Shown here piece after piece: positions 1 to 64,000 of a DNA stretch of 64,000 nt; within the stretch, counting starts at the first letter, position 1; every line of letters starts with the position of its first letter. This DNA is from Candidatus Jettenia caeni. Lineage in GTDB: Bacteria > Planctomycetota > Brocadiia > Brocadiales > Brocadiaceae. The position numbers and the translations under genes are program-made. The stretch covers positions 620,401-684,400 of the forward strand of contig BAFH01000003.1 of the NCBI GenBank assembly GCA_000296795.1, in the 5' to 3' direction. Below the pieces are notes generated by a model. It searched no databases. It saw only the letters and a list, made by a program, of their open reading frames with translations, and was not told the origin of the DNA.

Positions 1-708
1 GTAAGAAAACCAGTATTGGCAATTACAAAGACAGGTCCCGATAAGAGATTCATTGGTCGAAAGATTACCTATGATATTGTTGCAAGCAATAAGGGCGATG
101 GGCCAGCAGTATCAACAAGTATTGAGGATATCATACCTGATGAGACATCGTTTGTAAGTGCGAGCGACAGAGGTTCATTAACCGGAAAAAATGTTTCATG
201 GAACTTGGGAACTTTACAACCTCAGGAGTCTAAAAAAGTAAGTGTAACACTTCGCGCTGAGAGTAAAGGAAGGGTAATAAACAGAGCAATGGTAAAGGCC
301 GTTTGTGCCGAGCCTGTCTCTGCATCGGCTATAACTGAGATCCTGGGTATTCCGGCAATTCTTCTTGAAGTAGTTGATACCCTGGACCCAATAGAGGTTA
401 ATGAAACCGAGGCATATATTATTACGGTGACTAACCAGGGTTCAGATGTTAGTACAAACATCAAAATTACATGCACGTTAGAGGACTCAATGCAATATGT
501 ATCATCAACCGGACCCACAAGGGGAATCGTAGAAGGGAAAGAGGTAAGTTTTGGTCCACTACCAACATTAGCCCCGAAAGCGCAAGCAAGCTGGAAGGTT
601 ATTATCAAAGCACTGAATCCCGGAGATGTTCGGTTTAAGGTCAGCATGATTGAGGATTGTCTTGCCAGACCAGTTGAAGAGACGGAAGCAACGAATTTTT
701 ATAAATAG
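1..708 (+). CDS. DUF11-repeat cell-surface protein, C-terminal part
   Basis: The reading frame is open from base 1, so this is the 3' end of a gene that starts upstream of the window. The visible 235 residues hold two consecutive DUF11-like beta-sandwich repeats, roughly residues 5-100 and 110-215. Each has the typical pattern of an N-terminal I-T-Y or A-Y-I-I-T-V strand, N-x-G-D/S (ASNKGDGPA, VTNQGSDVS) and a G-x-L-x-P or P-x-L-A-P turn before the last strands. Such repeats are extracellular structural modules of large surface or secreted proteins in planctomycetes and other bacteria. No catalytic residues are visible. There is no C-terminal anchor; the protein simply ends after the second repeat. 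A TTG at base 16 is only an apparent start. Confidence 0.8.
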   Translation, partial: VRKPVLAITKTGPDKRFIGRKITYDIVASNKGDGPAVSTSIEDIIPDETSFVSASDRGSLTGKNVSWNLGTLQPQESKKVSVTLRAESKGRVINRAMVKAVCAEPVSASAITEILGIPAILLEVVDTLDPIEVNETEAYIITVTNQGSDVSTNIKITCTLEDSMQYVSSTGPTRGIVEGKEVSFGPLPTLAPKAQASWKVIIKALNPGDVRFKVSMIEDCLARPVEETEATNFYK

Positions 709-800
709 TTTTTGCTGTGCATAAAAATAGCTTTTTGAATTTTCTTTATTCCCAAATGCTTGTATTTAGTCTTCTTGCGGGCTCAATTTTGCAAATTGGC

Positions 801-1281
801 GTGCCCAGCGAAGGGTAGTGCTTACTAACGGGTGAAAGACCTGTCATGGTAAAAGCCAGAAGCCATGTAGCCAGGATGGCAGGGGGTGAGGGAAACGTTA
901 CCTTCTGAAGCCCATCGACAAAGGCCGCTCTAAGGCGGGTGAGCAACTCTCCGGGTTGTAACGAATGCGAACGGAGAAGTAGCCTCGTAACAAATGAGAA
1001 CCACTGGCCGAGCCTGTCAATGTGAGGTGAAGGCAAGATTCTTATCCAGGAACTGGCAATAAGGGAGAAGGACAGAGAGAAAGAAGGACGTGAGGAATTT
1101 CTGGAAGAGATAAGGCAGGAACTTCTCCAACGGTGGATAATGCCTTGTTGAGAAGAGAGCAGGAAAGCCGTATGAGGGAAAACCTCACGTACGGTTTGAC
1201 GAGAAGATACTGGAAATAGGGTATGGTTGTGATCATGTGACACTCTCAGAGGAAACGGAGAGAAACGGGGAACACAAACCT
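801..1281 (+). mobile_element. Internally deleted group II intron (ORF-less derivative)
   Basis: This stretch matches the full-length intron at 22135-24100 at both ends. It begins with the same GTGCCC 5' end and the same ribozyme 5' domains (801-1080). It then jumps from about 45 bases of reverse-transcriptase sequence (about 1090-1135, the segment coding EFLEEIRQELLQ) straight to the 3' ribozyme part. Domain V is intact at about 1166-1197 (AGCCGTATGAG, GAAA-type loop, paired 3' arm ending TACGGTTT). Similarity to the full copy ends near 1281. The bases just before the 5' end (AAATTGGC) match those before the full copy (AAATTGGC), consistent with insertion at a similar exon sequence. About 1.3 kb of coding sequence is missing, so it makes no protein. 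Whether it still splices in trans is unknown. The apparent minus-strand reading frames here are shadows. Confidence 0.85.
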
Positions 1282-1342
1282 TTGCAAGGATTTTGAGACA
1301 GCGCAAAAAGTATGACTATTTTTAGTTACAATACAATAATTC

Positions 1343-2314
1343 TTACTTATCAGCCAGTTGTTCAACACCTATCCGGATTTCTCCCCCTACAACTTTGCCA
1401 TTCGGTTCTTTAACAGAAATATTTTGCCTTAATTGAGGAATAAACGAGGTTCCGTTCCTGGTTATTTCTTCTCTCGTATTCTTGTACGTGATCTTCATTA
1501 AGATATGGTATTTTAACTTTGTTCTTTGCTCCGTAGATAAGATGATATCTTCTAAATTGCTCATAACCTTTGATTTGTCCCATAAAAAAACAAAATCCTG
1601 AGAAGAAGAAAATTCTTTATCTAAGGTATCTAAGAGTTCCTCACATTCATCGATAAACTTGGCTTCTTTTAGCAGGGAAGGATCTATAACTATATGTATC
1701 TCATCCCATTCCTCATTGATTACTTTAGATTCAATTTTCAAAGATTGCTTAATCTCATGCGTCTTTAAAAATGTTACTGTATAAGGCTCGAATAGCTCAG
1801 CCTCCGGGCATGAGAAAAGGCTGGTTTTCAACTGTGGTTGTCTGCCATAAAGAAGACCAGCTTCGATTTGGCCAATAGCTTTAGCCTTAAGTTCAAAAAG
1901 ATAACTTTTGTTTCTTTCTATGAGTCTTGCCTGATCGATAAAAAGATATCCGTGTATTAATGGGTCCCGATGTTTAATTCCCAATCTCAATATATAAGAG
2001 CCAGGCAATCCGTTAACCTCCTGTGCCCGGAAAGCTATATACAGCTCATTCCGATCATTCCTGTCTTCTGTGTTTTTGATTTCATCGATACGGATAAATT
2101 GCTCGTCTCCATGCTGTATCAGATCTGTAGCATCCTCCTTAATCCCTTGTTTACGAATACATCTCCAGATTTCATACGTAACGACAAGAGAAGCGTTCTT
2201 CAGGGTAATTTCCTGCTCTTTGAGCTGAGAACTATCGTTTGCTTCAATAGTTACGCAACTACCCAGTACCATAAAACATATTATGATGTAACAATATCTT
2301 GTTCTTACATTCAC
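1343..2314 (-). CDS. Putative lipoprotein of unknown function
   Basis: The 323-residue product starts with a short basic stretch, a hydrophobic core (YIIICFMVLG) and a lipobox-like LGSC, with cysteine at residue 20. This predicts a lipoprotein exported by Sec and processed by signal peptidase II. I do not recognise the mature domain. It looks soluble, mixed alpha/beta, and is rich in charged residues, with no repeated motif or obvious catalytic signature. It lies just downstream of the M20 peptidase gene on the same strand (gap 16 bases), so the two may be co-transcribed. Its 3' end abuts the deleted intron. Confidence 0.6.
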   Translation of the reverse strand: MNVRTRYCYIIICFMVLGSCVTIEANDSSQLKEQEITLKNASLVVTYEIWRCIRKQGIKEDATDLIQHGDEQFIRIDEIKNTEDRNDRNELYIAFRAQEVNGLPGSYILRLGIKHRDPLIHGYLFIDQARLIERNKSYLFELKAKAIGQIEAGLLYGRQPQLKTSLFSCPEAELFEPYTVTFLKTHEIKQSLKIESKVINEEWDEIHIVIDPSLLKEAKFIDECEELLDTLDKEFSSSQDFVFLWDKSKVMSNLEDIILSTEQRTKLKYHILMKITYKNTREEITRNGTSFIPQLRQNISVKEPNGKVVGGEIRIGVEQLADK

Positions 2315-2330
2315 GAGGTATCTGATAATT

Positions 2331-3539
2331 TTATTGAGCTAATATATCAAGGGAAATTAAGGCCATAATTTTTGCAAAGTCAACCAATTCTTTAATATCA
2401 ATTGATTCATTTGTAGCATGTGCTTCGGCCACATCGCCGGGTCCAAATCCAACAGCTATTATACCTTTTTGGATAAGCTGTTTTGTTACAGTTGCGCCAG
2501 ATAATCCTTTTGGTTGTGGACGAGTACCTAAAATGGATTGCGCATGTTTTGAGATTAATTCCACGAGTAAATTATCGGTGGGGACAGCAGTGGGAGGTTG
2601 ATCAGAAATGATTTTTACATCAAATCGTGCAGGGCATAGCGCCTCAACTTCCTTCATAATATTTTTTATATCGTTCACAACAGTGTCTGATGAATCGCCG
2701 GGTAAATAGCGAATATCCAGTTGTACTTTACAGAGAGCAGGCACGATATTAGGCGCTGTTCCACTATGGATAGAGCCAAGATTCAAAGTAGGTGGAGAGT
2801 GGAGTGGATGCGAGGTTTGTCTGAACTTTAATTGTTTTATCCTATCGAGCAAGATGATCATGTTCCATATCGCATTTATCCCCATCTCTGGTCTTGAACC
2901 ATGCGCCTGCTTACCATGGGAGACGATCTCCAAGAACAACGTGCCTTTTTCAGTTACATCGATTATCTGCATATTATGTGCGACATCGGGAATGATAGCA
3001 AAGTCCGCGCTAATGCCACATTCGTTCAATAAATATTCCAGTCCTAACGCAGAACCTCGTTCCTCATCAGCAACGCCGATCAATAAGAACCGGCCTTTCA
3101 GTTTAGATTCGTTCTCTTTAAGAAATCGTGCAACAGCCATCATGGCGGCCATCTGCCCTTTATTATCAGAGGCTCCCCTGCCGTAGATTCGTCCGTTTTC
3201 TATCCATGCTTCAAAGGGATCCCTCTTCCAATCATCGCCGGCTGGCACAACATCTAAATGACATGCAACAAGTAAAGTAGGGATAGATGATGTGATTTCC
3301 TTACGACCTATGTATCCAATGATGTTTGCTCGGTGTTTTACCTTTTCAAAAATGGTATATGGGATTTGTAATGATTTAAAAAAATCCTCAATAACTTCAA
3401 CAGCGAGGGCTTCATTCCCGGGAGGATTTTCGGTTTTCTTATTGATTAATTTAACGGCGAGTTCAACGATCTTATTTTCCTCATTTTGCATGTATTCCTT
3501 CACATAATTTATAGAATTATTTGAAGCATATTTTCCCAT
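2331..3539 (-). CDS. M20-family zinc peptidase/deacylase (ArgE/DapE family)
   Basis: The 402-residue product has the M20 signature: an H-x-D metal-binding motif in ACHLDVVPAG near residue 90, the G-R-G-A-S-D-N-K-G motif around 115-125, the general base/metal pair in ADEERGS near 155-160, and a late metal histidine in AEAHATNE. A central dimerisation domain (KQAHGSRPE) interrupts the catalytic domain, as in acetylornithine deacetylase and succinyl-diaminopimelate desuccinylase. Length fits the family. The exact substrate (peptide, N-acyl amino acid, N-acetylornithine) cannot be told from sequence. The chosen ATG has AGAGGA about eight bases upstream; a second ATG at codon 17 is possible. The enzyme is predicted to be cytoplasmic. 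Confidence 0.88.
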   Translation of the reverse strand: MGKYASNNSINYVKEYMQNEENKIVELAVKLINKKTENPPGNEALAVEVIEDFFKSLQIPYTIFEKVKHRANIIGYIGRKEITSSIPTLLVACHLDVVPAGDDWKRDPFEAWIENGRIYGRGASDNKGQMAAMMAVARFLKENESKLKGRFLLIGVADEERGSALGLEYLLNECGISADFAIIPDVAHNMQIIDVTEKGTLFLEIVSHGKQAHGSRPEMGINAIWNMIILLDRIKQLKFRQTSHPLHSPPTLNLGSIHSGTAPNIVPALCKVQLDIRYLPGDSSDTVVNDIKNIMKEVEALCPARFDVKIISDQPPTAVPTDNLLVELISKHAQSILGTRPQPKGLSGATVTKQLIQKGIIAVGFGPGDVAEAHATNESIDIKELVDFAKIMALISLDILAQ

Positions 3540-3602
3540 AACAGTATTTCCTCTGGTAATAGTAGACTTTAAGGATTTTAAAATGTTGTAGTGTAAACAG
3601 AA

Positions 3603-3764
3603 TTATTCAAGCTTATCAAATAAGTTTTTCTTTGATTCACAGATTGGGCATACCCAGTCCGCTGGTAAATTCTCAAATTCTGTTCCGGACTTGATGTCTT
3701 TCTTTGGATCTCCCCTTTTAGGGTCATAGGTGTAACGGCATATTATGCATTCTGCTTTTGACAT
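3603..3764 (-). CDS. Rubredoxin
   Basis: This is a small one-iron electron carrier of 53 residues. It has cysteine pairs C6-x2-C9 (ECIIC) and C39-x2-C42 (WVCPIC) and the conserved core Y-x-Y-D-P, G-D-P and L-P-x-D-W. I chose the internal ATG at 3764 rather than the upstream one at 3803. It gives the standard rubredoxin length of 52-54 residues, and the upstream 13 residues (basic, uncharged mix) match nothing in the family. The second knuckle reads CPICES instead of the usual CPxCGxxK; the cysteine ligands are intact. It probably serves oxygen/peroxide detoxification or another electron-transfer chain in an anaerobe. No partner oxidoreductase sits next to it. Confidence 0.9.
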   Translation of the reverse strand: MSKAECIICRYTYDPKRGDPKKDIKSGTEFENLPADWVCPICESKKNLFDKLE

Positions 3765-4156
3765 ATTTCTTGTTCTCTGGATCATTTGAATTTGGGATTT
3801 CAATATGTTGTACCGGTCAGGGACATTGTTCTCTACACATAGTTAATACAGTACGGTTATATTGATAACCGTATTACAATGTAAAAAACTTCCTTTTGCA
3901 AGCTTTTTATACCCGCCATATATCTTTGTATAGACTTACATATGAGATAACAGTAATCATTGCAAATGAAAGAGATATGAGAAAAAGTATGAAGAAATTT
4001 ATAAAATTTGTGTTTGACAAGTATCAGCAAATAAAGGACTATAAAGGTAATAGATGAAAATGATGGAAAAAAGAGGTAATTCCTTTGGCCTTGCCTTTGA
4101 GTAAGCTATACACGATATTTCGTGTGGATGTATAAAAGAAGATTATATGAATAAGC
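3765..4156. other. Intergenic region, AT-rich
   Basis: No coding signal was found here. The stretch is AT-rich. A TTGACA at 4014-4019 is followed by TATAAA at 4040-4045, but the 20-base spacer is too long for a confident promoter. The hypothetical gene at 4157 begins shortly after. Confidence 0.4.
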
Positions 4157-4705
4157 GTGAGCCGACAAATTATGGATTTTAAGAAATATAAATTAGGGGA
4201 AAAGAGTAGATCATTACGTGACACTATAAAGGGTCTCATAAAGGGAGAATTCTGTTTAAGCGAGAATTTCCTCAATAAGTGCATGAAAGACTTTACACAA
4301 GTTCAGTCAATTAAATTGCTCAATGGATATTTCATACTAAACGTGTCAAATATTGAAGCTGTACTTAACTACGATTCATGTGAATTCAATGAAAATACAA
4401 GATCGGTAACATTTAAAGTACTTAATCTTAAGCCGTTTTATTATAAACCGTTTCTGAATCTTATTCACTTGAAATTTCCATTCCTGAAGTTTGATAAAGA
4501 TGCGGAAAAGACAAGATTGCTTACTTGCCACTTAAATAAAATCCCTGCGCTTAAGGATAACAAGATTGTAAATAGTCGTTATTTATCATATCTTACCGTA
4601 AAATATATAAAATGCACAGAGGGTAAGGTTGCTGTGAAGTTGAAGATACCATTAAAGGCTTTGAAAGATAAGCTATTTAAGGATTCTGTACCAAAATCTA
4701 ACTAA
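4157..4705 (+). CDS. Hypothetical protein, lysine-rich
   Basis: The frame encodes up to 182 residues from a GTG start; an ATG five codons in (4172) is an alternative. I do not recognise the family. The protein is basic (many lysines) and has no signal peptide or membrane helix. It alternates short hydrophobic beta-like strands (GYFILNVSNIEAVL, RSVTFKVLNL, YLTVKYIKC, KVAVKLKIPL), suggesting an all-beta or alpha/beta lipid- or ligand-binding fold. That structural reading is only inference. It stands alone between divergently oriented neighbours. Confidence 0.5.
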   Translation: MSRQIMDFKKYKLGEKSRSLRDTIKGLIKGEFCLSENFLNKCMKDFTQVQSIKLLNGYFILNVSNIEAVLNYDSCEFNENTRSVTFKVLNLKPFYYKPFLNLIHLKFPFLKFDKDAEKTRLLTCHLNKIPALKDNKIVNSRYLSYLTVKYIKCTEGKVAVKLKIPLKALKDKLFKDSVPKSN

Positions 4706-4851
4706 CGACTTTTGTCGTGAAGAAAGTAAATAATCATGGAAAAAACACATGGAGTCTATTACAGGTTGAGTTATAAGTTCTCAATCTAAAGAGAAACAAA
4801 CTAACGCAATTGTATAGGAATTTTCATTAAGCGGGTTTGCGGTAGGGTGGG

Positions 4852-5904
4852 TTAAGCGATAGCGAATCCACCTTTTCTCTGATCATGAGGTTCTATAATG
4901 ACTTTTATGGAATCCTTTGCCTCGGCAACCAGTTTAAAGCCTGTAGCTGTTTCGGAAAGACCTAGCCTATGGGTAATTAAGTCTCGTACTGCTACCCTGC
5001 CTGCACGGATTAGTTCAATGGCTGTAGCCATATCATCCGGTGGCCCGGCATAAGACATGACAAGAGAGTTACAATTACGCCAGAGGTCCCAAAGGTTTAC
5101 GGGAGTTGAGACATTTGGTTCTGTTGGGGCAAAAAAAAGAATCGTCCCGCCCCGTTCCACAGAGTTTAATGCCTGTCCTATGGCTGCAGTGGCCCCTGTA
5201 CATACGACAACCAAGTCAGCCAGGCGTCCGTTATTGGTTTTACGCAGATAGGCGGGAACATCTTCTTTTGCGTGAATTACATGGTCAGCTCCGGATTGTT
5301 GTGCCATTCTTAAGCGATATTCAGTAATATCAACCGCAAAAATTTGTCCGGCCCCCAGCGCGCGTGCTAATTGAATGTGAAGGAGTCCGGATATGCCGCT
5401 GCCGATAACGAGCACACTTTGTCCTGCACGTAATTTTGCCTTCCTTTGCCCAAGGAGGGTGCAGGCTAAAGGCTCAACAAAGGTTCCTTCCTCAAAAGAA
5501 ACCTCATCCGGCAAAACAAAGGTACCCCGATCAACATTGATGTGCGGAATACGAATATATTCGGAAAAACCACCAGGATAAAAATTTGTAGTGCGCAAGG
5601 TATCACATACCGAATAATGGCCATTCAGGCAGTAATGACACGTATTGCAGGGGACATGATGAGCCACGGTTACCCGATCACCTACTTTATAATGCTTCAC
5701 TCCTTCTCCAACGGACACTACTTCACCGGCAATTTCATGTCCCAGTACGAGAGGTGCCTTTTTAATACGGTACCATTCCATTACATCACTTCCGCAAATA
5801 CCACTGGCTATTACCTTTACTAATAATTCACCCGGTCCAATGTGAGGGGTTTGCATCTCTTCAATTCGAACATCTCTGTTGTTGTAATACATTGCTACGC
5901 GCAT
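4852..5904 (-). CDS. Zinc-dependent medium-chain alcohol dehydrogenase
   Basis: The 350-residue product is a medium-chain dehydrogenase/reductase. The N-terminal GroES-like domain carries the catalytic-zinc cysteine (ICGSDVMEW, about residue 37), GHE (about 56-58) and the structural-zinc cluster of four cysteines (CNTC, C, C, residues about 86-105). The Rossmann NAD(P) domain shows VIGSGISGLLHIQLARALGA near 168-187. It oxidises an alcohol or polyol with NAD(P)+. The closest well-known relatives are sorbitol, threonine and butanediol dehydrogenases, but the substrate is not determinable. The length is typical. The gene stands alone. The downstream side (about 4836-4864) holds a fragment of the dispersed GGTGGATT-type repeat that overlaps the stop region. 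Confidence 0.85.
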   Translation of the reverse strand: MRVAMYYNNRDVRIEEMQTPHIGPGELLVKVIASGICGSDVMEWYRIKKAPLVLGHEIAGEVVSVGEGVKHYKVGDRVTVAHHVPCNTCHYCLNGHYSVCDTLRTTNFYPGGFSEYIRIPHINVDRGTFVLPDEVSFEEGTFVEPLACTLLGQRKAKLRAGQSVLVIGSGISGLLHIQLARALGAGQIFAVDITEYRLRMAQQSGADHVIHAKEDVPAYLRKTNNGRLADLVVVCTGATAAIGQALNSVERGGTILFFAPTEPNVSTPVNLWDLWRNCNSLVMSYAGPPDDMATAIELIRAGRVAVRDLITHRLGLSETATGFKLVAEAKDSIKVIIEPHDQRKGGFAIA

Positions 5905-6270
5905 AGTGTTTCCCTTTAATCTCCAATCTGATTAAATCTGAATTCTCGGACAGCCTGTAAAGCCTTGCCCTACGGTTTTATAAAAAACAAAAGTCGCCAA
6001 AGACCTAATTTAATGCATAGGAAATTCAAACAAAGAGTTCCTCCCCCTTGATGGGGGAGGTTAGGTGGGGGTGGACAAGCAAGCAGAGCACCCTCCCTTA
6101 GTCCCTCCCATCAAGGGAGGGAAAAATTTGTAGGTAAGTCGCCGAAGGCTCAATTAAATTAATAGATTATATTAGTGAACAATGACAATGAGCAGTATCA
6201 GTAAGCAACATCTTAACCGGCACTATCCAGTGATGCTTACCAGACTTTCTCATACTTTATAAGATATTCA
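5905..6270. repeat. Intergenic repeats: MITE-like right end and composite repeat
   Basis: At 5942-5957 lies a solitary copy of the 16-bp terminal sequence ATTCTCGGACAGCCTG, followed by TAAA and GCCTTGCCCTAC. This is the right end of the element found complete at 31065-31182 and 33530-33646. It is followed by pieces of the dispersed repeat (AAAGTCGCC, ATAGGAAATTCAAA) and a CT/GA-rich imperfect palindrome at about 6040-6125 (CCTCCCCCTTGATGGGGGAGG and CCCATCAAGGGAGGG). No gene was seen here. Confidence 0.6.
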
Positions 6271-7065
6271 CTATTTCTTTTTATTCTTCTCTGCATTAAA
6301 GATGTCATTTGCTTGTTTTGCCGTTGCATTCTCGTGGATGATAGCGCGTAAAGCCTTGATCATGGCTACGGGGTACTCATTTTGCCAGATATTCCTTCCT
6401 AAATTCACACCAATAGATCCCTTTTGCATCCCATCATGAACAAACTCAAATACCTCAAGGTCTGAGTTTACTTTTGGTCCACCTGCCATGACGACAGGTA
6501 CAGGGCATCCATTCGTAACTTTTTCAAAATTCTCGCACCAGTAAGTTTTTACGACCCGGGCGCCCAATTCTGCTGCAATACGGCAACAGAGCGCGAGGTA
6601 ACGGGCGTCACGCTTTTCCATTTCTCTTCCAACAGCCGTAACTGCCATTACGGGAATACCATACCTTTCCGCTTCGTTTACTAATGTTGATAGATTTAAC
6701 AAGGTTTGGTGTTCATATTTACTGCCGATAAAGACGGAAATACCTAAACCAGAGGCGTTTAAACGAACAGCCTCTTCTAGGGAAGTGGTAAGACTTTCGT
6801 TCGCCAGGTCTTCACCAACCATGCTTGTGCATCCGGATACTCTAAGGATAATGGGTTTGCTATTTACCGGATCTATGCACGAACGTAATACCCCGCGGGT
6901 GCAAAAAAGGGCATCGCTGTATTCAAGAATGGGTTGAATAGTCTTGCCCGGCTTTTCCAGGTTAGTAGTGGGACCCTGGAAATATCCATGGTCAATTGGT
7001 AAAAACATACATCGGCCGTTTGGTTTTATAAGTTGAGATAAGCGATTCTTCATTCCCCAAGGCAT
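6271..7065 (-). CDS. lsrF: LsrF-like class I aldolase/thiolase
   Basis: The 264-residue product belongs to the DeoC/LacD/FBP-aldolase-class-I group. It is strikingly like LsrF, the autoinducer-2 degradation thiolase acting on 3-hydroxy-5-phosphonooxypentane-2,4-dione. Shared signatures include the N-terminal W/G-M-K/Q-N/S-R-L-S, DHGYFQGPT near residue 25, FCTRGVLRS, the TYW/Y strand with the Schiff-base lysine (VVKTYW), GCPVPVVMAGG and VNLGRNIWQNE for phosphate binding. No other lsr genes (transporter, kinase, repressor) are nearby, so the biological substrate may differ from AI-2. The enzyme is cytoplasmic and TIM-barrel shaped. It lies directly downstream of the small cysteine-rich gene on the same strand. 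Confidence 0.85.
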   Translation of the reverse strand: MPWGMKNRLSQLIKPNGRCMFLPIDHGYFQGPTTNLEKPGKTIQPILEYSDALFCTRGVLRSCIDPVNSKPIILRVSGCTSMVGEDLANESLTTSLEEAVRLNASGLGISVFIGSKYEHQTLLNLSTLVNEAERYGIPVMAVTAVGREMEKRDARYLALCCRIAAELGARVVKTYWCENFEKVTNGCPVPVVMAGGPKVNSDLEVFEFVHDGMQKGSIGVNLGRNIWQNEYPVAMIKALRAIIHENATAKQANDIFNAEKNKKK

Positions 7066-7081
7066 TGTTTTATTCCTCCCT

Positions 7082-7318
7082 TTAACAGTGTGAACAATTT
7101 TTATGTGACTTTTCAGGTCTCACAATTAAATATCCTTTTCCTATCAGCCAATGATGGAACTGATAGGTGGTATATTTGCAATGTGTTTTACAAATATCCC
7201 TGATCTTTTCATATTCAGAAGAACCTTCCTTTTGTGCATTCAGGTCCATTTGCACTGAACATTTTATATCATTACAGAATTCCCGCCGTTTATAATCTAC
7301 ATATCCTTTGATTGACAT
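7082..7318 (-). CDS. Small conserved cysteine-rich protein
   Basis: This 78-80 residue protein has seven cysteines in a pattern C-x4-C, C-x3-C and a C-terminal CSHC. That suggests a metal or Fe-S site, but I know no characterised homologue. It contains the motif YTTYQFHHWLIGKGYLIVRPE. I place the start at the second ATG (7318) because AAGGA then sits seven bases upstream; the ATG at 7324 has its Shine-Dalgarno sequence too close. The gene is 16 bases upstream of the LsrF-like gene and probably co-transcribed with it. Its role is unknown. Confidence 0.65.
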   Translation of the reverse strand: MSIKGYVDYKRREFCNDIKCSVQMDLNAQKEGSSEYEKIRDICKTHCKYTTYQFHHWLIGKGYLIVRPEKSHKNCSHC

Positions 7319-7395
7319 AGGCATATCCTTTACAGAGGAGAACTAAGAAAAAAATACAGGTAACAAAAAGTACTGGTGTATCAAGTAAAAATTTA

Positions 7396-8169
7396 CTAAG
7401 TGTTAGAATTACTATTTCTCTCAATATCTTTTTGTATCAGTTTTGAAAGGGTGATAGCGTTATTTACTGCATAGCCAGCCTCGTCATTGTTAAAGTAGAC
7501 AAATACATCTTTCCCTTCTTTCAACCATGCTTTTATTCTTTTGGAATCAGTTTGTAGTTCATCATCGGAATAGCAGTTCTTATGAGAATATTGCTTTGCC
7601 CTGTGATGCCGGAGGTACACAAAATCAGTTACTATAGGGGTGTGTCCGGTAAATTTCGGAAAATCAGCAATACATACGGCTATATGAGCATTCTCCAATA
7701 TACGATACACATCCTCACAAAACCAACTCTCATTCCGAAATTCAAATACAAAGGGGATGGTACTCAATTTTCTCAATAATGATACAAAATTGAATAACCT
7801 ATCGATATGTATCGTGAACGTAGGCGGCAATTGCCATAATACTATTGATAATTTTTCTTTGAGAAACTTCGCTCTACCTAAAAATAATTTTAATGACGCT
7901 TCTACTTCATTGAGTCTTTTAATATGGGTAATAAACCGGCTTCCTTTTACTGCAAATGAAAAATCATCCGGTGTTTGCCGATACCAGTTTTTGAAGGCAT
8001 TTTCTGAAGGCAAGCGATAAAAGGAGACATTCAATTCCACACTTTTAAGAAATTGTGAATAATATTCCAGCCACTTGCTTTTAGATAGTTCCCCTGGATA
8101 AAATACTCCATCCCCCCAGTGTTTATAAGTAAAGCCACTGGTACCTATACATGCCTTGCCTTTCTTCAT
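7396..8169 (-). CDS. DUF72 (YecE-like) family protein
   Basis: The 257-residue protein has the DUF72 hallmarks: an N-terminal IGTSGFTYKHW, a FYPG motif, the VELNVSFYRLP strand, FSFAVKGSRFITHIKRL, FEFRNESWF and a late VYFNNDEAGYAVNNA. The fold is a TIM barrel. The biochemical function of the family is unknown, although it is widespread in bacteria and archaea. The length is typical. The next genes on the strand are cysE and cysK, about 65 bases away; an operon is possible but not shown. Confidence 0.88.
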   Translation of the reverse strand: MKKGKACIGTSGFTYKHWGDGVFYPGELSKSKWLEYYSQFLKSVELNVSFYRLPSENAFKNWYRQTPDDFSFAVKGSRFITHIKRLNEVEASLKLFLGRAKFLKEKLSIVLWQLPPTFTIHIDRLFNFVSLLRKLSTIPFVFEFRNESWFCEDVYRILENAHIAVCIADFPKFTGHTPIVTDFVYLRHHRAKQYSHKNCYSDDELQTDSKRIKAWLKEGKDVFVYFNNDEAGYAVNNAITLSKLIQKDIERNSNSNT

Positions 8170-8233
8170 ACATCAAAAATTATCAAATCGTAATTTTTTA
8201 TTACAGAATTGTCAAGATTGAACGGATAACGTG

Positions 8234-8968
8234 TTATATTCCTTCCCCGTCTTTATAATTTTTCATAAATATAGTCATCAGTTTTGATTCTGTTTCAGAA
8301 ACGTAATCGTCTTCTTTTATCGAAATATGTAAATTTTCTTCCAGTTTTTTTATCCGTTCTTTGAGTTTGCGGTTTTCAACCAATACGATTTTAAGCGCCT
8401 CGGCGATAGGGTCTGGCAATTGTCCATGGTCTAATGCTGCATCATGTTCTTTCTTTTTCTGTTCAATAATTCTCCCTGGTACCCCGACCACAGTCGAATA
8501 CGGTGGTACATTTTTAACAACAACAGAGCCCGATCCGATACGTACATGATCTCCCACCGTTATATTGCCCAATATACACGCATTTGAGCCTACGATAACT
8601 TTTTTCCCCAGTTCCGGATGCCTTTTTGTCTTTTCTGTAGTTGTACCTCCGAGGACAACTCCTTTATAGATAAGACACCCATCTCCAACTACTGCAGTTT
8701 CACCAATAACCACGCCCATACCGTGATCGATAAATACACCATGTCCGATTGTGGCGGCCGGGTGTATTTCAACTCCTGTTAAGAATCTGCTGATATGAGA
8801 GATAAAACGGGATAATACAATCCATTTTTTTCCCCAAAGATAATGCGATATTCGATACAGCCATAAGGCATGTACGCCTGGGTAGCATAAAACTACTTCA
8901 AGCTTGCTTCTTGCGGCCGGATCATTTTGGAAGGCAGCATTAATGTCCTCTTTCATGCGATTGAACAT
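8234..8968 (-). CDS. cysE: Serine O-acetyltransferase
   Basis: The 244-residue enzyme acetylates L-serine with acetyl-CoA to give O-acetylserine, the first step of cysteine synthesis. The N-terminal helical domain carries the conserved RISHYLW and [23 protein letters not shown], which includes the catalytic Asp-His region. The left-handed beta-helix follows, with hexapeptide turns ([42 protein letters not shown]) and V-G-V-P-G-R. A C-terminal tail of about 60 residues ([22 protein letters not shown]) looks like a coiled coil and is longer than in the minimal enzyme. The start codon overlaps the cysK stop by one base (TAATG), which indicates translational coupling. Confidence 0.93.
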
Positions 8969-9897
8969 TAAAATTCCTTAAACAAAACGGTAGATAAATA
9001 TCTCTCACCGGTGTCAGGAAATACGACAACCGTTAGTTTCCCTTTATTTTCAGGTCTTGCTGCTACCTGTAATGCTGCATGGGCGGCGGCTCCGGAAGAG
9101 ATACCCACTAAAATTCCTTCTTCTCGTGCGAGTTGACGGGCCAGAGCAAATGCCTCCTCGTTTTTGACCGTGATAATTTCATCGATTACTTTCCTGTCGA
9201 GGATTTCAGGTATAAATCCTGCGCCAATCCCCTGAATTTTATGCGGGCCTGGCTTTCCGCCCGAGAGCACTGCTGAATCAGTAGGTTCAACGGCGATTAC
9301 TTTCAATGAGGGTTTCCGCTTCTTAATAATCTCGCCCACTCCGGTAATTGTTCCACCTGTCCCTACACCACCCACAAAGATATCAATCTTGCCATCAGTA
9401 TCATTCCATAGTTCTTCTGCTGTTGTCTTTCTGTGAATTTCCGGGTTAGCCGGATTTTTAAATTGCTGCGGCATAAAAGAGTTTGGGGTATCTTTTACCA
9501 ATTCTTCTGCCTTGCTGACAGCACCCTTCATTCCCTCAGCTCCTGGCGTTAACACTATTTCGGCGCCAAATGCCTTCAGCACTGACCGCCGCTCTATACT
9601 CATGGTGTCCGGCATGGTTAAAATCAGCTTATAGCCTCTTGCAGCGGCCACGAAGGCTAAAGCTATACCCGTATTGCCCGAAGTAGGTTCTATGATAATT
9701 GTATCCTTTTTAAGGAGCCCCGCTTTTTCTGCTGCTTCTAACATAGCAATTCCGATACGGTCTTTTACACTGGCCATAGGGTTGAATGATTCCATTTTAG
9801 CTACAACCGTTGATTCCAATCCCTTAGTAATATTGTTTAATCTAACCAATGGTGTATTGCCAATTGTTTTGGTGATGTCTTCATATATTTTTGCCAT
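8968..9897 (-). CDS. cysK: Cysteine synthase A (O-acetylserine sulfhydrylase)
   Basis: This 309-residue PLP enzyme condenses O-acetylserine with sulfide to form cysteine. Visible residues are the PLP lysine K45 in ASVKDRIG, the substrate loop PTSGNTG at 71-77, the phosphate-binding [10 protein letters not shown] and a conserved [10 protein letters not shown] near the C terminus. It is the first gene of a cysK-cysE operon overlapping cysE by one base, so the two enzymes of the cysteine synthase complex are made together. The length is normal. Other O-acetylserine-type synthases (CysM, CBS-like) are less likely given the overall fit. Confidence 0.94.
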
Positions 9898-10016
9898 ATA
9901 TTCCTCTTAATTAAATTCTCTATAAAGCAAATGTCTTAATTAATTAAGGATACAAAGCAACTATGATACCTAGTCAGAGGTTATTTCTCAAGAGATTTTT
10001 AGTGCCTTGTTTTTTC

Positions 10017-10047
10017 TTGACAAAAAAAAAATTGTCTATAGTATATA
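10017..10047 (+). promoter_or_regulatory. Putative sigma-70 promoter for rpoZ
   Basis: TTGACA at 10017-10022 is followed after an A-rich spacer by TAGTAT/TATATA at 10039-10047. Spacing is 16 bases to TAGTAT or 19 to TATATA. It lies about 100 bases upstream of the GTG start of rpoZ on the same strand. The exact -10 is ambiguous. Confidence 0.45.
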
Positions 10048-10142
10048 TGGTTTTAGGTAATATTGTTGTCTGTGCTAAGATGTAAAAAAATTTTACAATT
10101 GTATATATTTTTTGGAACATATATCTTATTAAAGGTGTTATT

Positions 10143-10409
10143 GTGAACTATAAATATATTGATAATTTAGCGAAACAGGTCGGTGGTTCGTTACGGCTTA
10201 CCGCATTGATTATAAGCCGGTCGAGGCAAATTGTAAAAAAAGCTCCGATATTAATTGAAACAAATATCGATGACCCTGTGCAGATTGCGTTTTTAGAATT
10301 GATGCAAGGAAAGATTAGGCTCAACGAAGGGGGCGCACCGCCACCTCAGGTTTCAGAACAAAAGAAGATTGAAAAACTCTTAGGAACTCCTGAGAAATCG
10401 GAGGCTTGA
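10143..10409 (+). CDS. rpoZ: DNA-directed RNA polymerase subunit omega (putative)
   Basis: The 88-residue product fits the omega subunit pattern. It has an N-terminal helix (IDNLAKQVGGSLRLTALIISRSRQIVKK) equivalent to the helix that clamps the beta' C terminus, then DPVQIAFLELMQGKIRL, matching the conserved P-x-x-x-A-x-x-E-x-x-x-G-K-I stretch. Omega helps assemble the core polymerase and in many bacteria binds ppGpp. The GTG start is preceded by AAAGGTG at a good distance. It is monocistronic here. Omega is a weakly conserved family, so the call rests on the pattern rather than on strong identity. Confidence 0.72.
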   Translation: MNYKYIDNLAKQVGGSLRLTALIISRSRQIVKKAPILIETNIDDPVQIAFLELMQGKIRLNEGGAPPPQVSEQKKIEKLLGTPEKSEA

Positions 10410-10774
10410 TGGTAACTACACTACAACAATAAAAGTAGTATCATGTGCCGCTTCTTCTAAACAATTTATTATGCGAGGGGATAAATTACACAAATACGTG
10501 GTATTGTAGTTAGGAAAAAAATCCTAATCTGTTTAGAATACATCATAAATTTACCTGCCCAAACTATTACACCACAATACACAGAAGTTTAATTCCATAT
10601 TTTAAATTCATGAACGTAAAATAAGGTTGTGTTTTCTCGATGTAATTCATAAGGCGATAAGTCCATAACCAACATAACCAAATATCTCATAATTATGTAT
10701 TAGGAAAGGACTGATTGAAAATTACTGAGAAAAAGTTTTTATAGGATACTAAAACAAGGGGGAATTCTGTAATT
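10410..10774. other. Intergenic region
   Basis: No gene, terminator or named repeat was recognised here. The stretch is AT-rich. The ABC operon starts at its right end, with AAGGGGGA as ribosome binding site about 12 bases before the ATG at 10775. Confidence 0.4.
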
Positions 10775-11719
10775 ATGATTAAAGTTGACCATTTGGCAAA
10801 GCGTTATGCAAACGTGTATGCAGTAGACGACATCTCATTTGAAGTCAACCAGGGTGAGATTTTAGGTCTCTTGGGACCTAACGGAGCAGGGAAGACAACT
10901 ACCATGCGCATATTGACCTGCTATATGCCAGCGACTTCGGGAACTGTTACGGTTGAAGGTTACGATGTCTTTCGGGATTCGGTTCAGGTGCGCAGGCAAA
11001 TAGGATATTTGCCGGAAAATGTGCCCTTGTATCCTGAAATGCGGGTGAAAGAATATCTTTCGTTTCGCGCAAAACTGAAGAAGGTGCCGTACCGTGAACG
11101 GAAGAAAAAGATTGATGAATCGATTGAAAAATGCAGGATTACCGATGTGCAGCATCAGATTATTGGAACTCTTTCCAAGGGTTACCGCCAGAGGGTCGGT
11201 TTGGCTGATACCCTTGTTCACGATCCAAAGATCCTAATCCTTGATGAGCCAACAATTGGACTTGATCCGAATCAAATTCGGCAGGTCAGGCAACTGATAA
11301 AAGAATTAGGTGAAAAACATACCATCTTACTCTCCACCCATATCCTTCCTGAAGTTGAAATGCTTTGTGGCCGCGTTATTATTATTAATAAGGGTAAAAT
11401 CGTTGCTATGGATACACCCTCAAACCTGGCTACCCAACTAAGAGCCGGAAGCAATATTACGTTAGAAATTCGTGGAAATGGAGAAAAAATCAAGAATGCC
11501 TTTTCGGAAGTACAAGGGGTAAAAAAGATCATATGGCACGGCAATGGCGCTATTAATCATTATACACTGGAGGCAGAAAAAGGTATGGATGTTCGTGAAG
11601 ATGTCTTTTCTGCGGTCGTGAAGAATGGCGGAATTATTCGTGAAATGAAACAGGCTTCCATTACATTAGAAGAGATATTTCATCAGATTACTACGCAAGA
11701 ACAGGAGGTAACGTTATAA
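10775..11719 (+). CDS. ABC transporter ATP-binding protein (ABC-2/GldA type)
   Basis: The 314-residue ATPase has Walker A GPNGAGKTTT near residue 35, a Q-loop (LPENVPLYPEMRV), the signature LSKGYRQRV, Walker B ILILDEPTIGLDP and the switch histidine in LLSTHILPE. A C-terminal extension of about 100 residues is typical of ABC-2 exporters. It is the first gene of a four-gene cluster: the permease starts on the base after its stop. By analogy with GldA-GldF-GldG this exports or assembles envelope material; the substrate is unknown. It should dimerise on the inner face of the cytoplasmic membrane. Confidence 0.93.
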   Translation: MIKVDHLAKRYANVYAVDDISFEVNQGEILGLLGPNGAGKTTTMRILTCYMPATSGTVTVEGYDVFRDSVQVRRQIGYLPENVPLYPEMRVKEYLSFRAKLKKVPYRERKKKIDESIEKCRITDVQHQIIGTLSKGYRQRVGLADTLVHDPKILILDEPTIGLDPNQIRQVRQLIKELGEKHTILLSTHILPEVEMLCGRVIIINKGKIVAMDTPSNLATQLRAGSNITLEIRGNGEKIKNAFSEVQGVKKIIWHGNGAINHYTLEAEKGMDVREDVFSAVVKNGGIIREMKQASITLEEIFHQITTQEQEVTL

Positions 11720-12430
11720 ATGACAAGTGTAGGTACTATATTTCAAAGGGAGATTAATTCCTACTTCCTATCACCGATTGCATATGTTGTAATTGCAGTG
11801 TTTACGATCTTTTCGGGTTATTTCTTTTCCATTATGCTTGGAATAACCCAGGAAACTACGCTGCGATACAGCTTCGCCTATACACAATTTATTCTTTCCA
11901 TCCTGACACCTGTTATCACGATGAGATTATTAGCCGAAGAAAATAAGACAGGGACTATCGAGCCTCTGATGACAGCCCCTATTACCGATTTTGAGGTAGT
12001 ATTTGGAAAGTTCTTATCAGCCTGGGCACTCTACAATATCATGATTGCTCCAACCGCTTTTTACATCATATTCCTGGCATGGGTAGGCTCCCCCGATTAT
12101 GGTGCAATTATTGCCAGCTATATTGGGCTGATCTTAATGGGTGGACTTTTTATATCTATCGGATTGCTGGTATCTGCTATTACGAAAAACCAGATTGTTG
12201 CAGCCGTTATAGGAATTGTTGCGCTCCTTATACTGCTGGTCATTGGCCTGGCAAGTTCCGGAAGTGAGGGATGGTTTTATGATGTTTTGAGATACATTGG
12301 TACCTATGATCATTGGGATACGTTTACAAAAGGAATCGTAGATACCAGGGATGTAGTTTATTATGTCAGCTTTACCGCTTTACTCATATTTATTGTTGTA
12401 CGTATTGTCGAAAGCAGGAGATGGAGATGA
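11720..12430 (+). CDS. ABC-2 type permease (GldF-like)
   Basis: The 236-residue protein has six hydrophobic segments typical of ABC-2 permeases. They include the N-terminal F-Q-R-E-I-N-S-Y-F-x-S-P-I-A-Y-V motif, a helix after TPVITMRLLAEE, and the family hallmark EENKTGTIEPLMTAPITDFEVVFGKF. It follows the ATPase without a gap and overlaps the GldG-like gene by four bases (ATGA). Together these make a membrane export complex. GldF supports gliding in Bacteroidetes, but homologous clusters occur in many non-gliding bacteria, so motility is not implied. Confidence 0.9.
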   Translation: MTSVGTIFQREINSYFLSPIAYVVIAVFTIFSGYFFSIMLGITQETTLRYSFAYTQFILSILTPVITMRLLAEENKTGTIEPLMTAPITDFEVVFGKFLSAWALYNIMIAPTAFYIIFLAWVGSPDYGAIIASYIGLILMGGLFISIGLLVSAITKNQIVAAVIGIVALLILLVIGLASSGSEGWFYDVLRYIGTYDHWDTFTKGIVDTRDVVYYVSFTALLIFIVVRIVESRRWR

Positions 12431-14127
12431 GGACTTTGAATAAAAAAAGGGATGATTGGTTTGATCAGTTTAGTGGATATATTATACTGGCAGGTATTAT
12501 TGCCGTTGTAGCAGGTTTTGGTATATCGAGAATCCTGAATGCCTGGGGATTGTCCTCTCTCATACCCATGGGTATTGGCGGGGGTGTTATCATTGGGTTT
12601 AGCCTCGCTGCGGCTATCAGAAACAAATGGTTCTCCACTGAGGCGTCTAAGAGAAAAGCGCTCGTTGGTACCAACGTTGCTATCATGTCAATTTTTGCTG
12701 CTTGCATCTTTGCAGTTGTTGGGTTTTTAAATAACCGGCATTATGAGCGTTTTGATCTCACCCTTACCGGCAAATATTCTCTCTCGCCAAAAACGAAGAA
12801 TATACTGAAAAATCTTGATAAACCTATTATTATTACCACCCTCTTTAATCCTGGTGAGATGTTTTATGAACAAATTGTAGATATCCTGAAAGAGTATGCT
12901 TACCATTCAGATAAAATTAAGGTAGAAAGCGTTGATCCCTTAAGAAATCGTACCAAGGTTGAAGAATTAGCAAAACGCCTGAAGATTGATGATCTTCAAA
13001 TGAATACCGTAGTATTTGAATGCGGTGAGTACAGTAAACATGTACCGCAAAATGAGGTTATAGAAAGACAATATCCGTTTAAGTTTAAAGGAGAGGAATC
13101 CTTTACTGAAGCCATTCTGAATATTACCCAGGAGAAGCAAACGGCAGTTTACTTTGTTACAGGACACGGAGAACGGCATTTTGAAGATTATGACCGTGCA
13201 GGAATTTCCGGGATTGCAAATGCTCTGAAACGTGATAATTGCCGTATAGCTCCGCTCGATATTCTGACCACAAAAAAAATTCCGGATGACTGCGATGTGC
13301 TGATCGTTGCAGGGCCAACCAAAGCCTATCTGACAGAGGAATTAAATATTATCCGTAATTATCTTGAGGGGAGGGGTAAACTCCTGCTTATGTTAGAGCC
13401 TGGTATTGACCCAAATACTCCCACAGGGTTTAAAACCCTTTTGGCAGAATATGGCGTTGCTGTGCGTGATAATGTTGTTGTATATAACAAAGTCAATATG
13501 CCTCTTTTTGGTATTCAGACCGTTGCAGAAATCTATATCGGTAAGGATGAATATGCAGAACATGTCATTACCGATGATCTGAAGAGTTATAATACGATTC
13601 TTTTCGGCTCATGTGTTGTTGATGCAGCGCCCGCTAATGACCAAATGCCGTATCAGGCTGTTGTGCTTATGCGTGCACCGGAAGGGTCGTGGGGTGAGGT
13701 TGATGTTGCAGATTTACGGCAGAAAAAACCTGAGTACAACATAGATACTGATGTGCAAGGTCCGGTTTCTCTGGCAATTGCCTCCCAGGTTAAGGAACTG
13801 CCGAAAGCCGTAACCCAATCACATCCTCAAATGGCAAACGATCCGAATGCTAAGCCGCAGGGCGCACGACTGGTTGTCTTTGGAGATACGAATTTTGCCT
13901 CGAATGAATATGTTGAAAACCCGGGAAATATGGATCTGTTCCGTAATTCTGTTAACTGGCTGGCTAAGAAAGAAACACAATTAGGCATTTCTGCCAAGCC
14001 GCCAGATTTCCGTAAGGCAACGATTAATCCAATCCAGATGAAGGTTATATTCTGGGTATCAATTGCCGGAATCCCCCTTATACCTATTGTTGTCGGTAGT
14101 GTTGTCTGGTGGAAGAGGCGTCGATAA
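12427..14127 (+). CDS. GldG-family auxiliary ABC component
   Basis: The protein has 566 residues. It has two N-terminal membrane helices (about 13-40 and 70-95), a large extracytoplasmic domain and a C-terminal helix before a WWKRRR stop-transfer tail. The GldG/IFT52-like domain includes FDLTLTGKYSLSPKTKNILKNLDKPIIIT, YFVTGHGERHF and DVLIVAGPTK with ALLLMLEPG-like continuation. I chose the ATG at 12427, which overlaps the permease stop (ATGA) and has AGGAG six bases upstream. The longer frame from 12313 lies inside the permease gene and is not credible. It is the partner of the preceding ABC genes. Confidence 0.9.
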   Translation: MRTLNKKRDDWFDQFSGYIILAGIIAVVAGFGISRILNAWGLSSLIPMGIGGGVIIGFSLAAAIRNKWFSTEASKRKALVGTNVAIMSIFAACIFAVVGFLNNRHYERFDLTLTGKYSLSPKTKNILKNLDKPIIITTLFNPGEMFYEQIVDILKEYAYHSDKIKVESVDPLRNRTKVEELAKRLKIDDLQMNTVVFECGEYSKHVPQNEVIERQYPFKFKGEESFTEAILNITQEKQTAVYFVTGHGERHFEDYDRAGISGIANALKRDNCRIAPLDILTTKKIPDDCDVLIVAGPTKAYLTEELNIIRNYLEGRGKLLLMLEPGIDPNTPTGFKTLLAEYGVAVRDNVVVYNKVNMPLFGIQTVAEIYIGKDEYAEHVITDDLKSYNTILFGSCVVDAAPANDQMPYQAVVLMRAPEGSWGEVDVADLRQKKPEYNIDTDVQGPVSLAIASQVKELPKAVTQSHPQMANDPNAKPQGARLVVFGDTNFASNEYVENPGNMDLFRNSVNWLAKKETQLGISAKPPDFRKATINPIQMKVIFWVSIAGIPLIPIVVGSVVWWKRRR

Positions 14128-14447
14128 TTTATATTGTAACGTTGAGGAATTTCAATTCTGTAGGGCAACCCTTCAGGGTTGCTATCCTCGTGTATATATT
14201 CAGGCGGGGGGAGGTAAGGCTAAAAGCCTTGCCCCTACATCTTACGAAGAGATAAAAGTCGCCGAAGGCCTAATGAAAGGAAATTTACCGTTGAGGCTCT
14301 TTGCCACCTTACTTTCAGAAATGACAATGATTGTTATTCCGAATGGGGTGAAGCACTCGTTGATACATATTATAAACAGAACAATGGAGATTTATTAGTG
14401 TTTCAATTTCACGATATTTATTCTACGTCGGAGGAAAGTATTAAGCT
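14128..14447. repeat. Intergenic copy of the dispersed composite repeat
   Basis: The region 14143-14280 is a good copy of the dispersed repeat. It shows GGAATTTCAATTCTGTAGG, then a short palindrome GCAACCCTTCAGGGTTGC, a G-rich stretch, the arms AAGGCTAAAAGCCTT, CCCTACAT, and finally AAAGTCGCCGAAGGCCTAAT. The remaining bases lead to the ribosome binding site GGAGGAAAG before 14448. It interrupts the otherwise tight ABC cluster. Confidence 0.65.
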
Positions 14448-16892
14448 ATGAAACTTAAAACAACTATTATCCTTTTAGTTATCGCAGTTATTGGTATCTC
14501 GTATATCTTCCTGTATGAAAAGAAACAACTACCTCAGGAGGAATGGGAAAGACTGCAAAAGAAGGTGATTCCTGATTTCAAGTCGTCTATGATTAAAAAG
14601 ATTGAATTAAATAACGAGAGCGGCAAGATTCTTTTGGAGAAGACTGAGGATGACTACTGGCATATCGTTGAGCCTTTGAAACTCCGGGCAGACAACTCCG
14701 AAATAAATAGCATACTTTCCGAGTTTGAATTTATGAATAAGGTAGGTTCTTTCAAGGATGAAGGAGACAAGCCGTTTGATCTTAAAGATTATGGGTTGGA
14801 TGTTCCGAAGACCTCCCTTATCATGTATACAGGTATTCCGGCAAAACGCGATAAGATACAGGTAACCGGACCAAAGGATAAATATACGGTGTTTATAGGC
14901 CAAAAACTTGCTGCAGGTGATAATGTATACCTTAAACTTGATACCAGCGATGAAGTTGTTGTCGTGCCGGGGTCTATTGGCGATAAGGTTAGCAAGAATA
15001 TTCTCGATTTAAGAAGCAAATGGGTGTTTTCCTTTGATAAGGAAGCTGTAGATAATTTACAGATTAAAACGAGCGAATCGAATATTGTTTGTAATAAGAA
15101 AGGTAGTTTCTGGCGGGTTGTTGAACCGGTTAGTGACCTTGCGGATTTGGAGAAGATTAAAGATATCATTGGTAAACTCAAAAATTTACAGATTGAAAGT
15201 ACCGATTTTATTACCGAAGATTCATCTGATTTGGCTAAATACGGTCTGGATAACCCGCGTTATGTAGTCACAATTAATGAAAAAGGCGCTACGCAATCTG
15301 TCTCCTTTGGACATTCGTTGGATAATAAGGTCTATGCAAAACGCATGGATGAGCCGACCATCTTTTTCCTGAAAGATATCATACTTGCAGATTTGAGCAG
15401 GAAGCCGAACGACTTGAGAGATAAGAAGGTTGTAAGGTTTGATTCCATCGGAACGTATGGTATAAATAAACTGGAGATCAAGACTGCTTCTGATGTAATT
15501 GTTATTGAAAAATCCTTGGATTTAGACTGGGTAATTACAAAGCCCGTTAACCTTTACGCAGATCAGGATACAGTTAAGAATTTTATTGAGAAAATTAAGA
15601 CCTTGGAAATTGAGGATTTTATTTCGGACCAACCGGCTGATTTATCCCCGTACGGTCTGAAAGATCCTGTCTTTGAGATTTCTGTTACCAAAGAAGAAGA
15701 CAAGGAGTTAGCCAAGTTTTATGTTGGTAAAAGGCTGCCTGAAGGTGACAAATGTTATGTGAAGCGTGTCGGAGAAGAACCGGTGTATACCGTCCCTACA
15801 GCAGAATTTTACGATAAAATAGAAGATGCATTATTATCATTCCGTGACAGACTCGTAAGCGATTTTAACAAGGATCTTGTTAAAAAATTGGTAATTGAAA
15901 AACCGAATCGTACCTTTGTTTGCGACGTAACGAACAAGAAGGATGCTGAAGGTCAGGTTGTATGGAATCTCTCTCAACCTATCCAGACGGCAGCAGACAC
16001 GGAAGCAATTAATCAGATTATCTGGGACCTTTCCTTTTTAAAAGCAGAAAAGCACGTTACAAAGGCGCCGAAGGATCTGATGAATTTTGGCTTGGATAAG
16101 CCAAAACTCAAGGTTTCCGTAACATACGAAAAAATTACAGAACCAATGCCTCAAGAGGCAGATAAAGAGATGGATGAAAAATCTCAGCTTGCAACGAAGG
16201 AAAAAGAGTCTGCAGAAAAAACTATAGAGACAAGAACTCTGCTCATCGGTAAGAAGGTTACAGAGGATGACAAGGTAAGCTCATACGGTATGTTTAGCGA
16301 TAGCGACCTGGTATTCGAACTTTCCTGGCCAAAAATCAGAAACTTTGATGCAGAACTGGTACCTACCAAAATACTTAATTTCGAGAGGCTGGCAGCAGAA
16401 AAGCTTACTATTAACTACGCTGACAAGGCTATCCATTTGGAAAAAACAAACAATGTCTGGAAGTTAAAAAATGAGCAGAAGGATGTACAAGGAAGAGAAG
16501 TAGATTACTACATTCGCAACCTTTCGGAGTTAAAAGGTAGCTATATTGAGCAATATAAAACGGCAAGCCTGAAACCATTTTCTCTGGATAAACCTCAGTT
16601 GACTATCACGATTGGTTTGGGAGACAGTGATGCTGTGCTTTTCGTTGGTAAGAAGAAGGATGCTTATGGGTATTACGTGAAGAGTAAAGATTCAGACTAT
16701 ATTTATGTGGTTCCTAATGATCTGGTGGCTAAACTCATAAAAAAAGAAGAGGACTTCACCACGGTTATTCATGAGACTACAGATGAGGCGTCTATGGATG
16801 CGGCAAAAATCATTCCTGAGGAAAAACCTATGGGCGCCAGTCCGCATGGACATGGAAGACCATATAGCTCTCCTCATGGAGGAATTCATTAA
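14448..16892 (+). CDS. DUF4340 repeat protein
   Basis: The 814-residue protein has one N-terminal membrane anchor (residues 5-24) and a large extracytoplasmic part built from at least four DUF4340-like units. Each shows a W-x-I/V-x-x-P segment (YWHIVEPLKLRADN, FWRVVEPVSDLAD, DWVITKPVNLYAD, VWNLSQPIQTAAD) followed by a Y/F-G-L-D/K-x-P strand (DYGLDVPK, KYGLDNPR, PYGLKDPV, NFGLDKPK). The C terminus is His/Pro/Gly-rich. DUF4340 genes commonly follow gldG-like genes, and this one does so after a repeat-filled gap. It is probably a periplasmic partner of the ABC complex. Its molecular role is unknown. Confidence 0.88.
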   Translation: MKLKTTIILLVIAVIGISYIFLYEKKQLPQEEWERLQKKVIPDFKSSMIKKIELNNESGKILLEKTEDDYWHIVEPLKLRADNSEINSILSEFEFMNKVGSFKDEGDKPFDLKDYGLDVPKTSLIMYTGIPAKRDKIQVTGPKDKYTVFIGQKLAAGDNVYLKLDTSDEVVVVPGSIGDKVSKNILDLRSKWVFSFDKEAVDNLQIKTSESNIVCNKKGSFWRVVEPVSDLADLEKIKDIIGKLKNLQIESTDFITEDSSDLAKYGLDNPRYVVTINEKGATQSVSFGHSLDNKVYAKRMDEPTIFFLKDIILADLSRKPNDLRDKKVVRFDSIGTYGINKLEIKTASDVIVIEKSLDLDWVITKPVNLYADQDTVKNFIEKIKTLEIEDFISDQPADLSPYGLKDPVFEISVTKEEDKELAKFYVGKRLPEGDKCYVKRVGEEPVYTVPTAEFYDKIEDALLSFRDRLVSDFNKDLVKKLVIEKPNRTFVCDVTNKKDAEGQVVWNLSQPIQTAADTEAINQIIWDLSFLKAEKHVTKAPKDLMNFGLDKPKLKVSVTYEKITEPMPQEADKEMDEKSQLATKEKESAEKTIETRTLLIGKKVTEDDKVSSYGMFSDSDLVFELSWPKIRNFDAELVPTKILNFERLAAEKLTINYADKAIHLEKTNNVWKLKNEQKDVQGREVDYYIRNLSELKGSYIEQYKTASLKPFSLDKPQLTITIGLGDSDAVLFVGKKKDAYGYYVKSKDSDYIYVVPNDLVAKLIKKEEDFTTVIHETTDEASMDAAKIIPEEKPMGASPHGHGRPYSSPHGGIH

Positions 16893-16907
16893 AATTTTCC
16901 TTCATAA

Positions 16908-18332
16908 ATGATGAAGGAGATCAGGTATTTTCAGATGAAAAAAATACTTATCTTTCTGCCATTATGTATTTGTTTCGTTTATATTCTTCTGACATATGAT
17001 AAGGCGCCTGCCCTTGAGTCTTCTTTCAACTCGAATCGCAAGACACCAGTCGTTATGGCAGTTGAGAAGATAGGGCCGGCTGTTGCCAATATCAGGACCG
17101 AGAGGCTTATAGCTCAAAGGCATGTAGATCCGTATTTTGGATCGAGGAGTGAATTTTTTGAGCAATATTTCAATGAGTTTTTTGGCCAAAGCCAAAAGCA
17201 GACGATCGAAAGACCGTTAGGTTCCGGTGTTATTATTGATGAAGACGGCTACATTGTTACCAATGAACATGTGGTAAGTCGTGCGTCTAAAATCAAGGTG
17301 AGGTTATCAAACGGACAGGATTTTGAAGCTACCATGATCAGCTCTGACCCGATCAGCGATATCGCCGTATTAAAAATAAATTCACCGACGCCGCTTCCCT
17401 ATGTAAAAATGGGCACTTCCAAGGACCTTATGATCGGTGAAACTGTCATAGCGTTAGGGAATCCCTTTGGCTTGGAAAATTCAGTTACCACCGGGGTGCT
17501 CAGTGCAAAGAACCGTACCATTACCTTCAATAGTGAATATGGAGAAATTAATTATAATGGCCTCATCCAAACAGATGCGTTGATTAATCCGGGGAATAGC
17601 GGGGGGCCGCTCATTAATATAGATGGGGAGCTTATTGGCATTAACGCTGCAATCGTAAATCAGGCGCAAGGTATTGGATTCGCCATTCCAGTTGATAAGG
17701 TAAGGGAAACCCTTGTCAAACTCTTCAATTTCCGGGAGCTCAACAAAATATGGTTTGGGGTACAGGTAGAAGAACAAGCTGATACTTCGAAGGGGATAGT
17801 GGTTTCATCAGTTGAACCTAAGAGCCCTGCATATAAGGCAAATATCAAAACCGGGGATTATATTACTAAAATAGATTCCAAAGAGATCCTAAACATTCTT
17901 GATTTTGAAAAATATATACTCAAAAAGAATGTAGGAGATAAACTCTATATCAATATTAATCGTGGCGGACGTGAATTCACGGTAGATATTACCCTGGAGA
18001 AGGCGCCGCTTCCGCCTATAGAGAAGCATGCGCTTGAGAAGTTGGGTCTGTATGTACAAGATTTAACTCCTCAACTTGCAAAGCAATTGAATTTATGGTG
18101 GGTTAAGAGCGGTGTGCTCATTACTGATGTGCAAAAGAATAGTCCGGCTGCAAGTATTGGGATTGAGGCTGGTCAGGTGCTTATCTATGTTGGCCAGTAT
18201 CGAATTAATGATGTAGAAGAATTGGGCGCCTTGCTGAAAGTTATGAAAAAGGGAGACATCTGGGAGATTGGTATGGTCTGGTCAGATAAATTTGGTGAAC
18301 ATCAGGGTTACGCCAGAATAAAGGTCCGTTAA
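16908..18332 (+). CDS. DegP/HtrA-type periplasmic serine protease
   Basis: The 474-residue protein starts with a signal anchor (KKILIFLPLCICFVYILLTY). A trypsin-like domain follows with triad His121 (TNEHVV), Asp151 (PISDIAVL) and Ser231 (NPGNSGGPL). Two PDZ domains follow, about 275-365 and 385-470. The LA-loop region (DPYFGSRSEFFEQYFNEFFGQ) is DegP-like. It performs envelope protein quality control. The start at 16908 is uncertain; the ATG at 16935 also gives a full signal sequence. It lies 15 bases after the DUF4340 gene, so it probably belongs to the same transcript. Confidence 0.92.
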   Translation: MMKEIRYFQMKKILIFLPLCICFVYILLTYDKAPALESSFNSNRKTPVVMAVEKIGPAVANIRTERLIAQRHVDPYFGSRSEFFEQYFNEFFGQSQKQTIERPLGSGVIIDEDGYIVTNEHVVSRASKIKVRLSNGQDFEATMISSDPISDIAVLKINSPTPLPYVKMGTSKDLMIGETVIALGNPFGLENSVTTGVLSAKNRTITFNSEYGEINYNGLIQTDALINPGNSGGPLINIDGELIGINAAIVNQAQGIGFAIPVDKVRETLVKLFNFRELNKIWFGVQVEEQADTSKGIVVSSVEPKSPAYKANIKTGDYITKIDSKEILNILDFEKYILKKNVGDKLYININRGGREFTVDITLEKAPLPPIEKHALEKLGLYVQDLTPQLAKQLNLWWVKSGVLITDVQKNSPAASIGIEAGQVLIYVGQYRINDVEELGALLKVMKKGDIWEIGMVWSDKFGEHQGYARIKVR

Positions 18333-18941
18333 TACCAGATAGCAGGGCAATTGCATCAAAATGAAAATTGCTTAGCCCGATTTGGGCGGCACTGGCAAAC
18401 TCTGCCAGTCAGAATATGGCACAAAATCATGGGGGTGATACCCCCTATGCATCGAGCTAAACGCTATTCGACTCCGACTTGTTCCCAAACTGAGTCTGGG
18501 AACAAGCTACTAATTTAAGTATTGTGGCAAGACTAAACAGGGTGGCACGGACAAACTTGTTTGTCCGTGTTGTTTAAGTACACACGTGGATAGGGAATAT
18601 ACCACACTGACAAACAGAGTTTGTCAGTGCCACCCAGAAATAGGTTTACAGAGAATAAAAATTTCCAGAGAGACAACCCCGGCGAGACATCTCTTCATGG
18701 TATTCTAAAGATGTGGGTAAGGATAAGTTAAAAAAGGGGGGAAAGAGGGATGAGCTTAGAAAAGAGGGAACAAGGGATTTTCCCCTTTTTTAAAGGGGGA
18801 TCAAGGGGGATTACGGGTGGTTTATTATTCTCCACCTTTTACACATGTTAGCTTGATGCATATAGGGTTTACCCTGCTACCCAATGTCATTACGATGCAA
18901 TGAGGGATAAATTTCAGGCATGAACAAGAATTTCTCTTTGG
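18333..18941. other. Non-coding region with several palindromes
   Basis: No gene was found in these 600 bases. They contain a perfect 10-bp hairpin (CTTGTTCCCA 18478-18487 / TGGGAACAAG 18497-18506), the two-hairpin repeat at 18538-18636 described separately, and at about 18770-18845 a copy of a repeat with the core AAAGGGGGATCAAGGGGGAT and CTCCAC. That last repeat recurs at about 29062-29140. Confidence 0.6.
18538..18636 (+). repeat. Two-hairpin structured repeat, copy A
   Basis: An outer stem GGGTGGCAC/GTGCCACCC encloses two inner palindromes. The first is CACGGACAAAC (18546-18556) with GTTTGTCCGTG (18559-18569). The second is CACTGACAAAC (18605-18615) with GTTTGTCAGTG (18619-18629). A related copy in inverted orientation lies at 21882-21990. 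The layout would fold into a three-way junction as RNA or a cruciform as DNA. Confidence 0.75.
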
Positions 18942-20210
18942 TTATGTATTTACTTTCCACGCTACTGTTCCTTTTGGATGCTGGTACCAACCCGGATCCT
19001 CATACCTGGTAATATTCTCACGTACTTTTACTACGGTAAACATACCACCCATCTCAATATTACCAAACGGTCCCTTTCCTGTCATCATGGGAATGGTGTT
19101 TCTTGGAATCGGCATGTTCATGTCAGCCATTTCTGCCATTCCACTCTCTCCCATAGCCATATAGTCCGGCAGCAGGTTTTGCACCTTTTCTTCAACCCCT
19201 TTCTGTTTCACTCCTATCATGTTTGGTATATCATGGCTCATGGCATTCATGACATGATGATTCTTGTGGCAATGGAAAGCCCAATCCCCTGGCGCATCGG
19301 CAACAAATTCTATATCACGTGTAGTGCCTGGAGGAACATTAACCGAGGTTTCAGGCCATTGCGCCGATAGGGGAATTTTACCACCGTCCGTACCAGTAAT
19401 CATGAATTTATAACCATGCAAATGGATTGGGTGAGAATCCATACTTAAGTTTGCGAATCTGATGCGAACACGTTCTCCGAGACGGACTACTAAAGGCGCT
19501 GTACCGGGGAATATGCGACTGTTGAATGTGAAGAGATTAAAATCGGTCATGATATTGGGGTTTGGGGTACTGGTTCCCGGCTCAACAAACCATTCCTGGA
19601 GAAATATGCAGAAGTCCCGGTCAATCCTTGGCTGCTCTGACTCCTTTGGGTGTATGATAAAAAATCCCTCCATTCCCATTGCCATTTGCACCATCTCATC
19701 CGCGTGCGGATGGTACATCTGTGTACCATGCTGACGAAGGGTAAATTCGTAAACATATGTCTCACCAGGTTTAATTTGCCTTTGGTTTAATCCGCCAACA
19801 CCATCCATCCCGTTGGGCAGAAGTACGCCGTGCCAGTGAATAGTCGTATGCTCCTCAAGCTTATTGGTAACGAATATGCGTACACGGTCGCCTTCCACCG
19901 CTTCAATCGTAGGGCCTGGTGTTTGTCCGTTATATCCCCAGCAATTGACAATCATTCCTGGTGCAAACTCCCGTTTGACTGGTTCCGCAGTTACATGAAA
20001 GACCTTCACCCCATTGTCCCATTTCCAGGGAAGTGTGCTTCCATTAGGTGTAACTACGGGGATGTAGGACAGGCCTTTCTGAGAGGATTTGATGGGAATT
20101 GTATCCGGTGTGTCTGTAGCCGTGAGCTGCTTACGTCCTAATAATAGTGAGACGCCACCGGTTAATAGTGCAGCGGCGCTGGAAAGCATCATTTTGCGTC
20201 GGGTAATCAT
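18942..20210 (-). CDS. Tat-exported multicopper oxidase
   Basis: The 422-residue protein begins with a twin-arginine signal (MITRRKMMLSS plus a hydrophobic stretch), which predicts export of a folded, copper-loaded enzyme. The copper ligands are complete: HWHG, YHPHADEM, HPIHLHG and FHCHKNHHVMNAM. The last includes the Cys-His electron-transfer pair and the axial methionine of the type 1 site. The arrangement is that of a short laccase/CopA-like oxidase. A methionine-rich tail segment (MGESGMAEMADMNMP) suggests Cu(I) handling, as in copper-resistance oxidases. It oxidises Cu(I), metals or phenols with O2; the substrate is not determined. The HtrA gene lies upstream on the same strand. Confidence 0.9.
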   Translation of the reverse strand: MITRRKMMLSSAAALLTGGVSLLLGRKQLTATDTPDTIPIKSSQKGLSYIPVVTPNGSTLPWKWDNGVKVFHVTAEPVKREFAPGMIVNCWGYNGQTPGPTIEAVEGDRVRIFVTNKLEEHTTIHWHGVLLPNGMDGVGGLNQRQIKPGETYVYEFTLRQHGTQMYHPHADEMVQMAMGMEGFFIIHPKESEQPRIDRDFCIFLQEWFVEPGTSTPNPNIMTDFNLFTFNSRIFPGTAPLVVRLGERVRIRFANLSMDSHPIHLHGYKFMITGTDGGKIPLSAQWPETSVNVPPGTTRDIEFVADAPGDWAFHCHKNHHVMNAMSHDIPNMIGVKQKGVEEKVQNLLPDYMAMGESGMAEMADMNMPIPRNTIPMMTGKGPFGNIEMGGMFTVVKVRENITRYEDPGWYQHPKGTVAWKVNT

Positions 20211-20360
20211 GGTAATTTCTCTCTGGTAATGATCAAAAGATGTATAGGGATTTTAAAATTTTTCATAATGCGTTAACACACCCCTACCTCAATTGTAGAG
20301 ACGCGAGGTTTTACGTCTGTACGTAAGATGCAAGATTTTGCATTTCTACAGGAGAATAAA

Positions 20361-20449
20361 CCCACCCCTAACCCCTCCCAAGAGGGGAATTTCCCCGATC
20401 GGGTCGAGGACTGGCTTTTATTCCCCTCTTGGGAGGGGTTAGGGGTGGG
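20361..20449. repeat. Perfect 30-bp inverted repeat
   Basis: The 30 bases at 20361-20390 (starting CCCACCCCTAACCCC) are exactly complementary to 20420-20449 (ending GGGGTTAGGGGTGGG), with 29 unpaired bases between. It lies in the gap between the htrA-like gene (20486) and the multicopper oxidase (20210), so any shared transcript would carry this hairpin. There is no T-run directly after it on the minus strand, so it is not a standard terminator. Confidence 0.85.
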
Positions 20450-20485
20450 TAAAAAGTCGTTGGGTTTTGTCTTTTTAAAACCAAC

Positions 20486-21529
20486 CTAATGTAAAGATTC
20501 CTCCGAGATAATTTCGAGAATGAGCTTATCGGAACGCCGGATAATGGTAAGTAACGACTTCACGCCAATCCGATGTTCGGTAAGCTGTTTGTGCAGATCA
20601 TCTATACTCCTGACCGGTTGATTATCAACGCCTATGATTACATCCCCTTCAAGCAAACCTGCTTTTTGTGCAGGGCTATTCTTCTCGATAGCAATGACTA
20701 GCACGCCGCTCTCTGTAACTAAATTATGGAAGAGTACCAGGCGGCGATGGAGGAAGACATTTTGTCCTGCTACGCCAATGTAGCCACGTCGGATTCTTCC
20801 ATCCCTGATAAGCCGTGTTGCAACAAATTTTACTGTGTCAGCCGCGATAGCAAAACAAAGACCTTGCGCACCCTGGATGATAGCGGTATTAACTCCAATT
20901 ACTTCTCCACGGGAGTTAATGAGTGGACCACCTGAATTACCCGGATTCAGCGCCGCATCGGTTTGGATAATACTATCTATCAACCTTCCTGAGCGTGACC
21001 GGAGAGAGCGTCCGAGTGCACTTATCACGCCAGTAGTGACAGTGCATTGGAAGCCATAGGGATTACCAATGGCAACTACAAGTTGGCCTACACGAATAGA
21101 CCGCGAATCACCCAAATGCGCATATGTCAGGTCGGGGGCTTGAATCCTAATAACTGCCAGATCCGTATCAGGATCATCACCGATCATATCTGCATAAAAG
21201 CGGCGGCCATCCGAGAGCGCTACTTCAATTTGACTGGCATTATGTACGACATGACTGTTCGTAAGAATAAAACCATCCGGTGTAAAAATAAACCCCGAGC
21301 CGCTGCCAACCATTTGCTGTGACATACGTGGATGCACTGCTTGCCGGCCATTTAACAACTGAAGAACATTAATATTCACCACTGATGGGATGATCTTCTC
21401 TGACGCACTAACAACGGCTTTTGAATATGTATCAAGAAGTTCTTCATCTGCCGGAGGAGAGATTTCAGATATCTGCAAACCATCAGGCTTGATCTCATCT
21501 GATGATATAGTTTGAAAAAGAGGCTTCAT
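20486..21529 (-). CDS. HtrA-family serine protease with one PDZ domain, no signal peptide
   Basis: The 347-residue protein has the trypsin-like triad His93 (TNSHVV), Asp123 (PDTDLAV) and Ser199 (NPGNSGGPL). A single PDZ domain lies at about 250-340 (VIAIEKNSPAQKAGLLEGDVIIGVDN). There is no obvious N-terminal signal or membrane helix, which is unusual for HtrA proteins. It therefore may be cytoplasmic, or its true start may be missed. It is shorter than DegP and closer to DegS/HhoA-type layouts. A strong promoter lies about 100 bases upstream at 21631-21658. Confidence 0.9.
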   Translation of the reverse strand: MKPLFQTISSDEIKPDGLQISEISPPADEELLDTYSKAVVSASEKIIPSVVNINVLQLLNGRQAVHPRMSQQMVGSGSGFIFTPDGFILTNSHVVHNASQIEVALSDGRRFYADMIGDDPDTDLAVIRIQAPDLTYAHLGDSRSIRVGQLVVAIGNPYGFQCTVTTGVISALGRSLRSRSGRLIDSIIQTDAALNPGNSGGPLINSRGEVIGVNTAIIQGAQGLCFAIAADTVKFVATRLIRDGRIRRGYIGVAGQNVFLHRRLVLFHNLVTESGVLVIAIEKNSPAQKAGLLEGDVIIGVDNQPVRSIDDLHKQLTEHRIGVKSLLTIIRRSDKLILEIISEESLH

Positions 21530-21630
21530 ATTATCTTTCCTCTTAAAATTTTATTTTTTAATTCAAATTAATCTGTAGGATGGGTTAAGCGAAGCGAACC
21601 CATCAAAACAGTTCTTCGTATTTAATTTCA

Positions 21631-21658
21631 ATTATATGGGAAATGTATTGTTTGTCAA
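21631..21658 (-). promoter_or_regulatory. Strong sigma-70-type promoter
   Basis: On the minus strand TTGACA (21658-21653) and TATAAT (21636-21631) are both perfect consensus hexamers with a 16-base spacer. The predicted transcript starts near 21624 and runs into the htrA-like gene at 21529, leaving a leader of about 95 bases. That leader contains a short palindromic repeat with GATGGGTT and AACCCATC arms. Confidence 0.75.
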
Positions 21659-21881
21659 ATTTTCTATCCTTAACGTAAGAACCTATTATGGGAAAATGAA
21701 ACAGTTGCCGTTTATCCTCCATAATGGGTGAGATAGTATAGTAATGATAGATTCCGGAGAAGCGGGAACGGGAATGACAACTTTATATAGCTTAGAGGCC
21801 ATCCCAAAACCTTAATTTTGTGTCTAGAATCATTTGAGATATAGCATATATAAGGAGATTCATGCTCTGTAAGCCGGTTCC

Positions 21882-21990
21882 AGGGGTGGCGCTGACAAGC
21901 TTTGTTTGTCAGTGTTTTGTAATCCATATCCATGTACGTAGAGGTAAATAAGCAATAAGCACAGACACATGGTTTGTCCGTGCCACCAGG
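21882..21990 (-). repeat. Two-hairpin structured repeat, copy B (inverted)
   Basis: Read on the minus strand this matches copy A at 18538-18636. It runs GGTGGCACGGACAAAC, a degenerate hairpin arm, a diverged middle, then ACTGACAAAC, a loop, and TTGTCAGCGCCACC. The first inner hairpin has lost part of its 3' arm. The rest of the gap 21530-22134 holds the promoter and no gene. Confidence 0.65.
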
Positions 21991-22134
21991 TCTGGAGTTA
22001 TCTAAAAACCCCTGGGCGGGTTCAGGTTTATAACCTGAACCCTCAATGTGGAATATTTCCCTATGCGTTTAACCGTGAAAACGCTGTGAGCTATCGACCA
22101 TGCAAAATATAGGGGTTTAATTTACAAAATTGGC

Positions 22135-24100
22135 GTGCCCAGGGAAGGGTACCGCTTTCTAACGGGTGAAAGTCCCGTCATGGTAAAAGCCGGAGCCATG
22201 TAGCCAGGATGGCAGGGGGCGATGGAAACATTACCTTCTGAAGCCCATTGACAAAGTCGGCGTAAGGCCGGTGAGCGAATATCCGGGTCGTAACGAAAGT
22301 GAACGCAGACGTAGCCTCGTGAAAATTAAGAACCACTGGCCGAGCCTGTCAATTTTAGGCGAAGGCGGAATTCACTAACCTAAACTGGCTAATAGGGAAA
22401 AGAACGGTGGCGGGGTATCAGCGGCGACACGGATAGAAAAGAGCGGTATCAACTGGGGAAGCCCTCCTTGTCCCTGAGAGAAATATCAGGAACGAGGTAA
22501 GCCCTATAAGTCTCACGGCGAAATGGGCTGACAGACAAGAGGGTGGCGGATGAGTCCGTAGTAGCGAGGATGGCAAGGAAGCACAACCTTGCCGGAGCGA
22601 AGGGACACTGCTGTGTCTTAAATCTTTCTACGGAGGTAAAGCAGGGAAGAATGACAAAGGCTTCCCTAAGTCTGCAGGAACTGAGGAGAAAGATATACAG
22701 GAAGGCGAAGGCCGAGAAGCACTGGAGGTTTTGGGGACTGTACTGTCATGTCTGCAAGAAAGAAGTCCTGAGAGAAGCCTATCGATTGGCAAAGGCCAAC
22801 GATGGTGCACCCGGAATCTATGGAAAGAGTTTTGAGGACATCGGGGCAGAGGGGGTTGAGGGATTTCTGGAAGGGATAGGGCAGGAACTCCTTAACCGGA
22901 CTTACCGACCGTTGCCCAACAGGAAGGTCGAAATACCGAAAGGGAATGGAAAGACCCGAATGCTTGGGATACCGACGGTTAAAGACCGGGTAGTGCAGGG
23001 AGCGTTAAAGCTTTTACTTGAACCGATATTTGAAGCGGACTTCAAGGACTGCTCGTATGGCTATCGTCCCAAACGTCATGCACATCAGGCAATCGACAGA
23101 GTGACGAAAGGGATACTGCATGGCCTTACGAGAGTGGTGGATGTAGACCTGAGCGGATACTTCGACACCATAAGGCATCACCTGCTGTTGGAGAAGCTAG
23201 CCCGGCGGGTGCAGGACGATGATATCATGCATCTGGTAAAACTCATCCTTAAGGCAAACGGGAAAAAGGGAGTGCCGCAGGGCGGGATCATATCGCCGCT
23301 GCTGTCAAACCTTTACCTCAACGAAGTGGATGAGATGATGGAGCGGGCACGGGAGGTAACCCGCCGCAATGGATACTACAATCTTGAATATATTCGGAGC
23401 GCAGATGACATGGTCATACTGATACACGGACATCCGAAAGAGAACTGGTTACTCCAGAAAGTTCAGAAGCGACTCAAAGAGGAGCTGGACACATTGCAGG
23501 TACAAATGAACCGGGAGAAGACGAAGGTAGTGAATCTCAAAGAAGGAGGATGTTTCAGTTTCCTGGGGTTTGACTTTAGACTCACCAGAAACCGTGAAGG
23601 CAAGGCCTATGTCAGCAAGACGCCACGGAAGAAGAAACGACAGGAAATCGGTAAGAAGGTAAAGGCTGCGCTTAAGGCAAACTGGAACAAGCCATTCAGA
23701 GAAGTGATACAAACAGTCAATGCAATAGTCAGGGGCTGGGTAAATTACTTCAGGATAGGCAATAGTACTAGTACCTTCAACAAGGTCAGGAATTACCTGG
23801 AGATGAAGGTGCGAAGGTTTGTCATGCGCAGAAAGAAACTGAAAGGCTTTGGCTGGAAGATGTGGAGTAGGGAAGAGATATATGGGAAATGGGGTCTGTT
23901 CAATGACTACCAAATTCGATATGTTCCCCTGAAAGCAAATCCAAGCCGATAGGTGTATATGCCTTGTTGTGAAGAGCACAGGAAAGCCGTATGAGGGAAA
24001 ACCTCACGTACGGTTTGACGAGAAGATGCTGGAAATAGGGTATGGTTGTGATCGTGTGACACTCTCAGAGGAAACGGAGAGAAACGGGGAAGACAAACCT
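22135..24100 (+). mobile_element. Full-length group II intron with reverse transcriptase
   Basis: The 5' end is GTGCCC at 22135. The 5' ribozyme domains run to about 22540 and the reverse transcriptase gene lies at 22651-23952. Domain V is at 23985-24016, with the catalytic AGC triad, the paired arms CCGTATGAG and CTCACGTACGG and a GAAA-type loop. The 3' boundary is uncertain: identity with the deleted copy at 801-1281 ends at about 24100, but the element could extend to about 24156. It is inserted in non-coding DNA just downstream of the response regulator gene at 24193, in convergent orientation. Two further partial copies lie at 801-1281 and 43411-43520. Confidence 0.88.
22651..23952 (+). 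CDS. ltrA: Group II intron reverse transcriptase/maturase
   Basis: The protein has 433 residues from the ATG at 22651, which has GGAGG 12 bases upstream. A GTG at 22543 would add 36 residues that look like ribozyme sequence. The domain order is the RT0-RT7 fingers and palm (IPKGNGKTRMLGIPTVKDRVVQGA, VVDVDLSGYFDTIRH, KKGVPQGGIISPLLSNLYL), then the maturase domain (NAIVRGWVNYFRIGNSTSTFNKVRNYL). There is no HNH endonuclease at the C terminus. The catalytic box, normally Y/F-A-D-D, reads S-A-D-D here (codon AGC at 23398-23400). Loss of that aromatic residue may impair reverse transcription while leaving the splicing function. Confidence 0.92.
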   Translation: MTKASLSLQELRRKIYRKAKAEKHWRFWGLYCHVCKKEVLREAYRLAKANDGAPGIYGKSFEDIGAEGVEGFLEGIGQELLNRTYRPLPNRKVEIPKGNGKTRMLGIPTVKDRVVQGALKLLLEPIFEADFKDCSYGYRPKRHAHQAIDRVTKGILHGLTRVVDVDLSGYFDTIRHHLLLEKLARRVQDDDIMHLVKLILKANGKKGVPQGGIISPLLSNLYLNEVDEMMERAREVTRRNGYYNLEYIRSADDMVILIHGHPKENWLLQKVQKRLKEELDTLQVQMNREKTKVVNLKEGGCFSFLGFDFRLTRNREGKAYVSKTPRKKKRQEIGKKVKAALKANWNKPFREVIQTVNAIVRGWVNYFRIGNSTSTFNKVRNYLEMKVRRFVMRRKKLKGFGWKMWSREEIYGKWGLFNDYQIRYVPLKANPSR

Positions 24101-24192
24101 CAGCCTGTAGCCACTACGCCAGTGTTTTACTCTACAGCCTGCAAGAGGATTTTTTGAAAAACAACCCCATAGGGGTGAAATGTTTATAGAAA

Positions 24193-24579
24193 CTATGAAC
24201 TATTCTCTTCATTCTTACCAAGGTATTTTTCTACTTTTGCCAGTAAATCTTCTATTTGAAATGGTTTTGCAATAAAATCATCCGCACCTGCTTCTTTTGC
24301 AAGCTGTGCTATATCTCTGTCTGCTGAAATGATAATAACCGGAATATCTCTCGTATCTTCATTGCCTTTTAAGTATCTGCATGCATCTTTGCCGTTCCAT
24401 CCTGGCATCCAGATATCCAACAGAATTAAGTCAGGCTTTTCTTTTAGTTTGTCCTTAGCCGTGTTGCCATCAACTATTGATATAATTTCATAACCGAATT
24501 CTTCGAGCATGATAGTCAATGCATCAACAATGGCCAGGTTATCCTCTGCAAGGATGATTTTTTTCTTTCTGCCAGTCAT
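24193..24579 (-). CDS. Single-domain response regulator
   Basis: The 128-residue protein is a bare CheY-like receiver. It has the acidic pair E12-D13, phospho-acceptor D55 in LLLDIWMPG, the conserved serine/threonine in IIISADRD and lysine in IAKPFQ. There is no output domain, so it acts by protein contact. Its gene starts 31 bases after the stop of the CheR-PAS-kinase gene on the same strand, which makes that kinase its likely phosphodonor. The group II intron ends within about 100 bases of its 3' end. Confidence 0.9.
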   Translation of the reverse strand: MTGRKKKIILAEDNLAIVDALTIMLEEFGYEIISIVDGNTAKDKLKEKPDLILLDIWMPGWNGKDACRYLKGNEDTRDIPVIIISADRDIAQLAKEAGADDFIAKPFQIEDLLAKVEKYLGKNEENSS

Positions 24580-24610
24580 GTTTTATCTCCTCCCGGTATT
24601 CTTGTGTTGC

Positions 24611-27556
24611 TTAAAGCTTTTGCTGTTTGAGTGGTAATGAAAAGCAAAAAGTAGAACCCTTTCCCTTTTCAGACTCAACCCAGATTTTGCCGTTATGACG
24701 CTTGATTATTTCTGCAGCGATGTAAAGCCCTAATCCCAGTCCGGGGTAGGTTTTTTGATCAGAACCGATAATCCGGTAAAATCGTTCAAATACTTTCTCC
24801 TGATCCTCTTTTGAGATGCCACACCCAAAATCCTGCACACAGAGGGTAACACGTTCTTTATTCGTTTTTGTTTTTATTATGATGGTATCCGCATGCGGAG
24901 AGTACTTAATAGCATTTGAAAGAAAATTGGTAACGACTTGTCCTATGCGGTCACGGTCTCCAGCGATTGTCTTTGCTTTTGCAAGTTGCTGTACTAAGGT
25001 ATGCTTAGCTGTCGTCCTCTGCATTTCCTCAACAATTTCTCCAATAAGCTCATTAAAATCAAAGAGTCCCTCATGATACTGTAATTTTCCACCCTCAATT
25101 TTGGTAACATCAAGCAAATCACCAATAAGACTGGTAAGTTTGTCAATCTGTGCATCCATCTTTCCTACCATCCCGGCTGATTTCATATCTCCGGCTTTCT
25201 GGAATCTATGCTGAAGTATTTGTGTATATGCTTTGATACTGGTAACAGGGGTTTTTAGTTCATGTGAGGCAATACCAATAAATTCATCTTTTTGCCGTTC
25301 AAGCCATCTCCGTTCTTCCTCCGCTTTTTTTTCTTCAGTCGTATCCCGTACTTCTATAACTGTTCCGATAGGTTTCCCTTTATCCAGAATAGGGCTTGCC
25401 ATAAAAGCAACAGGGTAGAAGCTCCCATCCGGCCGTATAAAAACATCCTCCCCCGGTATTCTGCTTTTTTGTGGTAACGCCCTGTCAATAGGACATTCAC
25501 ACATTGGGTAATAACTGCCATCAGGCCTGGTATGATGAATGATGTCATGGAGTGGTTTGTTTGCTGCTTTTACTTCCTCAAAGGTAAATCCCGTCATTTT
25601 TTCGGCAGCAGGATTCATAAAGGTACAGTGATGCTTCTCATCCATGATAAAAAGGCCAAGGGTGGCATTATCGTTCAGAGTTTGAAATATCTCTTTTTGA
25701 GCTTGTAGTAGCTCTTCGGCCCTCTTCCGCTCAGTAATATCGTGGACAATTTTTGACATACCGACAATTTTCCCTGCCTCATCATACACTGCCGTGGTAA
25801 CGCCAGTTGCCCAAAAGCGACTGCCATCTTTCCTCACACGCCAATTTTCACTCTCTGCCCAGCCATTTTTTATGGCTGTTGCCAGTTCCTTTTTGAAGCT
25901 ACCTGCCTTCCTATCCTCAGGAGTAAAAAACTGCGCTGTATTCTTCCCTATAATCTCTGCCGCGGTATAGCCGAGGAGATTTTCTGCTCCTTTATTCCAG
26001 ACCTGAATATTTCCTTTCAGATCAATCATAAAAATTGCATAGTCCTTGACACTTTCAACAAGCATCCGGAATCGTTCTTCAGATTCCCTGAGTGCTTTTT
26101 CTCCTTTTTGAAGCTCAGTAATATCTTTAATAACCAGAAGGATAAGAGGACTCTTTTCCGGTCCTTGTTCCAACGTCCGGGCATTGAGAATCATGGTCTT
26201 CTGCCCAATTGTTTTAAAGTCATGCTCTACAATAAAGTCATTAAGCATACCTTTTTGCGGAAGAATTTTCTTAAGGAGCACTCGAAGTTCAGGAATATTC
26301 CACTGTTTATTTCCTAAATCGAATAGTAATGTATTTTTTGCCTCCTCTGACGTTACCTTGAAGGTATCATAGAACGCTTTGTTGGCTGATTTTACACGGA
26401 AGTTATTATCAAGTACTACGAGTGACTCTCGTACCGTATTGACGATTGCTTCCACATAGTCCTTTGCTCTCGTTACTTCTTCGTTGCGGACTTCCAGTTC
26501 TTCGTTGCTTGCCTGGAGTTCTTCAATGGCAGATTGCAACTCTTTGTTCATAATATCTAACGCATCGATAATCTCATTGGCGTATTCCTGCGTGAGTGAT
26601 AAAGCCTCTTTTAACTTGCTAATGTTGTGCTGGCGATAAGATTGTTGCAAAACTTCAGGTTGCGTTGTGCCAAAGGGCTTTAGAGCAGGGAGACGGCTCT
26701 TTCCTGCCTGTGCGTTTATAGTGTTCCGTAAATCTTCCGGTGCAGAGATAACACCTGTATCTTTACGGGAGTAAATTCTCTGTTTGCTGTCTATGGTATG
26801 AAATAGCTTAGATGCTTCGCCAAGCCCTTCAGCTTTTCCCAATACCAGAAACCCATGAGGAGCCAGGGCCTGGTGCATCCTGATAAGCGCCTTTTTTTGT
26901 AACCCTTGCCCTAAGTAAATAAGGAGATTATGGCAACTAATCAGGTCGGCATTGGTAAGTGGCGGATTATGTGTGACATCGTGCGCCACAAATTCACATA
27001 GAGCACGAATCGCCCGCTTGATCTGATACCCATTATTTTTTTTGGTAAAGAAAAGGCGGAGGCGCTGCGGCGAGACATGGTTGATAACATCTTTCTTATA
27101 CAGACCTTCACGGGCTTTTCTGATAGCGCCCTCGTCTATATCGGTGGCAAAAATCTTAATTCGCCTGAGAGGCGCTTTCTTTCCCAGAAACTCTTGAAAT
27201 ACTATGGCAAGTGAGTATGCCTCTTCACCTGTTGCGCAGCCCGGTACCCACACAGTAATTGGCGTTTTGGATGACTTCTTCTGTATGAGTGTTGGAAAGA
27301 CTGATTTTTTCAGCACTTCAAACTGGTCAAGCTCACGGAAAAAACTGGTGACATGGATAAGCATATCTCTACGGAGTGCTTCTACTTCGTCCGGATTTTT
27401 TTCAAGAAACGCACGATATTCCGGCAAGGTTTTGATATGATTGAGAAGCATTCGTCGCTGCATTCTCCTGTTGACAGTGGTAGACTTGTACTGACTAAAG
27501 TCAATACCTGTTCTTCTGTGAAGAATCGCTAAGATGGTATCTTTCTCTGTACTCAT
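24611..27556 (-). CDS. CheR methyltransferase-PAS-histidine kinase fusion
   Basis: The protein has 981 residues from the ATG at 27556. An in-frame TTG at 27607 adds a short tail without support. An N-terminal CheR domain (about 1-275) holds the SAM-binding PGCATGEEAYSLA, ATDIDEGAI and FVAHDVTHNPPL. A coiled coil (about 325-370, EELQASNEELEVRNEEV) is followed by three PAS/PAC domains to about 745, and then HisKA with the phospho-acceptor histidine in IASHELKTPVTS. The ATPase domain has NFLSNAIKYSP, DFGCGIS and GLGLGLYIAAEII. No CheB methylesterase domain is present, unlike many CheB-CheR-kinase fusions. It is predicted to be soluble. Ligand and output are unknown. Confidence 0.9.
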   Translation of the reverse strand: MSTEKDTILAILHRRTGIDFSQYKSTTVNRRMQRRMLLNHIKTLPEYRAFLEKNPDEVEALRRDMLIHVTSFFRELDQFEVLKKSVFPTLIQKKSSKTPITVWVPGCATGEEAYSLAIVFQEFLGKKAPLRRIKIFATDIDEGAIRKAREGLYKKDVINHVSPQRLRLFFTKKNNGYQIKRAIRALCEFVAHDVTHNPPLTNADLISCHNLLIYLGQGLQKKALIRMHQALAPHGFLVLGKAEGLGEASKLFHTIDSKQRIYSRKDTGVISAPEDLRNTINAQAGKSRLPALKPFGTTQPEVLQQSYRQHNISKLKEALSLTQEYANEIIDALDIMNKELQSAIEELQASNEELEVRNEEVTRAKDYVEAIVNTVRESLVVLDNNFRVKSANKAFYDTFKVTSEEAKNTLLFDLGNKQWNIPELRVLLKKILPQKGMLNDFIVEHDFKTIGQKTMILNARTLEQGPEKSPLILLVIKDITELQKGEKALRESEERFRMLVESVKDYAIFMIDLKGNIQVWNKGAENLLGYTAAEIIGKNTAQFFTPEDRKAGSFKKELATAIKNGWAESENWRVRKDGSRFWATGVTTAVYDEAGKIVGMSKIVHDITERKRAEELLQAQKEIFQTLNDNATLGLFIMDEKHHCTFMNPAAEKMTGFTFEEVKAANKPLHDIIHHTRPDGSYYPMCECPIDRALPQKSRIPGEDVFIRPDGSFYPVAFMASPILDKGKPIGTVIEVRDTTEEKKAEEERRWLERQKDEFIGIASHELKTPVTSIKAYTQILQHRFQKAGDMKSAGMVGKMDAQIDKLTSLIGDLLDVTKIEGGKLQYHEGLFDFNELIGEIVEEMQRTTAKHTLVQQLAKAKTIAGDRDRIGQVVTNFLSNAIKYSPHADTIIIKTKTNKERVTLCVQDFGCGISKEDQEKVFERFYRIIGSDQKTYPGLGLGLYIAAEIIKRHNGKIWVESEKGKGSTFCFSLPLKQQKL

Positions 27557-28177
27557 ATCTTTTCGTATCCTGTTTTTATGTATATGAATTTCGACTTTGC
27601 AGGACAACCCTTTAGAGTTGCTATAGTGATCTCAAAATAAAATGTTATATAGCATAACTGATTTTTCCAGAAAATACAGAATTTCCAAAAGATTGTAAAA
27701 GCGATATTTTGTTTCGACATTACTATAGATAAATTCATCAGAATTATGGTATATCCTGGTTTACAATCTGATGTAATGTAGAGGAATTTCAAAGCGATTC
27801 TGTAGTAGCAAGGCGCACCTTGCTACTACATATCTTTACAATGTAAAAGTCGCCGAAGGTCTCATGAAACGTAAAGAGTAAAAGAATAACAACTTTCCTT
27901 ATTCTTAGCTTGATGGTAGTTACTCAAAATACTGTTGGATCATAGCAGGGGCGAACCTTGTGTTCGCCCGCCCTTTGTGCACATTCAAGACCTGTGCGTT
28001 TTCCCACGACCAGGGCGAACACAAGGTTCGCCCCTACCCCGGTTTGCACCTTAGTTTGAGTAATTACGCTTGATGTATATGGGCTAAATGCCCTATATCA
28101 ACTCCTGTTTTTTCATGAGAAGATACCGTAAATGAGAGAACAATAACCGGGAGTGTTTCTATTTAAGCTGTCTATAA
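27557..28177. repeat. Intergenic repeats with large palindromes
   Basis: The region carries degenerate pieces of the dispersed composite repeat (27584-27625 and 27781-27875). Inside the second piece sits a perfect hairpin GTAGTAGCAAGG/CCTTGCTACTAC (27802-27829, loop CGCA). At 27947-27969 and 28013-28035 lies a perfect 23-bp inverted repeat (left arm beginning AGGGGCGAACCTTGTG) enclosing 43 bases. No gene was seen. Confidence 0.7.
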
Positions 28178-28754
28178 GTCCAGAAACAAGGCAAAGCCTT
28201 GTTTCTGGACTAGAAGATTTCTGGACTAGAAGATTTCTGGACTAGAAGATTTCTGGACTAGAAGATTTCTGGACTAGAAGATTTCTGGACTAGAAGATTT
28301 CTGGACTAGAAGATTTCTGGACTAGAAGATTTCTGGACTAGAAGATTTCTGGACTAGAAGATTTCTGGACTAGAAGATTTCTGGACTAGAAGATTTCTGG
28401 ACTAGAAGATTTCTGGACTAGAAGATTTCTGGACTAGAAGATTTCTGGACTAGAAGATTTCTGGACTAGAAGATTTCTGGACTAGAAGATTTCTGGACTA
28501 GAAGATTTCTGGACTAGAAGATTTCTGGACTAGAAGATTTCTGGACTAGAAGATTTCTGGACTAGAAGATTTCTGGACTAGAAGATTTCTGGACTAGAAG
28601 ATTTCTGGACTAGAAGATTTCTGGACTAGAAGATTTCTGGACTAGAAGATTTCTGGACTAGAAGATTTCTGGACTAGAAGATTTCTGGACTAGAAGATTT
28701 CTGGACTAGAAGATTTCTGGACTAGAAGATTTCTGGACTAGAAGATTTCTGGAC
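28178..28754 (+). repeat. Perfect 16-bp tandem repeat, 34 copies, growing from a hairpin arm
   Basis: The unit TTTCTGGACTAGAAGA repeats without a single change from 28202 to 28745 (544 bases, exactly 34 units). A partial TTTCTGGAC then runs to 28754, followed by TTTTTT. Just before it lies a perfect 15-bp inverted repeat: GTCCAGAAACAAGGC at 28178-28192, loop AAA, GCCTTGTTTCTGGAC at 28196-28210. Its right arm contains the first repeat bases. Each unit can form small TTCT/AGAA stems. A TAG occurs in the unit on each strand and the period is not a multiple of three, so all six frames are closed and the array cannot code. Confidence 0.95.
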
Positions 28755-29339
28755 TTTTTTATACAAAAATATAACACAAAAAGACAGCAAAATACAATGA
28801 AAAAAATAAGGCAGAGATGAGGGGGAAGGAGTTAACGGCATATGCATCAAACTAAGAATAGTGTTTCATAAAAAAGGGAGAATATTCCATTGGAAAAAGA
28901 AAAAGGTAAACCGAGAAGTACACAAAGAGAGAAGGATGTAGAGACGCAAGATGTTGCCTCTCCGCCTGCTGTTTTTTTATGAGCCGCTGCCCAGGGCATT
29001 CTGATTTATGGGTAAGGATAAGTTCCTAAAGGGCGACTTCTTTTTTTCACCCTTTTTTAAAACATTCACCATTTCCCCCCTTTTTTAAAGGGGGATCAAG
29101 GGGGATTGTGGGCGGTTTGTTATTCTCCACCGTTTACACATCCCCTGATCCTTTCTTCCTCAAGGGAAAGTCCTGGAGTTTTCACTCCTATCTGTTCTTA
29201 GCTTAATGCATATATGGTGTAGATGCAATGGTGGATTCGCTCTGCTTAATCCATCCTACCGGTAATTCTATAATGAGTAGGGTGGATTAAAGCGCTGCCT
29301 TTTGCGCTGAATCCACCACTTGGATACTGCGTCGTATGG
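28755..29339. repeat. Non-coding region with two dispersed repeats
   Basis: There is no gene. At about 29062-29140 is a second copy of the AAAGGGGGATCAAGGGGGAT repeat seen at 18770-18845. At 29228-29329 is a repeat with GGTGGATT and AATCCACC arms, a central CCTACCGGTAATT, and GCGCTG...GCGCTGAATCC at its right end. The latter recurs in the same orientation at 30902-31003, on the far side of the next two genes. Confidence 0.6.
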
Positions 29340-29972
29340 TTATGCCACTGGTTTATTTGCCGAGTAGCTCGTAATCAAGTTTCTGTAAGCAGGCAGGTGG
29401 CTGGATAGCAGTTTGCCTAAACCCTCAATGTCTTTTCGCCAGTCACGGTGTAGTTCGCTGGCGACAGCCATCCAGTTCATTAATTGCACGCCTGCAGCCG
29501 CCATGCGTGTCCACGCAGCGTAACGCGTGGCCTCGTTGAAGGTGCCGGAAGCATCGGTAACAACAAAGACCTCGAAGCCTTCCTCCAGTGCAGAAAGCGC
29601 AGGGAAGGCCACGCAAACTTCGGTCAGGACACCAGCTATGAGCAATTGTTTGCATCCGGTGGCCCTAACCGCCTTCACAAAGTCCTCGTTGTCCCAGGCA
29701 TTGATCTGTCCGGGACGCGGAATATAGGCAGCTTCCGGGTGGACTTCTTTAAGTTCCGGTACAATCGGACCGTTGGGACCGTCTTCAAAGCTGGTCGTCA
29801 GGATGGTCGGCAGTTTGAAGTATTTTGCGAGATCGGCCAATGCAAGGACGTTGTTCCTGAACTCGTCCGGTGAATAGTCCTGCACAAGGTTGACGAGGCC
29901 GGATTGATGGTCAACAAGAAGAACAGCAGTGTTGTCCTTAGAGAGACGGCGGTAAGTATATTTTGTATTCAT
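29340..29972 (-). CDS. Isochorismatase-family hydrolase (YcaC-like)
   Basis: This 210-residue cysteine hydrolase has the catalytic aspartate D21 in LLVDHQSGL, the RPGQINAWDNEDFVKAV segment and the nucleophile C120 in GVLTEVCVAF. The pattern GFEVFVVTDASGTFNEATRYAAWTRM is characteristic of YcaC-type proteins, which are octameric hydrolases of unknown natural substrate. It does not act on isochorismate as far as is known for this subgroup. It is a single gene, flanked by repeats. Base composition looks somewhat more GC-rich than its neighbours, possibly from transfer, but I did not compute it. Confidence 0.88.
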   Translation of the reverse strand: MNTKYTYRRLSKDNTAVLLVDHQSGLVNLVQDYSPDEFRNNVLALADLAKYFKLPTILTTSFEDGPNGPIVPELKEVHPEAAYIPRPGQINAWDNEDFVKAVRATGCKQLLIAGVLTEVCVAFPALSALEEGFEVFVVTDASGTFNEATRYAAWTRMAAAGVQLMNWMAVASELHRDWRKDIEGLGKLLSSHLPAYRNLITSYSANKPVA

Positions 29973-30202
29973 AGGTAACTCCTTTACGTTTGGTTTAGGG
30001 TTTTGATATTTCTTCAGAGTGGCGTGAAATAGCTTAATTCAATGTATAAGAAATTCAATTCTGTAGGGCAAACCTTTAGGTTTGCGCCCTTTGCAAGGCT
30101 AAAGTCTTGTCCTACATTCCTCTGTTTTTTCATGGGTAGGGGCAGGTTTGAAACCTGCCCCTACTGCCGAAACAGCTTAACCCACAGTCACAGGATACAC
30201 AA
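29973..30202. repeat. Composite repeat and palindrome
   Basis: The span 30042-30120 is a copy of the dispersed composite repeat (GAAATTCAATTCTGTAGGGC, AAACCTTTAGGTTT, AAGGCTAAAGTCTTG). It is followed at about 30135-30163 by a near-perfect palindrome with arms GTAGGGGCAGGTTT and AAACCTGCCCCTAC. The same palindrome recurs after the composite repeat at about 33682-33711. Confidence 0.65.
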
Positions 30203-30772
30203 TTATAAAAGCCGATAGGGATATGCCCGCTTTGTCCACTCGCTCTCAGGATACTTGTTTTGGAGTTGTTCGTAAGCATCCTTGAGCCCCTTTGGGTTAT
30301 TCGTGCTTTTGTATAAACACACACCTCTTAAATACATTGATTCCGGCGCCGAACTGCTTTCAGGGAAATCAGATAAAACCTTTTCTAATTTTGAAAGCGC
30401 TTCCTTAAATTCATTCAAATCAAAATGTACCTTTGCTATCCCCAGTAATAATGAAGGAATTAACTCTTCGGGAGAAAGAAAACCTATTGTCCTGTGATGT
30501 TCCTTACCTTCAGTATCAAGGACTATAAGGGTTGGGGTCCATTTCAAGTTAAAATTAGTAGCAAAGGGTTGAGTATCGGAGCGTACACGCAGTGGAATGA
30601 AAGAATTGGTAATGAATTCATTAACTTTTTTCTCAGGATACGAGACCGCATCCATCTGCTGACAGCCGATTCAGCCCGGATTAAAAAAATCGAGTAACAC
30701 CGGCTTTTTCTCAGACCTTGCCCTTGATAGAGCAGCATCCATCTGCGATTCCCATGTAATTTTATTTTCCAT
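30203..30772 (-). CDS. Thioredoxin-like protein with in-frame UGA (candidate selenoprotein)
   Basis: The frame runs from an ATG at 30772 with AGGAG eight bases upstream. It reads through one TGA at 30673-30671 (codon 34) and ends at 30203, giving 189 residues. The segment around the TGA reads LLDFFNPG-U-IGCQQMDAVSYP, so the TGA stands exactly where the first cysteine of a thioredoxin-type CxxC is expected. The second cysteine is C37. Downstream come FIPLRVRSD, TPTLIVLDTEGKEHHRTIG and a TPR-like helical tail (FDLNEFKEALSKLEKVL, SMYLRGVCLYKS). The frame and conservation are uninterrupted on both sides, which argues for selenocysteine rather than decay. A point nonsense mutation of a cysteine codon or a sequence error remains possible. 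No strong SECIS hairpin is obvious; a weak GCA-loop-UGC stem lies about 15-26 bases after the U. It is probably a cytoplasmic redox protein. Confidence 0.7.
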
Positions 30773-31409
30773 AGTAATGCCTCCTTAAATAGTAAAGTTA
30801 TTAATGAATACATCCCACAAGAACCGAATGATCCCTGAAACCATTTGATAAAGTATCTTATCGATTTTCACGAAAGCAACCTTAGAGACTGTCTGAAAAG
30901 ATGCTATGGTGGATTTGCTCCGCTTAATCCACCCTACCGGTAATTTTATAATGAGTAAGGTGAATTAAGGCGCTGTCTTTTGCGCTGAATCCACTATTGA
31001 GAACTATAGGGCAACCCTTTAGGGTGCTATCCCGTGCACATTCAGGTGGGGAGGCAAGGCTAAACAGGCTGTCCGAGAATGCAATTGCCACCTGCAACAT
31101 ATGCTATATGTTGCACCTATTGTAATAGTTAATCAGTATATAGTACAGCTTTGATCCGTAAAAACAATTCTCGGACAGCCTGTTTAGCCTTGCCTTGCAA
31201 TGACCAAGGCGTTTTCAGGTAAGTTATCTCTAGTACACTGTCAATATAATTCATGATAATGGGGCTGTGTCATTGCGAGGGTATTGTCCGAAGCAATCCC
31301 CTGGGCATTTCAAAAGAGATTGCTTCGGGAAAAAACCCCTCGCAATGACAAATACGAGAGAGTCTATTATGATAAATTAAGTTGACAGTGTACTAGTTGG
31401 ATTCCTTAA
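30773..31409. repeat. Non-coding region with nested repeats
   Basis: At 30902-31003 lies a copy of the GGTGGATT/GCGCTG repeat (partner 29228-29329). A composite repeat with GGGCAACCCTTTAGGG follows and is split by the MITE-like element at 31065-31182. The stretch 31265-31365 holds an imperfect palindrome (TCATTGCGAGGG, GATTGCTTCGG, CCCTCGCAATGA). Copies of ACACTGTCAA and its complement lie at 31236-31245 and 31381-31392. No gene was seen. Confidence 0.6.
31065..31182. mobile_element. MITE-like element 1 (118 bp) nested in composite repeat
   Basis: The left end is CAGGCTGTCCGAGAAT (31065-31080) and the right end is the exact complement (31167-31182). The flanks TAAA (31061-31064) and TTTA (31183-31186) extend the perfect complementarity to 28 bp (31053-31080 and 31167-31194). 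The element sits inside the AAGGCTAAA/GCCTTGCC portion of a composite repeat. The interior has no reading frame. A second element of 117 bp is at 33530-33646 and a solitary right end at 5942-5957. Confidence 0.75.
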
Positions 31410-31976
31410 TCAACCCTGTTTAAGTCTTTTCGTCCAGGCTACCAGACTTTCAATGAGCTCCTTAATTTTTTCCTTTGTTTTTTGATCGGTCACCTTTCCG
31501 TTTTTATCAATTTTTTCATGAGCAAACGGTACCATGACCTCCGGCTGATTTATGGGGTACATGTTGAGGAAAACGAAGCTCTGCCTGAGATGATATTGTG
31601 CCCTTGCCGTTCCCGTCATTCCGATAGAAGCGCCCATTATTGCTACCGGTTTCTCATCGAAGGCATTATCTCCGTATGGTCTGGAAGCGCAGTCAATTGC
31701 GTTTTTCAGGACGCCTGGTATTGAATAATTATATTCCGGCGAAGCAATAAGAATAGCATCGGCAGCCCTGATTTTTGTCTTGAATTGCTTAACCTTATCC
31801 GGGAATTGATTTTCCATGTCCTGACTAAATAAGGGAATTCCTTCAAGATCGAAGATTTCAAGTTTGGCATCTTCCGGGAGAAACTCCAGGGCAGCCTGTA
31901 AGATCGATTTATTGTAAGATTCTTTCCGTAAGCTCCCCGCAAAACCTAGAATAGTAACCATTTTCTCTCTATTCAT
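31410..31976 (-). CDS. NADPH-dependent FMN reductase family protein
   Basis: The 188-residue flavodoxin-fold protein has the FMN phosphate loop GFAGSLRKESYNKSI near residues 12-26, the SPEYNYSIPGVLKNAIDCAS motif of NADPH-dependent FMN/azo/quinone reductases, and KPVAIMGASIGMTGTARAQYHLRQ. It transfers electrons from NAD(P)H through FMN to quinones, azo compounds, chromate or similar acceptors; the physiological substrate is unknown. The length is standard and it is cytoplasmic. It is a single gene. Confidence 0.9.
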   Translation of the reverse strand: MNREKMVTILGFAGSLRKESYNKSILQAALEFLPEDAKLEIFDLEGIPLFSQDMENQFPDKVKQFKTKIRAADAILIASPEYNYSIPGVLKNAIDCASRPYGDNAFDEKPVAIMGASIGMTGTARAQYHLRQSFVFLNMYPINQPEVMVPFAHEKIDKNGKVTDQKTKEKIKELIESLVAWTKRLKQG

Positions 31977-32475
31977 CTGAACTCCTTTCTTTATCTTTCA
32001 AAAAGTTGACGATATGGCTCGTTTCATGTCTAGAGATCACTTAAAGAGAAACACTCCTGATCATGGTTCTCTCATTCGGTATTTATATAAATCATACATG
32101 AGGCTATATCATGAAAAAACGGAATCGATACAGGAAGAGGTTTTAGCCTTGCCCTACGTACATATTATTATGTATAGGAAATTCAAACGTGTCGCCTCCC
32201 CCTGAATTCTCCTCACGAAGAGGGACAATCGCTGTCCCTCGCTGGCGAGGGTGAAAGGAGGTGGATCAGTGTCGGGAAAATAGGTATTTTATTGAGATTC
32301 CTAAATAGGAAATCAGGATATACCATAACTCGTAACACCGTAGTTTTTTGAACTCGTAATACTTTATAGTATGCAAAAAATGAAAGTGTTACCATAATTC
32401 TCATAAAATTACCTATAGTATCTCCTCAATGCAGATACTTGTAATTGTAGTTTTTATCTTAGTACCGATAGAGGT
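31977..32475. other. Intergenic region with repeat fragments
   Basis: No convincing gene was found. The span 32138-32200 is a truncated composite repeat in inverted order (AGCCTTGCCCTACGT, TATGTATAGGAAATTCAAA). It is followed by a CT/GA-rich imperfect palindrome to about 32275 (CCTCCCCCTGA, GGGACAATCGCTGTCCC, GGAGGTGG). Small frames on both strands lack family patterns. Confidence 0.5.
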
Positions 32476-33390
32476 TTAAGCTCTCTTATGCTTGATGAAT
32501 GTACCATGGGAATACTCTTCAAAGGCAATCCGTAGCTCATCTTCCGTATTCATTACAATAGGGCCGTACCATGCGACCGGTTCAACAATAGGCTTACCCG
32601 ATATGAGCAGGAACCTGACAGCATCGTCTTCTGTTGAGACCATCATCTGATCGCCATCATCAAATAGGACGAGGGTTTTATTACTTATAAAGGGGTCTCT
32701 CTGAATATCAAAATAGTTGGCTCCTTCAATCTCATAAGAAAACGGATTCTTCTCCTTGCAAAAGTACCCCTTGCCCTCGATGACATATGCGAAAACGGTG
32801 TGTCCGCGCTTGGTGGGATGGGTGAATTCCGATCGGGCAGGAACTGTTACATCGATGTATTCCGGATCGATGGCGATGTCCCGAACAGGTCCTTGCTTAC
32901 CATTCACTTTTCCGCATATAATCCTGATTTTTGTGCCGTTCTCCAGCACTGCCTCCGGGATTTGATTACTTTTCACATCCCGGTAGCGAGGCTCCGTCAT
33001 TTTATGGGATTTAGGGAGATTGGCCCAAAGTTGAAATCCGAACATCAGACCATCAGGGTCTCCTTTGGGCATTTCCTGATGTATGATCCCGCTTCCGGCG
33101 GTCATCCATTGTACATCACCAGAGGATATAAAGCCCTTATTTCCCATGCTGTCGCCGTGCTCTACATCTCCGCGGAGAACATAGGTGATTGTCTCAATTC
33201 CGCGATGCGGATGCCATGGGAAGCCCTTACTATAGTGCATCGGATTGTCTGAACGAAAGTCGTCCAGCAGTAAAAAAGGATCAAACATCGGGACCTGGCT
33301 ATGTCCGAACGCCCGTTTAAGATGGACGCCAGCTCCTTCGATTGTAGGTTTACTTTTCAAGACTTTGTGGATCTTTCTCGTTTCAGCCAT
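32476..33390 (-). CDS. Pirin family protein
   Basis: The 304-residue bicupin has the pirin N-terminal metal site: PHRGIETITYVLRGDVEHGDS with histidines near 56-58, and the later His-Glu in GIIHQEMPKGDP near 101-104. The RAFGH and FDPFLLLDDF motifs are typical. The C-terminal cupin follows from about residue 165. Some bacterial pirins are quercetin dioxygenases and others modulate enzymes, so the role is open. The length is normal. It is probably monocistronic. Confidence 0.92.
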   Translation of the reverse strand: MAETRKIHKVLKSKPTIEGAGVHLKRAFGHSQVPMFDPFLLLDDFRSDNPMHYSKGFPWHPHRGIETITYVLRGDVEHGDSMGNKGFISSGDVQWMTAGSGIIHQEMPKGDPDGLMFGFQLWANLPKSHKMTEPRYRDVKSNQIPEAVLENGTKIRIICGKVNGKQGPVRDIAIDPEYIDVTVPARSEFTHPTKRGHTVFAYVIEGKGYFCKEKNPFSYEIEGANYFDIQRDPFISNKTLVLFDDGDQMMVSTEDDAVRFLLISGKPIVEPVAWYGPIVMNTEDELRIAFEEYSHGTFIKHKRA

Positions 33391-33669
33391 TGTATTTCTC
33401 CTTAGCTGAATCCTGATATGAGATTTTTACAAAACCTCATATTTATGTATAGGAATTTCAATTCCGCAGGGCAACCCTTTAGGGTTATTATTCCCCCGGC
33501 ATGTTTGTACGGTGAGAGGCAAGGCTAAACAGGTTGTCCGAGAATGTAAGTAAGAATTTTAAAGATACCATTTATTGTTCATATCATATTTACAAGCACA
33601 ATACATCGTATACTAATTTTAAAAATCTTAATTCTCGGACAACCTGTAAAGCCTCGCCCTACATCGATT
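33391..33669. repeat. Composite repeat carrying MITE-like element 2
   Basis: The composite repeat starts at about 33442 (TATGTATAGGAATTTCAATT, GGGCAACCCTTTAGGGTT). It runs to AAGGCTAAA at 33521-33529, is interrupted by the element at 33530-33646, and resumes with TAAAGCCTCGCCCTACAT. The palindrome GGTAGGGGCTGGTTTGAAAC follows from 33680 and overlaps the end of the TolC-like gene. Confidence 0.65.
33530..33646. mobile_element. MITE-like element 2 (117 bp) with TAAA target duplication
   Basis: The left end is CAGGTTGTCCGAGAAT (33530-33545) and the right end ATTCTCGGACAACCTG (33631-33646), a perfect 16-bp inverted repeat. TAAA occurs on both sides (33526-33529 and 33647-33650), consistent with a 4-bp target duplication. 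Compared with element 1 the ends differ at one position, changed in both arms so pairing is kept. The interior sequence is unlike that of element 1 although the length is nearly equal. Confidence 0.78.
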
Positions 33670-35238
33670 TTATTTTTTATGGGTAGGGGCTGGTTTGAAA
33701 CCTGCCCCTGCTGTCTGCTTCAGGGTTTCTACCTGGATTATATGCGAAAACCCTGAGTTGTCAACTTCATTAAGGTAATCATACTTGAATGATTCTGACG
33801 CCTGGGTAGTTATTTGTTCTGTCGATTGAGAAGATGTCTGGGCAGTTTTGCTTATGCCGGTAAGATTTCCTCCCACGGCACGTTCAAGCTCTGATCGGAT
33901 AATCCAATAGTCTCGCAGTGCCTCAATGTACTCGCGACCGGCATTAATTTGATTTTGCTTGGCCAGGAGTAACTCATATACGCCGATAAGCATACCGTTA
34001 TAATAGAGTTGCGATTCTTCCACAATACGTTGACGAAGGGGAAGAACACTATCATGATAGTATTTGACTCTATTGCGAGCGATCAAAAGCTGGTCACGAA
34101 GCGCCCGGACCTCCGAGCGTATATCTATGGCTAAGGAAGAGAGTTGTTGCCGTCTCTGCCGCAAGTGCGCCTCTAAGCGAGCGATTTCGGCTTGTCGTTG
34201 GTTAAAGATCGGAAGTTCAATGGTTACATTGGGTCCTGTGAAATTTACATCATCAGCGACATCGTGCTCTGTATCAACACCAACCTCGAATACATAAAAG
34301 TATCGATATCTGCGCGTCAATGATAGTGCGTAAGCGATGGTCTCCACCTCTTTACGTAACGCAGCGAGATCCAATCGTTGCGATATGGCTTTGGATTCAA
34401 ATTGATCCAGCATGATCTCGTTTTCCGGCAGTTCCGGTAATCTATGAGGGATATTCCAGGTTGTATCCATGCCCCAAAGCCCCATAAGACGATTGAGATG
34501 TTCACGGCCGGCGATAATCTGGATATCTGTTTGTGCCACATCAAGCTTTGCCTGTGCATGGAACCCTTGCTGATTCATGAGATCCAGCATGCTTAACGTA
34601 CCGGCCTCGTGCTGCCGGAAAGCAAGCTCAGCGGCAGCCTCCGTAGCCCAGGCCACGGTAAGACGCATTTCCAATATTTGTTTGTCTGCTTGCAGGGTAT
34701 AGTAAGCCGATTGTACCTCAGAGGCAAGGTTCAGTATTGCATTACCAACATGCAGTTTTGTTTGCTCAAACTGTGTTGCAGCTATCTTCTTTCGTAACGG
34801 AATCACCAGCAGGTCAAGAAAATCTTGTACTACAGAGAATTCAGTATTTGCGCCACGATGGCCATCTGCAGGTCTATCCGGAAACCGGAAGCTGGCCCCA
34901 AATATGGGGTTTCTCAGTAAACCTGCTTGAACAACATCAGCCTGAGCTATGCCTAGTTCTTCATACATTGCCTGTAAGGACCGGTTATTGAGTAATGAGA
35001 TTTGCACGGCCTCGTCCAGAGCCAGTTCCTGCTGGAGCATGGAATGGATTGATTCAGTTACTTCTCCGTCTTCAGGTGTACTGCGGTTCCATTCCACCTG
35101 ATGACCGGTACGTTGCCTGGCAATATTCTGGACATCCGAAAATCCAGCGTCTTTGGGTACAGAAGCACATCCGGTAAATACTATACTGCCTGTCATGATT
35201 ATTACTATTATTAACATGCCTGCCGGTCTGTTCGTCAT
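33670..35238 (-). CDS. TolC-family outer-membrane efflux lipoprotein
   Basis: The 522-residue protein starts with a signal sequence and lipobox FTGC (cysteine near residue 24), then two outer-membrane-efflux repeats of long helices separated by beta-strand segments. Typical segments are LDEAVQISLLNNRSLQAMYEELGIAQADVVQAGLLRNP and the ELPIFNQRQAEIARLEAHLRQ type helix of the second repeat. The C-terminal tail after about residue 460 is low-complexity and ends inside a repeat palindrome (AGAGFKPAPTHKK). It probably forms the outer-membrane channel of a tripartite metal or drug efflux pump. It starts inside the end of the metal-binding lipoprotein gene (4-base overlap). No adaptor or RND pump gene follows. 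Confidence 0.9.
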   Translation of the reverse strand: MTNRPAGMLIIVIIMTGSIVFTGCASVPKDAGFSDVQNIARQRTGHQVEWNRSTPEDGEVTESIHSMLQQELALDEAVQISLLNNRSLQAMYEELGIAQADVVQAGLLRNPIFGASFRFPDRPADGHRGANTEFSVVQDFLDLLVIPLRKKIAATQFEQTKLHVGNAILNLASEVQSAYYTLQADKQILEMRLTVAWATEAAAELAFRQHEAGTLSMLDLMNQQGFHAQAKLDVAQTDIQIIAGREHLNRLMGLWGMDTTWNIPHRLPELPENEIMLDQFESKAISQRLDLAALRKEVETIAYALSLTRRYRYFYVFEVGVDTEHDVADDVNFTGPNVTIELPIFNQRQAEIARLEAHLRQRRQQLSSLAIDIRSEVRALRDQLLIARNRVKYYHDSVLPLRQRIVEESQLYYNGMLIGVYELLLAKQNQINAGREYIEALRDYWIIRSELERAVGGNLTGISKTAQTSSQSTEQITTQASESFKYDYLNEVDNSGFSHIIQVETLKQTAGAGFKPAPTHKK

Positions 35239-35567
35239 TGTTTTTCTTTTGGATCACTCTCTTTCTGATCTTTGGGAATTAATCTCATCCCACACTTTGG
35301 ACACACATCCTGTTCCGATTGAACTATTTCAGGGTGCATGGGACAAGTAAAAATTTCAGATGTCGTTTGCGGCGCCGGTTCGGTAATCTGTTGATTAGTT
35401 TTGACAGATATCTCTCCCTGAAATCGGTTAAGCGGTGGAGAAAAAGGTGCTTCCGGGGCATTCGGATTAGCTGGGTCATTGACAGTAGGAGATAATTCAT
35501 ATATCCGGTTAGCACAGCTTGTCAGCGGCATCATACCCAGAATGATTGCTAGTATCCGCGCTATCAT
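35235..35567 (-). CDS. Lipoprotein with heavy-metal-binding CPMHPE domain
   Basis: The 110-residue protein has a signal sequence with lipobox LTSC, a proline-rich linker, and a C-terminal TCPMHPEIVQSEQDVCPKCGMRLIP. This is the CPMHP...CPxCGM metal-binding module found at the N terminus of Cu/Ag efflux adaptors and P-type ATPases. The linker is unlike any enzyme. It overlaps the TolC-like gene by four bases, so the two are translationally coupled. Function is inferred as periplasmic capture of copper or a similar metal for the channel. The CusB-like remainder of an adaptor is absent. Confidence 0.85.
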   Translation of the reverse strand: MIARILAIILGMMPLTSCANRIYELSPTVNDPANPNAPEAPFSPPLNRFQGEISVKTNQQITEPAPQTTSEIFTCPMHPEIVQSEQDVCPKCGMRLIPKDQKESDPKEKQ

Positions 35568-36017
35568 TGTTGTCTCCTTTTACGGGAAATTATTGCCCAA
35601 AAATTATGAGATGAAACAACATATTGTATCTAACAGACTGATAAGAGATATGTCAAGGATTTTACGCTATTATTTGTCTATATGTTTCTGTGAATCTCTG
35701 TTAATTCAAGTAAAAAGATGAATGGTTTAGCAACTTCAAGTATAATCGCAGAAGTAAATTTAGGTGGCATAGGGATGTCTAAAATGATAGTATCATCTCA
35801 TGATGTATTCAGTTTCATCCATAGGATTTTTTCATTATAGTATTCCAAGGATGAAACTGAAACCATCAACTGACGAAAGACTAATCTTGCTGGCCTAATG
35901 ACATTTTTAAGGACTCCGTATGTTCCCTACATTTGCATACAACCAAAGACCAACTTTCGCCTATTCTGTTCGGTTTCATATATTGGATGCTATATTTCAC
36001 CTCTTTTATACTATATT
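35568..36017. other. Intergenic region
   Basis: No gene was found. There is one short imperfect inverted motif around AGTTTCATCC (35811-35820) and GGATGAAACTG (35849-35859). The DUF763 gene probably starts at the ATG at 36018; the upstream in-frame extension from 35898 is not supported. Confidence 0.4.
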
Positions 36018-37085
36018 ATGAAAACAGGTATTGCACATTTGCCACTTCACGGAGGCAAGGCGCCATCATGGCTCTTCCAGCGTATGAAACGCCTTGCGCG
36101 TGAGATTATCATCGCTATGGTAAGTGAGTATGGCCCTCAGGAAGTTCTCCGGAAACTTTCCGATCCGTTCTGGTTCCAGGCGCTAGGTTGTGTATTGGGA
36201 TTTGACTGGCATTCGAGCGGTGTGACCACGACCACGTGCGGAGCATTGAAAGAAGGTATCAAAGGACTCGAAAAAGAGCTTGGATTATTTATTACCGGGG
36301 GTAAGGGTGCAATATCACGAAAAACACCCTCGGAAATACTGGGTGCGGGTGACCAATTGTCGTGTGATCCTGAAAAATTAGTCTATGCCAGTAAGATGAG
36401 TGCTAAGGTAGATAATAGTGCGATTCAGGACGGATACCAACTGTACCATCATTCCTTCATCTTCACGAAGTCCGGGGATTGGGCTGTTGTTCAACAAGGA
36501 ATGAACGATGCCAACAAATATGCCCGCAGATATCACTGGTTGGGCAGCAAGGTCGAGAATTTTGTTGTGGAGCCTCATAGCGCTATTTGCTGTGATTCCA
36601 GGGGAAGCACCTTGAATATGACATCGGTGGAGAGTGAAGAGGCCAGACAGACTACCGTCATGCTTTCACAGGAGAAGCCCGATACGTTAGTAAGTGAAAT
36701 CAAGAGGTTACAAAGTTTGCATTTACCATCTCATCATCAGGTAGATATTCATGATATTCATCCTGATAGGCTTTATAAGACATTTACAAAAACCTATGAG
36801 AGTATTCCTGAAAATTTTGAATCCTTACTTGGAATTGAGGGTGTAGGACCAAAAACAGTTCGAGCCTTGACTCTCATTTCCGAGATTGTGTATGGTAAAG
36901 CTCCGAGTTTTCATGATCCGGTAAGGTACAGCTTTGCTCATGGTGGTAAAGACGGTCATCCGTATCCCGTAGACAAAGATGTTTATGACCGTTCCATCGA
37001 TATATTAAGAGGAGCACTCAAGCAGGCGAAAGTTGGCAATAATGAGAAAATGGATGCCTTTAAACGATTAAGTTATTTCATGTGA
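36018..37085 (+). CDS. DUF763 domain protein
   Basis: The 355-residue protein matches DUF763 throughout: an N-terminal KTGIAHLPLHGGKAPSWLFQRM, VLGFDWHSSGVTTTTCGALKEGI, LYHHSFIFTKSGDWAVVQQGMN and a C-terminal helix-hairpin-helix (LLGIEGVGPKTVRALTLISE) followed by FAHGGKDGHPYPVDKDVYDRSI. The HhH suggests DNA binding. The family is found in archaea and some bacteria and its function is unknown. I reject the upstream start at 35898 because the extra 40 residues resemble nothing in the family. A decayed second copy of its C terminus is at 47467-47614. Confidence 0.9.
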   Translation: MKTGIAHLPLHGGKAPSWLFQRMKRLAREIIIAMVSEYGPQEVLRKLSDPFWFQALGCVLGFDWHSSGVTTTTCGALKEGIKGLEKELGLFITGGKGAISRKTPSEILGAGDQLSCDPEKLVYASKMSAKVDNSAIQDGYQLYHHSFIFTKSGDWAVVQQGMNDANKYARRYHWLGSKVENFVVEPHSAICCDSRGSTLNMTSVESEEARQTTVMLSQEKPDTLVSEIKRLQSLHLPSHHQVDIHDIHPDRLYKTFTKTYESIPENFESLLGIEGVGPKTVRALTLISEIVYGKAPSFHDPVRYSFAHGGKDGHPYPVDKDVYDRSIDILRGALKQAKVGNNEKMDAFKRLSYFM

Positions 37086-37250
37086 GTTATAAGGATAGAA
37101 GAGAAGTGGTCAACGTATTATGGATACCTACAATAGTAAATATGTATAGTCAAAAGCATCTATTTTTCGAAAAGTAAGTAAAAATTTTCTTACGAATACG
37201 CTGAACATCTGTTATACATAAAAGTATGAAAGATTTTTTGAATTTAGAAC

Positions 37251-37515
37251 AATGCATTTGTCTCTAAAAAGACCACTCCGGTTCCTGGCAAAGCAAGTCC
37301 ACAAGCACAACAAGAATTTCTTATTCAGTATCAACACCTCAAAGAGACAAAGGCACATTCAGATAAGACTTCTTTATCGATGGCGTTCATCCTCACTACA
37401 ACTCTCTGCCCGTTTACTCATGGGTAGAGAAAGGGACAAACAAAGAATTGCCGACCAATACCGGCAGAGAGCGAATAAACCTCAATGGAGCACTTGATAC
37501 AGAATACTAGTCTCT
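37251..37515 (+). pseudogene. IS630-family transposase remnant
   Basis: Two reading frames together give an IS630-type fragment. The first, from 37251, reads FVSKKTTPVPGKASPQAQQ and continues to HLKETKAHSDKT. After a one-base frameshift near 37365 the second reads FIDGVHPHYNSLPVYSW, then TGRERINLNGALDTE. The D in FIDGVHP is the first catalytic aspartate of the DDE triad. The rest of the transposase is missing or too decayed; sequence to about 37590 may be its tail. No terminal inverted repeats were identified. The 81-residue frame at 37252 is an out-of-frame shadow. Confidence 0.8.
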
Positions 37516-37600
37516 ATCGAAAGAAATTACAGACTCTTTTAGCCGAAAATTTCCAAACGACCCTTTTACCCTTTCACAAATAATGATGCTGCCCCCTCGT

Positions 37601-38227
37601 TTATTGTTGTTGATCTGAAGATGGTAAATAGTTTTTTATAAGCAGTCGCTTTTGATTTTTGTAAAACCCTGCAGGAGGTGATGTCTGAAGAACGCCTGTC
37701 ACCCAGTATTTCCCAACAGGAACAGGCCTGCCATCTTTGTCCATCTGGTTCCATTTTGCCTCATATACCAGCTTTTCTCCCGGATTCAGAATCTTCAATT
37801 CAGCGATTTCCTTAATATCTTTACCATAAAGATATCGCCAAATTTTGATACCGGTAGGAGTGCTTACTACAAAATCGCAAGCTGGGTCACCTAGCACTAG
37901 CAGTTCAATGGGGGTTTTTCCTCGGTTCTTTATTGTATAGGTGAATCTCACCATTTCACCGACCCACACCTTCGGGGGCACTTCCAGCCATGCATGGAGG
38001 TTAAAATTGGCAGGAGGAGTCAAATCACGCTCCCCAATCTTTGCGTCTGGAATATCTTCAGGAGATTCTTTGCCCACATTTCCCTCTACTTGCCAGTTCC
38101 CTTTGCTGGCTAACAATTGCGCCCAAAGCGGACAAATAAGAAACGGTGTCAACAGAATGCCGCAAACAACGATTGTTATACCTTTCCTTTCGAACCCAAA
38201 CTCTTTCATTATTACTTTCCTCATCAT
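37601..38227 (-). CDS. Secreted BsuPI-type protease inhibitor-like protein
   Basis: The 208-residue protein has an N-terminal signal or anchor helix (ITIVVCGILLTPFLICPLWA). A beta-sandwich domain from about residue 80 resembles the BsuPI intracellular proteinase inhibitor. It has VRFTYTIKNRGKTPIELL, CDFVVSTPTGIKIWRY, then LNPGEKLVYEAKWNQMDKDG and VPVGKYWVTGVL, matching the family's W-R-W, P-G-E and P-G-x-Y-x-V-x-G landmarks. It follows the V8-type protease gene by 66 bases on the same strand, which supports an inhibitor or regulator role for that protease. That link is inference. Confidence 0.7.
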   Translation of the reverse strand: MMRKVIMKEFGFERKGITIVVCGILLTPFLICPLWAQLLASKGNWQVEGNVGKESPEDIPDAKIGERDLTPPANFNLHAWLEVPPKVWVGEMVRFTYTIKNRGKTPIELLVLGDPACDFVVSTPTGIKIWRYLYGKDIKEIAELKILNPGEKLVYEAKWNQMDKDGRPVPVGKYWVTGVLQTSPPAGFYKNQKRLLIKNYLPSSDQQQ

Positions 38228-38242
38228 GCTTGTATGTTGTTG

Positions 38243-38280
38243 GCTGTGCAGAGGTATGGCAGCCCATACCTCTGCACAGC
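38243..38280 (-). promoter_or_regulatory. Perfect 17-bp hairpin between protease and inhibitor-like genes
   Basis: GCTGTGCAGAGGTATGG (38243-38259) pairs exactly with 38264-38280, with a 4-base loop. It lies in the 66-base gap of the predicted protease-inhibitor transcript. No T-run follows on the minus strand, so partial attenuation, RNA processing or mRNA stability control is more likely than full termination. Confidence 0.7.
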
Positions 38281-38293
38281 AGGTTATCCATTT

Positions 38294-39394
38294 TTAATTG
38301 CAAAAGTCTTTGATTTTAGAATACTTACTGCTAGTAATACGGGTTGCTGAATTAGGGCATGGACCATAAGCATGCGCCCCCATAACATAGCGATTTCCGT
38401 TTATTGTCCGATAGACACCACTACCACTTTGGCCACCAAATGTGTCAATGTAATAGTAGATGCGATAGCTAGTAGTAGAGCTTAAATTACCATAATGATA
38501 GTACTGACATAATCCACCATCTCGGTCTGCTGGATACCCTGAAAGAGAAGCAGTAACACCAGATAGACTTGACCAATACCCGTAACCTAGCCATCCAACG
38601 GTGTTTCCTATAGTCTTATTGAGGCAGATTATGCCCATATCATGATTGGGGTCTTTATAATTAGTCCAACCTGTCCAGCTCAAATAATAAGTCGCCCAAG
38701 CGGAACCATAGGGCTTGGTGCCGCAACTAAAGCCAGGAATAACCTCGATGCTCTTCGCCCAACCACCGTGGTTTTTGTCATGGACGCAGTGTCCCGCAGT
38801 AATCGCTTTTTTTGGACCAATCATTGTTGCTGATCCAACAAACCTCGCCCCATCAGGAAAAGTGATATATAATTTACAATGAGTCCTCCACGGATAAGAT
38901 GTCGCAGGATTAATTTTGACACGATTATCGGCTCCACACACAGTTTCTGCAACTATTGCAGAATTGGTGTCTTGTGAATCAGCATTTGAATTCGGGTCAT
39001 CTTCCATTGTTGAGTTCTCTTGTATAGCAGCTTCAGCATCGGAATCATAGAGTTCCACCTCTCCTTGATAACTAGGCTCAAAAGCTTGCCGCGGCAACCT
39101 CCTTGCCTCCCTTAAAGAAATCGAATTATCCTGAAAGTCCTTCATTTCCCGACCTGCTTCCACATTATATACTTTTATGCCTTGCGCTTTACTCCTAGGA
39201 GCTTTACCCCACTGATCGGGTGTAGGCGGAACAATCGCTGGAATATCGAGATAAGAAGCATCTATCTGTGCCTCTGGATCATCCGGGGACAAGGGATAGG
39301 TCTTTTGTGCAGGCTCAGCCATAACCGAAAAGCTTATGCAATTAATAAGAGCCATCGCAATAATACTTAAGTATGAATTTCTATTCTTAAACAT
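38294..39394 (-). CDS. Secreted V8/trypsin-like serine protease
   Basis: The 366-residue protein has a signal peptide (LSIIAMALINCISFSVMA) and an acidic pro-region of about 150 residues. A chymotrypsin-fold domain follows with His202 (TAGHCVHD), Asp252 (PNHDMGI) and Ser323 (GGQSGSGV). The TAGHCV and GQSGSG forms and the paired cysteines match glutamyl endopeptidase/V8-like proteases. It probably cleaves extracellular proteins after removal of the pro-region. The downstream gene encodes a BsuPI-like inhibitor candidate. The short stretch WRTHCKLYITFPDGARFVGS marks the start of the mature domain. Confidence 0.9.
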   Translation of the reverse strand: MFKNRNSYLSIIAMALINCISFSVMAEPAQKTYPLSPDDPEAQIDASYLDIPAIVPPTPDQWGKAPRSKAQGIKVYNVEAGREMKDFQDNSISLREARRLPRQAFEPSYQGEVELYDSDAEAAIQENSTMEDDPNSNADSQDTNSAIVAETVCGADNRVKINPATSYPWRTHCKLYITFPDGARFVGSATMIGPKKAITAGHCVHDKNHGGWAKSIEVIPGFSCGTKPYGSAWATYYLSWTGWTNYKDPNHDMGIICLNKTIGNTVGWLGYGYWSSLSGVTASLSGYPADRDGGLCQYYHYGNLSSTTSYRIYYYIDTFGGQSGSGVYRTINGNRYVMGAHAYGPCPNSATRITSSKYSKIKDFCN

Positions 39395-39928
39395 GGCAAA
39401 AACTCCTTATTAATTAAAGTAAAATTTATTATCTTACATTACGGACAGGAATATTCTCCCTCGTGATGTGCCAAAATGAAACTAATCTAAATAAACAACC
39501 TTCAATCTATAAAAATATCATCTTTTCATCACCTCCTCTCCGCTAAAAAAGTACCTTGTCAGAATTCACGAAAGCTCAGGGGTGCAAGGGAGGCTGGCGA
39601 GCACCCCCAAAGAAGACATCTATACATAGCGCCATTTATCAGAGACGTAAATGTCATTCTCGTGAAAACGGGAATCCGGAAAAACAATGGATTCCAGGTT
39701 AGGCCAGGAATGATAGAGTGCTGAGAATTTATGTCGTTATGTATAGCATCTTTACGCTCAAGTTTAGTGCGATTAAGATGAAGAAGACATGCCTGCTCCA
39801 GCCAATCGGCTCGGAGTTTTGCCGGGCACTAAAAAATTGTGTAGTCATCACCAATTCCTTTCTATAGTCAAAGAAATGTATTTTTCGAAAAATATTTGAA
39901 GAATCCCTTGATTTTAAGCCCTATTTGA
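39395..39928. other. Intergenic region
   Basis: No gene or named repeat was found in this stretch. A motif of TGTATAGCATCTTTACG type and GGAATCCGGAAAAACAATGG look like eroded repeat pieces. Convergent genes follow to the right. Confidence 0.35.
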
Positions 39929-40144
39929 TTGCTTAAATTTCTAAAATCAGATTTATTTGACTATAATTTAGAAGGAAAAATAACCATTGTTGTTTTGCAG
40001 AGCAAAACTACTCTCCAAACCGCAATCGATCGCAAGACACAAGTGAAAAAGCTGATTCAGGAAAATCAGGTAGTACAGATGGTTGCGATTATGGATTTGA
40101 GGAAAAAGCAGATGGCAATGATTCTCTATAACTACAGAGGTTAA
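39929..40144 (+). CDS. Possible small protein, unrecognised
   Basis: The frame encodes 71 residues from TTG. It contains a plausible strand-helix pattern (GKITIVVLQSKTTLQTAIDRKTQVKKLIQEN, VVQMVAIMDLRKKQM). I do not recognise a family. No good ribosome binding site or ATG is present, so it may be a gene fragment. Its stop overlaps the stop of the convergent propeller gene by four bases. Confidence 0.3.
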   Translation: MLKFLKSDLFDYNLEGKITIVVLQSKTTLQTAIDRKTQVKKLIQENQVVQMVAIMDLRKKQMAMILYNYRG

Positions 40145-42777
40145 TTCGTTTGCCCTACACTGTAGACAACGTGAAGCAATGGCGCACCGGCCTGGTCCCC
40201 ATTGTAGGACTTAGCTACCCGTCTGCCAGTTCCTGTAATAATAATTACCAGCGAATTGCCGCTTGACCACCCGGCGCGGCTTACAATCTCCTGAATGACT
40301 GAGGATATGTCGGGCGTCCTCTGATCAGGACCGGTTGCTCCTATGGTTGTCCATGCTGCAGGAGACCATGGTACGGCTGCTATTGTTTTTGGCCGGGATG
40401 ATATGTTTCCGTTGGTAGAGGTAAATGAAGCGGCATTATTGGCAGCTTCCCCCTGGATGATCAATGAAATTGCTCCGGATCGTGTTTCATCTGCTTTAAA
40501 TTGAATATAGGCATTACTAATGGCAGCATCTTTTGGGATATTGATTCCGGTAAAGCGCATCCCTACCTTCTGGTTGCCACTAGAGGTAGAAACCATCTCA
40601 AGGTCGCTGCTGCCCAATAACATATCTCCTGAAGCGCTCTCTTCTGCATCATCTGTACCAATCGAAACCCTGACGTCTATGGTTCCTCCTCCTGTAGTAT
40701 CCAGGACTGTAATGGTTACATCGTCGCCGGTGTTTAACTCACTATCATTGGCAGTCAGGCGCAGTACATAAGTCCCTGCTGCCGAAAAGCTCGCCGTTGT
40801 ATCGACCGCATTGGCATTGCCAAAGGTCACTGTGCCTGAACCGCTGACTTTACTCCAGGTAGTGGTTACTGCACCGGGAGGATTCGGCAAGCCATCATCG
40901 GATACCGTTCCATTCAGAGAAGCATTTGCCGGCAGAGTAATTGTCTGGTCGGCTCCTGCACTCACCGTGGGACGCTGGTTGCCCGGCGGAGTTTGTGTGA
41001 AGGACATCTCATACACCTTGCCATCGTTCTCGTTCGGGTTGCTATCATTATCAACTCCCCGTGCAGCAATATAGATGTTCCTCACATTCGCGTTCAGGCT
41101 GCCAGGTGCAAAGGCAAGACCGGCAGGCTTTTTGGCGTTTGCCGCAGAAATATCGAACATCTGCGTCAGGGCGCCTGTCTTCGTTAACTCAGCCAATTGT
41201 GTCGCCGGTTTACCAACTAAATATAAACGATTATTATCCGGGTTATATTCGATTCCCTCCGGATCATCTACCCCGATACTTAACGTATCGAAATGCGTTA
41301 CCTGATCATCACCCGATGGTGAGATACCATCAAAGACACTGTTATTTCCCGGTGCAACCCGGTACACTTCACGATTCAATCCGTCTGCTATAAAAAGCAC
41401 TCCCTGCGAGGTATCGTAGGCAATCCCTTCCGGATCCGTGCTACCGAAAGGCCTGGTATCGAAAGAAGTAAGTCTGTCATCTGAGGTATCGTACTTCCCA
41501 TCTGGTCCGGGATTCAATTCAAATACCTTGCGCTCAACATCATCAGAAATAAAGAGATGTCTATTAGCAGGGTTTATCGTTATCCCGGTTGGCTCATCTG
41601 AAAAGGGCATGGTGCTCAGGGTATCAAGCAGGTTACCAGTCAGGCTCGTTTCAAAGAGATTAGCGCCGGCAAAGATGGACATTTCTTCGACCTCGCCATC
41701 ACACATGAGCAGCCTGTTAGAAGAAGGAAGATAGGTAATACCCGATGGATCGGGACTGGGCGGAGAAAATCTGGAGGTATCGATAGTCCGGACTAAAGTA
41801 GCGTTACTCGTGGCTGCCACAACAGGCGGTTGAGTAAGGGACAACTCGATGATGTTGCCATATCCCTGCTCCTCTTTCTTCCCTCTATCATCGGACGACT
41901 GAGTCTTTTGAACACCCTTACCGGTAAGACTGCAGTTGGCAATGTAGAGGCTTGTTTGGGATGGGTCATCCGTCAGGTCTCCGCTGGGAGCAAAGACCAT
42001 ACCTTGCGGGTCTTGCAGCCCAAATTCCGATACATCACGCCTTGCAACAAGTTTCCCTTTCCTGGTAAACTCGTATAACATCCGCTCATAAAAATTCAGG
42101 ATAGAGAGATGACCATTCACAGGATTGAGGGCAATGCCCCGAAGGTCTGACTTCTCAATCTGCTCCAGGTGTATACGGGAAATCTTTGCATTATGAAAAC
42201 CCCGAAGGGGATGCGGCCTGATATGAACAATCTCTGGCACAGCGCTATCCAGGATAAAGAGATGTCCATGTACCGGGTCAACAGTCATTCCCTGTGGATT
42301 TTGAAGGCCAAATTTCTGGGCATCAAATTTGGTGATGGTATCCGGGTCCAAATAGCCATCAGACCCCGCCTTTATTTCAACCAAGGTATTGGTGTCTGAC
42401 TGAAAGATGAGCAGGCGGCTAGCCTTTTTATCAAAGGTCATATTTATAGGATCATGAATATAATCTGCTATGCGTACAGAGCCGACCAGATCTTCAGTAG
42501 GGGTAATTATCGTGATGTCGGAAGAGAGATCAGAAGAAGATTGAGCAAGTTTGGAATGGTCCACAATAAGAAAAATCCCTGCCTTTGAGGAGAAAGACAG
42601 ACCAGCAGGGTCTAGGATACCAAGATAACGAGTCTCGATAGTCCGGGCTTGATCAATATAAACAGCGTTATCTTGCGCCAGGGTAGCTGAATTTTTTATG
42701 CATGATAAAAAGGTAATAAGCCCGGCAAGGATCATTGAACAGGCGAAGAGATTTTTACGGCTGCTTGCAACAAGCAT
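40141..42777 (-). CDS. Large secreted beta-propeller protein with PKD/REJ-like and DNRLRE-like domains
   Basis: The 878-residue protein has a signal sequence with a lipobox-like FLSC (cysteine 26). The first ~600 residues form repeated NHL/SMP-30-like propeller blades, each with a variant of G-I/M-x-x-x-P-x-x-G-x-L-F/Y-I-x-D (GMTVDPVHGHLFILDS, GITINPANRHLFISDD, GIAYDTSQGVLFIADG, GIEYNPDNNRLYLVGK). Next comes a PKD/REJ-like domain (RPTVSAGADQTITLPANA to TYVLRLTANDSE). It ends with a galactose-binding/DNRLRE-like domain (VRVSIGTDDAEESASG, GMRFTGINIPKDAAISNAYIQF). It is probably an extracellular or surface protein for adhesion or binding; there is no catalytic evidence. Confidence 0.82.
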   Translation of the reverse strand: MLVASSRKNLFACSMILAGLITFLSCIKNSATLAQDNAVYIDQARTIETRYLGILDPAGLSFSSKAGIFLIVDHSKLAQSSSDLSSDITIITPTEDLVGSVRIADYIHDPINMTFDKKASRLLIFQSDTNTLVEIKAGSDGYLDPDTITKFDAQKFGLQNPQGMTVDPVHGHLFILDSAVPEIVHIRPHPLRGFHNAKISRIHLEQIEKSDLRGIALNPVNGHLSILNFYERMLYEFTRKGKLVARRDVSEFGLQDPQGMVFAPSGDLTDDPSQTSLYIANCSLTGKGVQKTQSSDDRGKKEEQGYGNIIELSLTQPPVVAATSNATLVRTIDTSRFSPPSPDPSGITYLPSSNRLLMCDGEVEEMSIFAGANLFETSLTGNLLDTLSTMPFSDEPTGITINPANRHLFISDDVERKVFELNPGPDGKYDTSDDRLTSFDTRPFGSTDPEGIAYDTSQGVLFIADGLNREVYRVAPGNNSVFDGISPSGDDQVTHFDTLSIGVDDPEGIEYNPDNNRLYLVGKPATQLAELTKTGALTQMFDISAANAKKPAGLAFAPGSLNANVRNIYIAARGVDNDSNPNENDGKVYEMSFTQTPPGNQRPTVSAGADQTITLPANASLNGTVSDDGLPNPPGAVTTTWSKVSGSGTVTFGNANAVDTTASFSAAGTYVLRLTANDSELNTGDDVTITVLDTTGGGTIDVRVSIGTDDAEESASGDMLLGSSDLEMVSTSSGNQKVGMRFTGINIPKDAAISNAYIQFKADETRSGAISLIIQGEAANNAASFTSTNGNISSRPKTIAAVPWSPAAWTTIGATGPDQRTPDISSVIQEIVSRAGWSSGNSLVIIITGTGRRVAKSYNGDQAGAPLLHVVYSVGQTN

Positions 42778-43410
42778 ACATACGCCTCCTTTTTATTCAT
42801 ATACCCTATCCAATGATATGAAATCATTATAGAGAAGTAAATCATATTTATAGGCTCTTAAGCACTCGATAGTAACAAAAGAACAATTTATTTTGATGTG
42901 ATAATCAAAAAATATACCAGATAAGTAAAAAAATATGCTCCTGATATGAAAAGGAATTGATTCCAGAAGGAAAAGCAGGTGAATAGGACCGCAGTAAACT
43001 ATTAAAATGAAAATAGTTACTGAAAAAGATGGATAATTTTAAAATTATCTTATAATTCTTACCATTTTTGATAAATACGGTTGATGTGTTTTGTGGAACT
43101 TGCCACAGATGTGTGCCTGATACAAAAGTGAGGCATGTTACATCTCATCAGCCGCTTATTTGCTATTACTCTCCATACATTATTCATTATACCGTTGGAT
43201 TATAGAGAAGAGAATATCTTGTGCCCGCCCTGGTTTGTAGAAAAGTGCAGAGATTTTAGAATTTGTACAAAATATAGGGAAATACAAGGTTTTCTCCTAC
43301 TATTCAATAATATTTTGTGTAACGAAGAGCATCGGTGAGGCATTCAAGAATGACAAATGTGAAATAGAGGTCAGTCACAGTCAGTCCAGGGTCACACCTT
43401 AATTAGTGGC
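42778..43410. other. Intergenic region
   Basis: No supported gene was found. The stretch is AT-rich. A plus-strand frame at 43135-43338 has no family pattern. The third intron copy starts at 43411. Confidence 0.4.
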
Positions 43411-43520
43411 GTGCCCAGCGAAGGGTACAGCTTTCTAGCGGGTGAAAGACCCGTCATAGTAAAAAGCCGAAAGCCATATAGCTTGGATAGCAGGGGGTGG
43501 TGGAAACATTACCATTTTAA
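43411..43520 (+). mobile_element. 5' fragment of a group II intron
   Basis: This stretch begins GTGCCCAGCGAAGGGTA and follows the 5' ribozyme domain of the intron at 22135 through GCAGGGGGTGGTGGAAACATTACC. It stops abruptly near 43520. The bases before it (AGTGGC) resemble those before the other copies (ATTGGC). It either arises from incomplete reverse splicing or is a deletion remnant. No domain V is present, so it cannot splice. Confidence 0.85.
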
Positions 43521-43571
43521 TGTTTAATGGTTTGTGATAGTACTCTTGATTAAGCTTTTTTTTAGGAGCTC

Positions 43572-43996
43572 TTATTGCAAGAAGGTCTTCGAGATTGTAG
43601 GTTGTGAGGTCACTTTCGGCTGTATAATAATAGGATTCTCTCTGATTTTTCCATTAATTAGGAGGGAAAGTTCTGCATATATGTATTGTTCTCGCCAATC
43701 CAAACCTATCTCTACAGCAATCACCTTATTTTGGTATATAACTCTATAGATTCCTCCATTTGATCTTTTTGTACCCTTCCCAAACCCAAACTTTTCAATG
43801 CAATGAGTCGCTTCTCCATCTCATAAAATGGACTACGAACCGCCCTTGTCGGATCAAGCCCAATATCTATAATTTCATATCTATCCGTCATCTTCTTTAT
43901 TGTCCAAACCTGATTTCTTCTCATCGCAATGATCGGGTCCCAAGGATCGATGTTCCATCCTTAATACCATTTCGCACCAATCTGTTTTGCTGCCAT
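43572..43996 (-). pseudogene. Decayed polymorphic-toxin-like C terminus and following fragment
   Basis: Read on the minus strand from 43996, the frame gives MAAKQIGAKWY, an in-frame TAA, then WNIDPWDPIIAMRRNQVW and IIDIGLDPTRAVRSPFYEME. The I-x-D-I-G-x-D-P-x-R-x-x-R-S-P-F-Y-x-x-E stretch resembles C-terminal modules of Rhs/contact-dependent toxins. A second frame, shifted, continues as GGIYRVIYQNKVIAVEIGL and WREQYIYAELSLL to a stop at 43572. It may be a remnant of a companion gene. Both are broken, so the locus is non-functional. The family call is from pattern memory. Confidence 0.45.
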
Positions 43997-44087
43997 CTTG
44001 ATACGCTTCATATTCTCACCAATAACTATCCTTGTTAATAATTAATGGTATTACGGAATTCGCATTCATTTCTTCTGGAACTGTATT

Positions 44088-44402
44088 CTATGTGCCGCTT
44101 TCAAATCTTTCTGAAATACTTTCCAGTGGACGTTTCCCATGAATTACCGCTACGATGAGAATTCGTGTAGGCTCGATCCGGTATACCATGCGGTAACTGT
44201 AGATGAACCGTTCTCTTATTCGCTCATCCCCGATCTCTGGCACAATGCGGCCAATCAGAGGGAATTCACGGATATGCCGGGAAACTGCCAACATTTCTGT
44301 GACAACGGATCGGGCATAAAACTGGGAATCCCGAGCGATATATTCGGCAATTGATTCAAGGTCTTCTGTAGCCTCAGGCGACCACTTTACTTCGAGGTCC
44401 AT
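44088..44402 (-). CDS. ParE/RelE-family toxin
   Basis: The 104-residue protein fits the ParE/RelE plasmid-stabilisation fold. It has W-S-P-E-A-x-x-D-L-E-S-I-A-E-Y-I at the N terminus, a central FPLIGRIVPEIGDERIRERFIYSYRMVYRI and a final ILIVAVIHGKRPL. It is the toxin of a type II module: ParE types poison gyrase and RelE types cleave mRNA; this one looks closer to ParE. Its start overlaps the antitoxin gene by 16 bases, as usual for such pairs. Confidence 0.88.
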   Translation of the reverse strand: MDLEVKWSPEATEDLESIAEYIARDSQFYARSVVTEMLAVSRHIREFPLIGRIVPEIGDERIRERFIYSYRMVYRIEPTRILIVAVIHGKRPLESISERFESGT

Positions 44403-44575
44403 TTATTGAGCTTTCTTTCAACCTCGTCCTGACTTAGCACTCCTTCCTTTTCAGCACGCTCGATTCCTCTTCGGATTTTCTCGACCACATAGAGGTGGTA
44501 CTGGACATCCTCCAACGAACAATCATCGGGAAGTCTATCCAGAAGAGCCTTTACCTCTTCTTTCGCTGTGCTCAT
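44387..44575 (-). CDS. Antitoxin of the ParE-type module
   Basis: The 62-residue, charged, helical protein (EEVKALLDRLPDDCSLEDVQYHLYVVEKIRRGIERAEKEG) has the composition and position of the antitoxins that precede ParE toxins. It is first in the operon and overlaps the toxin gene by 16 bases. The short N-terminal part may bind DNA and autoregulate; the C-terminal helix would cover the toxin. The exact family is not certain. Confidence 0.78.
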   Translation of the reverse strand: MSTAKEEVKALLDRLPDDCSLEDVQYHLYVVEKIRRGIERAEKEGVLSQDEVERKLNKWTSK

Positions 44576-44826
44576 AACTAATCACCTCTTTCATAAAGTA
44601 AGATATAGAATTACATCTTAAATATTAAGTATTGATATTTTCTATTTCGTTATTATAACGGCTTCTCGAATCTCTTTCACTTTAAATCTTCAACAGATCA
44701 TTATCACTTGTTAATTGAAACACCGGCTGGAGTCGGCTCCTACCATATACAAATTTGAATTTCCTATACATTTCAATTAGAGCTAAAGCTATCTGAATTG
44801 AATTAACGGTGACTATCAGCCGTCCG
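44576..44826. other. Intergenic gap between two toxin-antitoxin modules
   Basis: No gene was seen. A fragment of the dispersed repeat (TTTGAATTTCCTATACATTT) lies at about 44753-44772 in inverted orientation. Confidence 0.4.
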
Positions 44827-45063
44827 CTAAAGAGATTTGTTAGACATCCCTTTTTGTCTTTTAATAATTTCAGCTAATGATCTCAATGCTTGATTTACAG
44901 AATCATGGTCGGGGAAAAACTTTGCAATATCAGGATCAGTAACTACAACATTTGTTCCTTTGCTATATTTTTTTGCATATTTTTCCTGAATACCTTTGCT
45001 AAAATCATATTCTTCAAGCATGTCTGAATCTTTTCGCATTCTCTTCATATTGTTTTCTTTCAT
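44827..45063 (-). CDS. Antitoxin of BrnT-type module
   Basis: The 78-residue protein contains EEYDFSKGIQEKYAKKYSKG and NVVVTDPDIAKFFPDHDSVN. This is the conserved layout of antitoxins paired with BrnT-like or related toxins, with a C-terminal ALRSLAEIIKR helix. Its first 50 bases overlap the 3' end of a BrnT-like toxin frame, exactly as in intact brnT/antitoxin operons. The antitoxin frame is intact, whereas the toxin is frameshifted. It may now only act as a DNA-binding regulator. Confidence 0.75.
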   Translation of the reverse strand: MKENNMKRMRKDSDMLEEYDFSKGIQEKYAKKYSKGTNVVVTDPDIAKFFPDHDSVNQALRSLAEIIKRQKGMSNKSL

Positions 45064-45315
45064 TTTTTATTGCTTTCCTTGTGCTTATGATTCTGATTTT
45101 ATCTCTTCTTTCTGTATAAATAATTACCAAAAGACGATTTTTATAGGAGTTTCCAATTAAAATGAATCTATTTTCTTCATCTGAATGCAGAGGGCCATAA
45201 ATCGTTAAGGATAAGGTATCTTTAAAAGCAGTGCTTGCCTCACCAAATGATACGCCGTGTATTTTTATATTCTTTCTTGCCTTGATTGGCCCATTAAAAT
45301 AAAAGCATATTTCAT
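45014..45315 (-). pseudogene. BrnT-like toxin, frameshifted near the N terminus
   Basis: From codon ~5 on, the frame reads FYFNGPIKARKNIKIHGVSF, GEASTAFKDTLSLTIYGPLH, then ENRFILIGNSYKNRLLVIIY and TERRDKIRIISTRKAIKNER. This matches BrnT ribonuclease-toxin landmarks (K-x-x-x-N-x-x-K-H-G-V-S-F-x-E-A, R-x-I-x-I-G-x-S, L-x-V-x-x-T-E-R-x-x-x-I-R-I-I-S-A/T-R). The only sensible start, ATGAAATAT at 45315, is in another frame. The two join after a one-base loss near 45307. Unless recoded, the toxin is dead. Confidence 0.8.
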
Positions 45316-45682
45316 TGTTGATTATATTGCTTGTGCAATTGAATATGACAATTGCTAGTGGAGAATCCTTTGCTAAGGATAATGATAAAGCTTACCTACT
45401 GCTATGGAGTGCAATGAAATAGCGGCCAAGTAAAGCGAATTGTTATGACTTGGGTAATCTATCGTACGGTTCCGATTCAACATTCGGTACTTTTTAATAT
45501 TGCTTAAAAGTCTTTTTTCTTCCCCAATTTAGCCTCTTCTTTTAATAATCTACAGTCATAATAGCAGAGATCTTCTCGGTTGCTACATTGCTTATGAACT
45601 AGTTAAAAGAAATCTTTTCTTCTATTTCTAGCAATTTTCTTTATCTTATGTAACAATTTCAGTAATCTCACACTCAAAGTAC
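45316..45682. other. Intergenic region in the toxin-antitoxin island
   Basis: No intact gene was found. A minus-strand frame upstream of the BrnT remnant reads SLAKDSPLAIVIFNCTSNI and merges into the BrnT frame. It looks like part of another decayed gene that I cannot identify. Confidence 0.3.
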
Positions 45683-45868
45683 TTATAATGAACCTCCTTG
45701 CAATCCAATAAATTCTTTAGGCATTATTAGTTTTAATTTAAATTGCTCCAAATCTGAAAATGTTTAATATTGTGAGTAACAATATAATCACAATCATCTG
45801 TTACTGCTAATTCCAAAACCATATCATCTTTTTGGTCTTTTAAACTTATTAACCCAAGACTCCATCCT
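45683..45868 (-). pseudogene. PIN-domain toxin C-terminal remnant
   Basis: The minus strand reads ISLKDQKDDMVLELAVTDDC, then DYIVTHNIKHF. After a missing base near 45755 it continues SDLEQFKLKLIMPKEFIGL to a stop at 45683. This is the C-terminal third of a VapC-like PIN protein (D-x-K-D-D-x-V-L-E-L-A, A/C-D-Y-I-V-T-x-N, P-x-x-F). The N-terminal catalytic acids are absent and there is a frameshift, so it is non-functional. Confidence 0.65.
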
Positions 45869-45921
45869 TGAAAACCACTTCTCCCCTTCATCCTGATGAT
45901 CATAGTACGGCGTCTCCCCTC

Positions 45922-46191
45922 TCATACCTCATACTGACGACGCAGTTTCAACTTAAGCCATGCGGTTTCGAACTCTGACTCTGACTCTGGCTCTACCTCC
46001 TCTTGTACTACTCTAATGAAGCGCCTTTGTGCATCGGTGATGGGAGCAATTTGTCCTATTGCGAGAGCCTCCATCCAACAGCCATAGCGCGCGAGGATTT
46101 CTTTTTCTCGTGCGGAAAAGATCGATGTATCGCATTGAGGCGCAAAGTCTCGTCGAGCGAGAAGTACCTTATGATCGTTCGGGATATCCAT
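45922..46191 (-). CDS. DUF413 family protein
   Basis: The 89-residue protein has the DUF413/MaoP-like core: EKEILARYGCWMEALAIGQIAPITDAQRRFIRVVQEE followed by an E-rich helix ending in W. MaoP of enterobacteria helps organise the Ori macrodomain, but most family members are uncharacterised. The N-terminal region (KVLLARRDFAPQCDTSIFS) also fits the family. It sits in the toxin-antitoxin island without an obvious partner. Its start is the ATG at 46191; no good Shine-Dalgarno sequence was seen. Confidence 0.7.
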   Translation of the reverse strand: MDIPNDHKVLLARRDFAPQCDTSIFSAREKEILARYGCWMEALAIGQIAPITDAQRRFIRVVQEEVEPESESEFETAWLKLKLRRQYEV

Positions 46192-46361
46192 CTAATCCAT
46201 CCTTTACTGATTCTTCTGTTTGTACAGAAAACATTCTATATCGCAATATTTCTTGACTTTGCAGAATTTATATATACAATCGCTTGGATATAACAATCTT
46301 AATCAACAACAACGAACGAAAATAAGAATTTGGTTAAGCCATATTGCACTCCATGGCTTTG

Positions 46362-47036
46362 TTAGGCCTTTCTTGCTGAATTAAACTTCTGGATCGCCAA
46401 ATCCACAATTTCTTCTGGCTGAACCGATGCATTCTCTACCCCCAGCCATTTATATAGCATCCGCGCACAGTCTTGTTTCACAAGAATGAAAATCTTGTGC
46501 ATCACTTCATATGGAAGATGGATAGGCTCATCGATGCCAAACAAGTCCTTGATCTTCTGCAGATCCTTGTGCTTATCGGCACGCATGATGCCCTTGGCAT
46601 GAAGAATAACATTGCGCAGAATTCGGAGGTCGCCCATCACGTCTGACCTGACTTCCTGAACCAGTACTCCCCGCGATGTTGCAAGCCTTGGCCGAATTTC
46701 GTCTTCCCAGTAGGTGAACAGAAACACTAATATAGCCTTTGCATGTTGCTGCTCATTCGAGCCGCCTTTTGCATTAGCTGCAATATAGTCCTTTGCACGA
46801 ATTATCCGGTTGTGGATGATATTGGGCTGCGTCGGATCTTCGTAGCTAGCCCAAACGATTACTCGCTCACCCGATCTTTCAGTTTTGGTTTCCACTGAGC
46901 GAGAGATGCGGTGAGTTTGCCGCTCAACACGTGTGTGATGTCCCGAAAACCCTGCGAGAGCATCCATATAAACGCCGACTTGCTGGTTAACGAAGTCGAT
47001 GTACTCGCGAATTACCATATCGAAGGCATCACTCAT
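46362..47036 (-). CDS. HEPN-like protein of unknown function
   Basis: The 224-residue protein is not a family I can name. It is largely helical, without signal or membrane segments. A motif LRILRNVILHAKG at about residues 138-149 has R141-N142-x3-H146, the R-(N/D/H)-x3-H pattern of HEPN ribonucleases, preceded by a conserved-looking VFLFTYWEDEIRPRL. The HepT toxin downstream has the same kind of motif (R75-D-x3-H80). I infer a HEPN domain, possibly an RNase in stress or phage defence. It sits between decayed toxin genes and an intact HepT/MntA module, without a clear partner of its own. Confidence 0.55.
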   Translation of the reverse strand: MSDAFDMVIREYIDFVNQQVGVYMDALAGFSGHHTRVERQTHRISRSVETKTERSGERVIVWASYEDPTQPNIIHNRIIRAKDYIAANAKGGSNEQQHAKAILVFLFTYWEDEIRPRLATSRGVLVQEVRSDVMGDLRILRNVILHAKGIMRADKHKDLQKIKDLFGIDEPIHLPYEVMHKIFILVKQDCARMLYKWLGVENASVQPEEIVDLAIQKFNSARKA

Positions 47037-47466
47037 ACTAGCTCTTTGGGCCTAACATTCATTTTTATCTTTATTCTATAAATGTCGGCATTTTATGTTT
47101 TACTACATCTGTTGTCAAACAGAAATAGGAGAAAATTGTGTTGAAATAATGAATGTGTTTCTGTCATATAATGCTCACATTATTACTATATGGAATCATG
47201 ATAATTATTTGGTTTTATACGTAGTAGTTTACCGCTGAGAACGCAAAATAGGATGTCACCCCTTCGGGCTTTCATTTATTTGATTCAATTACAATTTTTA
47301 CAATCCCGAAGGGATTGAAGGGATGTAATTTTTATAGATGTATACAAACGAAAAAATCAAAAACCCCGAAGGGGTAACATTTTATAGGTTCATGTAGGTT
47401 TCATTCTGTTATTCCAACCAATTAAACAAATATTTTTCATTGAATATAGATTTGAGAGTATGTTCC
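47037..47466. repeat. Intergenic region with CCCGAAGGG palindromes
   Basis: Between about 47250 and 47395 three palindromic motifs of the same kind occur: CACCCCTTCGGG, AATCCCGAAGGGATT and AACCCCGAAGGGGT. A repeated ATGTAATTTTTATAG/ACATTTTATAGGTT context surrounds them. The layout suggests a small mobile palindromic repeat. No gene was seen. Confidence 0.6.
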
Positions 47467-47614
47467 GGTCACGGTTATTTTATCACCCGTCCGGGTAAAT
47501 AGAGATATCTACGACAATTCTATTGAGATGTTAAAAAATGCCCTGAAACAGGCAATGGTGGGAAATAGTGAAAAGATAGATGCCATTAAGCGATTAAATT
47601 ATCTCATAGGCTAG
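47467..47614 (+). pseudogene. C-terminal fragment of a second DUF763 gene
   Basis: The plus strand reads VNRDIYDNSIEMLKNALKQ, then AMVGNSEKIDAIKRLNYLIG to a stop at 47614. This aligns with VDKDVYDRSIDILRGALKQAK and NEKMDAFKRLSYFM at the end of the DUF763 gene at 36018-37085. Just upstream, in another frame, GHGY matches the GHPYP of the intact gene, so there is a frameshift too. The rest of the gene is gone. Its stop overlaps the end of the convergent hepT gene by 11 bases. Confidence 0.8.
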
Positions 47615-47951
47615 ACAAATCCTTTTTAATTTCCAATATTCTTGTTTTGAGATTTTGCATTTCCTGAGTAGCGACATTCCATGTTAAATTAAGATCAATT
47701 CCCCAGTATTCGTGGATAAGAATATCCCTCATACCTGAAATACGTTTCCAGGAGATTTGATTGTATTTATCTTTTATCTCTTGAGGGATATTTTTTACCG
47801 CTTCCCCAATAACCTCAATTCTTCTTATCACCGAGTCCTGTAACTGCCTTAATTTAAAAAATTCTTCCTTTGTAACTCCTTTTGTATATTCCTCAATAAG
47901 TTCTATACACTCCAAAATATGTTCAATAAAAACTATTGGATCTTTTTTCAC
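47604..47951 (-). CDS. hepT: HepT-like HEPN ribonuclease toxin (DUF86)
   Basis: The 115-residue protein has the DUF86/HepT features: helical IEHILECIELIEEY, RRIEVIGEAVKNIP and the catalytic R75-x4-H80-x-Y82 (MRDILIHEYWGID). It cleaves RNA (tRNA in studied cases) when released. In studied systems the tyrosine of the motif is AMPylated by MntA. It overlaps the mntA gene by four bases, so the module is complete and probably functional. Confidence 0.92.
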   Translation of the reverse strand: MKKDPIVFIEHILECIELIEEYTKGVTKEEFFKLRQLQDSVIRRIEVIGEAVKNIPQEIKDKYNQISWKRISGMRDILIHEYWGIDLNLTWNVATQEMQNLKTRILEIKKDLSSL

Positions 47952-48247
47952 AATATAGCCACCTGTTCGCTCAATATTCTGTCCTTAAGAAGCGGATGTA
48001 ATGAATTGTAAGTTAAAACATCCACTCTTTTACCTAACAGTTCTTCAAGGTCTATCTTTAGACCTGCAAGATCAAGCAAACTCGCTGTTTCTGGAAGTTC
48101 TACCAGAATATCTATATCACTCTCTTCCGTCATTTCACCTCTTACAATAGATCCAAAAAATGAAGCCCTGCTGACATTATATCGTTTTAAAATTGGCAAG
48201 ATTTTACTTTCTATCTCTTCAATAATAGTTTTCTGTTTCTCATACAT
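47948..48247 (-). CDS. mntA: MntA-like nucleotidyltransferase antitoxin
   Basis: The 99-residue minimal nucleotidyltransferase has G32-S33-x10-D44-x-D46 (FFGSIVRGEMTEESDIDILV) and the late EELLGKRVDVLTYNSL strand. In HepT/MntA systems it neutralises HepT by transferring AMP to the RX4HXY tyrosine. It is the first gene of the operon; its stop overlaps the hepT start (4 bases). All catalytic residues are present. Confidence 0.92.
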   Translation of the reverse strand: MYEKQKTIIEEIESKILPILKRYNVSRASFFGSIVRGEMTEESDIDILVELPETASLLDLAGLKIDLEELLGKRVDVLTYNSLHPLLKDRILSEQVAIL

Positions 48248-48355
48248 AGGGAATTCTTTCTATCTTATTGCTTAGAATTTCTGATAACATTTTGAAATAA
48301 ACGAATCTAATAAGGGATTAGATGGTAATCGTTTATATATTTGAATTAAGGAAGT

Positions 48356-49216
48356 TTATTTAATCTTTGATAGGAATCTACTGACTCTCTCCTCTGTAAT
48401 TTCACCTGATTCAATCAATAATTTTTGAAATTCTTTTAAATCAAATAATCTAGGCAATTCTATTTTCTTTGCCAAAATTTTTAGTAATAGGCCTGATGAT
48501 ATCAGCGATGTTATTGTATTGGTTTCAATTTTAATATTATTAATTGAATTGCATGAGGTAGTTTCAAACCTGCTAGATACAATTAAAAAGTAAATCTTAT
48601 GAAAACCTTGTCTATCTAATATTCCTTTGAATTTATTTATATATTCTATGATTTGCCGATCATCAGTACCTAATTTATAACCATTGCTTCGAGATTTTGC
48701 ATCGATAATAATCGCGTACCTATTTTGGTTATCTTTAGCAATTCCATCTGGATTTCTGCCTGTACCTTGCCCGTATTCATCCACTTCAAATTCAAGCATT
48801 TGAAAGACTAAATTTACCTTCTTTTCAAACTCATAATGTCTTTCTTCTGAAACAGAGAGTTCATCAAGATTATGTACAATCTGTGGTAGATATTTGTGAT
48901 GTTCCTCAATCAATTTGCTCGTGATTGTATTTGATATTTCAGTTTTTACGTATTCTCTTTTTGGTATTATACGTACAACATCATCCCATTCCGGCTTATC
49001 AGAAGCATACTCTAAAAATTTATTAGGTATATCCTTCCATTTTAATCTGTGACTTTGACAAATTCCTTCAATAGTAGGCTTACAATTGTAATAAGCCCAA
49101 TCGGCAGATACTGGTATTTTCTTAAGTTCTCTTGCTAAGTCGCCCCACTGTGTTAATATATCTTCGAGAGGTGTCTTAGGTTTTTTAAATGTGTTAGGAG
49201 TATCACCACCACTCAC
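48356..49216 (-). CDS. FokI-type restriction endonuclease, main part (frameshifted from its N terminus)
   Basis: From a GTG at 49216 this frame encodes 286 residues. Residues ~15-85 form a helical repeat (EDILTQWGDLARELKKIPVS...ADKPEWDDVV type) like the homing-endonuclease-associated repeats. From ~145 comes a FokI-type PD-(D/E)xK nuclease: D157 (NPDGIA), D172 and K174 (IIIDAKSRSNGYKLG), then DDRQIIEYI, FLIVSSRF and a C-terminal ERVSRFLSKI. This matches the FokI cleavage domain order. The upstream 55-residue frame at 49203-49370 reads on naturally into this one after removal of one base in TGGTGGTG, giving VSEWGDTPNTF. No methyltransferase is nearby. It may be a pseudogene, a recoded gene or a sequence error. 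Confidence 0.72.
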   Translation of the reverse strand: MSGGDTPNTFKKPKTPLEDILTQWGDLARELKKIPVSADWAYYNCKPTIEGICQSHRLKWKDIPNKFLEYASDKPEWDDVVRIIPKREYVKTEISNTITSKLIEEHHKYLPQIVHNLDELSVSEERHYEFEKKVNLVFQMLEFEVDEYGQGTGRNPDGIAKDNQNRYAIIIDAKSRSNGYKLGTDDRQIIEYINKFKGILDRQGFHKIYFLIVSSRFETTSCNSINNIKIETNTITSLISSGLLLKILAKKIELPRLFDLKEFQKLLIESGEITEERVSRFLSKIK

Positions 49217-49370
49217 TTACTAACTTTGAAAAAGCATGACTTCCAAATGCCCTGCCTAATTCCCTTTTATTTATATTACACTTTTTATAAAAAGCCGTTA
49301 AAGATGGTTGCTTACCACTTTCATTTCTCAATTGAATGTACAGCTTCTTATAGTATTCTTTATCACTCAT
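49203..49370 (-). CDS. N-terminal part of the FokI-type nuclease gene (separate frame)
   Basis: The 55-residue frame (starting MSDKEYYKKLYIQLRNESG, with ITK-like helices and GRAFGSHAFSKLVSEWW) ends in a TGA that overlaps the start of the nuclease frame by 14 bases. It resembles one copy of the helical repeat found in homing-endonuclease-associated-repeat proteins. It starts six bases after the hicA stop, so hicB, hicA and the nuclease appear to be one transcript. If the overlap is real and not a mutation, two separate polypeptides would be made. Confidence 0.55.
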   Translation of the reverse strand: MSDKEYYKKLYIQLRNESGKQPSLTAFYKKCNINKRELGRAFGSHAFSKLVSEWW

Positions 49371-49376
49371 AGTTCA

Positions 49377-49616
49377 CTATGCTTTTTCATAAGCATCAAG
49401 AAAATCATTCCTTGTGATACCTGCTTGTGTACAAATTGTTCGAAGCGTAGATGATTTTATTTTTGGATGATTAGGCATAGTCAGAGGAGTTTTAGTTCCA
49501 TCTGGATTTATTCTTTCCATTGAGATATGCTCTTTTTCCCGAACTATCCGGAAGCCTAAAATCTCAAGAGACTTAATTACCTTATATTTTGGGGCATCAA
49601 CCGGAAATTTTGGCAT
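49377..49616 (-). CDS. hicA: HicA-type toxin
   Basis: The 79-residue protein has the HicA double-stranded-RNA-binding-like fold. It has VIKSLEILGFRIVREKEHISMER, with the catalytic-type histidine H30, TPLTMPNHPKIKSSTLRTICTQAGIT and a C-terminal FLDAY helix. HicA toxins are mRNA interferases. The order hicB-hicA with five bases between is as in many systems. In several related pairs HicB is first and HicA second, as here. The nuclease frame follows directly. Confidence 0.88.
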   Translation of the reverse strand: MPKFPVDAPKYKVIKSLEILGFRIVREKEHISMERINPDGTKTPLTMPNHPKIKSSTLRTICTQAGITRNDFLDAYEKA

Positions 49617-49621
49617 TATTT

Positions 49622-49840
49622 CTATATTTTAGTCTCTGCAACAAAGACTTCAAGAATAGGTGGTTCAGTTTCAAGGATATCTTCACCAAAACTTTCAATA
49701 TGAAAGCGAATCGCAGATTTTACGTCTGAAAGTGCTTCGTCATATGTATCTCCTTGTCCCACCACAATACCTTTAAGCCCTAATGGATACGCTACGTAGC
49801 CATCGGGGTGCTTTTCTACAATAATTTTGTATTGTCGCAT
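49622..49840 (-). CDS. hicB: HicB-type antitoxin
   Basis: The 72-residue protein is the partial-RNase-H-fold HicB. It has YKIIVEKHPDGYVAYPLGLKGIVVGQGDTYDEALSDVKSAIRFHIESFGED, with the family's G-x-V-x-x-G-x-T-x-E-A-L-x-x-x-x-x-A-I pattern. It lacks a C-terminal DNA-binding domain, so autoregulation may need another protein or be absent. It is the first gene of the hicBA-nuclease cluster. Confidence 0.9.
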   Translation of the reverse strand: MRQYKIIVEKHPDGYVAYPLGLKGIVVGQGDTYDEALSDVKSAIRFHIESFGEDILETEPPILEVFVAETKI

Positions 49841-49989
49841 GATGATTACCTTTCTAAAGACTTTTTAAATCGAAATATGATCGGACTACTATTATACTTG
49901 TCAATCTATTAGACTTCTATGAAAAATAGTTCACCATAAAGACATAATCGATAAAGAAAGATTTATATGGTAAATAATGTATAATAAAA

Positions 49990-50032
49990 AATCCCCTTAG
50001 ACGGCCCTTTACAAGGGAGAACTAAGGGGATT
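49990..50032 (-). terminator. Rho-independent terminator of the por operon
   Basis: On the minus strand AATCCCCTTAG pairs with CTAAGGGGATT (11 bp, positions 50032-50022 and 50000-49990). A second, inner stem CCCTTG/AAAGGG sits inside, and the 3' arm is followed by TTTTATTATA. It stands about 300 bases downstream of the porB stop. Confidence 0.75.
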
Positions 50033-50326
50033 AATTTACGACAAAGGTTATTTTCCGTAGAACGAAAAGACCGGATTCTATCTTTTAAACTTCGTGTTCC
50101 TGATGCCTCCGCAACGAATTATCTTGATTATATAGGAATTTCCATTTTATTTATGCGTCTTTCGGTAGAGACAAGGCATTACCTTGTCTCTACTAAAATA
50201 AATTTATGTCTAGGAATTTCAATTCTGTAGGTTTTGCTCTCCCCTGTGCATGTTCAACGGGGATGCAAGGCTGAAGCCTTGCCCTACAGTTTAATAAAAA
50301 ATAAAAGTTGGCAAAGGCCTAATTCA
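50033..50326. repeat. Composite repeat and hairpin downstream of porB
   Basis: A perfect 12-bp hairpin GTAGAGACAAGG/CCTTGTCTCTAC (50165-50193, loop CATTA) follows a half repeat TATAGGAATTTCC. A composite repeat at about 50208-50325 (TAGGAATTTCAATTCTGTAGG, AAGGCTGAAGCCTTGCCCTAC, AAAGTTGGCAAAGGCCTAATT) runs up to the porB stop. Confidence 0.65.
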
Positions 50327-51244
50327 TTATGCCAGTCCATACTTCTCAATATTCCGGTCCGCAATCTCCTGTATCTTTTGTATCTCTTCCTTTGCTTTCG
50401 CTGATTTGAAAAGATGGGCGAAACGGCCCTGGATCTTCAGGTATTCTTCCACAGGTACTTTTGGATTCTTTACCTTTCTCACCTTTGTTATCTTGCCATT
50501 CTCCATCTCAAAAACAGGATACAACCCTGTATCAATGGCTAATTTTGCCACTTTTATGGTGAGTTGTGGGTTCGATCTCCATCCGAGTGGACAGGGAGAA
50601 TGAATCTGGATATATTTTGGACCTGTTATCGAGAGCGCCTTCTTTACCTTGTTTTCAATATCTTTTGGGAATGCTACCGAGGCCGTGGCAACATAGGGAA
50701 TACCATGGGCGGCAGCAATGCTGGGCATGTCCTTTTTGTTATGTTTATTTCCCCATGAATACTCTCCATAAGGACTGGTTGTTGTCATACAGTCGAAGGG
50801 CGTCAAGCCGCTTCGCTGGACACCGGTGTTCATGTATGCCTCATTATCATAGCAAACGTAAAGGATATCGTGCCCCCTCTCCAGCATACCACTCAGCGCC
50901 TGTAAGCCAATATCGGCCGTTCCACCATCACCACCCTGTGCGATAACCTTCGCTTCGTTTTGCCTTCCCAGTGCCCTTAAGGCTGCTTCAATGCCTGAGG
51001 CTACTGCGGCGGAGTTCTCAAACAAGGAATGGATAAAAGGAACTTCCCACGAGGATTGAGGGAACCGTGTGGTAAAGACCTCCAGACATCCTGTCGCGTC
51101 TGTTACGATAATATCCCGTCCGGCCGCACCCAATACCAGTTTTGCAGCAAGTGCTTCACCACACCCCGTACAGGCAGTATGCCCGGCTGCTAAAAGGGGG
51201 CCACATGCGTGTTCTGTCGGGGCTGTCAGTGTTGTCGTCGTCAT
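50327..51244 (-). CDS. porB: Pyruvate:ferredoxin oxidoreductase, beta subunit
   Basis: The 305-residue subunit binds thiamine diphosphate and a 4Fe-4S cluster. Cysteines C25-x2-C28 (ACTGCGEA) with further cysteines near 53 and 217 provide cluster ligands. The TPP motif is [38 protein letters not shown]. It is the last gene of porC-porD-porA-porB. The four-subunit enzyme interconverts pyruvate + CoA with acetyl-CoA + CO2 and reduced ferredoxin, a typical anaerobic reaction. It is separated from porA by 159 bases without a gene, where its own ribosome binding site lies. Confidence 0.92.
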
Positions 51245-51403
51245 ACAATTATTTCCTCCGATGTATATATTTGTTCACCTTCACCCTTATTCTCTTCTAT
51301 CAAGGAGACTGAGTAGTTTCCTGCTTTGTCCAAAGGCAGGAGGCTACCGATAGATAATTTTCTCTCCTTTATTAGGAGGTAAATAGGGAAGGGGTATAAA
51401 CTG

Positions 51404-52576
51404 TTATCGTTTAATCAACGCTTCGTTGAGTCCAATAAACTTTTCTTCAGACAAGACGTTTACGCTGTCTTTAATAACCTGATGTATAGTATCTACCGTG
51501 ATATCGCGTCCACCTAAGCCTAAGATATATCCATTAATTTTTGGTGTTTTAGGTTTACCATAGAATACGCTTTTAATCTCATTTGCTAATATGCCACCAT
51601 AACCCAAAGAGACAGCTTTCTCCACTACAGCAACCTCTCTTACATGGCTCAACGCTTTGTAAATTTCATCTTTGGGAAAGGGCCGGTATGAGCGAACCTT
51701 AAGGACGCCTATTTTCTGTCCCTTTGCCCTCAGTTCATCAACTATATCCTTTATCGTACCGATAATCGAACCCATAGCCACCAGTACGAGTGAGGCATCT
51801 TCGACCTTATAGGTATCAATAAGTCCTCCTTGAAAACGGCCAAATTGATTATGAAAGTCGGCTGCAACATCGCTAATAACCTGTAACGAGGCATGCATCG
51901 TCTTTTCGATGAAATAACGGGTTTCCATATACCCATCCGGTCCTACCATAGTACCGAAAGAGAGCGGATTTTTTGGTGTTAAGTAATATTGTGGTGTAAA
52001 AGGTGGCAAAAATTTGTCTGCTTGTTCCTGGGTGATGAGTTCTATGGGATCAAATGAGTGGGTGAGGATAAAGCCATCCATACATACCATTACCGGCAGC
52101 ATGACATCTTTGTTTTCGGCGATTTTGAATGCCTGAAGATGCATATCGCTTGCTTCCTGGTTATCCTCAGCATAGAGTTGTATCCAGCCGCTGTCTCGGG
52201 CTGTTAAAGAATCCTGCTGATCGTTCCAGATATTAATGGGGGCAGATACAGCCCGATTGACACAGGTCATGACGATCGGGAGCCGCATACCGGCAATATT
52301 AAAGAGTACCTCGATCATCAGTAAAAATCCCTGAGATGTAGTAGCCGTATAGGTCCTTGCTCCGGTGGCGCTTGCACCAAGAACTACGGACGCAGCGGAA
52401 TGTTCACTTTCTACATTCACATATTCACATTTTAGCTCTCCATTTGCTACCAACTCCGAAAGATGTTCAACAATATGTGTCTGCGGTGTGATAGGGTAAG
52501 CGGAGATTACCTGTGGTCTGCAAACACCTACGGTTTTTGCTACAGCGATTGAGCCTTCAATAAATGTTGTACTCAT
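51404..52576 (-). CDS. porA: Pyruvate:ferredoxin oxidoreductase, alpha subunit
   Basis: The 390-residue subunit contains the transketolase-type pyrimidine-binding domain (AYPITPQTHIVEHLSELVANGE with EHSAASVVLGASATGARTYTATTSQGFLLM) and a second domain at about 260-350 (SLVLVAMGSIIGTIKDIVDELRAKGQKIGVLKVRSYRPFP). The length and order are those of the four-subunit archaeal/thermophile-type enzyme. Its start codon overlaps the porD stop by one base, indicating coupling. It forms the active site together with porB. Confidence 0.93.
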   Translation of the reverse strand: MSTTFIEGSIAVAKTVGVCRPQVISAYPITPQTHIVEHLSELVANGELKCEYVNVESEHSAASVVLGASATGARTYTATTSQGFLLMIEVLFNIAGMRLPIVMTCVNRAVSAPINIWNDQQDSLTARDSGWIQLYAEDNQEASDMHLQAFKIAENKDVMLPVMVCMDGFILTHSFDPIELITQEQADKFLPPFTPQYYLTPKNPLSFGTMVGPDGYMETRYFIEKTMHASLQVISDVAADFHNQFGRFQGGLIDTYKVEDASLVLVAMGSIIGTIKDIVDELRAKGQKIGVLKVRSYRPFPKDEIYKALSHVREVAVVEKAVSLGYGGILANEIKSVFYGKPKTPKINGYILGLGGRDITVDTIHQVIKDSVNVLSEEKFIGLNEALIKR

Positions 52577-52836
52577 TACTTCTCCTCCACTACCATATCA
52601 ATATCACTCGAAGAGCACTCCTCGGCACATATTCCACAGCCTTTACAGTAGGTATAATCGACGGTATATTTCTTTTTTTCTACCATGGTAACACAACCTT
52701 CGGGGCAATAGATTTTACAGAGGCTGCAGCCAATACATTTCTCCTGGTGAAAGATTGGCTTAAAATTTCTCCAGCTTCCTGTCTGATTTGCCTTGCTAGA
52801 GCCAGCTTTGGCAATTGCGCCTAAATCTAATCTCAT
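52576..52836 (-). CDS. porD: Pyruvate:ferredoxin oxidoreductase, delta subunit (2x4Fe-4S ferredoxin)
   Basis: The 86-residue ferredoxin-like subunit has two cluster motifs: CIGCSLCKIYCP and CKGCGICAEECSS. The first has C-x2-C-x2-C-x3-C. The second has the same spacing but ends in CSS rather than CP. It shuttles electrons from the TPP site to soluble ferredoxin. It overlaps porC by four bases and porA by one base. The N-terminal 25 residues are basic and unstructured, as usual for the family. Confidence 0.92.
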   Translation of the reverse strand: MRLDLGAIAKAGSSKANQTGSWRNFKPIFHQEKCIGCSLCKIYCPEGCVTMVEKKKYTVDYTYCKGCGICAEECSSSDIDMVVEEK

Positions 52837-53381
52837 AATGACTCCTTTTTAATAAAATCGAAAGCCTTCAATACGGCTGCAATATTCTTTTCTCCTACCG
52901 AGCCTGGAAATTTATGATGAATTGCCTTTCGGATACCCTCTAAGCTAATTTCTCCGGTGGCCGCAGCAAAAGCCCCCAGAAGGGTTGTATTCATAATGGG
53001 TCTTCCGATTACTTCTAAAGCAATTTCCATAGCCGGAATTGTCTTTACTTTGATAGTAGTATTTACACCTAATTCAGCCACCTTTTTCTTCGAATTAATT
53101 AACAACAGTCCGTCTTCTTGTAATCCATCAAGGACATTAATTACCTCTAAGAGCGTGGGGTCTTGTACAATAACATAATTAGGTTTATAAACCTGGCTTC
53201 TGATACGGATAGGCTTATCACTAATTCGAACAAATGCCTGAACAGGTGCTCCCATCCTTTCTGATCCAAATGATGGAAATGCCTGCGCATATTTTCCATC
53301 ACTATGAGCTGCAAAACCTAACAATTCTGCTGCTGTCACGGAACCTTGCCCCCCTCGTCCATGAACCCTGATCTCGATCAA
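52833..53381 (-). CDS. porC: Pyruvate:ferredoxin oxidoreductase, gamma subunit
   Basis: The 182-residue subunit starts IEIRVHGRGGQGSVTAAELLGFAAHSDGKYAQAFPSFGSERMGAPVQAFVRIS, the hallmark of gamma subunits of 2-oxoacid:ferredoxin oxidoreductases. It also has the later NTTLLGAFAAATGEIS. It is the first por gene and is 34 bases downstream of the cyclase-family gene, so the cyclase may be co-transcribed. Substrate specificity (pyruvate versus 2-oxoisovalerate) is inferred from the alpha subunit and context, not proven. Confidence 0.92.
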   Translation of the reverse strand: MIEIRVHGRGGQGSVTAAELLGFAAHSDGKYAQAFPSFGSERMGAPVQAFVRISDKPIRIRSQVYKPNYVIVQDPTLLEVINVLDGLQEDGLLLINSKKKVAELGVNTTIKVKTIPAMEIALEVIGRPIMNTTLLGAFAAATGEISLEGIRKAIHHKFPGSVGEKNIAAVLKAFDFIKKESL

Positions 53382-53415
53382 TGAATATGTACCTCCTATC
53401 TGGTTATTATTTTCA

Positions 53416-54045
53416 TTATGATATATTTTTTAAAATTACCCGTGCCGGGCTTCCATCACCATCCTTTATCTTTAATGGTAATGCGATCAATTCATAATTA
53501 CCTGCTTTTACGTTACTTAAGTCGAGGCCTTCAATAATGACAACGTCTTTTCTTAACAGGATATGGTGGGTATCAGCATAGGTACTTTCAAATTTTTCAA
53601 CGGAAAGATAATCTATCCCTATGAGTTTTACCTCGTTATCGACTAAGTATTGGGCAGCTTCTTTTGTGATATAGATGAAATCTTTTTTAAACTCTGAGAG
53701 TTTCCAGTAAGTAGAATTAATAGTCTTAAAAATAACTCTTTTAACACCTTTTAATTGTAATAATTTTACCTCATCCAAATCAATCTTTTCTTTATTTTTT
53801 ATATCGAATACCGTTGCATTTCCTATGAGGTAATCTAAGGGGATTTGATCTATTTTGATGCCGTTTTCTTCAAAATGATAGGGCGCATCAATATGGGTTC
53901 CGCAATGTGAGCCGAACTTTAATTCGGATACATTACTGGAATCACCCTGAGAAATCAAGCTTGTTTTTCGGATAGCTACAGGCGGGTCAGTAGGCCAGGT
54001 AATGAGGGTATTTGATATTGTGAGTGTAACGTCGTAGAAGCTCAT
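53416..54045 (-). CDS. Cyclase-family (KynB-like) metal hydrolase
   Basis: The 209-residue protein has the family's H-x-G-T-H-x-D-A-P-x-H motif (SHCGTHIDAPYHF, near residues 46-58), the W-P-T-D-P N-terminal turn and a late GIDYLSVEKF, ending with LPLKIKDGDGSPARVIL. Kynurenine formamidase (KynB) is the best-known member, but many members have other or unknown substrates. No tryptophan-catabolism genes are near. It probably shares a transcript with por genes downstream. Confidence 0.88.
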   Translation of the reverse strand: MSFYDVTLTISNTLITWPTDPPVAIRKTSLISQGDSSNVSELKFGSHCGTHIDAPYHFEENGIKIDQIPLDYLIGNATVFDIKNKEKIDLDEVKLLQLKGVKRVIFKTINSTYWKLSEFKKDFIYITKEAAQYLVDNEVKLIGIDYLSVEKFESTYADTHHILLRKDVVIIEGLDLSNVKAGNYELIALPLKIKDGDGSPARVILKNIS

Positions 54046-54165
54046 TGGTTGAATGACAGGTAAATGCGAAGGATAAAATCCAAAAAATAGATTCTTTGCT
54101 TTTTAAGGATGGCAAAGGACTGAATAATTATAAAGAACTTTACTTAAAGAATAAACAAATGGATG

Positions 54166-54990
54166 TTAGTATGAAGTAAGACCTTTTGCAAATCTCAACA
54201 TATCGCTTATGTTAATATCTGAGGTAAGGCAGTAAGTGATACCGTCCTCTTGCCATAATACAGCATTAAATCCACGGCAGTTTCCTATATAAAATTCTTG
54301 AGACCCTAATCGGACTCTTTCCAGATTTCCCGTTGAGAGGGTGTTTTTGTGTATTGTTTGGAGTGACAGTTTATTACCGCCCTTATCAAAGATAACACAC
54401 GGACTGTTTGCCCCATAAGATCGAACGGGTATTCCTCCGGTACGGATTTGTCTTGTATCCAGAACGGGAGATGAATTCTCCAAATTGGTATTTAAGGTAT
54501 TTCCAAGATATTTATTTACTTCACCGACAACAGAGGTTTTCTCATTAAACACCAAATTGTTATTTACCGCTACAACATGGTTTTTTACAGCATTATCAAC
54601 AATAGATACGGGATCGTTATCATAATAATTTGAGTAATAAAAAATACCACCTGCCAGAAAGAGAAGTACAGATGCTGCTACTGCGTATAAACGGGAAGAA
54701 AGGAATGTGCTTCGTGGATTTCGTTGATAAATAATCTCTTTAACAGCGCGCCTGGTGTCCTCAGCATCAAGAGAATTAAGTTGGCTAAGGATTCTGTTTT
54801 GAAGATACACAGGAGCTGTGATGTTTGTGCAGTATGCTTTTACTAAAGATCGAATACCTTTTTCAAATTCATACCTTTGGCGGCATTCATCACAGTGGCC
54901 AAGATGTTCTTGAATCATTACATAATGAGGTTCGTGGACCTCTCTATCCATGAATTCATGAAGATATTTCATCGTATCAATACAAGACAT
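54166..54990 (-). CDS. Membrane anti-sigma factor with zinc finger
   Basis: The 274-residue protein has an N-terminal zinc-binding anti-sigma domain (H29-G-H-C32-D-E-C35 within EHLGHCDECRQRYEFEKG), a single membrane helix (LYAVAASVLLFLAGGIFYYS, about 107-126) and an extracytoplasmic domain of about 145 residues ending in a region like a DUF3379/sensor tail. It binds the ECF sigma factor encoded just upstream (one-base overlap) and holds it until an envelope signal is received. The sensory part is unrecognised. Confidence 0.85.
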   Translation of the reverse strand: MSCIDTMKYLHEFMDREVHEPHYVMIQEHLGHCDECRQRYEFEKGIRSLVKAYCTNITAPVYLQNRILSQLNSLDAEDTRRAVKEIIYQRNPRSTFLSSRLYAVAASVLLFLAGGIFYYSNYYDNDPVSIVDNAVKNHVVAVNNNLVFNEKTSVVGEVNKYLGNTLNTNLENSSPVLDTRQIRTGGIPVRSYGANSPCVIFDKGGNKLSLQTIHKNTLSTGNLERVRLGSQEFYIGNCRGFNAVLWQEDGITYCLTSDINISDMLRFAKGLTSY

Positions 54991-55580
54991 TATTTTTTCC
55001 TCTTAATAAAGCCTCTGTCTTTCGCATATTCTCGCAGACTCTTTTGGAGTAATTTTCTTCCCCTGTTAAGTCTGGATTTTATGGTTCCAATAGGCACATT
55101 CGTAATTTCCGCAATATCTTTATAAGGCAATTCCTCTACATCTGAAAGCAGGACAGCTTCCCGGTATTCAAGAGGCAGGCTGTCAATTGCATGCTTTACA
55201 TCATCTTCCATCAGGTTACTCAAATCAGTATATTTACTTTCTAAAGTATCTGATGGTTCTTCGGATCTCTTTTCTTCATCATAGGTTATATGATTATTGA
55301 GTGATTCCGTATCCTCGTAAAAGAACTCATTCGGCATACTCATTGTTTTTCGATACTTATTGATAAAGGTATTCCGAAGGATCTTAAAAAGCCACGCTTT
55401 TATATTTGTCCCCTTTTCAAAAGTATTAAAAAACCGGTAGGCTTTTAAATACGTTTCCTGGACAAGGTCTTCGGCTTCCTCTTTATTAAGTATCAGGCGC
55501 AATGCCATATTATAGAGGGAATCGATATGCCTCATGGCAATTTCTTCAAATTCTTTCCTTCTGTTATTTTCTTCCCTCAT
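54990..55580 (-). CDS. ECF sigma factor (RpoE-like)
   Basis: The 196-residue protein has region 2 (FEEIAMRHIDSLYNMALRLILNKEEAEDLVQETYLKAYRFFNTFEKGTNIKAWLFKILRNTFINKYRK) and region 4 (AIDSLPLEYREAVLLSDVEELPYKDIAEITNVPIGTIKSRLNRGRKLLQKSL). The insert between them is longer than usual. It recruits RNA polymerase to stress promoters. A minus-strand promoter lies 66-94 bases upstream at 55646-55674. The downstream anti-sigma gene overlaps by one base. Confidence 0.93.
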   Translation of the reverse strand: MREENNRRKEFEEIAMRHIDSLYNMALRLILNKEEAEDLVQETYLKAYRFFNTFEKGTNIKAWLFKILRNTFINKYRKTMSMPNEFFYEDTESLNNHITYDEEKRSEEPSDTLESKYTDLSNLMEDDVKHAIDSLPLEYREAVLLSDVEELPYKDIAEITNVPIGTIKSRLNRGRKLLQKSLREYAKDRGFIKRKK

Positions 55581-55645
55581 TGTCTTTAGATTCCAATTTT
55601 CTAAAACAAAAAAACACTGTATAAGGTTCCCATTTTACAAGAGAC

Positions 55646-55674
55646 ATTATATAAGTTTATATATGTAAATTCAA
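55646..55674 (-). promoter_or_regulatory. Sigma-70-like promoter of the sigma/anti-sigma operon
   Basis: The minus strand reads TTGAAT (55674-55669), a 17-base AT-rich spacer, then TATAAT (55651-55646). The predicted start is near 55640, giving a leader of about 60 bases. This is a housekeeping-type promoter; no ECF-type AAC/CGT pair was noticed, so autoregulation is not evident. Confidence 0.65.
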
Positions 55675-56058
55675 GACAATATAAGGTTTGTGGAAAAAAT
55701 GAATTTTTGATATGATAGATGCAAAAGCAATATTTTACGAAGAGAAGATTTGCAAAAAAGAGATGAATTAGGCTCCACCGCAATGCCGTGAGAGGATATC
55801 TTTTGGACCCGTGTTTTATAGTAGGTTACCCCATGATAGCTTTGTACTTTTCTTATAAAGAAGAGTACGCTTACTAGCAAAGACGGGCTACCAAAATGAT
55901 AGTATAGGTCCTTAAAAATAACGCCTCAAAACACGCACATGGCAGAGCCTAAAGAACTTTTGGTATCTTAGCAATTAGGCAATGTTCAGGCAAGGGAAAA
56001 ATATTTGTGTATGGATTTACTTGACAGAATACCTTTTCTGAAGGTAACATAAACCACC
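55675..56058. other. Intergenic region between divergent genes
   Basis: No gene was seen in about 380 bases between the sigma promoter and the gene at 56059. The plus-strand gene has GAAGGTAAC about 13 bases before its ATG. Confidence 0.4.
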
Positions 56059-57075
56059 ATGAAACTTGGAGCGAGCTATTTTGCGAACCGGATACTGCGC
56101 CATGTCCGGGAAGATATGAAGAAGATGACCGATGATGGCTGTAATTTTGTCGTTCATACTTTGAGTGAGTACGATACGCTGTATCATTCGGGCACGATGG
56201 TCGATATAGTGAAGGCAAGTCACGAAGCCGGATTGGAGGTCTTTCTTGATCCATGGGGTGTCGGGCGTGTTTTTGGCGGAGAGTCCTTCTCTACCTTTGT
56301 CAAACTCTATCCACACTGCAGACAACGATTAAGTTTTTCAGAAGGCGAGATAAGAACATACAAGGCATGTTTAAACTCAAAGACATTTCGGGATACCATG
56401 CTGGCATGGATTGAATTTGCAGCAAAGACAAAGGCGGAAGGTATATTGTGGGATGAGCCGCATCTGTTTTTTGGAGAGTTTACCTCTTTGTTCGGAGGTT
56501 TAAAGAGGGATATTTGGGGATGTACCTGTAGTGTATGTGGCGATATTTTTAAACATACCTACGGCTACGAGATGCCTCTGGATTTTACCGAAGACGTAAA
56601 GGCGTTTCGACAAATGACGATTGTCAATTTTCTTGCGTACCTGGCGAATGAGGCATCTGAAAAGGGATTAAAGAGTGCAGTTTGTTTATTCCCAAAAACT
56701 GATCCCCGATATGGTATCTATGAATGGGAAAAGGTCGCCACGATTAAAAGTATACATATCTTCGGGAGTGATCCTTATTGGTACAGTTATAAACAAGATG
56801 TAACTGAATTTGTGAGTCGTATTTCTCATGATGTGATTGCCCTTTCAAAGAAATATAACAAAGAACCTCAAATATGGATACAGGGTTATCGGGTGCCTGC
56901 AAACAGAGAAGACGAGATTACAACAGCGATAGATGTGGCTTACAATTCAGGGATCCGAAACATAGCCACATGGAGCTTTGAGGGAACCGATTGTATGACG
57001 TATGTACGGTCCGAACGTCCCGAAGTTGTTTGGCACAATGTCCGTAATGCCTATCTGAAATATAAAAATATATAG
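56059..57075 (+). CDS. Uncharacterised TIM-barrel-like protein next to biotin genes
   Basis: The 338-residue protein has no signal peptide. It has the look of a glycosidase-type barrel: GLEVFLDPWGVGRVFGGE, AEGILWDEPHLFF, FGSDPYWYSY, IWIQGYRVPANREDEITTAIDVAYNSGIRNIATWSFEGTDCMTY. The W-D-E-P-H and W-x-F-E-G positions resemble carboxylate-bearing strand ends. Four cysteines in CTCSVCGDIF and AC could bind a metal. I cannot name a family or substrate. It precedes bioB on the same strand with 159 bases between, which hold an inverted repeat. Confidence 0.6.
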   Translation: MKLGASYFANRILRHVREDMKKMTDDGCNFVVHTLSEYDTLYHSGTMVDIVKASHEAGLEVFLDPWGVGRVFGGESFSTFVKLYPHCRQRLSFSEGEIRTYKACLNSKTFRDTMLAWIEFAAKTKAEGILWDEPHLFFGEFTSLFGGLKRDIWGCTCSVCGDIFKHTYGYEMPLDFTEDVKAFRQMTIVNFLAYLANEASEKGLKSAVCLFPKTDPRYGIYEWEKVATIKSIHIFGSDPYWYSYKQDVTEFVSRISHDVIALSKKYNKEPQIWIQGYRVPANREDEITTAIDVAYNSGIRNIATWSFEGTDCMTYVRSERPEVVWHNVRNAYLKYKNI

Positions 57076-57082
57076 TTTAGTC

Positions 57083-57215
57083 ATGAATGAACACACATGG
57101 GCACGAATGAAGAAGCACGTAAGAAAAAGAGGAACAAGATAAAAACCTTTCTGCTTGTTGCCTCTTTTACTCTTATTTCGTGTAAATTCGTGTTCATTCG
57201 TGGCTCATGGTATTT
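57083..57215. repeat. Imperfect inverted repeat between hypothetical gene and bioB
   Basis: The left arm ATGAATGAACAC plus ACGAATGA (57083-57112) and the right arm TTCGTG plus GTGTTCATTCGTGGCTCAT (57177-57208) are complementary over most of their length. Such ATGAATGAACAC/GTGTTCATTCGTGG palindromes are typical small dispersed repeats. No coding role is seen. Confidence 0.55.
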
Positions 57216-57234
57216 GTAGCTAAAATTACTTACG

Positions 57235-58218
57235 ATGAATGATAAAATAAAAAAAATTGCGCACCGTTCCTTACAGAATGAACCTGTCAGTCGCGATGAT
57301 GCCCTATTTCTTATGGAAATAGAGGGCGATGAGATTTATGATGTATTCTATTGGGCTAATCAGATACGTTTACAGTATTTTGGGCATGATATAAATACCT
57401 GCTCTATTGTTAGCGCAAAACAGGGTAAATGCACAGAGGATTGTAGTTTCTGTTCTCAGTCTGCCCGTTATCATACGAGCATTGATGCCTTTCCATTCGT
57501 AAGTACAAATAAGATACTCGATGGCGCCAAATATGCGGAACAGACGGGTTCAAGCTCTCTTGGTATCGTTACCAGCGGATATAGCATCGATAATCCTCAT
57601 GAGCTTGATAAGATTTGCGAGGCAATAAAAACCGTTGTTCTGAATACCGGCGTCCATCCGCATGGTTCTTTTGGAACACTGACAAAAGAAACAGCGGTAT
57701 CTTTAGTGAAAAGTGGACTCAGAAGGATTAATCACAACCTGGAGACATCTGAGAGGTTTTTTCCAAAGGTATGTTCAACACACACGTTTACTGACCGGGT
57801 AAATACTATCTATGCTGCAAAGGAGGCTGGATTAGAAATATGCAGTGGCGCAATCTTTGGTATCGGGGAAGAGAGAGAAGACCGTATTCATCTGTTGTTT
57901 ACCTTGAAAGATTTGGAGGTCGATGTTGTTCCTTTAAATTTTTTATATCCGATCGCTGGTACGCCACTGGAAAACAGCGCCTCTTTAGTACCGAGGGAAG
58001 CATTAAAGATTATTTCTGTATTTCGATTCGTTTTGCCTGATAAGGAAATTAAAATCGCGGGTGGCCGTGAAAAGAATCTGCGTGATTTACAATCATGGAT
58101 GTTTTATGCAGGCGCTAATAGTACGATGATTGGAAACTATCTGACTACAAAGGGAAGAAAGATAGAAGATGATTTGCAAATGATAAAAGATCTTGAATTG
58201 GAATTGAAAATATCATAG
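57235..58218 (+). CDS. bioB: Biotin synthase
   Basis: This 327-residue radical SAM enzyme inserts sulfur into dethiobiotin. The SAM cluster motif is C-x3-C-x2-C in KQGKCTEDCSFCSQSARY near residues 65-72. The later GTLTKETA, RINHNLETSERFF, GAIFGIGEEREDRI and AGGREKNLRDLQ stretches are BioB-specific. The start is an ATG preceded by TTACG, with only a weak ribosome binding site. It is followed after 297 bases by bioF. BioA and BioD are not in this window. Confidence 0.95.
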   Translation: MNDKIKKIAHRSLQNEPVSRDDALFLMEIEGDEIYDVFYWANQIRLQYFGHDINTCSIVSAKQGKCTEDCSFCSQSARYHTSIDAFPFVSTNKILDGAKYAEQTGSSSLGIVTSGYSIDNPHELDKICEAIKTVVLNTGVHPHGSFGTLTKETAVSLVKSGLRRINHNLETSERFFPKVCSTHTFTDRVNTIYAAKEAGLEICSGAIFGIGEEREDRIHLLFTLKDLEVDVVPLNFLYPIAGTPLENSASLVPREALKIISVFRFVLPDKEIKIAGGREKNLRDLQSWMFYAGANSTMIGNYLTTKGRKIEDDLQMIKDLELELKIS

Positions 58219-58515
58219 CACAGCAAAGCTGCAACCAAAAAGAGTTTAACCACAAAGCACACAAAGTTTTACACAAAGGACACAAAGAAAAACTTACAAA
58301 AAAAAGAAGTTTTTACAGGGTAATACTCTAAGAGGAACAGAAGATATACATCTCTTGATCTCCTCCTGGCAGAGAGGAAACGAATACCTGTTCCTTAATC
58401 TCTTCTTTTCCGAAAATACATACGCTTACCCGTGGGTTACTACAAGGGGTAAACTTCCAATGAAAATCCTGATACTACAGAGATATACATAAGCTATACA
58501 AGAAATATTTGTGCG
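58219..58515. other. Intergenic region bioB-bioF
   Basis: This is about 300 bases without a gene. It contains an ACAAAG-rich segment (CACAAAGCACACAAAG, ACACAAAGGACACAAAG) that looks like a small repeat, and nothing else recognisable. Confidence 0.4.
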
Positions 58516-59703
58516 ATGGGGACAGATTTTATTTTAGATGAGTTAAAAGGATTAAAAGACCGCTCCCTCATGCGTGAGTATAGAACTATCGAAGGTCCGC
58601 AGGGTCCCCATATTCAAATCCAGGGCACATCATATTTATCATTCTGTTCAAACAACTATCTTGGACTTGCCAATCATCCAAAAATAAAACAGGCTGCTAT
58701 TGAAGCTATCCATCAATACGGATGGGGTACCGGCGCTTCACGATTGGTTTCCGGAAATATGATCCTTCATGAAAAACTTGAAAAGAAAATTGCGGAGTTT
58801 AAGGGAACGGAGGCCGCTCTGCTATTCCCGACTGGTTACATGGCTAATATGGGCGCTTTATGTGCCCTTGTCACAAAAGGAGACCTTGTTATTGGAGATA
58901 AACTGAATCACGCAAGTATTGTTGACGGCTGTCGCCAATCCGGTGCAACCTTCCGCATCTATCCTCATAATAATATTCATAAATTAGAATCATTATTACA
59001 AAGGTCTGCTCCATTCCGCAGAAAGTTGATCGTTACTGATAGTGTGTTTAGTATGGACGGTGATATTGCATTGTTACCGGAAATTGTAGAGATTGCCAAA
59101 AGATACGATGCCATGCTTATGATAGACGATGCTCATGCAACAGGGGTGTTTGGAAGACAGGGGAAAGGTATGATTGAACACTACGGGCTTGAGGGAAAGA
59201 TTGATATTATTATGGGATCATTGAGTAAGGCCATCGGTAGTGTTGGTGGATTCATTGCCGGAAGTAACTACCTTATTGACTTCTTAAAGAATAAAGCCCG
59301 TTCTTTCATCTACACAACAGCCTTGCCTCCTTCCCTATGTGCCGCATCATTAGCGGGATTAACGCTTATCCAGGAGGATATATCTCTTATTGATAGGTTA
59401 TGGAGTAATATTAACTATGTAAAATTCCGGTTATCGGAATTTATCCACACGATAGCAGTGGAAAGCCCGATTGTTCCTATCGTTATTGGACCGGCAAAAG
59501 ATGCTCTTGATTTATCCGAGATACTCTACAGAAGAGGGATTTTAATTCCTGCGATTCGGCCGCCTACCGTGCCTTCAGGTACGAGCCGGTTGCGGATTTC
59601 CTTAATGGCTACTCATACCGAAGAGGATATAAACAGGTTACTGGATACTTTGAAAGATATTGGATTTTTAACCTTCGGGAATCATAAAACCTCAGATCAA
59701 TAA
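58516..59703 (+). CDS. bioF: 8-amino-7-oxononanoate synthase
   Basis: The 395-residue alpha-oxoamine synthase joins pimeloyl thioester and alanine in biotin synthesis. It shows FCSNNYLGLANHPKIKQAA, GWGTGASRLVSGN, TDSVFSMDGDIALLPEI, MIDDAHATGVFG and the PLP lysine in IMGSLSKAIGSVGGF. The close relative glycine C-acetyltransferase (Kbl) is the main alternative; the neighbouring bioB favours BioF. The length is normal. The next gene, alr, starts 54 bases after its stop. Confidence 0.9.
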   Translation: MGTDFILDELKGLKDRSLMREYRTIEGPQGPHIQIQGTSYLSFCSNNYLGLANHPKIKQAAIEAIHQYGWGTGASRLVSGNMILHEKLEKKIAEFKGTEAALLFPTGYMANMGALCALVTKGDLVIGDKLNHASIVDGCRQSGATFRIYPHNNIHKLESLLQRSAPFRRKLIVTDSVFSMDGDIALLPEIVEIAKRYDAMLMIDDAHATGVFGRQGKGMIEHYGLEGKIDIIMGSLSKAIGSVGGFIAGSNYLIDFLKNKARSFIYTTALPPSLCAASLAGLTLIQEDISLIDRLWSNINYVKFRLSEFIHTIAVESPIVPIVIGPAKDALDLSEILYRRGILIPAIRPPTVPSGTSRLRISLMATHTEEDINRLLDTLKDIGFLTFGNHKTSDQ

Positions 59704-59757
59704 ATTACCTCTTGATCTACAAATTTCACAGATTGGAAATAAATTTTAAGAAAAATT

Positions 59758-60873
59758 ATGCATAGACCAACATGGGTTGAAATTGATTTGAGTGCCCTCA
59801 GGTATAACGTATTGGCCCTGAAGAGGAAAGTCGGGCCGGAAGTAAAAATTATAGGTATTGTCAAAGCAGATGCCTACGGCCACGGTGATTATGAAGTAAG
59901 TAAAATTCTGATAAATCAGGGTGTCGAGATGCTTGGTATAGCTATCCTTGAAGAAGGCGTCCGCCTGAGGGAAAAAGGAATAAGAGCGCCGATATTACTT
60001 CTGGGAGGGCTTTTTGAGGAACAAATACCCAGTGTTATTGAATACGATTTAACGCCGACTGTTTATGACCTGAAGCTTGCCTCTGTGTTATCAAAGAGAG
60101 CAGCATATTTAAATAAAATTGTGAAAGTCCATATGTATGTGGATACCGGCATGGGGAGTATTGGTGTGAAGTACACCAGAGCTGTAGAATTTATACAGGG
60201 TATACAAGAGATGAAAAACCTTTTCATCGAAGGGATCTATACTCACTGCTCATGTTCTGACGAAAGGGATTCAGAGTATACCAATCTACAAATAAAAAGA
60301 TTCCGAGAGGTATTAGCAGCTCCTGAAACAATCAATATGGGTATTCCTTTAAGACATATGGCAAATAGCGGCGCCATACTTGGTTACTTTGATGCTTATT
60401 TTACTATGGTTAGACCAGGCCTGGCGTTGTATGGGTTATATCCTTCAGAAGAGGTATCAAGGGAGATTGGCATTCGACCTGTGATGAGCTTTAAGACAAG
60501 GATTATTCATATTAAGCATATGGAACCAGGGGATGTTGTCGGTTATGGCAGAGGGTACAGGATTAACCGACCTACCCGTGTTGCAACCCTTCCCTTAGGG
60601 TATGATGATGGCTATAGTCGATTACTCTCCAATCAGGGAAAGGTTATTATAAGGGGCGTAAAAGCATCTATTATTGGCCGTATTTGTATGGATCAATGTT
60701 TCGTGGATGTAAGCTATATAAAAGAGGTATCGGTAGGGGATGAAGTTGTGCTTTATGGTATTCAGGGGCGGGAGTCGATAGCTGTAGAATCGGTTGCGAA
60801 ACAGTTAAACACCATCCCCTATGAGATTGTTTGTAATGTAAGCAAACGTGTACCGAGGGTTTATATTAATTGA
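59758..60873 (+). CDS. alr: Alanine racemase
   Basis: This 371-residue PLP enzyme interconverts L- and D-alanine for peptidoglycan. K36 in GIVKADAYGHG is the PLP lysine. The C-terminal catalytic tyrosine region is VVGYGRGYRINRPTRVATLPLGYDDGY. IGRICMDQCFVDV is also diagnostic. It is co-oriented with bioB and bioF and may share their transcript. Its presence is of interest if the host is a planctomycete, as the group does make peptidoglycan. Confidence 0.95.
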   Translation: MHRPTWVEIDLSALRYNVLALKRKVGPEVKIIGIVKADAYGHGDYEVSKILINQGVEMLGIAILEEGVRLREKGIRAPILLLGGLFEEQIPSVIEYDLTPTVYDLKLASVLSKRAAYLNKIVKVHMYVDTGMGSIGVKYTRAVEFIQGIQEMKNLFIEGIYTHCSCSDERDSEYTNLQIKRFREVLAAPETINMGIPLRHMANSGAILGYFDAYFTMVRPGLALYGLYPSEEVSREIGIRPVMSFKTRIIHIKHMEPGDVVGYGRGYRINRPTRVATLPLGYDDGYSRLLSNQGKVIIRGVKASIIGRICMDQCFVDVSYIKEVSVGDEVVLYGIQGRESIAVESVAKQLNTIPYEIVCNVSKRVPRVYIN

Positions 60874-60960
60874 TAAGAGAAATTACCGTTTTTATACAAA
60901 ATAGGGGAGGGGGTTATTTTCCTGCCGGTAGTATCTCTATTTACTGTGTCTATGGCTATG

Positions 60961-62340
60961 TTACGTCGTTATCCCCAATTTGCTCATCTTATATTTTAAT
61001 ATTCTTCGTGTTGTTTTTAGGAATTGCGCAGCTCTGGTTTGTCTGCCGTTTGCTTTTTGAAGGGCTTTTTCTATGATTTCTTTTTCTATACGAGAGACGA
61101 TCTCATCAAGTGATTCAATTCCCGATAATTCAACTGGATTGGTTATATTATGTGAGGTAGTATAATCAAATTCTTTTCTGATTTCCAAAGGAAGGTGTTC
61201 GCCGAGAATGGCATCACTGTCCCCGTAAAGGGTAAGCACTCTTTCGATAACATTTTTCAATTCTCTTATATTCCCTGGCCATAAGTAATTTTCCAACAGC
61301 TTCATTGCTGATGGGTGAATTCTTTTTGCTTTGGAGTGGAATTCCTTTTTATATTTTTGAAAATAATGATTTATCAGAAGCGGGATATCCTCTTTCCTCT
61401 CCCTTAAGGGGGGTAAATCTATAGGGACAACATTTATCCGGTAAAATAAATCCTCACGGAATGTGCCTTTCGCAATTGCAGTTTTAAGGTCGACATTGGT
61501 AGCTGCAATTAACCGGACATCAATGCTTATTGTCTTCGTGCCTCCAACCCGCACAAACTCATATTCCTGTGAAACCCGTAAAAGTTTTGCCTGGTTTGCT
61601 AAACTCATTTCGCTGATTTCATCCAGAAATATAGTGCCACCGTTTGCCAATTCGAAACGTCCTGTTTTTTTATCGGTTGCATTGGTAAATGCACCCTTCT
61701 CATGTCCAAACAATTCACTCTCTAACAGGTTATCATGCAAGTTGGGGCAGCTTACAGCGATAAAGGGCTTGGCATTTCTTGAACTTTGCACGTGTATTGC
61801 CCGGGCAATAAGTTCCTTTCCCGTACCACTCTCACCCCGAATAAGCGCTGGAGAATTCCCTTTTGCTACCCTCATAACCGTGTCGACGATTTGTCTCATG
61901 GTAGGGCATTGTCCGATAATATTATTAAATTCGAAATCTTTATTTATTTCAGAGCGAAGATATGCTACCTCCTGCGAGAGTTCTCTTGAATGGAGTATTT
62001 TATCGATAATGAGTTTGATTTCTTCCACATCAAACGGTTTTACAATATAATCAGAAGCGCCTAGTTTCATGGAATCAATAGCTGTTTTAACCGTTTTTAT
62101 CGCGGTGACTATTATGGTATCGATATCGTGATACGTTTTATTGATTTCTTTAAGGACGTCCAGTCCTGCCATTCCCGGCATAATAATATCGAGAATTACT
62201 AAATTAACACTCTCATTACGGAGGATTTCTAACGCTTTTAAACCATCATTGGCAGTAAGAACCCTGTAGGTATCTTTTAATATCATTCTAAACGATTCAA
62301 GTATTCCTATTTCATCATCAACTACCAGAATAGTTTTCAT
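60961..62340 (-). CDS. Sigma-54-dependent response regulator (NtrC family)
   Basis: The 459-residue protein has a receiver domain with D51 (VILDIIMPG), an AAA+ domain at about 135-370 with Walker A GESGTGKE and Walker B TIFLDEI, and a Fis-type HTH at the end (EKALQKANGRQTRAAQFLKTTRRILKYKMSKL). The sigma-54 contact loop, usually GAFTGA, reads GAFTNA here. It activates sigma-54 promoters on phosphorylation. No histidine kinase is adjacent. The stop lies 87 bases from the alr stop (convergent). Confidence 0.93.
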   Translation of the reverse strand: MKTILVVDDEIGILESFRMILKDTYRVLTANDGLKALEILRNESVNLVILDIIMPGMAGLDVLKEINKTYHDIDTIIVTAIKTVKTAIDSMKLGASDYIVKPFDVEEIKLIIDKILHSRELSQEVAYLRSEINKDFEFNNIIGQCPTMRQIVDTVMRVAKGNSPALIRGESGTGKELIARAIHVQSSRNAKPFIAVSCPNLHDNLLESELFGHEKGAFTNATDKKTGRFELANGGTIFLDEISEMSLANQAKLLRVSQEYEFVRVGGTKTISIDVRLIAATNVDLKTAIAKGTFREDLFYRINVVPIDLPPLRERKEDIPLLINHYFQKYKKEFHSKAKRIHPSAMKLLENYLWPGNIRELKNVIERVLTLYGDSDAILGEHLPLEIRKEFDYTTSHNITNPVELSGIESLDEIVSRIEKEIIEKALQKANGRQTRAAQFLKTTRRILKYKMSKLGITT

Positions 62341-62756
62341 AATATTTGATACCTTATATTTGACACCTTACTTTATAATAATATTGAGAAGGTAACACAT
62401 ATTCTTACTTAATAGGAAAAGTAATAAAAAAAGAGCTTTAAACCTTTATTGGTTATTATCTTACATCATTATAACCTATCCTGATATATCACGACTTTTC
62501 ATAGGTAAGCATTTTCTATTGTTGATGAGTCCAAAATAAGTAATTACATGATAATAAAGTAAATAAATTTGTCAAATATATTGTGTACAAATTTGCACAG
62601 ATTTACACAGCGTTGTTTCGTAAATTGTATAAGTGTTTTGTTATCAACAACTTAAGAAAAACAAGGTGAAGGCTTAAACTCTTCTAAATTCAGTACTTAT
62701 GAATATTTATGCAACAATGTTGATTCATAACCAATATCTGCTTTTGGAGTCTTATC
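62341..62756. other. Intergenic region
   Basis: No gene was seen. The stretch is AT-rich, with words like GTGTACAAATTTGCACAG and TTGTTATCAACAAC. I looked for DnaA boxes and found no cluster. Confidence 0.4.
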
Positions 62757-63608
62757 CTACTGTGTTATCTCTCTGTATCTATCGTGTAAAAGTTTTGTTA
62801 TAGGACCGGGGATAAGCTTTCCAATAGATTGTCCGTTCATTTTTGAAATGGGCATGATCTCTAGTAAGGAGTTAGTGATAAAGACCTCGTCCGCCTCAAG
62901 GACTGTTTCCATTCCAAAGAGCTTCTCCAAGGTACAAATATTGTTTTCTCTACAGAGCTTTAAGACAACCTTCCGTGTAATGCCCGGCAAAATATTGGCA
63001 TTCAGGGATGGAGTAATAATAGTATTTCCCTGAACAATGAAAATATTACTTACAGCACATTCGGTAACATAGTTATCTGTATTGAGGATAAGTGCATCGT
63101 GAGCTTTCTCTTCTATTGCTTCTTTCTTTATAAGACAGTTAGCTAAGAAGTTGAGTGTTTTGTGACGTGAAAGAGGGCAGGTAGTACTCCTCCGGATATG
63201 GGAAGTGATAAGCGACATACCGTTTTTATATAACGATGCCGGGTAAGGCGTCAATGGTTTTGTGTGAATTACAAAGGTAGGGTTTATAATTTCCGCAGGA
63301 ATAATTCCATGTGCCGCAAATCCACGGGAGAGTGTCATACGTACATAGGCATCCGTTAAATTGTTTGTAGTAAGAAGCTGTTCAATAATGTGTCGTATTT
63401 GCTGAGATGTATAAGGAAAAGGGATATCAAAATACTGTGCCGAATTTGAGAGACGTGTAATGTGATCGTCAATTCGGAATGGCTTTTTATTGTAAGTTCT
63501 CAAAGTTTCAAAAAGACCATCTCCATAAAGAAAACCCCGGTCCAGGGTGCTTATGTGTCCTTCAGTTTCTTCTATAATTTTATCATTTAAAAAGATAGCG
63601 TTGGACAA
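62757..63608 (-). CDS. pabC: Class IV aminotransferase, probably aminodeoxychorismate lyase
   Basis: The 283-residue fold-type-IV PLP enzyme has LDRGFLYGDGLFETLRTYNKKPFRIDDHITRL, the PLP lysine in SRHKTLNFLANCL, and TECAVSNIFIVQGNTIITPSL. Branched-chain and D-amino-acid aminotransferases share this fold. The gene immediately upstream (44 bases) encodes the end of a chorismate-using synthase, so PabC, which yields 4-aminobenzoate for folate, is the best fit. The family assignment is firm; the substrate is contextual inference. Confidence 0.82.
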   Translation of the reverse strand: MSNAIFLNDKIIEETEGHISTLDRGFLYGDGLFETLRTYNKKPFRIDDHITRLSNSAQYFDIPFPYTSQQIRHIIEQLLTTNNLTDAYVRMTLSRGFAAHGIIPAEIINPTFVIHTKPLTPYPASLYKNGMSLITSHIRRSTTCPLSRHKTLNFLANCLIKKEAIEEKAHDALILNTDNYVTECAVSNIFIVQGNTIITPSLNANILPGITRKVVLKLCRENNICTLEKLFGMETVLEADEVFITNSLLEIMPISKMNGQSIGKLIPGPITKLLHDRYREITQ

Positions 63609-63652
63609 TGGGCTTTACCAATTTTACACGTTCTATGATAACCGGTATTTTT

Positions 63653-64000
63653 CTATCGTGAATTACATAATTTTAAGGAATCAATGAGGGCCTTGGCCTT
63701 ATGCATAGTCTCTTCGTACTCTTCTTCTTCGTCTGAATCGGCTACAATACCACTCCCAACCTGAAAGTATACTGTCTTACCCTTCATAACGAAGGTGCGT
63801 ATAGCAATGTTAAGGTCCATATCTCCGTTAAATCCTATGTACCCCACAGCGCCTGTATAAACACCTCGTTTGGTAGGTTCAAGCTCATCAATAATCTGCA
63901 TGGCACGGATCTTTGGTGCGCCGGTAATAGAACCTCCGGGAAACGTAGCCTTTAGCAAGTCTACTAAATCGTATCGTTCATGCAAATCCCCTTCAACAGT
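63653..64000 (-). CDS. pabB: Aminodeoxychorismate/anthranilate synthase component I, C-terminal part
   Basis: The frame is open to the last base of the window, so the gene continues beyond it. The visible 115 residues include FPGGSITGAPKIRAMQIIDELEPTKRGVYTGAVGYIGFNGDMDLNIAIRTF and VYFQVGSGIVADSDEEEEYEETMHKAKAL. This is the conserved C-terminal chorismate-binding domain with the G-S-G-I-V-A-D-S site. TrpE shares these motifs; the pabC-like gene next to it favours PabB. The rest must be read from the adjoining sequence. Confidence 0.85.
   Translation of the reverse strand, partial: TVEGDLHERYDLVDLLKATFPGGSITGAPKIRAMQIIDELEPTKRGVYTGAVGYIGFNGDMDLNIAIRTFVMKGKTVYFQVGSGIVADSDEEEEYEETMHKAKALIDSLKLCNSR

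What the first reader, a model, noticed from the sequence alone, without database searches (positions are those of the whole stretch)
30203..30772. In-frame UGA at the first CxxC cysteine of a thioredoxin-like protein: candidate selenoprotein
The frame from 30772 to 30203 is open except for one TGA at codon 34, exactly where the first cysteine of the motif C-I-G-C would be (NPG-U-IGC). Both sides keep the same frame, a good Shine-Dalgarno sequence is present, and family features continue to a TPR-like tail. Random decay would rarely hit just this codon and no other. Automatic gene callers would call only the C-terminal part, starting at 30655. I saw no strong SECIS hairpin, only a weak 3-bp stem about 15 bases after the UGA.
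Basis: partly seen in the sequence, partly recalled or inferred. Interest (0 to 1): 0.8.

Follow-up and report, generated by a model that had tools for sequence, protein, structure and literature searches.

The report
Thioredoxin-like selenoprotein of an anammox bacterium
A "stop" codon in the middle of a redox gene of an anammox-type bacterium is almost certainly read as the rare amino acid selenocysteine, because the genome carries the whole selenocysteine machinery, the codon is followed by a conserved RNA hairpin, and dozens of relatives keep the same codon and hairpin; the decoding mechanism is known, but this family of selenoproteins does not appear in the catalogues consulted.

Summary
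In detail: 30772-30203 (minus) is one 189-codon frame with a single TGA at codon 34 (30673-30671), at the first position of a CxxC-type motif in a thioredoxin/TPR protein. The selenoprotein reading is strongly supported. The window's genome (a Candidatus Jettenia-like anammox bacterium) has selA-selB, tRNA-Sec (anticodon TCA) and selD, itself with an in-frame TGA. It carries two paralogues with TGA at the same place. All close homologues in Jettenia, Brocadia, other Planctomycetota and Deltaproteobacteria keep the TGA; related Cys versions occur in genomes without selA. All six pairs form in 56 of 61 TGA sequences, with compensatory changes, and in none of 7 Cys homologues. A covariance model of it found exactly the three genes in this genome, and matches in 58 of 392 planctomycete genomes; 20 of 20 additional sites inspected were UxxC thioredoxin-fold frames. 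Decoding is the known bacterial SelB/SECIS route. The Trx-TPR family has no NCBIfam model over cut-off and I found no open-access report of selenoproteins in anammox bacteria. Sec in the protein remains unproven; substrate unknown.

The parts
30203..30772 (-). Selenoprotein gene, 189 aa, UxxC thioredoxin-like domain plus TPR-like tail, read through one UGA
   Evidence: Thioredoxin_2 (8.6e-12) and TPR_6 (1.5e-9); AlphaFold model mean pLDDT 94.5
30671..30673 (-). In-frame UGA codon 34, predicted selenocysteine, first residue of the UxxC redox motif
   Evidence: TGA at this codon in all close homologues; Cys (TGC) in G061 and G048, which have no selA match
30662..30664 (-). Cys37, resolving cysteine of the UxxC motif
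   Evidence: invariant column C37 in 23-sequence alignment
30636..30653 (-). SECIS hairpin GGAUGC-GGUCUC-GUAUCC, loop starting 23 nt after the UGA
   Evidence: meets the bacterial SECIS model quoted from PMC13188914
30780..30786 (-). Shine-Dalgarno sequence AAGGAGG, 7 nt before the ATG
   Evidence: purine-rich Shine-Dalgarno-like sequence also upstream of the homologues' starts
30458..30772 (-). Thioredoxin-fold domain (residues 1-105), with conserved Trp-Thr-Pro (W78-P80), probably the cis-Pro loop
   Evidence: Foldseek: DsbD C-terminal domain, thioredoxins
30218..30457 (-). Helical TPR-like tail (residues 106-185)

Best explanation
The gene encodes a thioredoxin-fold selenoprotein, probably cytosolic, with a short TPR tail. 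During translation the UGA at codon 34 is decoded by tRNA-Sec delivered by SelB, which binds the hairpin at 30653-30636. The product carries Sec34-Ile-Gly-Cys37; by analogy with CxxC oxidoreductases the selenol attacks substrate disulfides (or peroxides) and Cys37 resolves the selenenyl-sulfide, while the TPR tail likely docks a partner or client. Two exported paralogues in the same genome (with signal-peptide-like N-termini) would do similar work outside the cytoplasm. Shown here: frame, machinery genes, conserved UGA, covarying SECIS, predicted fold. Inferred: Sec in the protein, disulfide-reductase chemistry, role of the TPR tail, location. Not known: substrate and electron donor.
For: Machinery: selA-selB adjacent on C4, tRNA-Sec with anticodon TCA, selD over cut-off with its own in-frame TGA at CGG-U-AGK. 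Paralogues with one TGA at the same site in the same genome. TGA in all close homologues. SECIS: 6 of 6 pairs in 56 of 61 TGA sequences versus 1-3 in 7 Cys homologues; 99.5% of cells paired, covariation score 0.250 with 0 of 500 shuffles as high; position 23 A/G tracks the synonymous Tyr codon TAT/TAC at position 36, 34:1 against 2:20, p=4e-12 uncorrected for phylogeny. The model R1 finds just the three genes in this genome at E<1e-10, next best 0.16. 20 of 20 further sites inspected in other planctomycete genomes were long UxxC Trx-fold frames with phmmer E<=3.4e-9 to this protein. Co-occurrence with selA 31 of 34, Fisher p=1e-6 uncorrected for phylogeny. DsbD-gamma/thioredoxin fold.
Against: No direct evidence of Sec in the protein. 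Three genomes have the TGA gene but no selA match (G007, G028, G047); all are drafts in 230-510 contigs, so gaps are likely. Most stem variation is at two pairs, and the sequences are related. Hairpin energies of the paralogues in the short stretches folded (about -6 to -6.6 kcal/mol) are above the model's -7.5 threshold, though those stretches were cut at the end of the stem. The function is argued from fold only.
Confidence: 0.95

Rival explanations
1. Pseudogene or sequencing error: a Cys codon TGC/TGT decayed or was misread as TGA.
For: Standard gene callers see a stop and an internal start.
Against: TGA at the same codon in dozens of separately assembled genomes and in three paralogues of one genome; no other stop in this frame; purifying selection on both sides; SECIS covariation.
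Confidence: 0.01
2. The real product is the 150-aa protein from the internal ATG at 30655 (or a 33-aa peptide plus it).
For: An in-frame ATG follows the UGA and is kept in many group-1 homologues; it is the ORF called mechanically.
Against: No Shine-Dalgarno before 30655 (the preceding bases are GGCTGTCAGCAG), a perfect one before 30772. The internal ATG falls at the base of the SECIS stem and is absent in several homologues that read CTG/TTG there. The truncated product would lack the first strand, first helices and active site of the thioredoxin fold.
Confidence: 0.03
3. UGA is read as another amino acid (for example Trp or Cys) by a general or local recoding.
For: From general knowledge: a few bacterial lineages reassign UGA, and some Sec systems can insert Cys at Sec UGA.
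Against: tRNA-Sec, SelA, SelB and SelD are all present, the TGA replaces Cys specifically at the catalytic position, and a SECIS follows each time. Cys in place of Sec under selenium limitation is not excluded.
Confidence: 0.01

Closest known systems
Thiol:disulfide interchange protein selenoprotein family (PF13098, UxxC) in Table 1 of the 2026 prokaryotic selenoproteome review (PMC13188914)
   Same: Same Pfam domain (Thioredoxin_2) and same UxxC motif
   Different: The TPR tail, the anammox/planctomycete distribution and the three-paralogue set are not mentioned in the passages read; the listed representative sequence could not be fetched for comparison
NF045694 seleno_TsoB (rhodanese/DsbD fusion-like selenoprotein)
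   Same: Best NCBIfam match; its C-terminal DsbD-like thioredoxin domain aligns to residues 5-107 (5.5e-12)
   Different: 44.6 bits against a cut-off of 805; only the C-terminal 111 of 572 profile positions match
CnoX/YbbN chaperedoxins (Trx + TPR; PDB 3qou)
   Same: Thioredoxin domain followed by TPR helices; second-ranked Foldseek match (3.6e-7)
   Different: Far shorter TPR part here, UxxC instead of SxxC/WCxPC, poor whole-chain superposition (rmsd 12), 16% identity
DsbD C-terminal domain (DsbD-gamma)
   Same: Among the closest thioredoxin-domain sequences and folds
   Different: Soluble stand-alone protein with TPR tail and Sec in place of the first Cys; no DsbD membrane part

Membership tests
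Bacterial selenoproteins (SelB/SECIS-decoded) | In-frame UGA aligned with a catalytic Cys of Cys homologues | tested here: met
   TGA versus TGC in L071/L072 (G061, G048)
Bacterial selenoproteins (SelB/SECIS-decoded) | selA, selB, selC, selD in the genome | tested here: met
Bacterial selenoproteins (SelB/SECIS-decoded) | SECIS: loop of 3-9 nt, stem of 4-16 bp, G in the first two loop positions, 16-37 nt from UGA to loop, MFE of -7.5 kcal/mol or lower | tested here: met
   6-nt loop GGUCUC (4-nt GUCU if G-C closes it), 6-7 bp, 23 nt, -8.6 kcal/mol (criteria from PMC13188914); covariation
Bacterial selenoproteins (SelB/SECIS-decoded) | Selenium/Sec present in the protein | not testable with these tools
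   needs mass spectrometry or 75Se labelling
Thioredoxin-fold oxidoreductases (PF13098/PF13899) | Thioredoxin fold with CxxC-type motif at the start of a helix and a conserved Pro loop | tested here: met
   helix 35-44 follows U34; W78 and P80 invariant in the alignment
seleno_TsoB (NF045694) | Score over curated cut-off across the whole fusion protein | tested here: not met
   44.6 bits versus 805
CnoX/YbbN chaperedoxin | Thioredoxin domain plus full TPR domain with whole-chain similarity | tested here: not met
   Foldseek TMq 0.43, rmsd 12; only five helices after the thioredoxin domain
CnoX/YbbN chaperedoxin | Holdase activity with transfer to GroEL/DnaK | not testable with these tools
   biochemical property (PMC6282202)

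The most novel reading that the evidence does not exclude
A large, uncatalogued family of thioredoxin-fold UxxC selenoproteins, sharing one SECIS type, runs through Planctomycetota (58 of 392 sampled genomes, up to six sites per genome) and has passed to Deltaproteobacteria. In anammox bacteria it forms a selenium-dependent redox set of one cytosolic and two exported members, possibly serving the anammoxosome.
Probability: 0.5. Interest if true: 0.65.

Novelty: new member of a known kind. Interest (0 to 1): 0.5.

Why it matters
Anammox bacteria remove much of the fixed nitrogen from the ocean and wastewater; a selenium requirement would bear on their cultivation and trace-element needs. The gene family is truncated by the mechanical ORF rule (only the part after the UGA is called) and has no curated family model over cut-off, so redox proteins in many planctomycete genomes are probably mis-annotated. 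The SECIS model made here is specific enough to find them.

Tried and rejected
Gene neighbourhood as a clue to function: no conserved neighbours seen among Brocadia, Deltaproteobacteria and the window. Sigma-70 promoter and terminator scan around the gene: not above shuffles. Plasmid transfer: no match in the plasmid collection. Rfam scan of the window: no SECIS family reached its gathering score. CnoX membership considered and rejected on fold length and motif. A general TGA reassignment is not needed given the sel genes. One Pfam call failed on a wrong frame and was repeated with protein letters.

Full report
What is there. The minus-strand frame 30772-30203 encodes 189 residues with a single in-frame TGA at codon 34 (30673-30671) and a TAA stop. 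AAGGAGG lies 7 nt before the ATG. The mechanical ORF list gives only the 150-aa part from 30655. With Cys at 34, Pfam gives Thioredoxin_2 (8.6e-12), Thioredoxin_7 and TPR_6 (1.5e-9). AlphaFold on 23 homologues gives a confident model (mean pLDDT 94.5, pTM 0.90): thioredoxin fold to about residue 105, then helices; the nearest solved folds are a cytochrome-c-biogenesis-related thioredoxin domain, YbbN and the DsbD C-terminal domain (by sequence). Residue 34 sits just before the helix 35-44, where the reactive residue of a CxxC motif belongs.

The genome. The window is G000:C3:620401-684400 of a 4.09-Mb assembly (99.95% complete). The best named match of the gene is Candidatus Jettenia ecosi (93%), then Candidatus Brocadia (82-84%), so the organism is inferred to be an anammox bacterium near Jettenia. 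The genome has selB (389.7 bits, cut-off 242), selA (552 bits, cut-off 268) directly upstream of it, tRNA-Sec (67.8 bits; ARAGORN: SeC, anticodon TCA) and selD (362.7 bits, cut-off 125). SelD has its own in-frame TGA at CGG-U-AGK, the UxxK site of Sec-type SelD (motif in the review table of PMC13188914).

Homologues. The same genome holds two paralogues (37-39% identical), each with a TGA at the same site. Among 98 relatives, all strong matches in the window's own family and several in other families carry one TGA; in the loci read, these TGA codons align with codon 34 of the window gene. Four loci whose records are labelled as Bacillota, Deltaproteobacteria or Proteobacteria MAGs (61-68% identity) also keep it, which suggests horizontal transfer or mis-binning. 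Two homologues of about 30% identity have TGC instead (L071, L072), and their genomes have no selA match. Co-occurrence: of 34 genomes with the TGA gene, 31 have a selA match, and the three others are fragmented drafts; of 64 without it, 26 have selA (Fisher p=1e-6, not corrected for phylogeny). In the window's own family, four genomes rated 99-100% complete (G009, G011, G016, G019) lack both.

The SECIS. [quoted passage not shown] PMC13188914). Over 61 distinct TGA sequences all six pairs form in 56; seven Cys homologues form 1-3, so the hairpin goes with the UGA, though the Cys homologues are also more distant. Position 23 changes A to G (Asp to Gly) together with a synonymous TAT to TAC at position 36 (34:1 versus 2:20; p=4e-12, uncorrected for phylogeny). 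In L067 the neighbouring pair is also exchanged (U-A to A-U). On 33 distinct sequences 99.5% of cells pair, the covariation score is 0.250 (shuffles 0.164, 0 of 500 as high) and sliding the partner destroys pairing. RNAalifold returns the same stem unprompted.

Prediction test. A covariance model of these 41 nt (R1) finds in the window's genome only the three genes (E 4.6e-13, 5.7e-13, 4.4e-11; next 0.16). In 392 planctomycete genomes it hits 58, in 32 of 267 genera, with up to six sites per genome. I read 20 of the sites not used to build the model: all 20 lie in long frames with the UGA in UxxC and have phmmer E between 2e-76 and 3e-9 to this protein. TGA and the TGY of the resolving Cys are part of the model, so the motif is partly built in; the flanking thioredoxin homology is not. 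These proteins vary: some have a TPR-like tail, some an N-terminal extension, some a signal-peptide-like start and a longer tail.

Interpretation. The UGA is decoded as selenocysteine by the ordinary bacterial route (confidence 0.95). The protein most likely works as a thioredoxin-like selenol/thiol oxidoreductase with Sec34 as nucleophile and Cys37 resolving; this follows from the fold and motif, not from an assay. It has no signal peptide by eye, whereas both paralogues have signal-peptide-like N-termini, so one member is probably cytosolic and two exported. Conserved neighbours were not found, so substrate and partner are open.

What is known. UxxC thioredoxin-fold selenoproteins are a known kind, and a PF13098 'thiol:disulfide interchange protein' selenoprotein is listed in the 2026 review. 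No NCBIfam model reaches its cut-off for the window protein, and the models matched by its homologues are the same remote ones. Searches of the open-access library for selenoproteins with anammox, Kuenenia, Brocadia and Planctomycetes/Planctomycetota gave no report of selenoproteins in anammox bacteria; a 2016 paper describes selenoproteins in other Planctomycetes (PMC4807772), and the Scalindua paper mentions selenocysteine only in a reference (PMC3655542). Subscription papers and preprints were not searchable. Hence: a well-supported new selenoprotein of a known kind, in a group where it had not been described in the material searched.

Noticed in passing
L023 (G000:C2:339579-340505, minus): selD of this genome has an in-frame TGA at CGG-U-AGK, so selenophosphate synthetase is itself a likely selenoprotein.
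   Followed up: partly
L018 (G000:C3:1097938-1098477) and L019 (G000:C2:442491-443027): Two paralogous UxxC selenoprotein genes with signal-peptide-like N-termini and the same SECIS type. In some relatives two such genes lie next to each other (L044, L045).
   Followed up: yes
L124-L133 (genomes G214 and G185, family f73, genus g131): A planctomycete genus with five to six UGA-SECIS thioredoxin-like sites per genome, with varied architectures (N-terminal extensions, long tails), an apparent expansion of this selenoprotein type.
   Followed up: partly
L142 (G410:C2:62000-63300): Stem variant GGATAG/CTATCC: the innermost pair C-G is exchanged for G-C, a further compensatory change not in the model's training set.
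   Followed up: no
window 826-1346 and 22160-24135: Two group II introns (D1-D4 and 3' domain matches in Rfam) in one 64-kb window.
   Followed up: no
window 55771-55951 (minus): 6S RNA match, just over the gathering score.
   Followed up: no
window 30773-31409 and 29973-30202: Intergenic stretches around the gene contain palindromic-looking pieces such as GGGGCAGGTTTCAAACCTGCCCC and AACCTAAAGGTTTGCCCTAC; they look like dispersed intergenic repeats.
   Followed up: no
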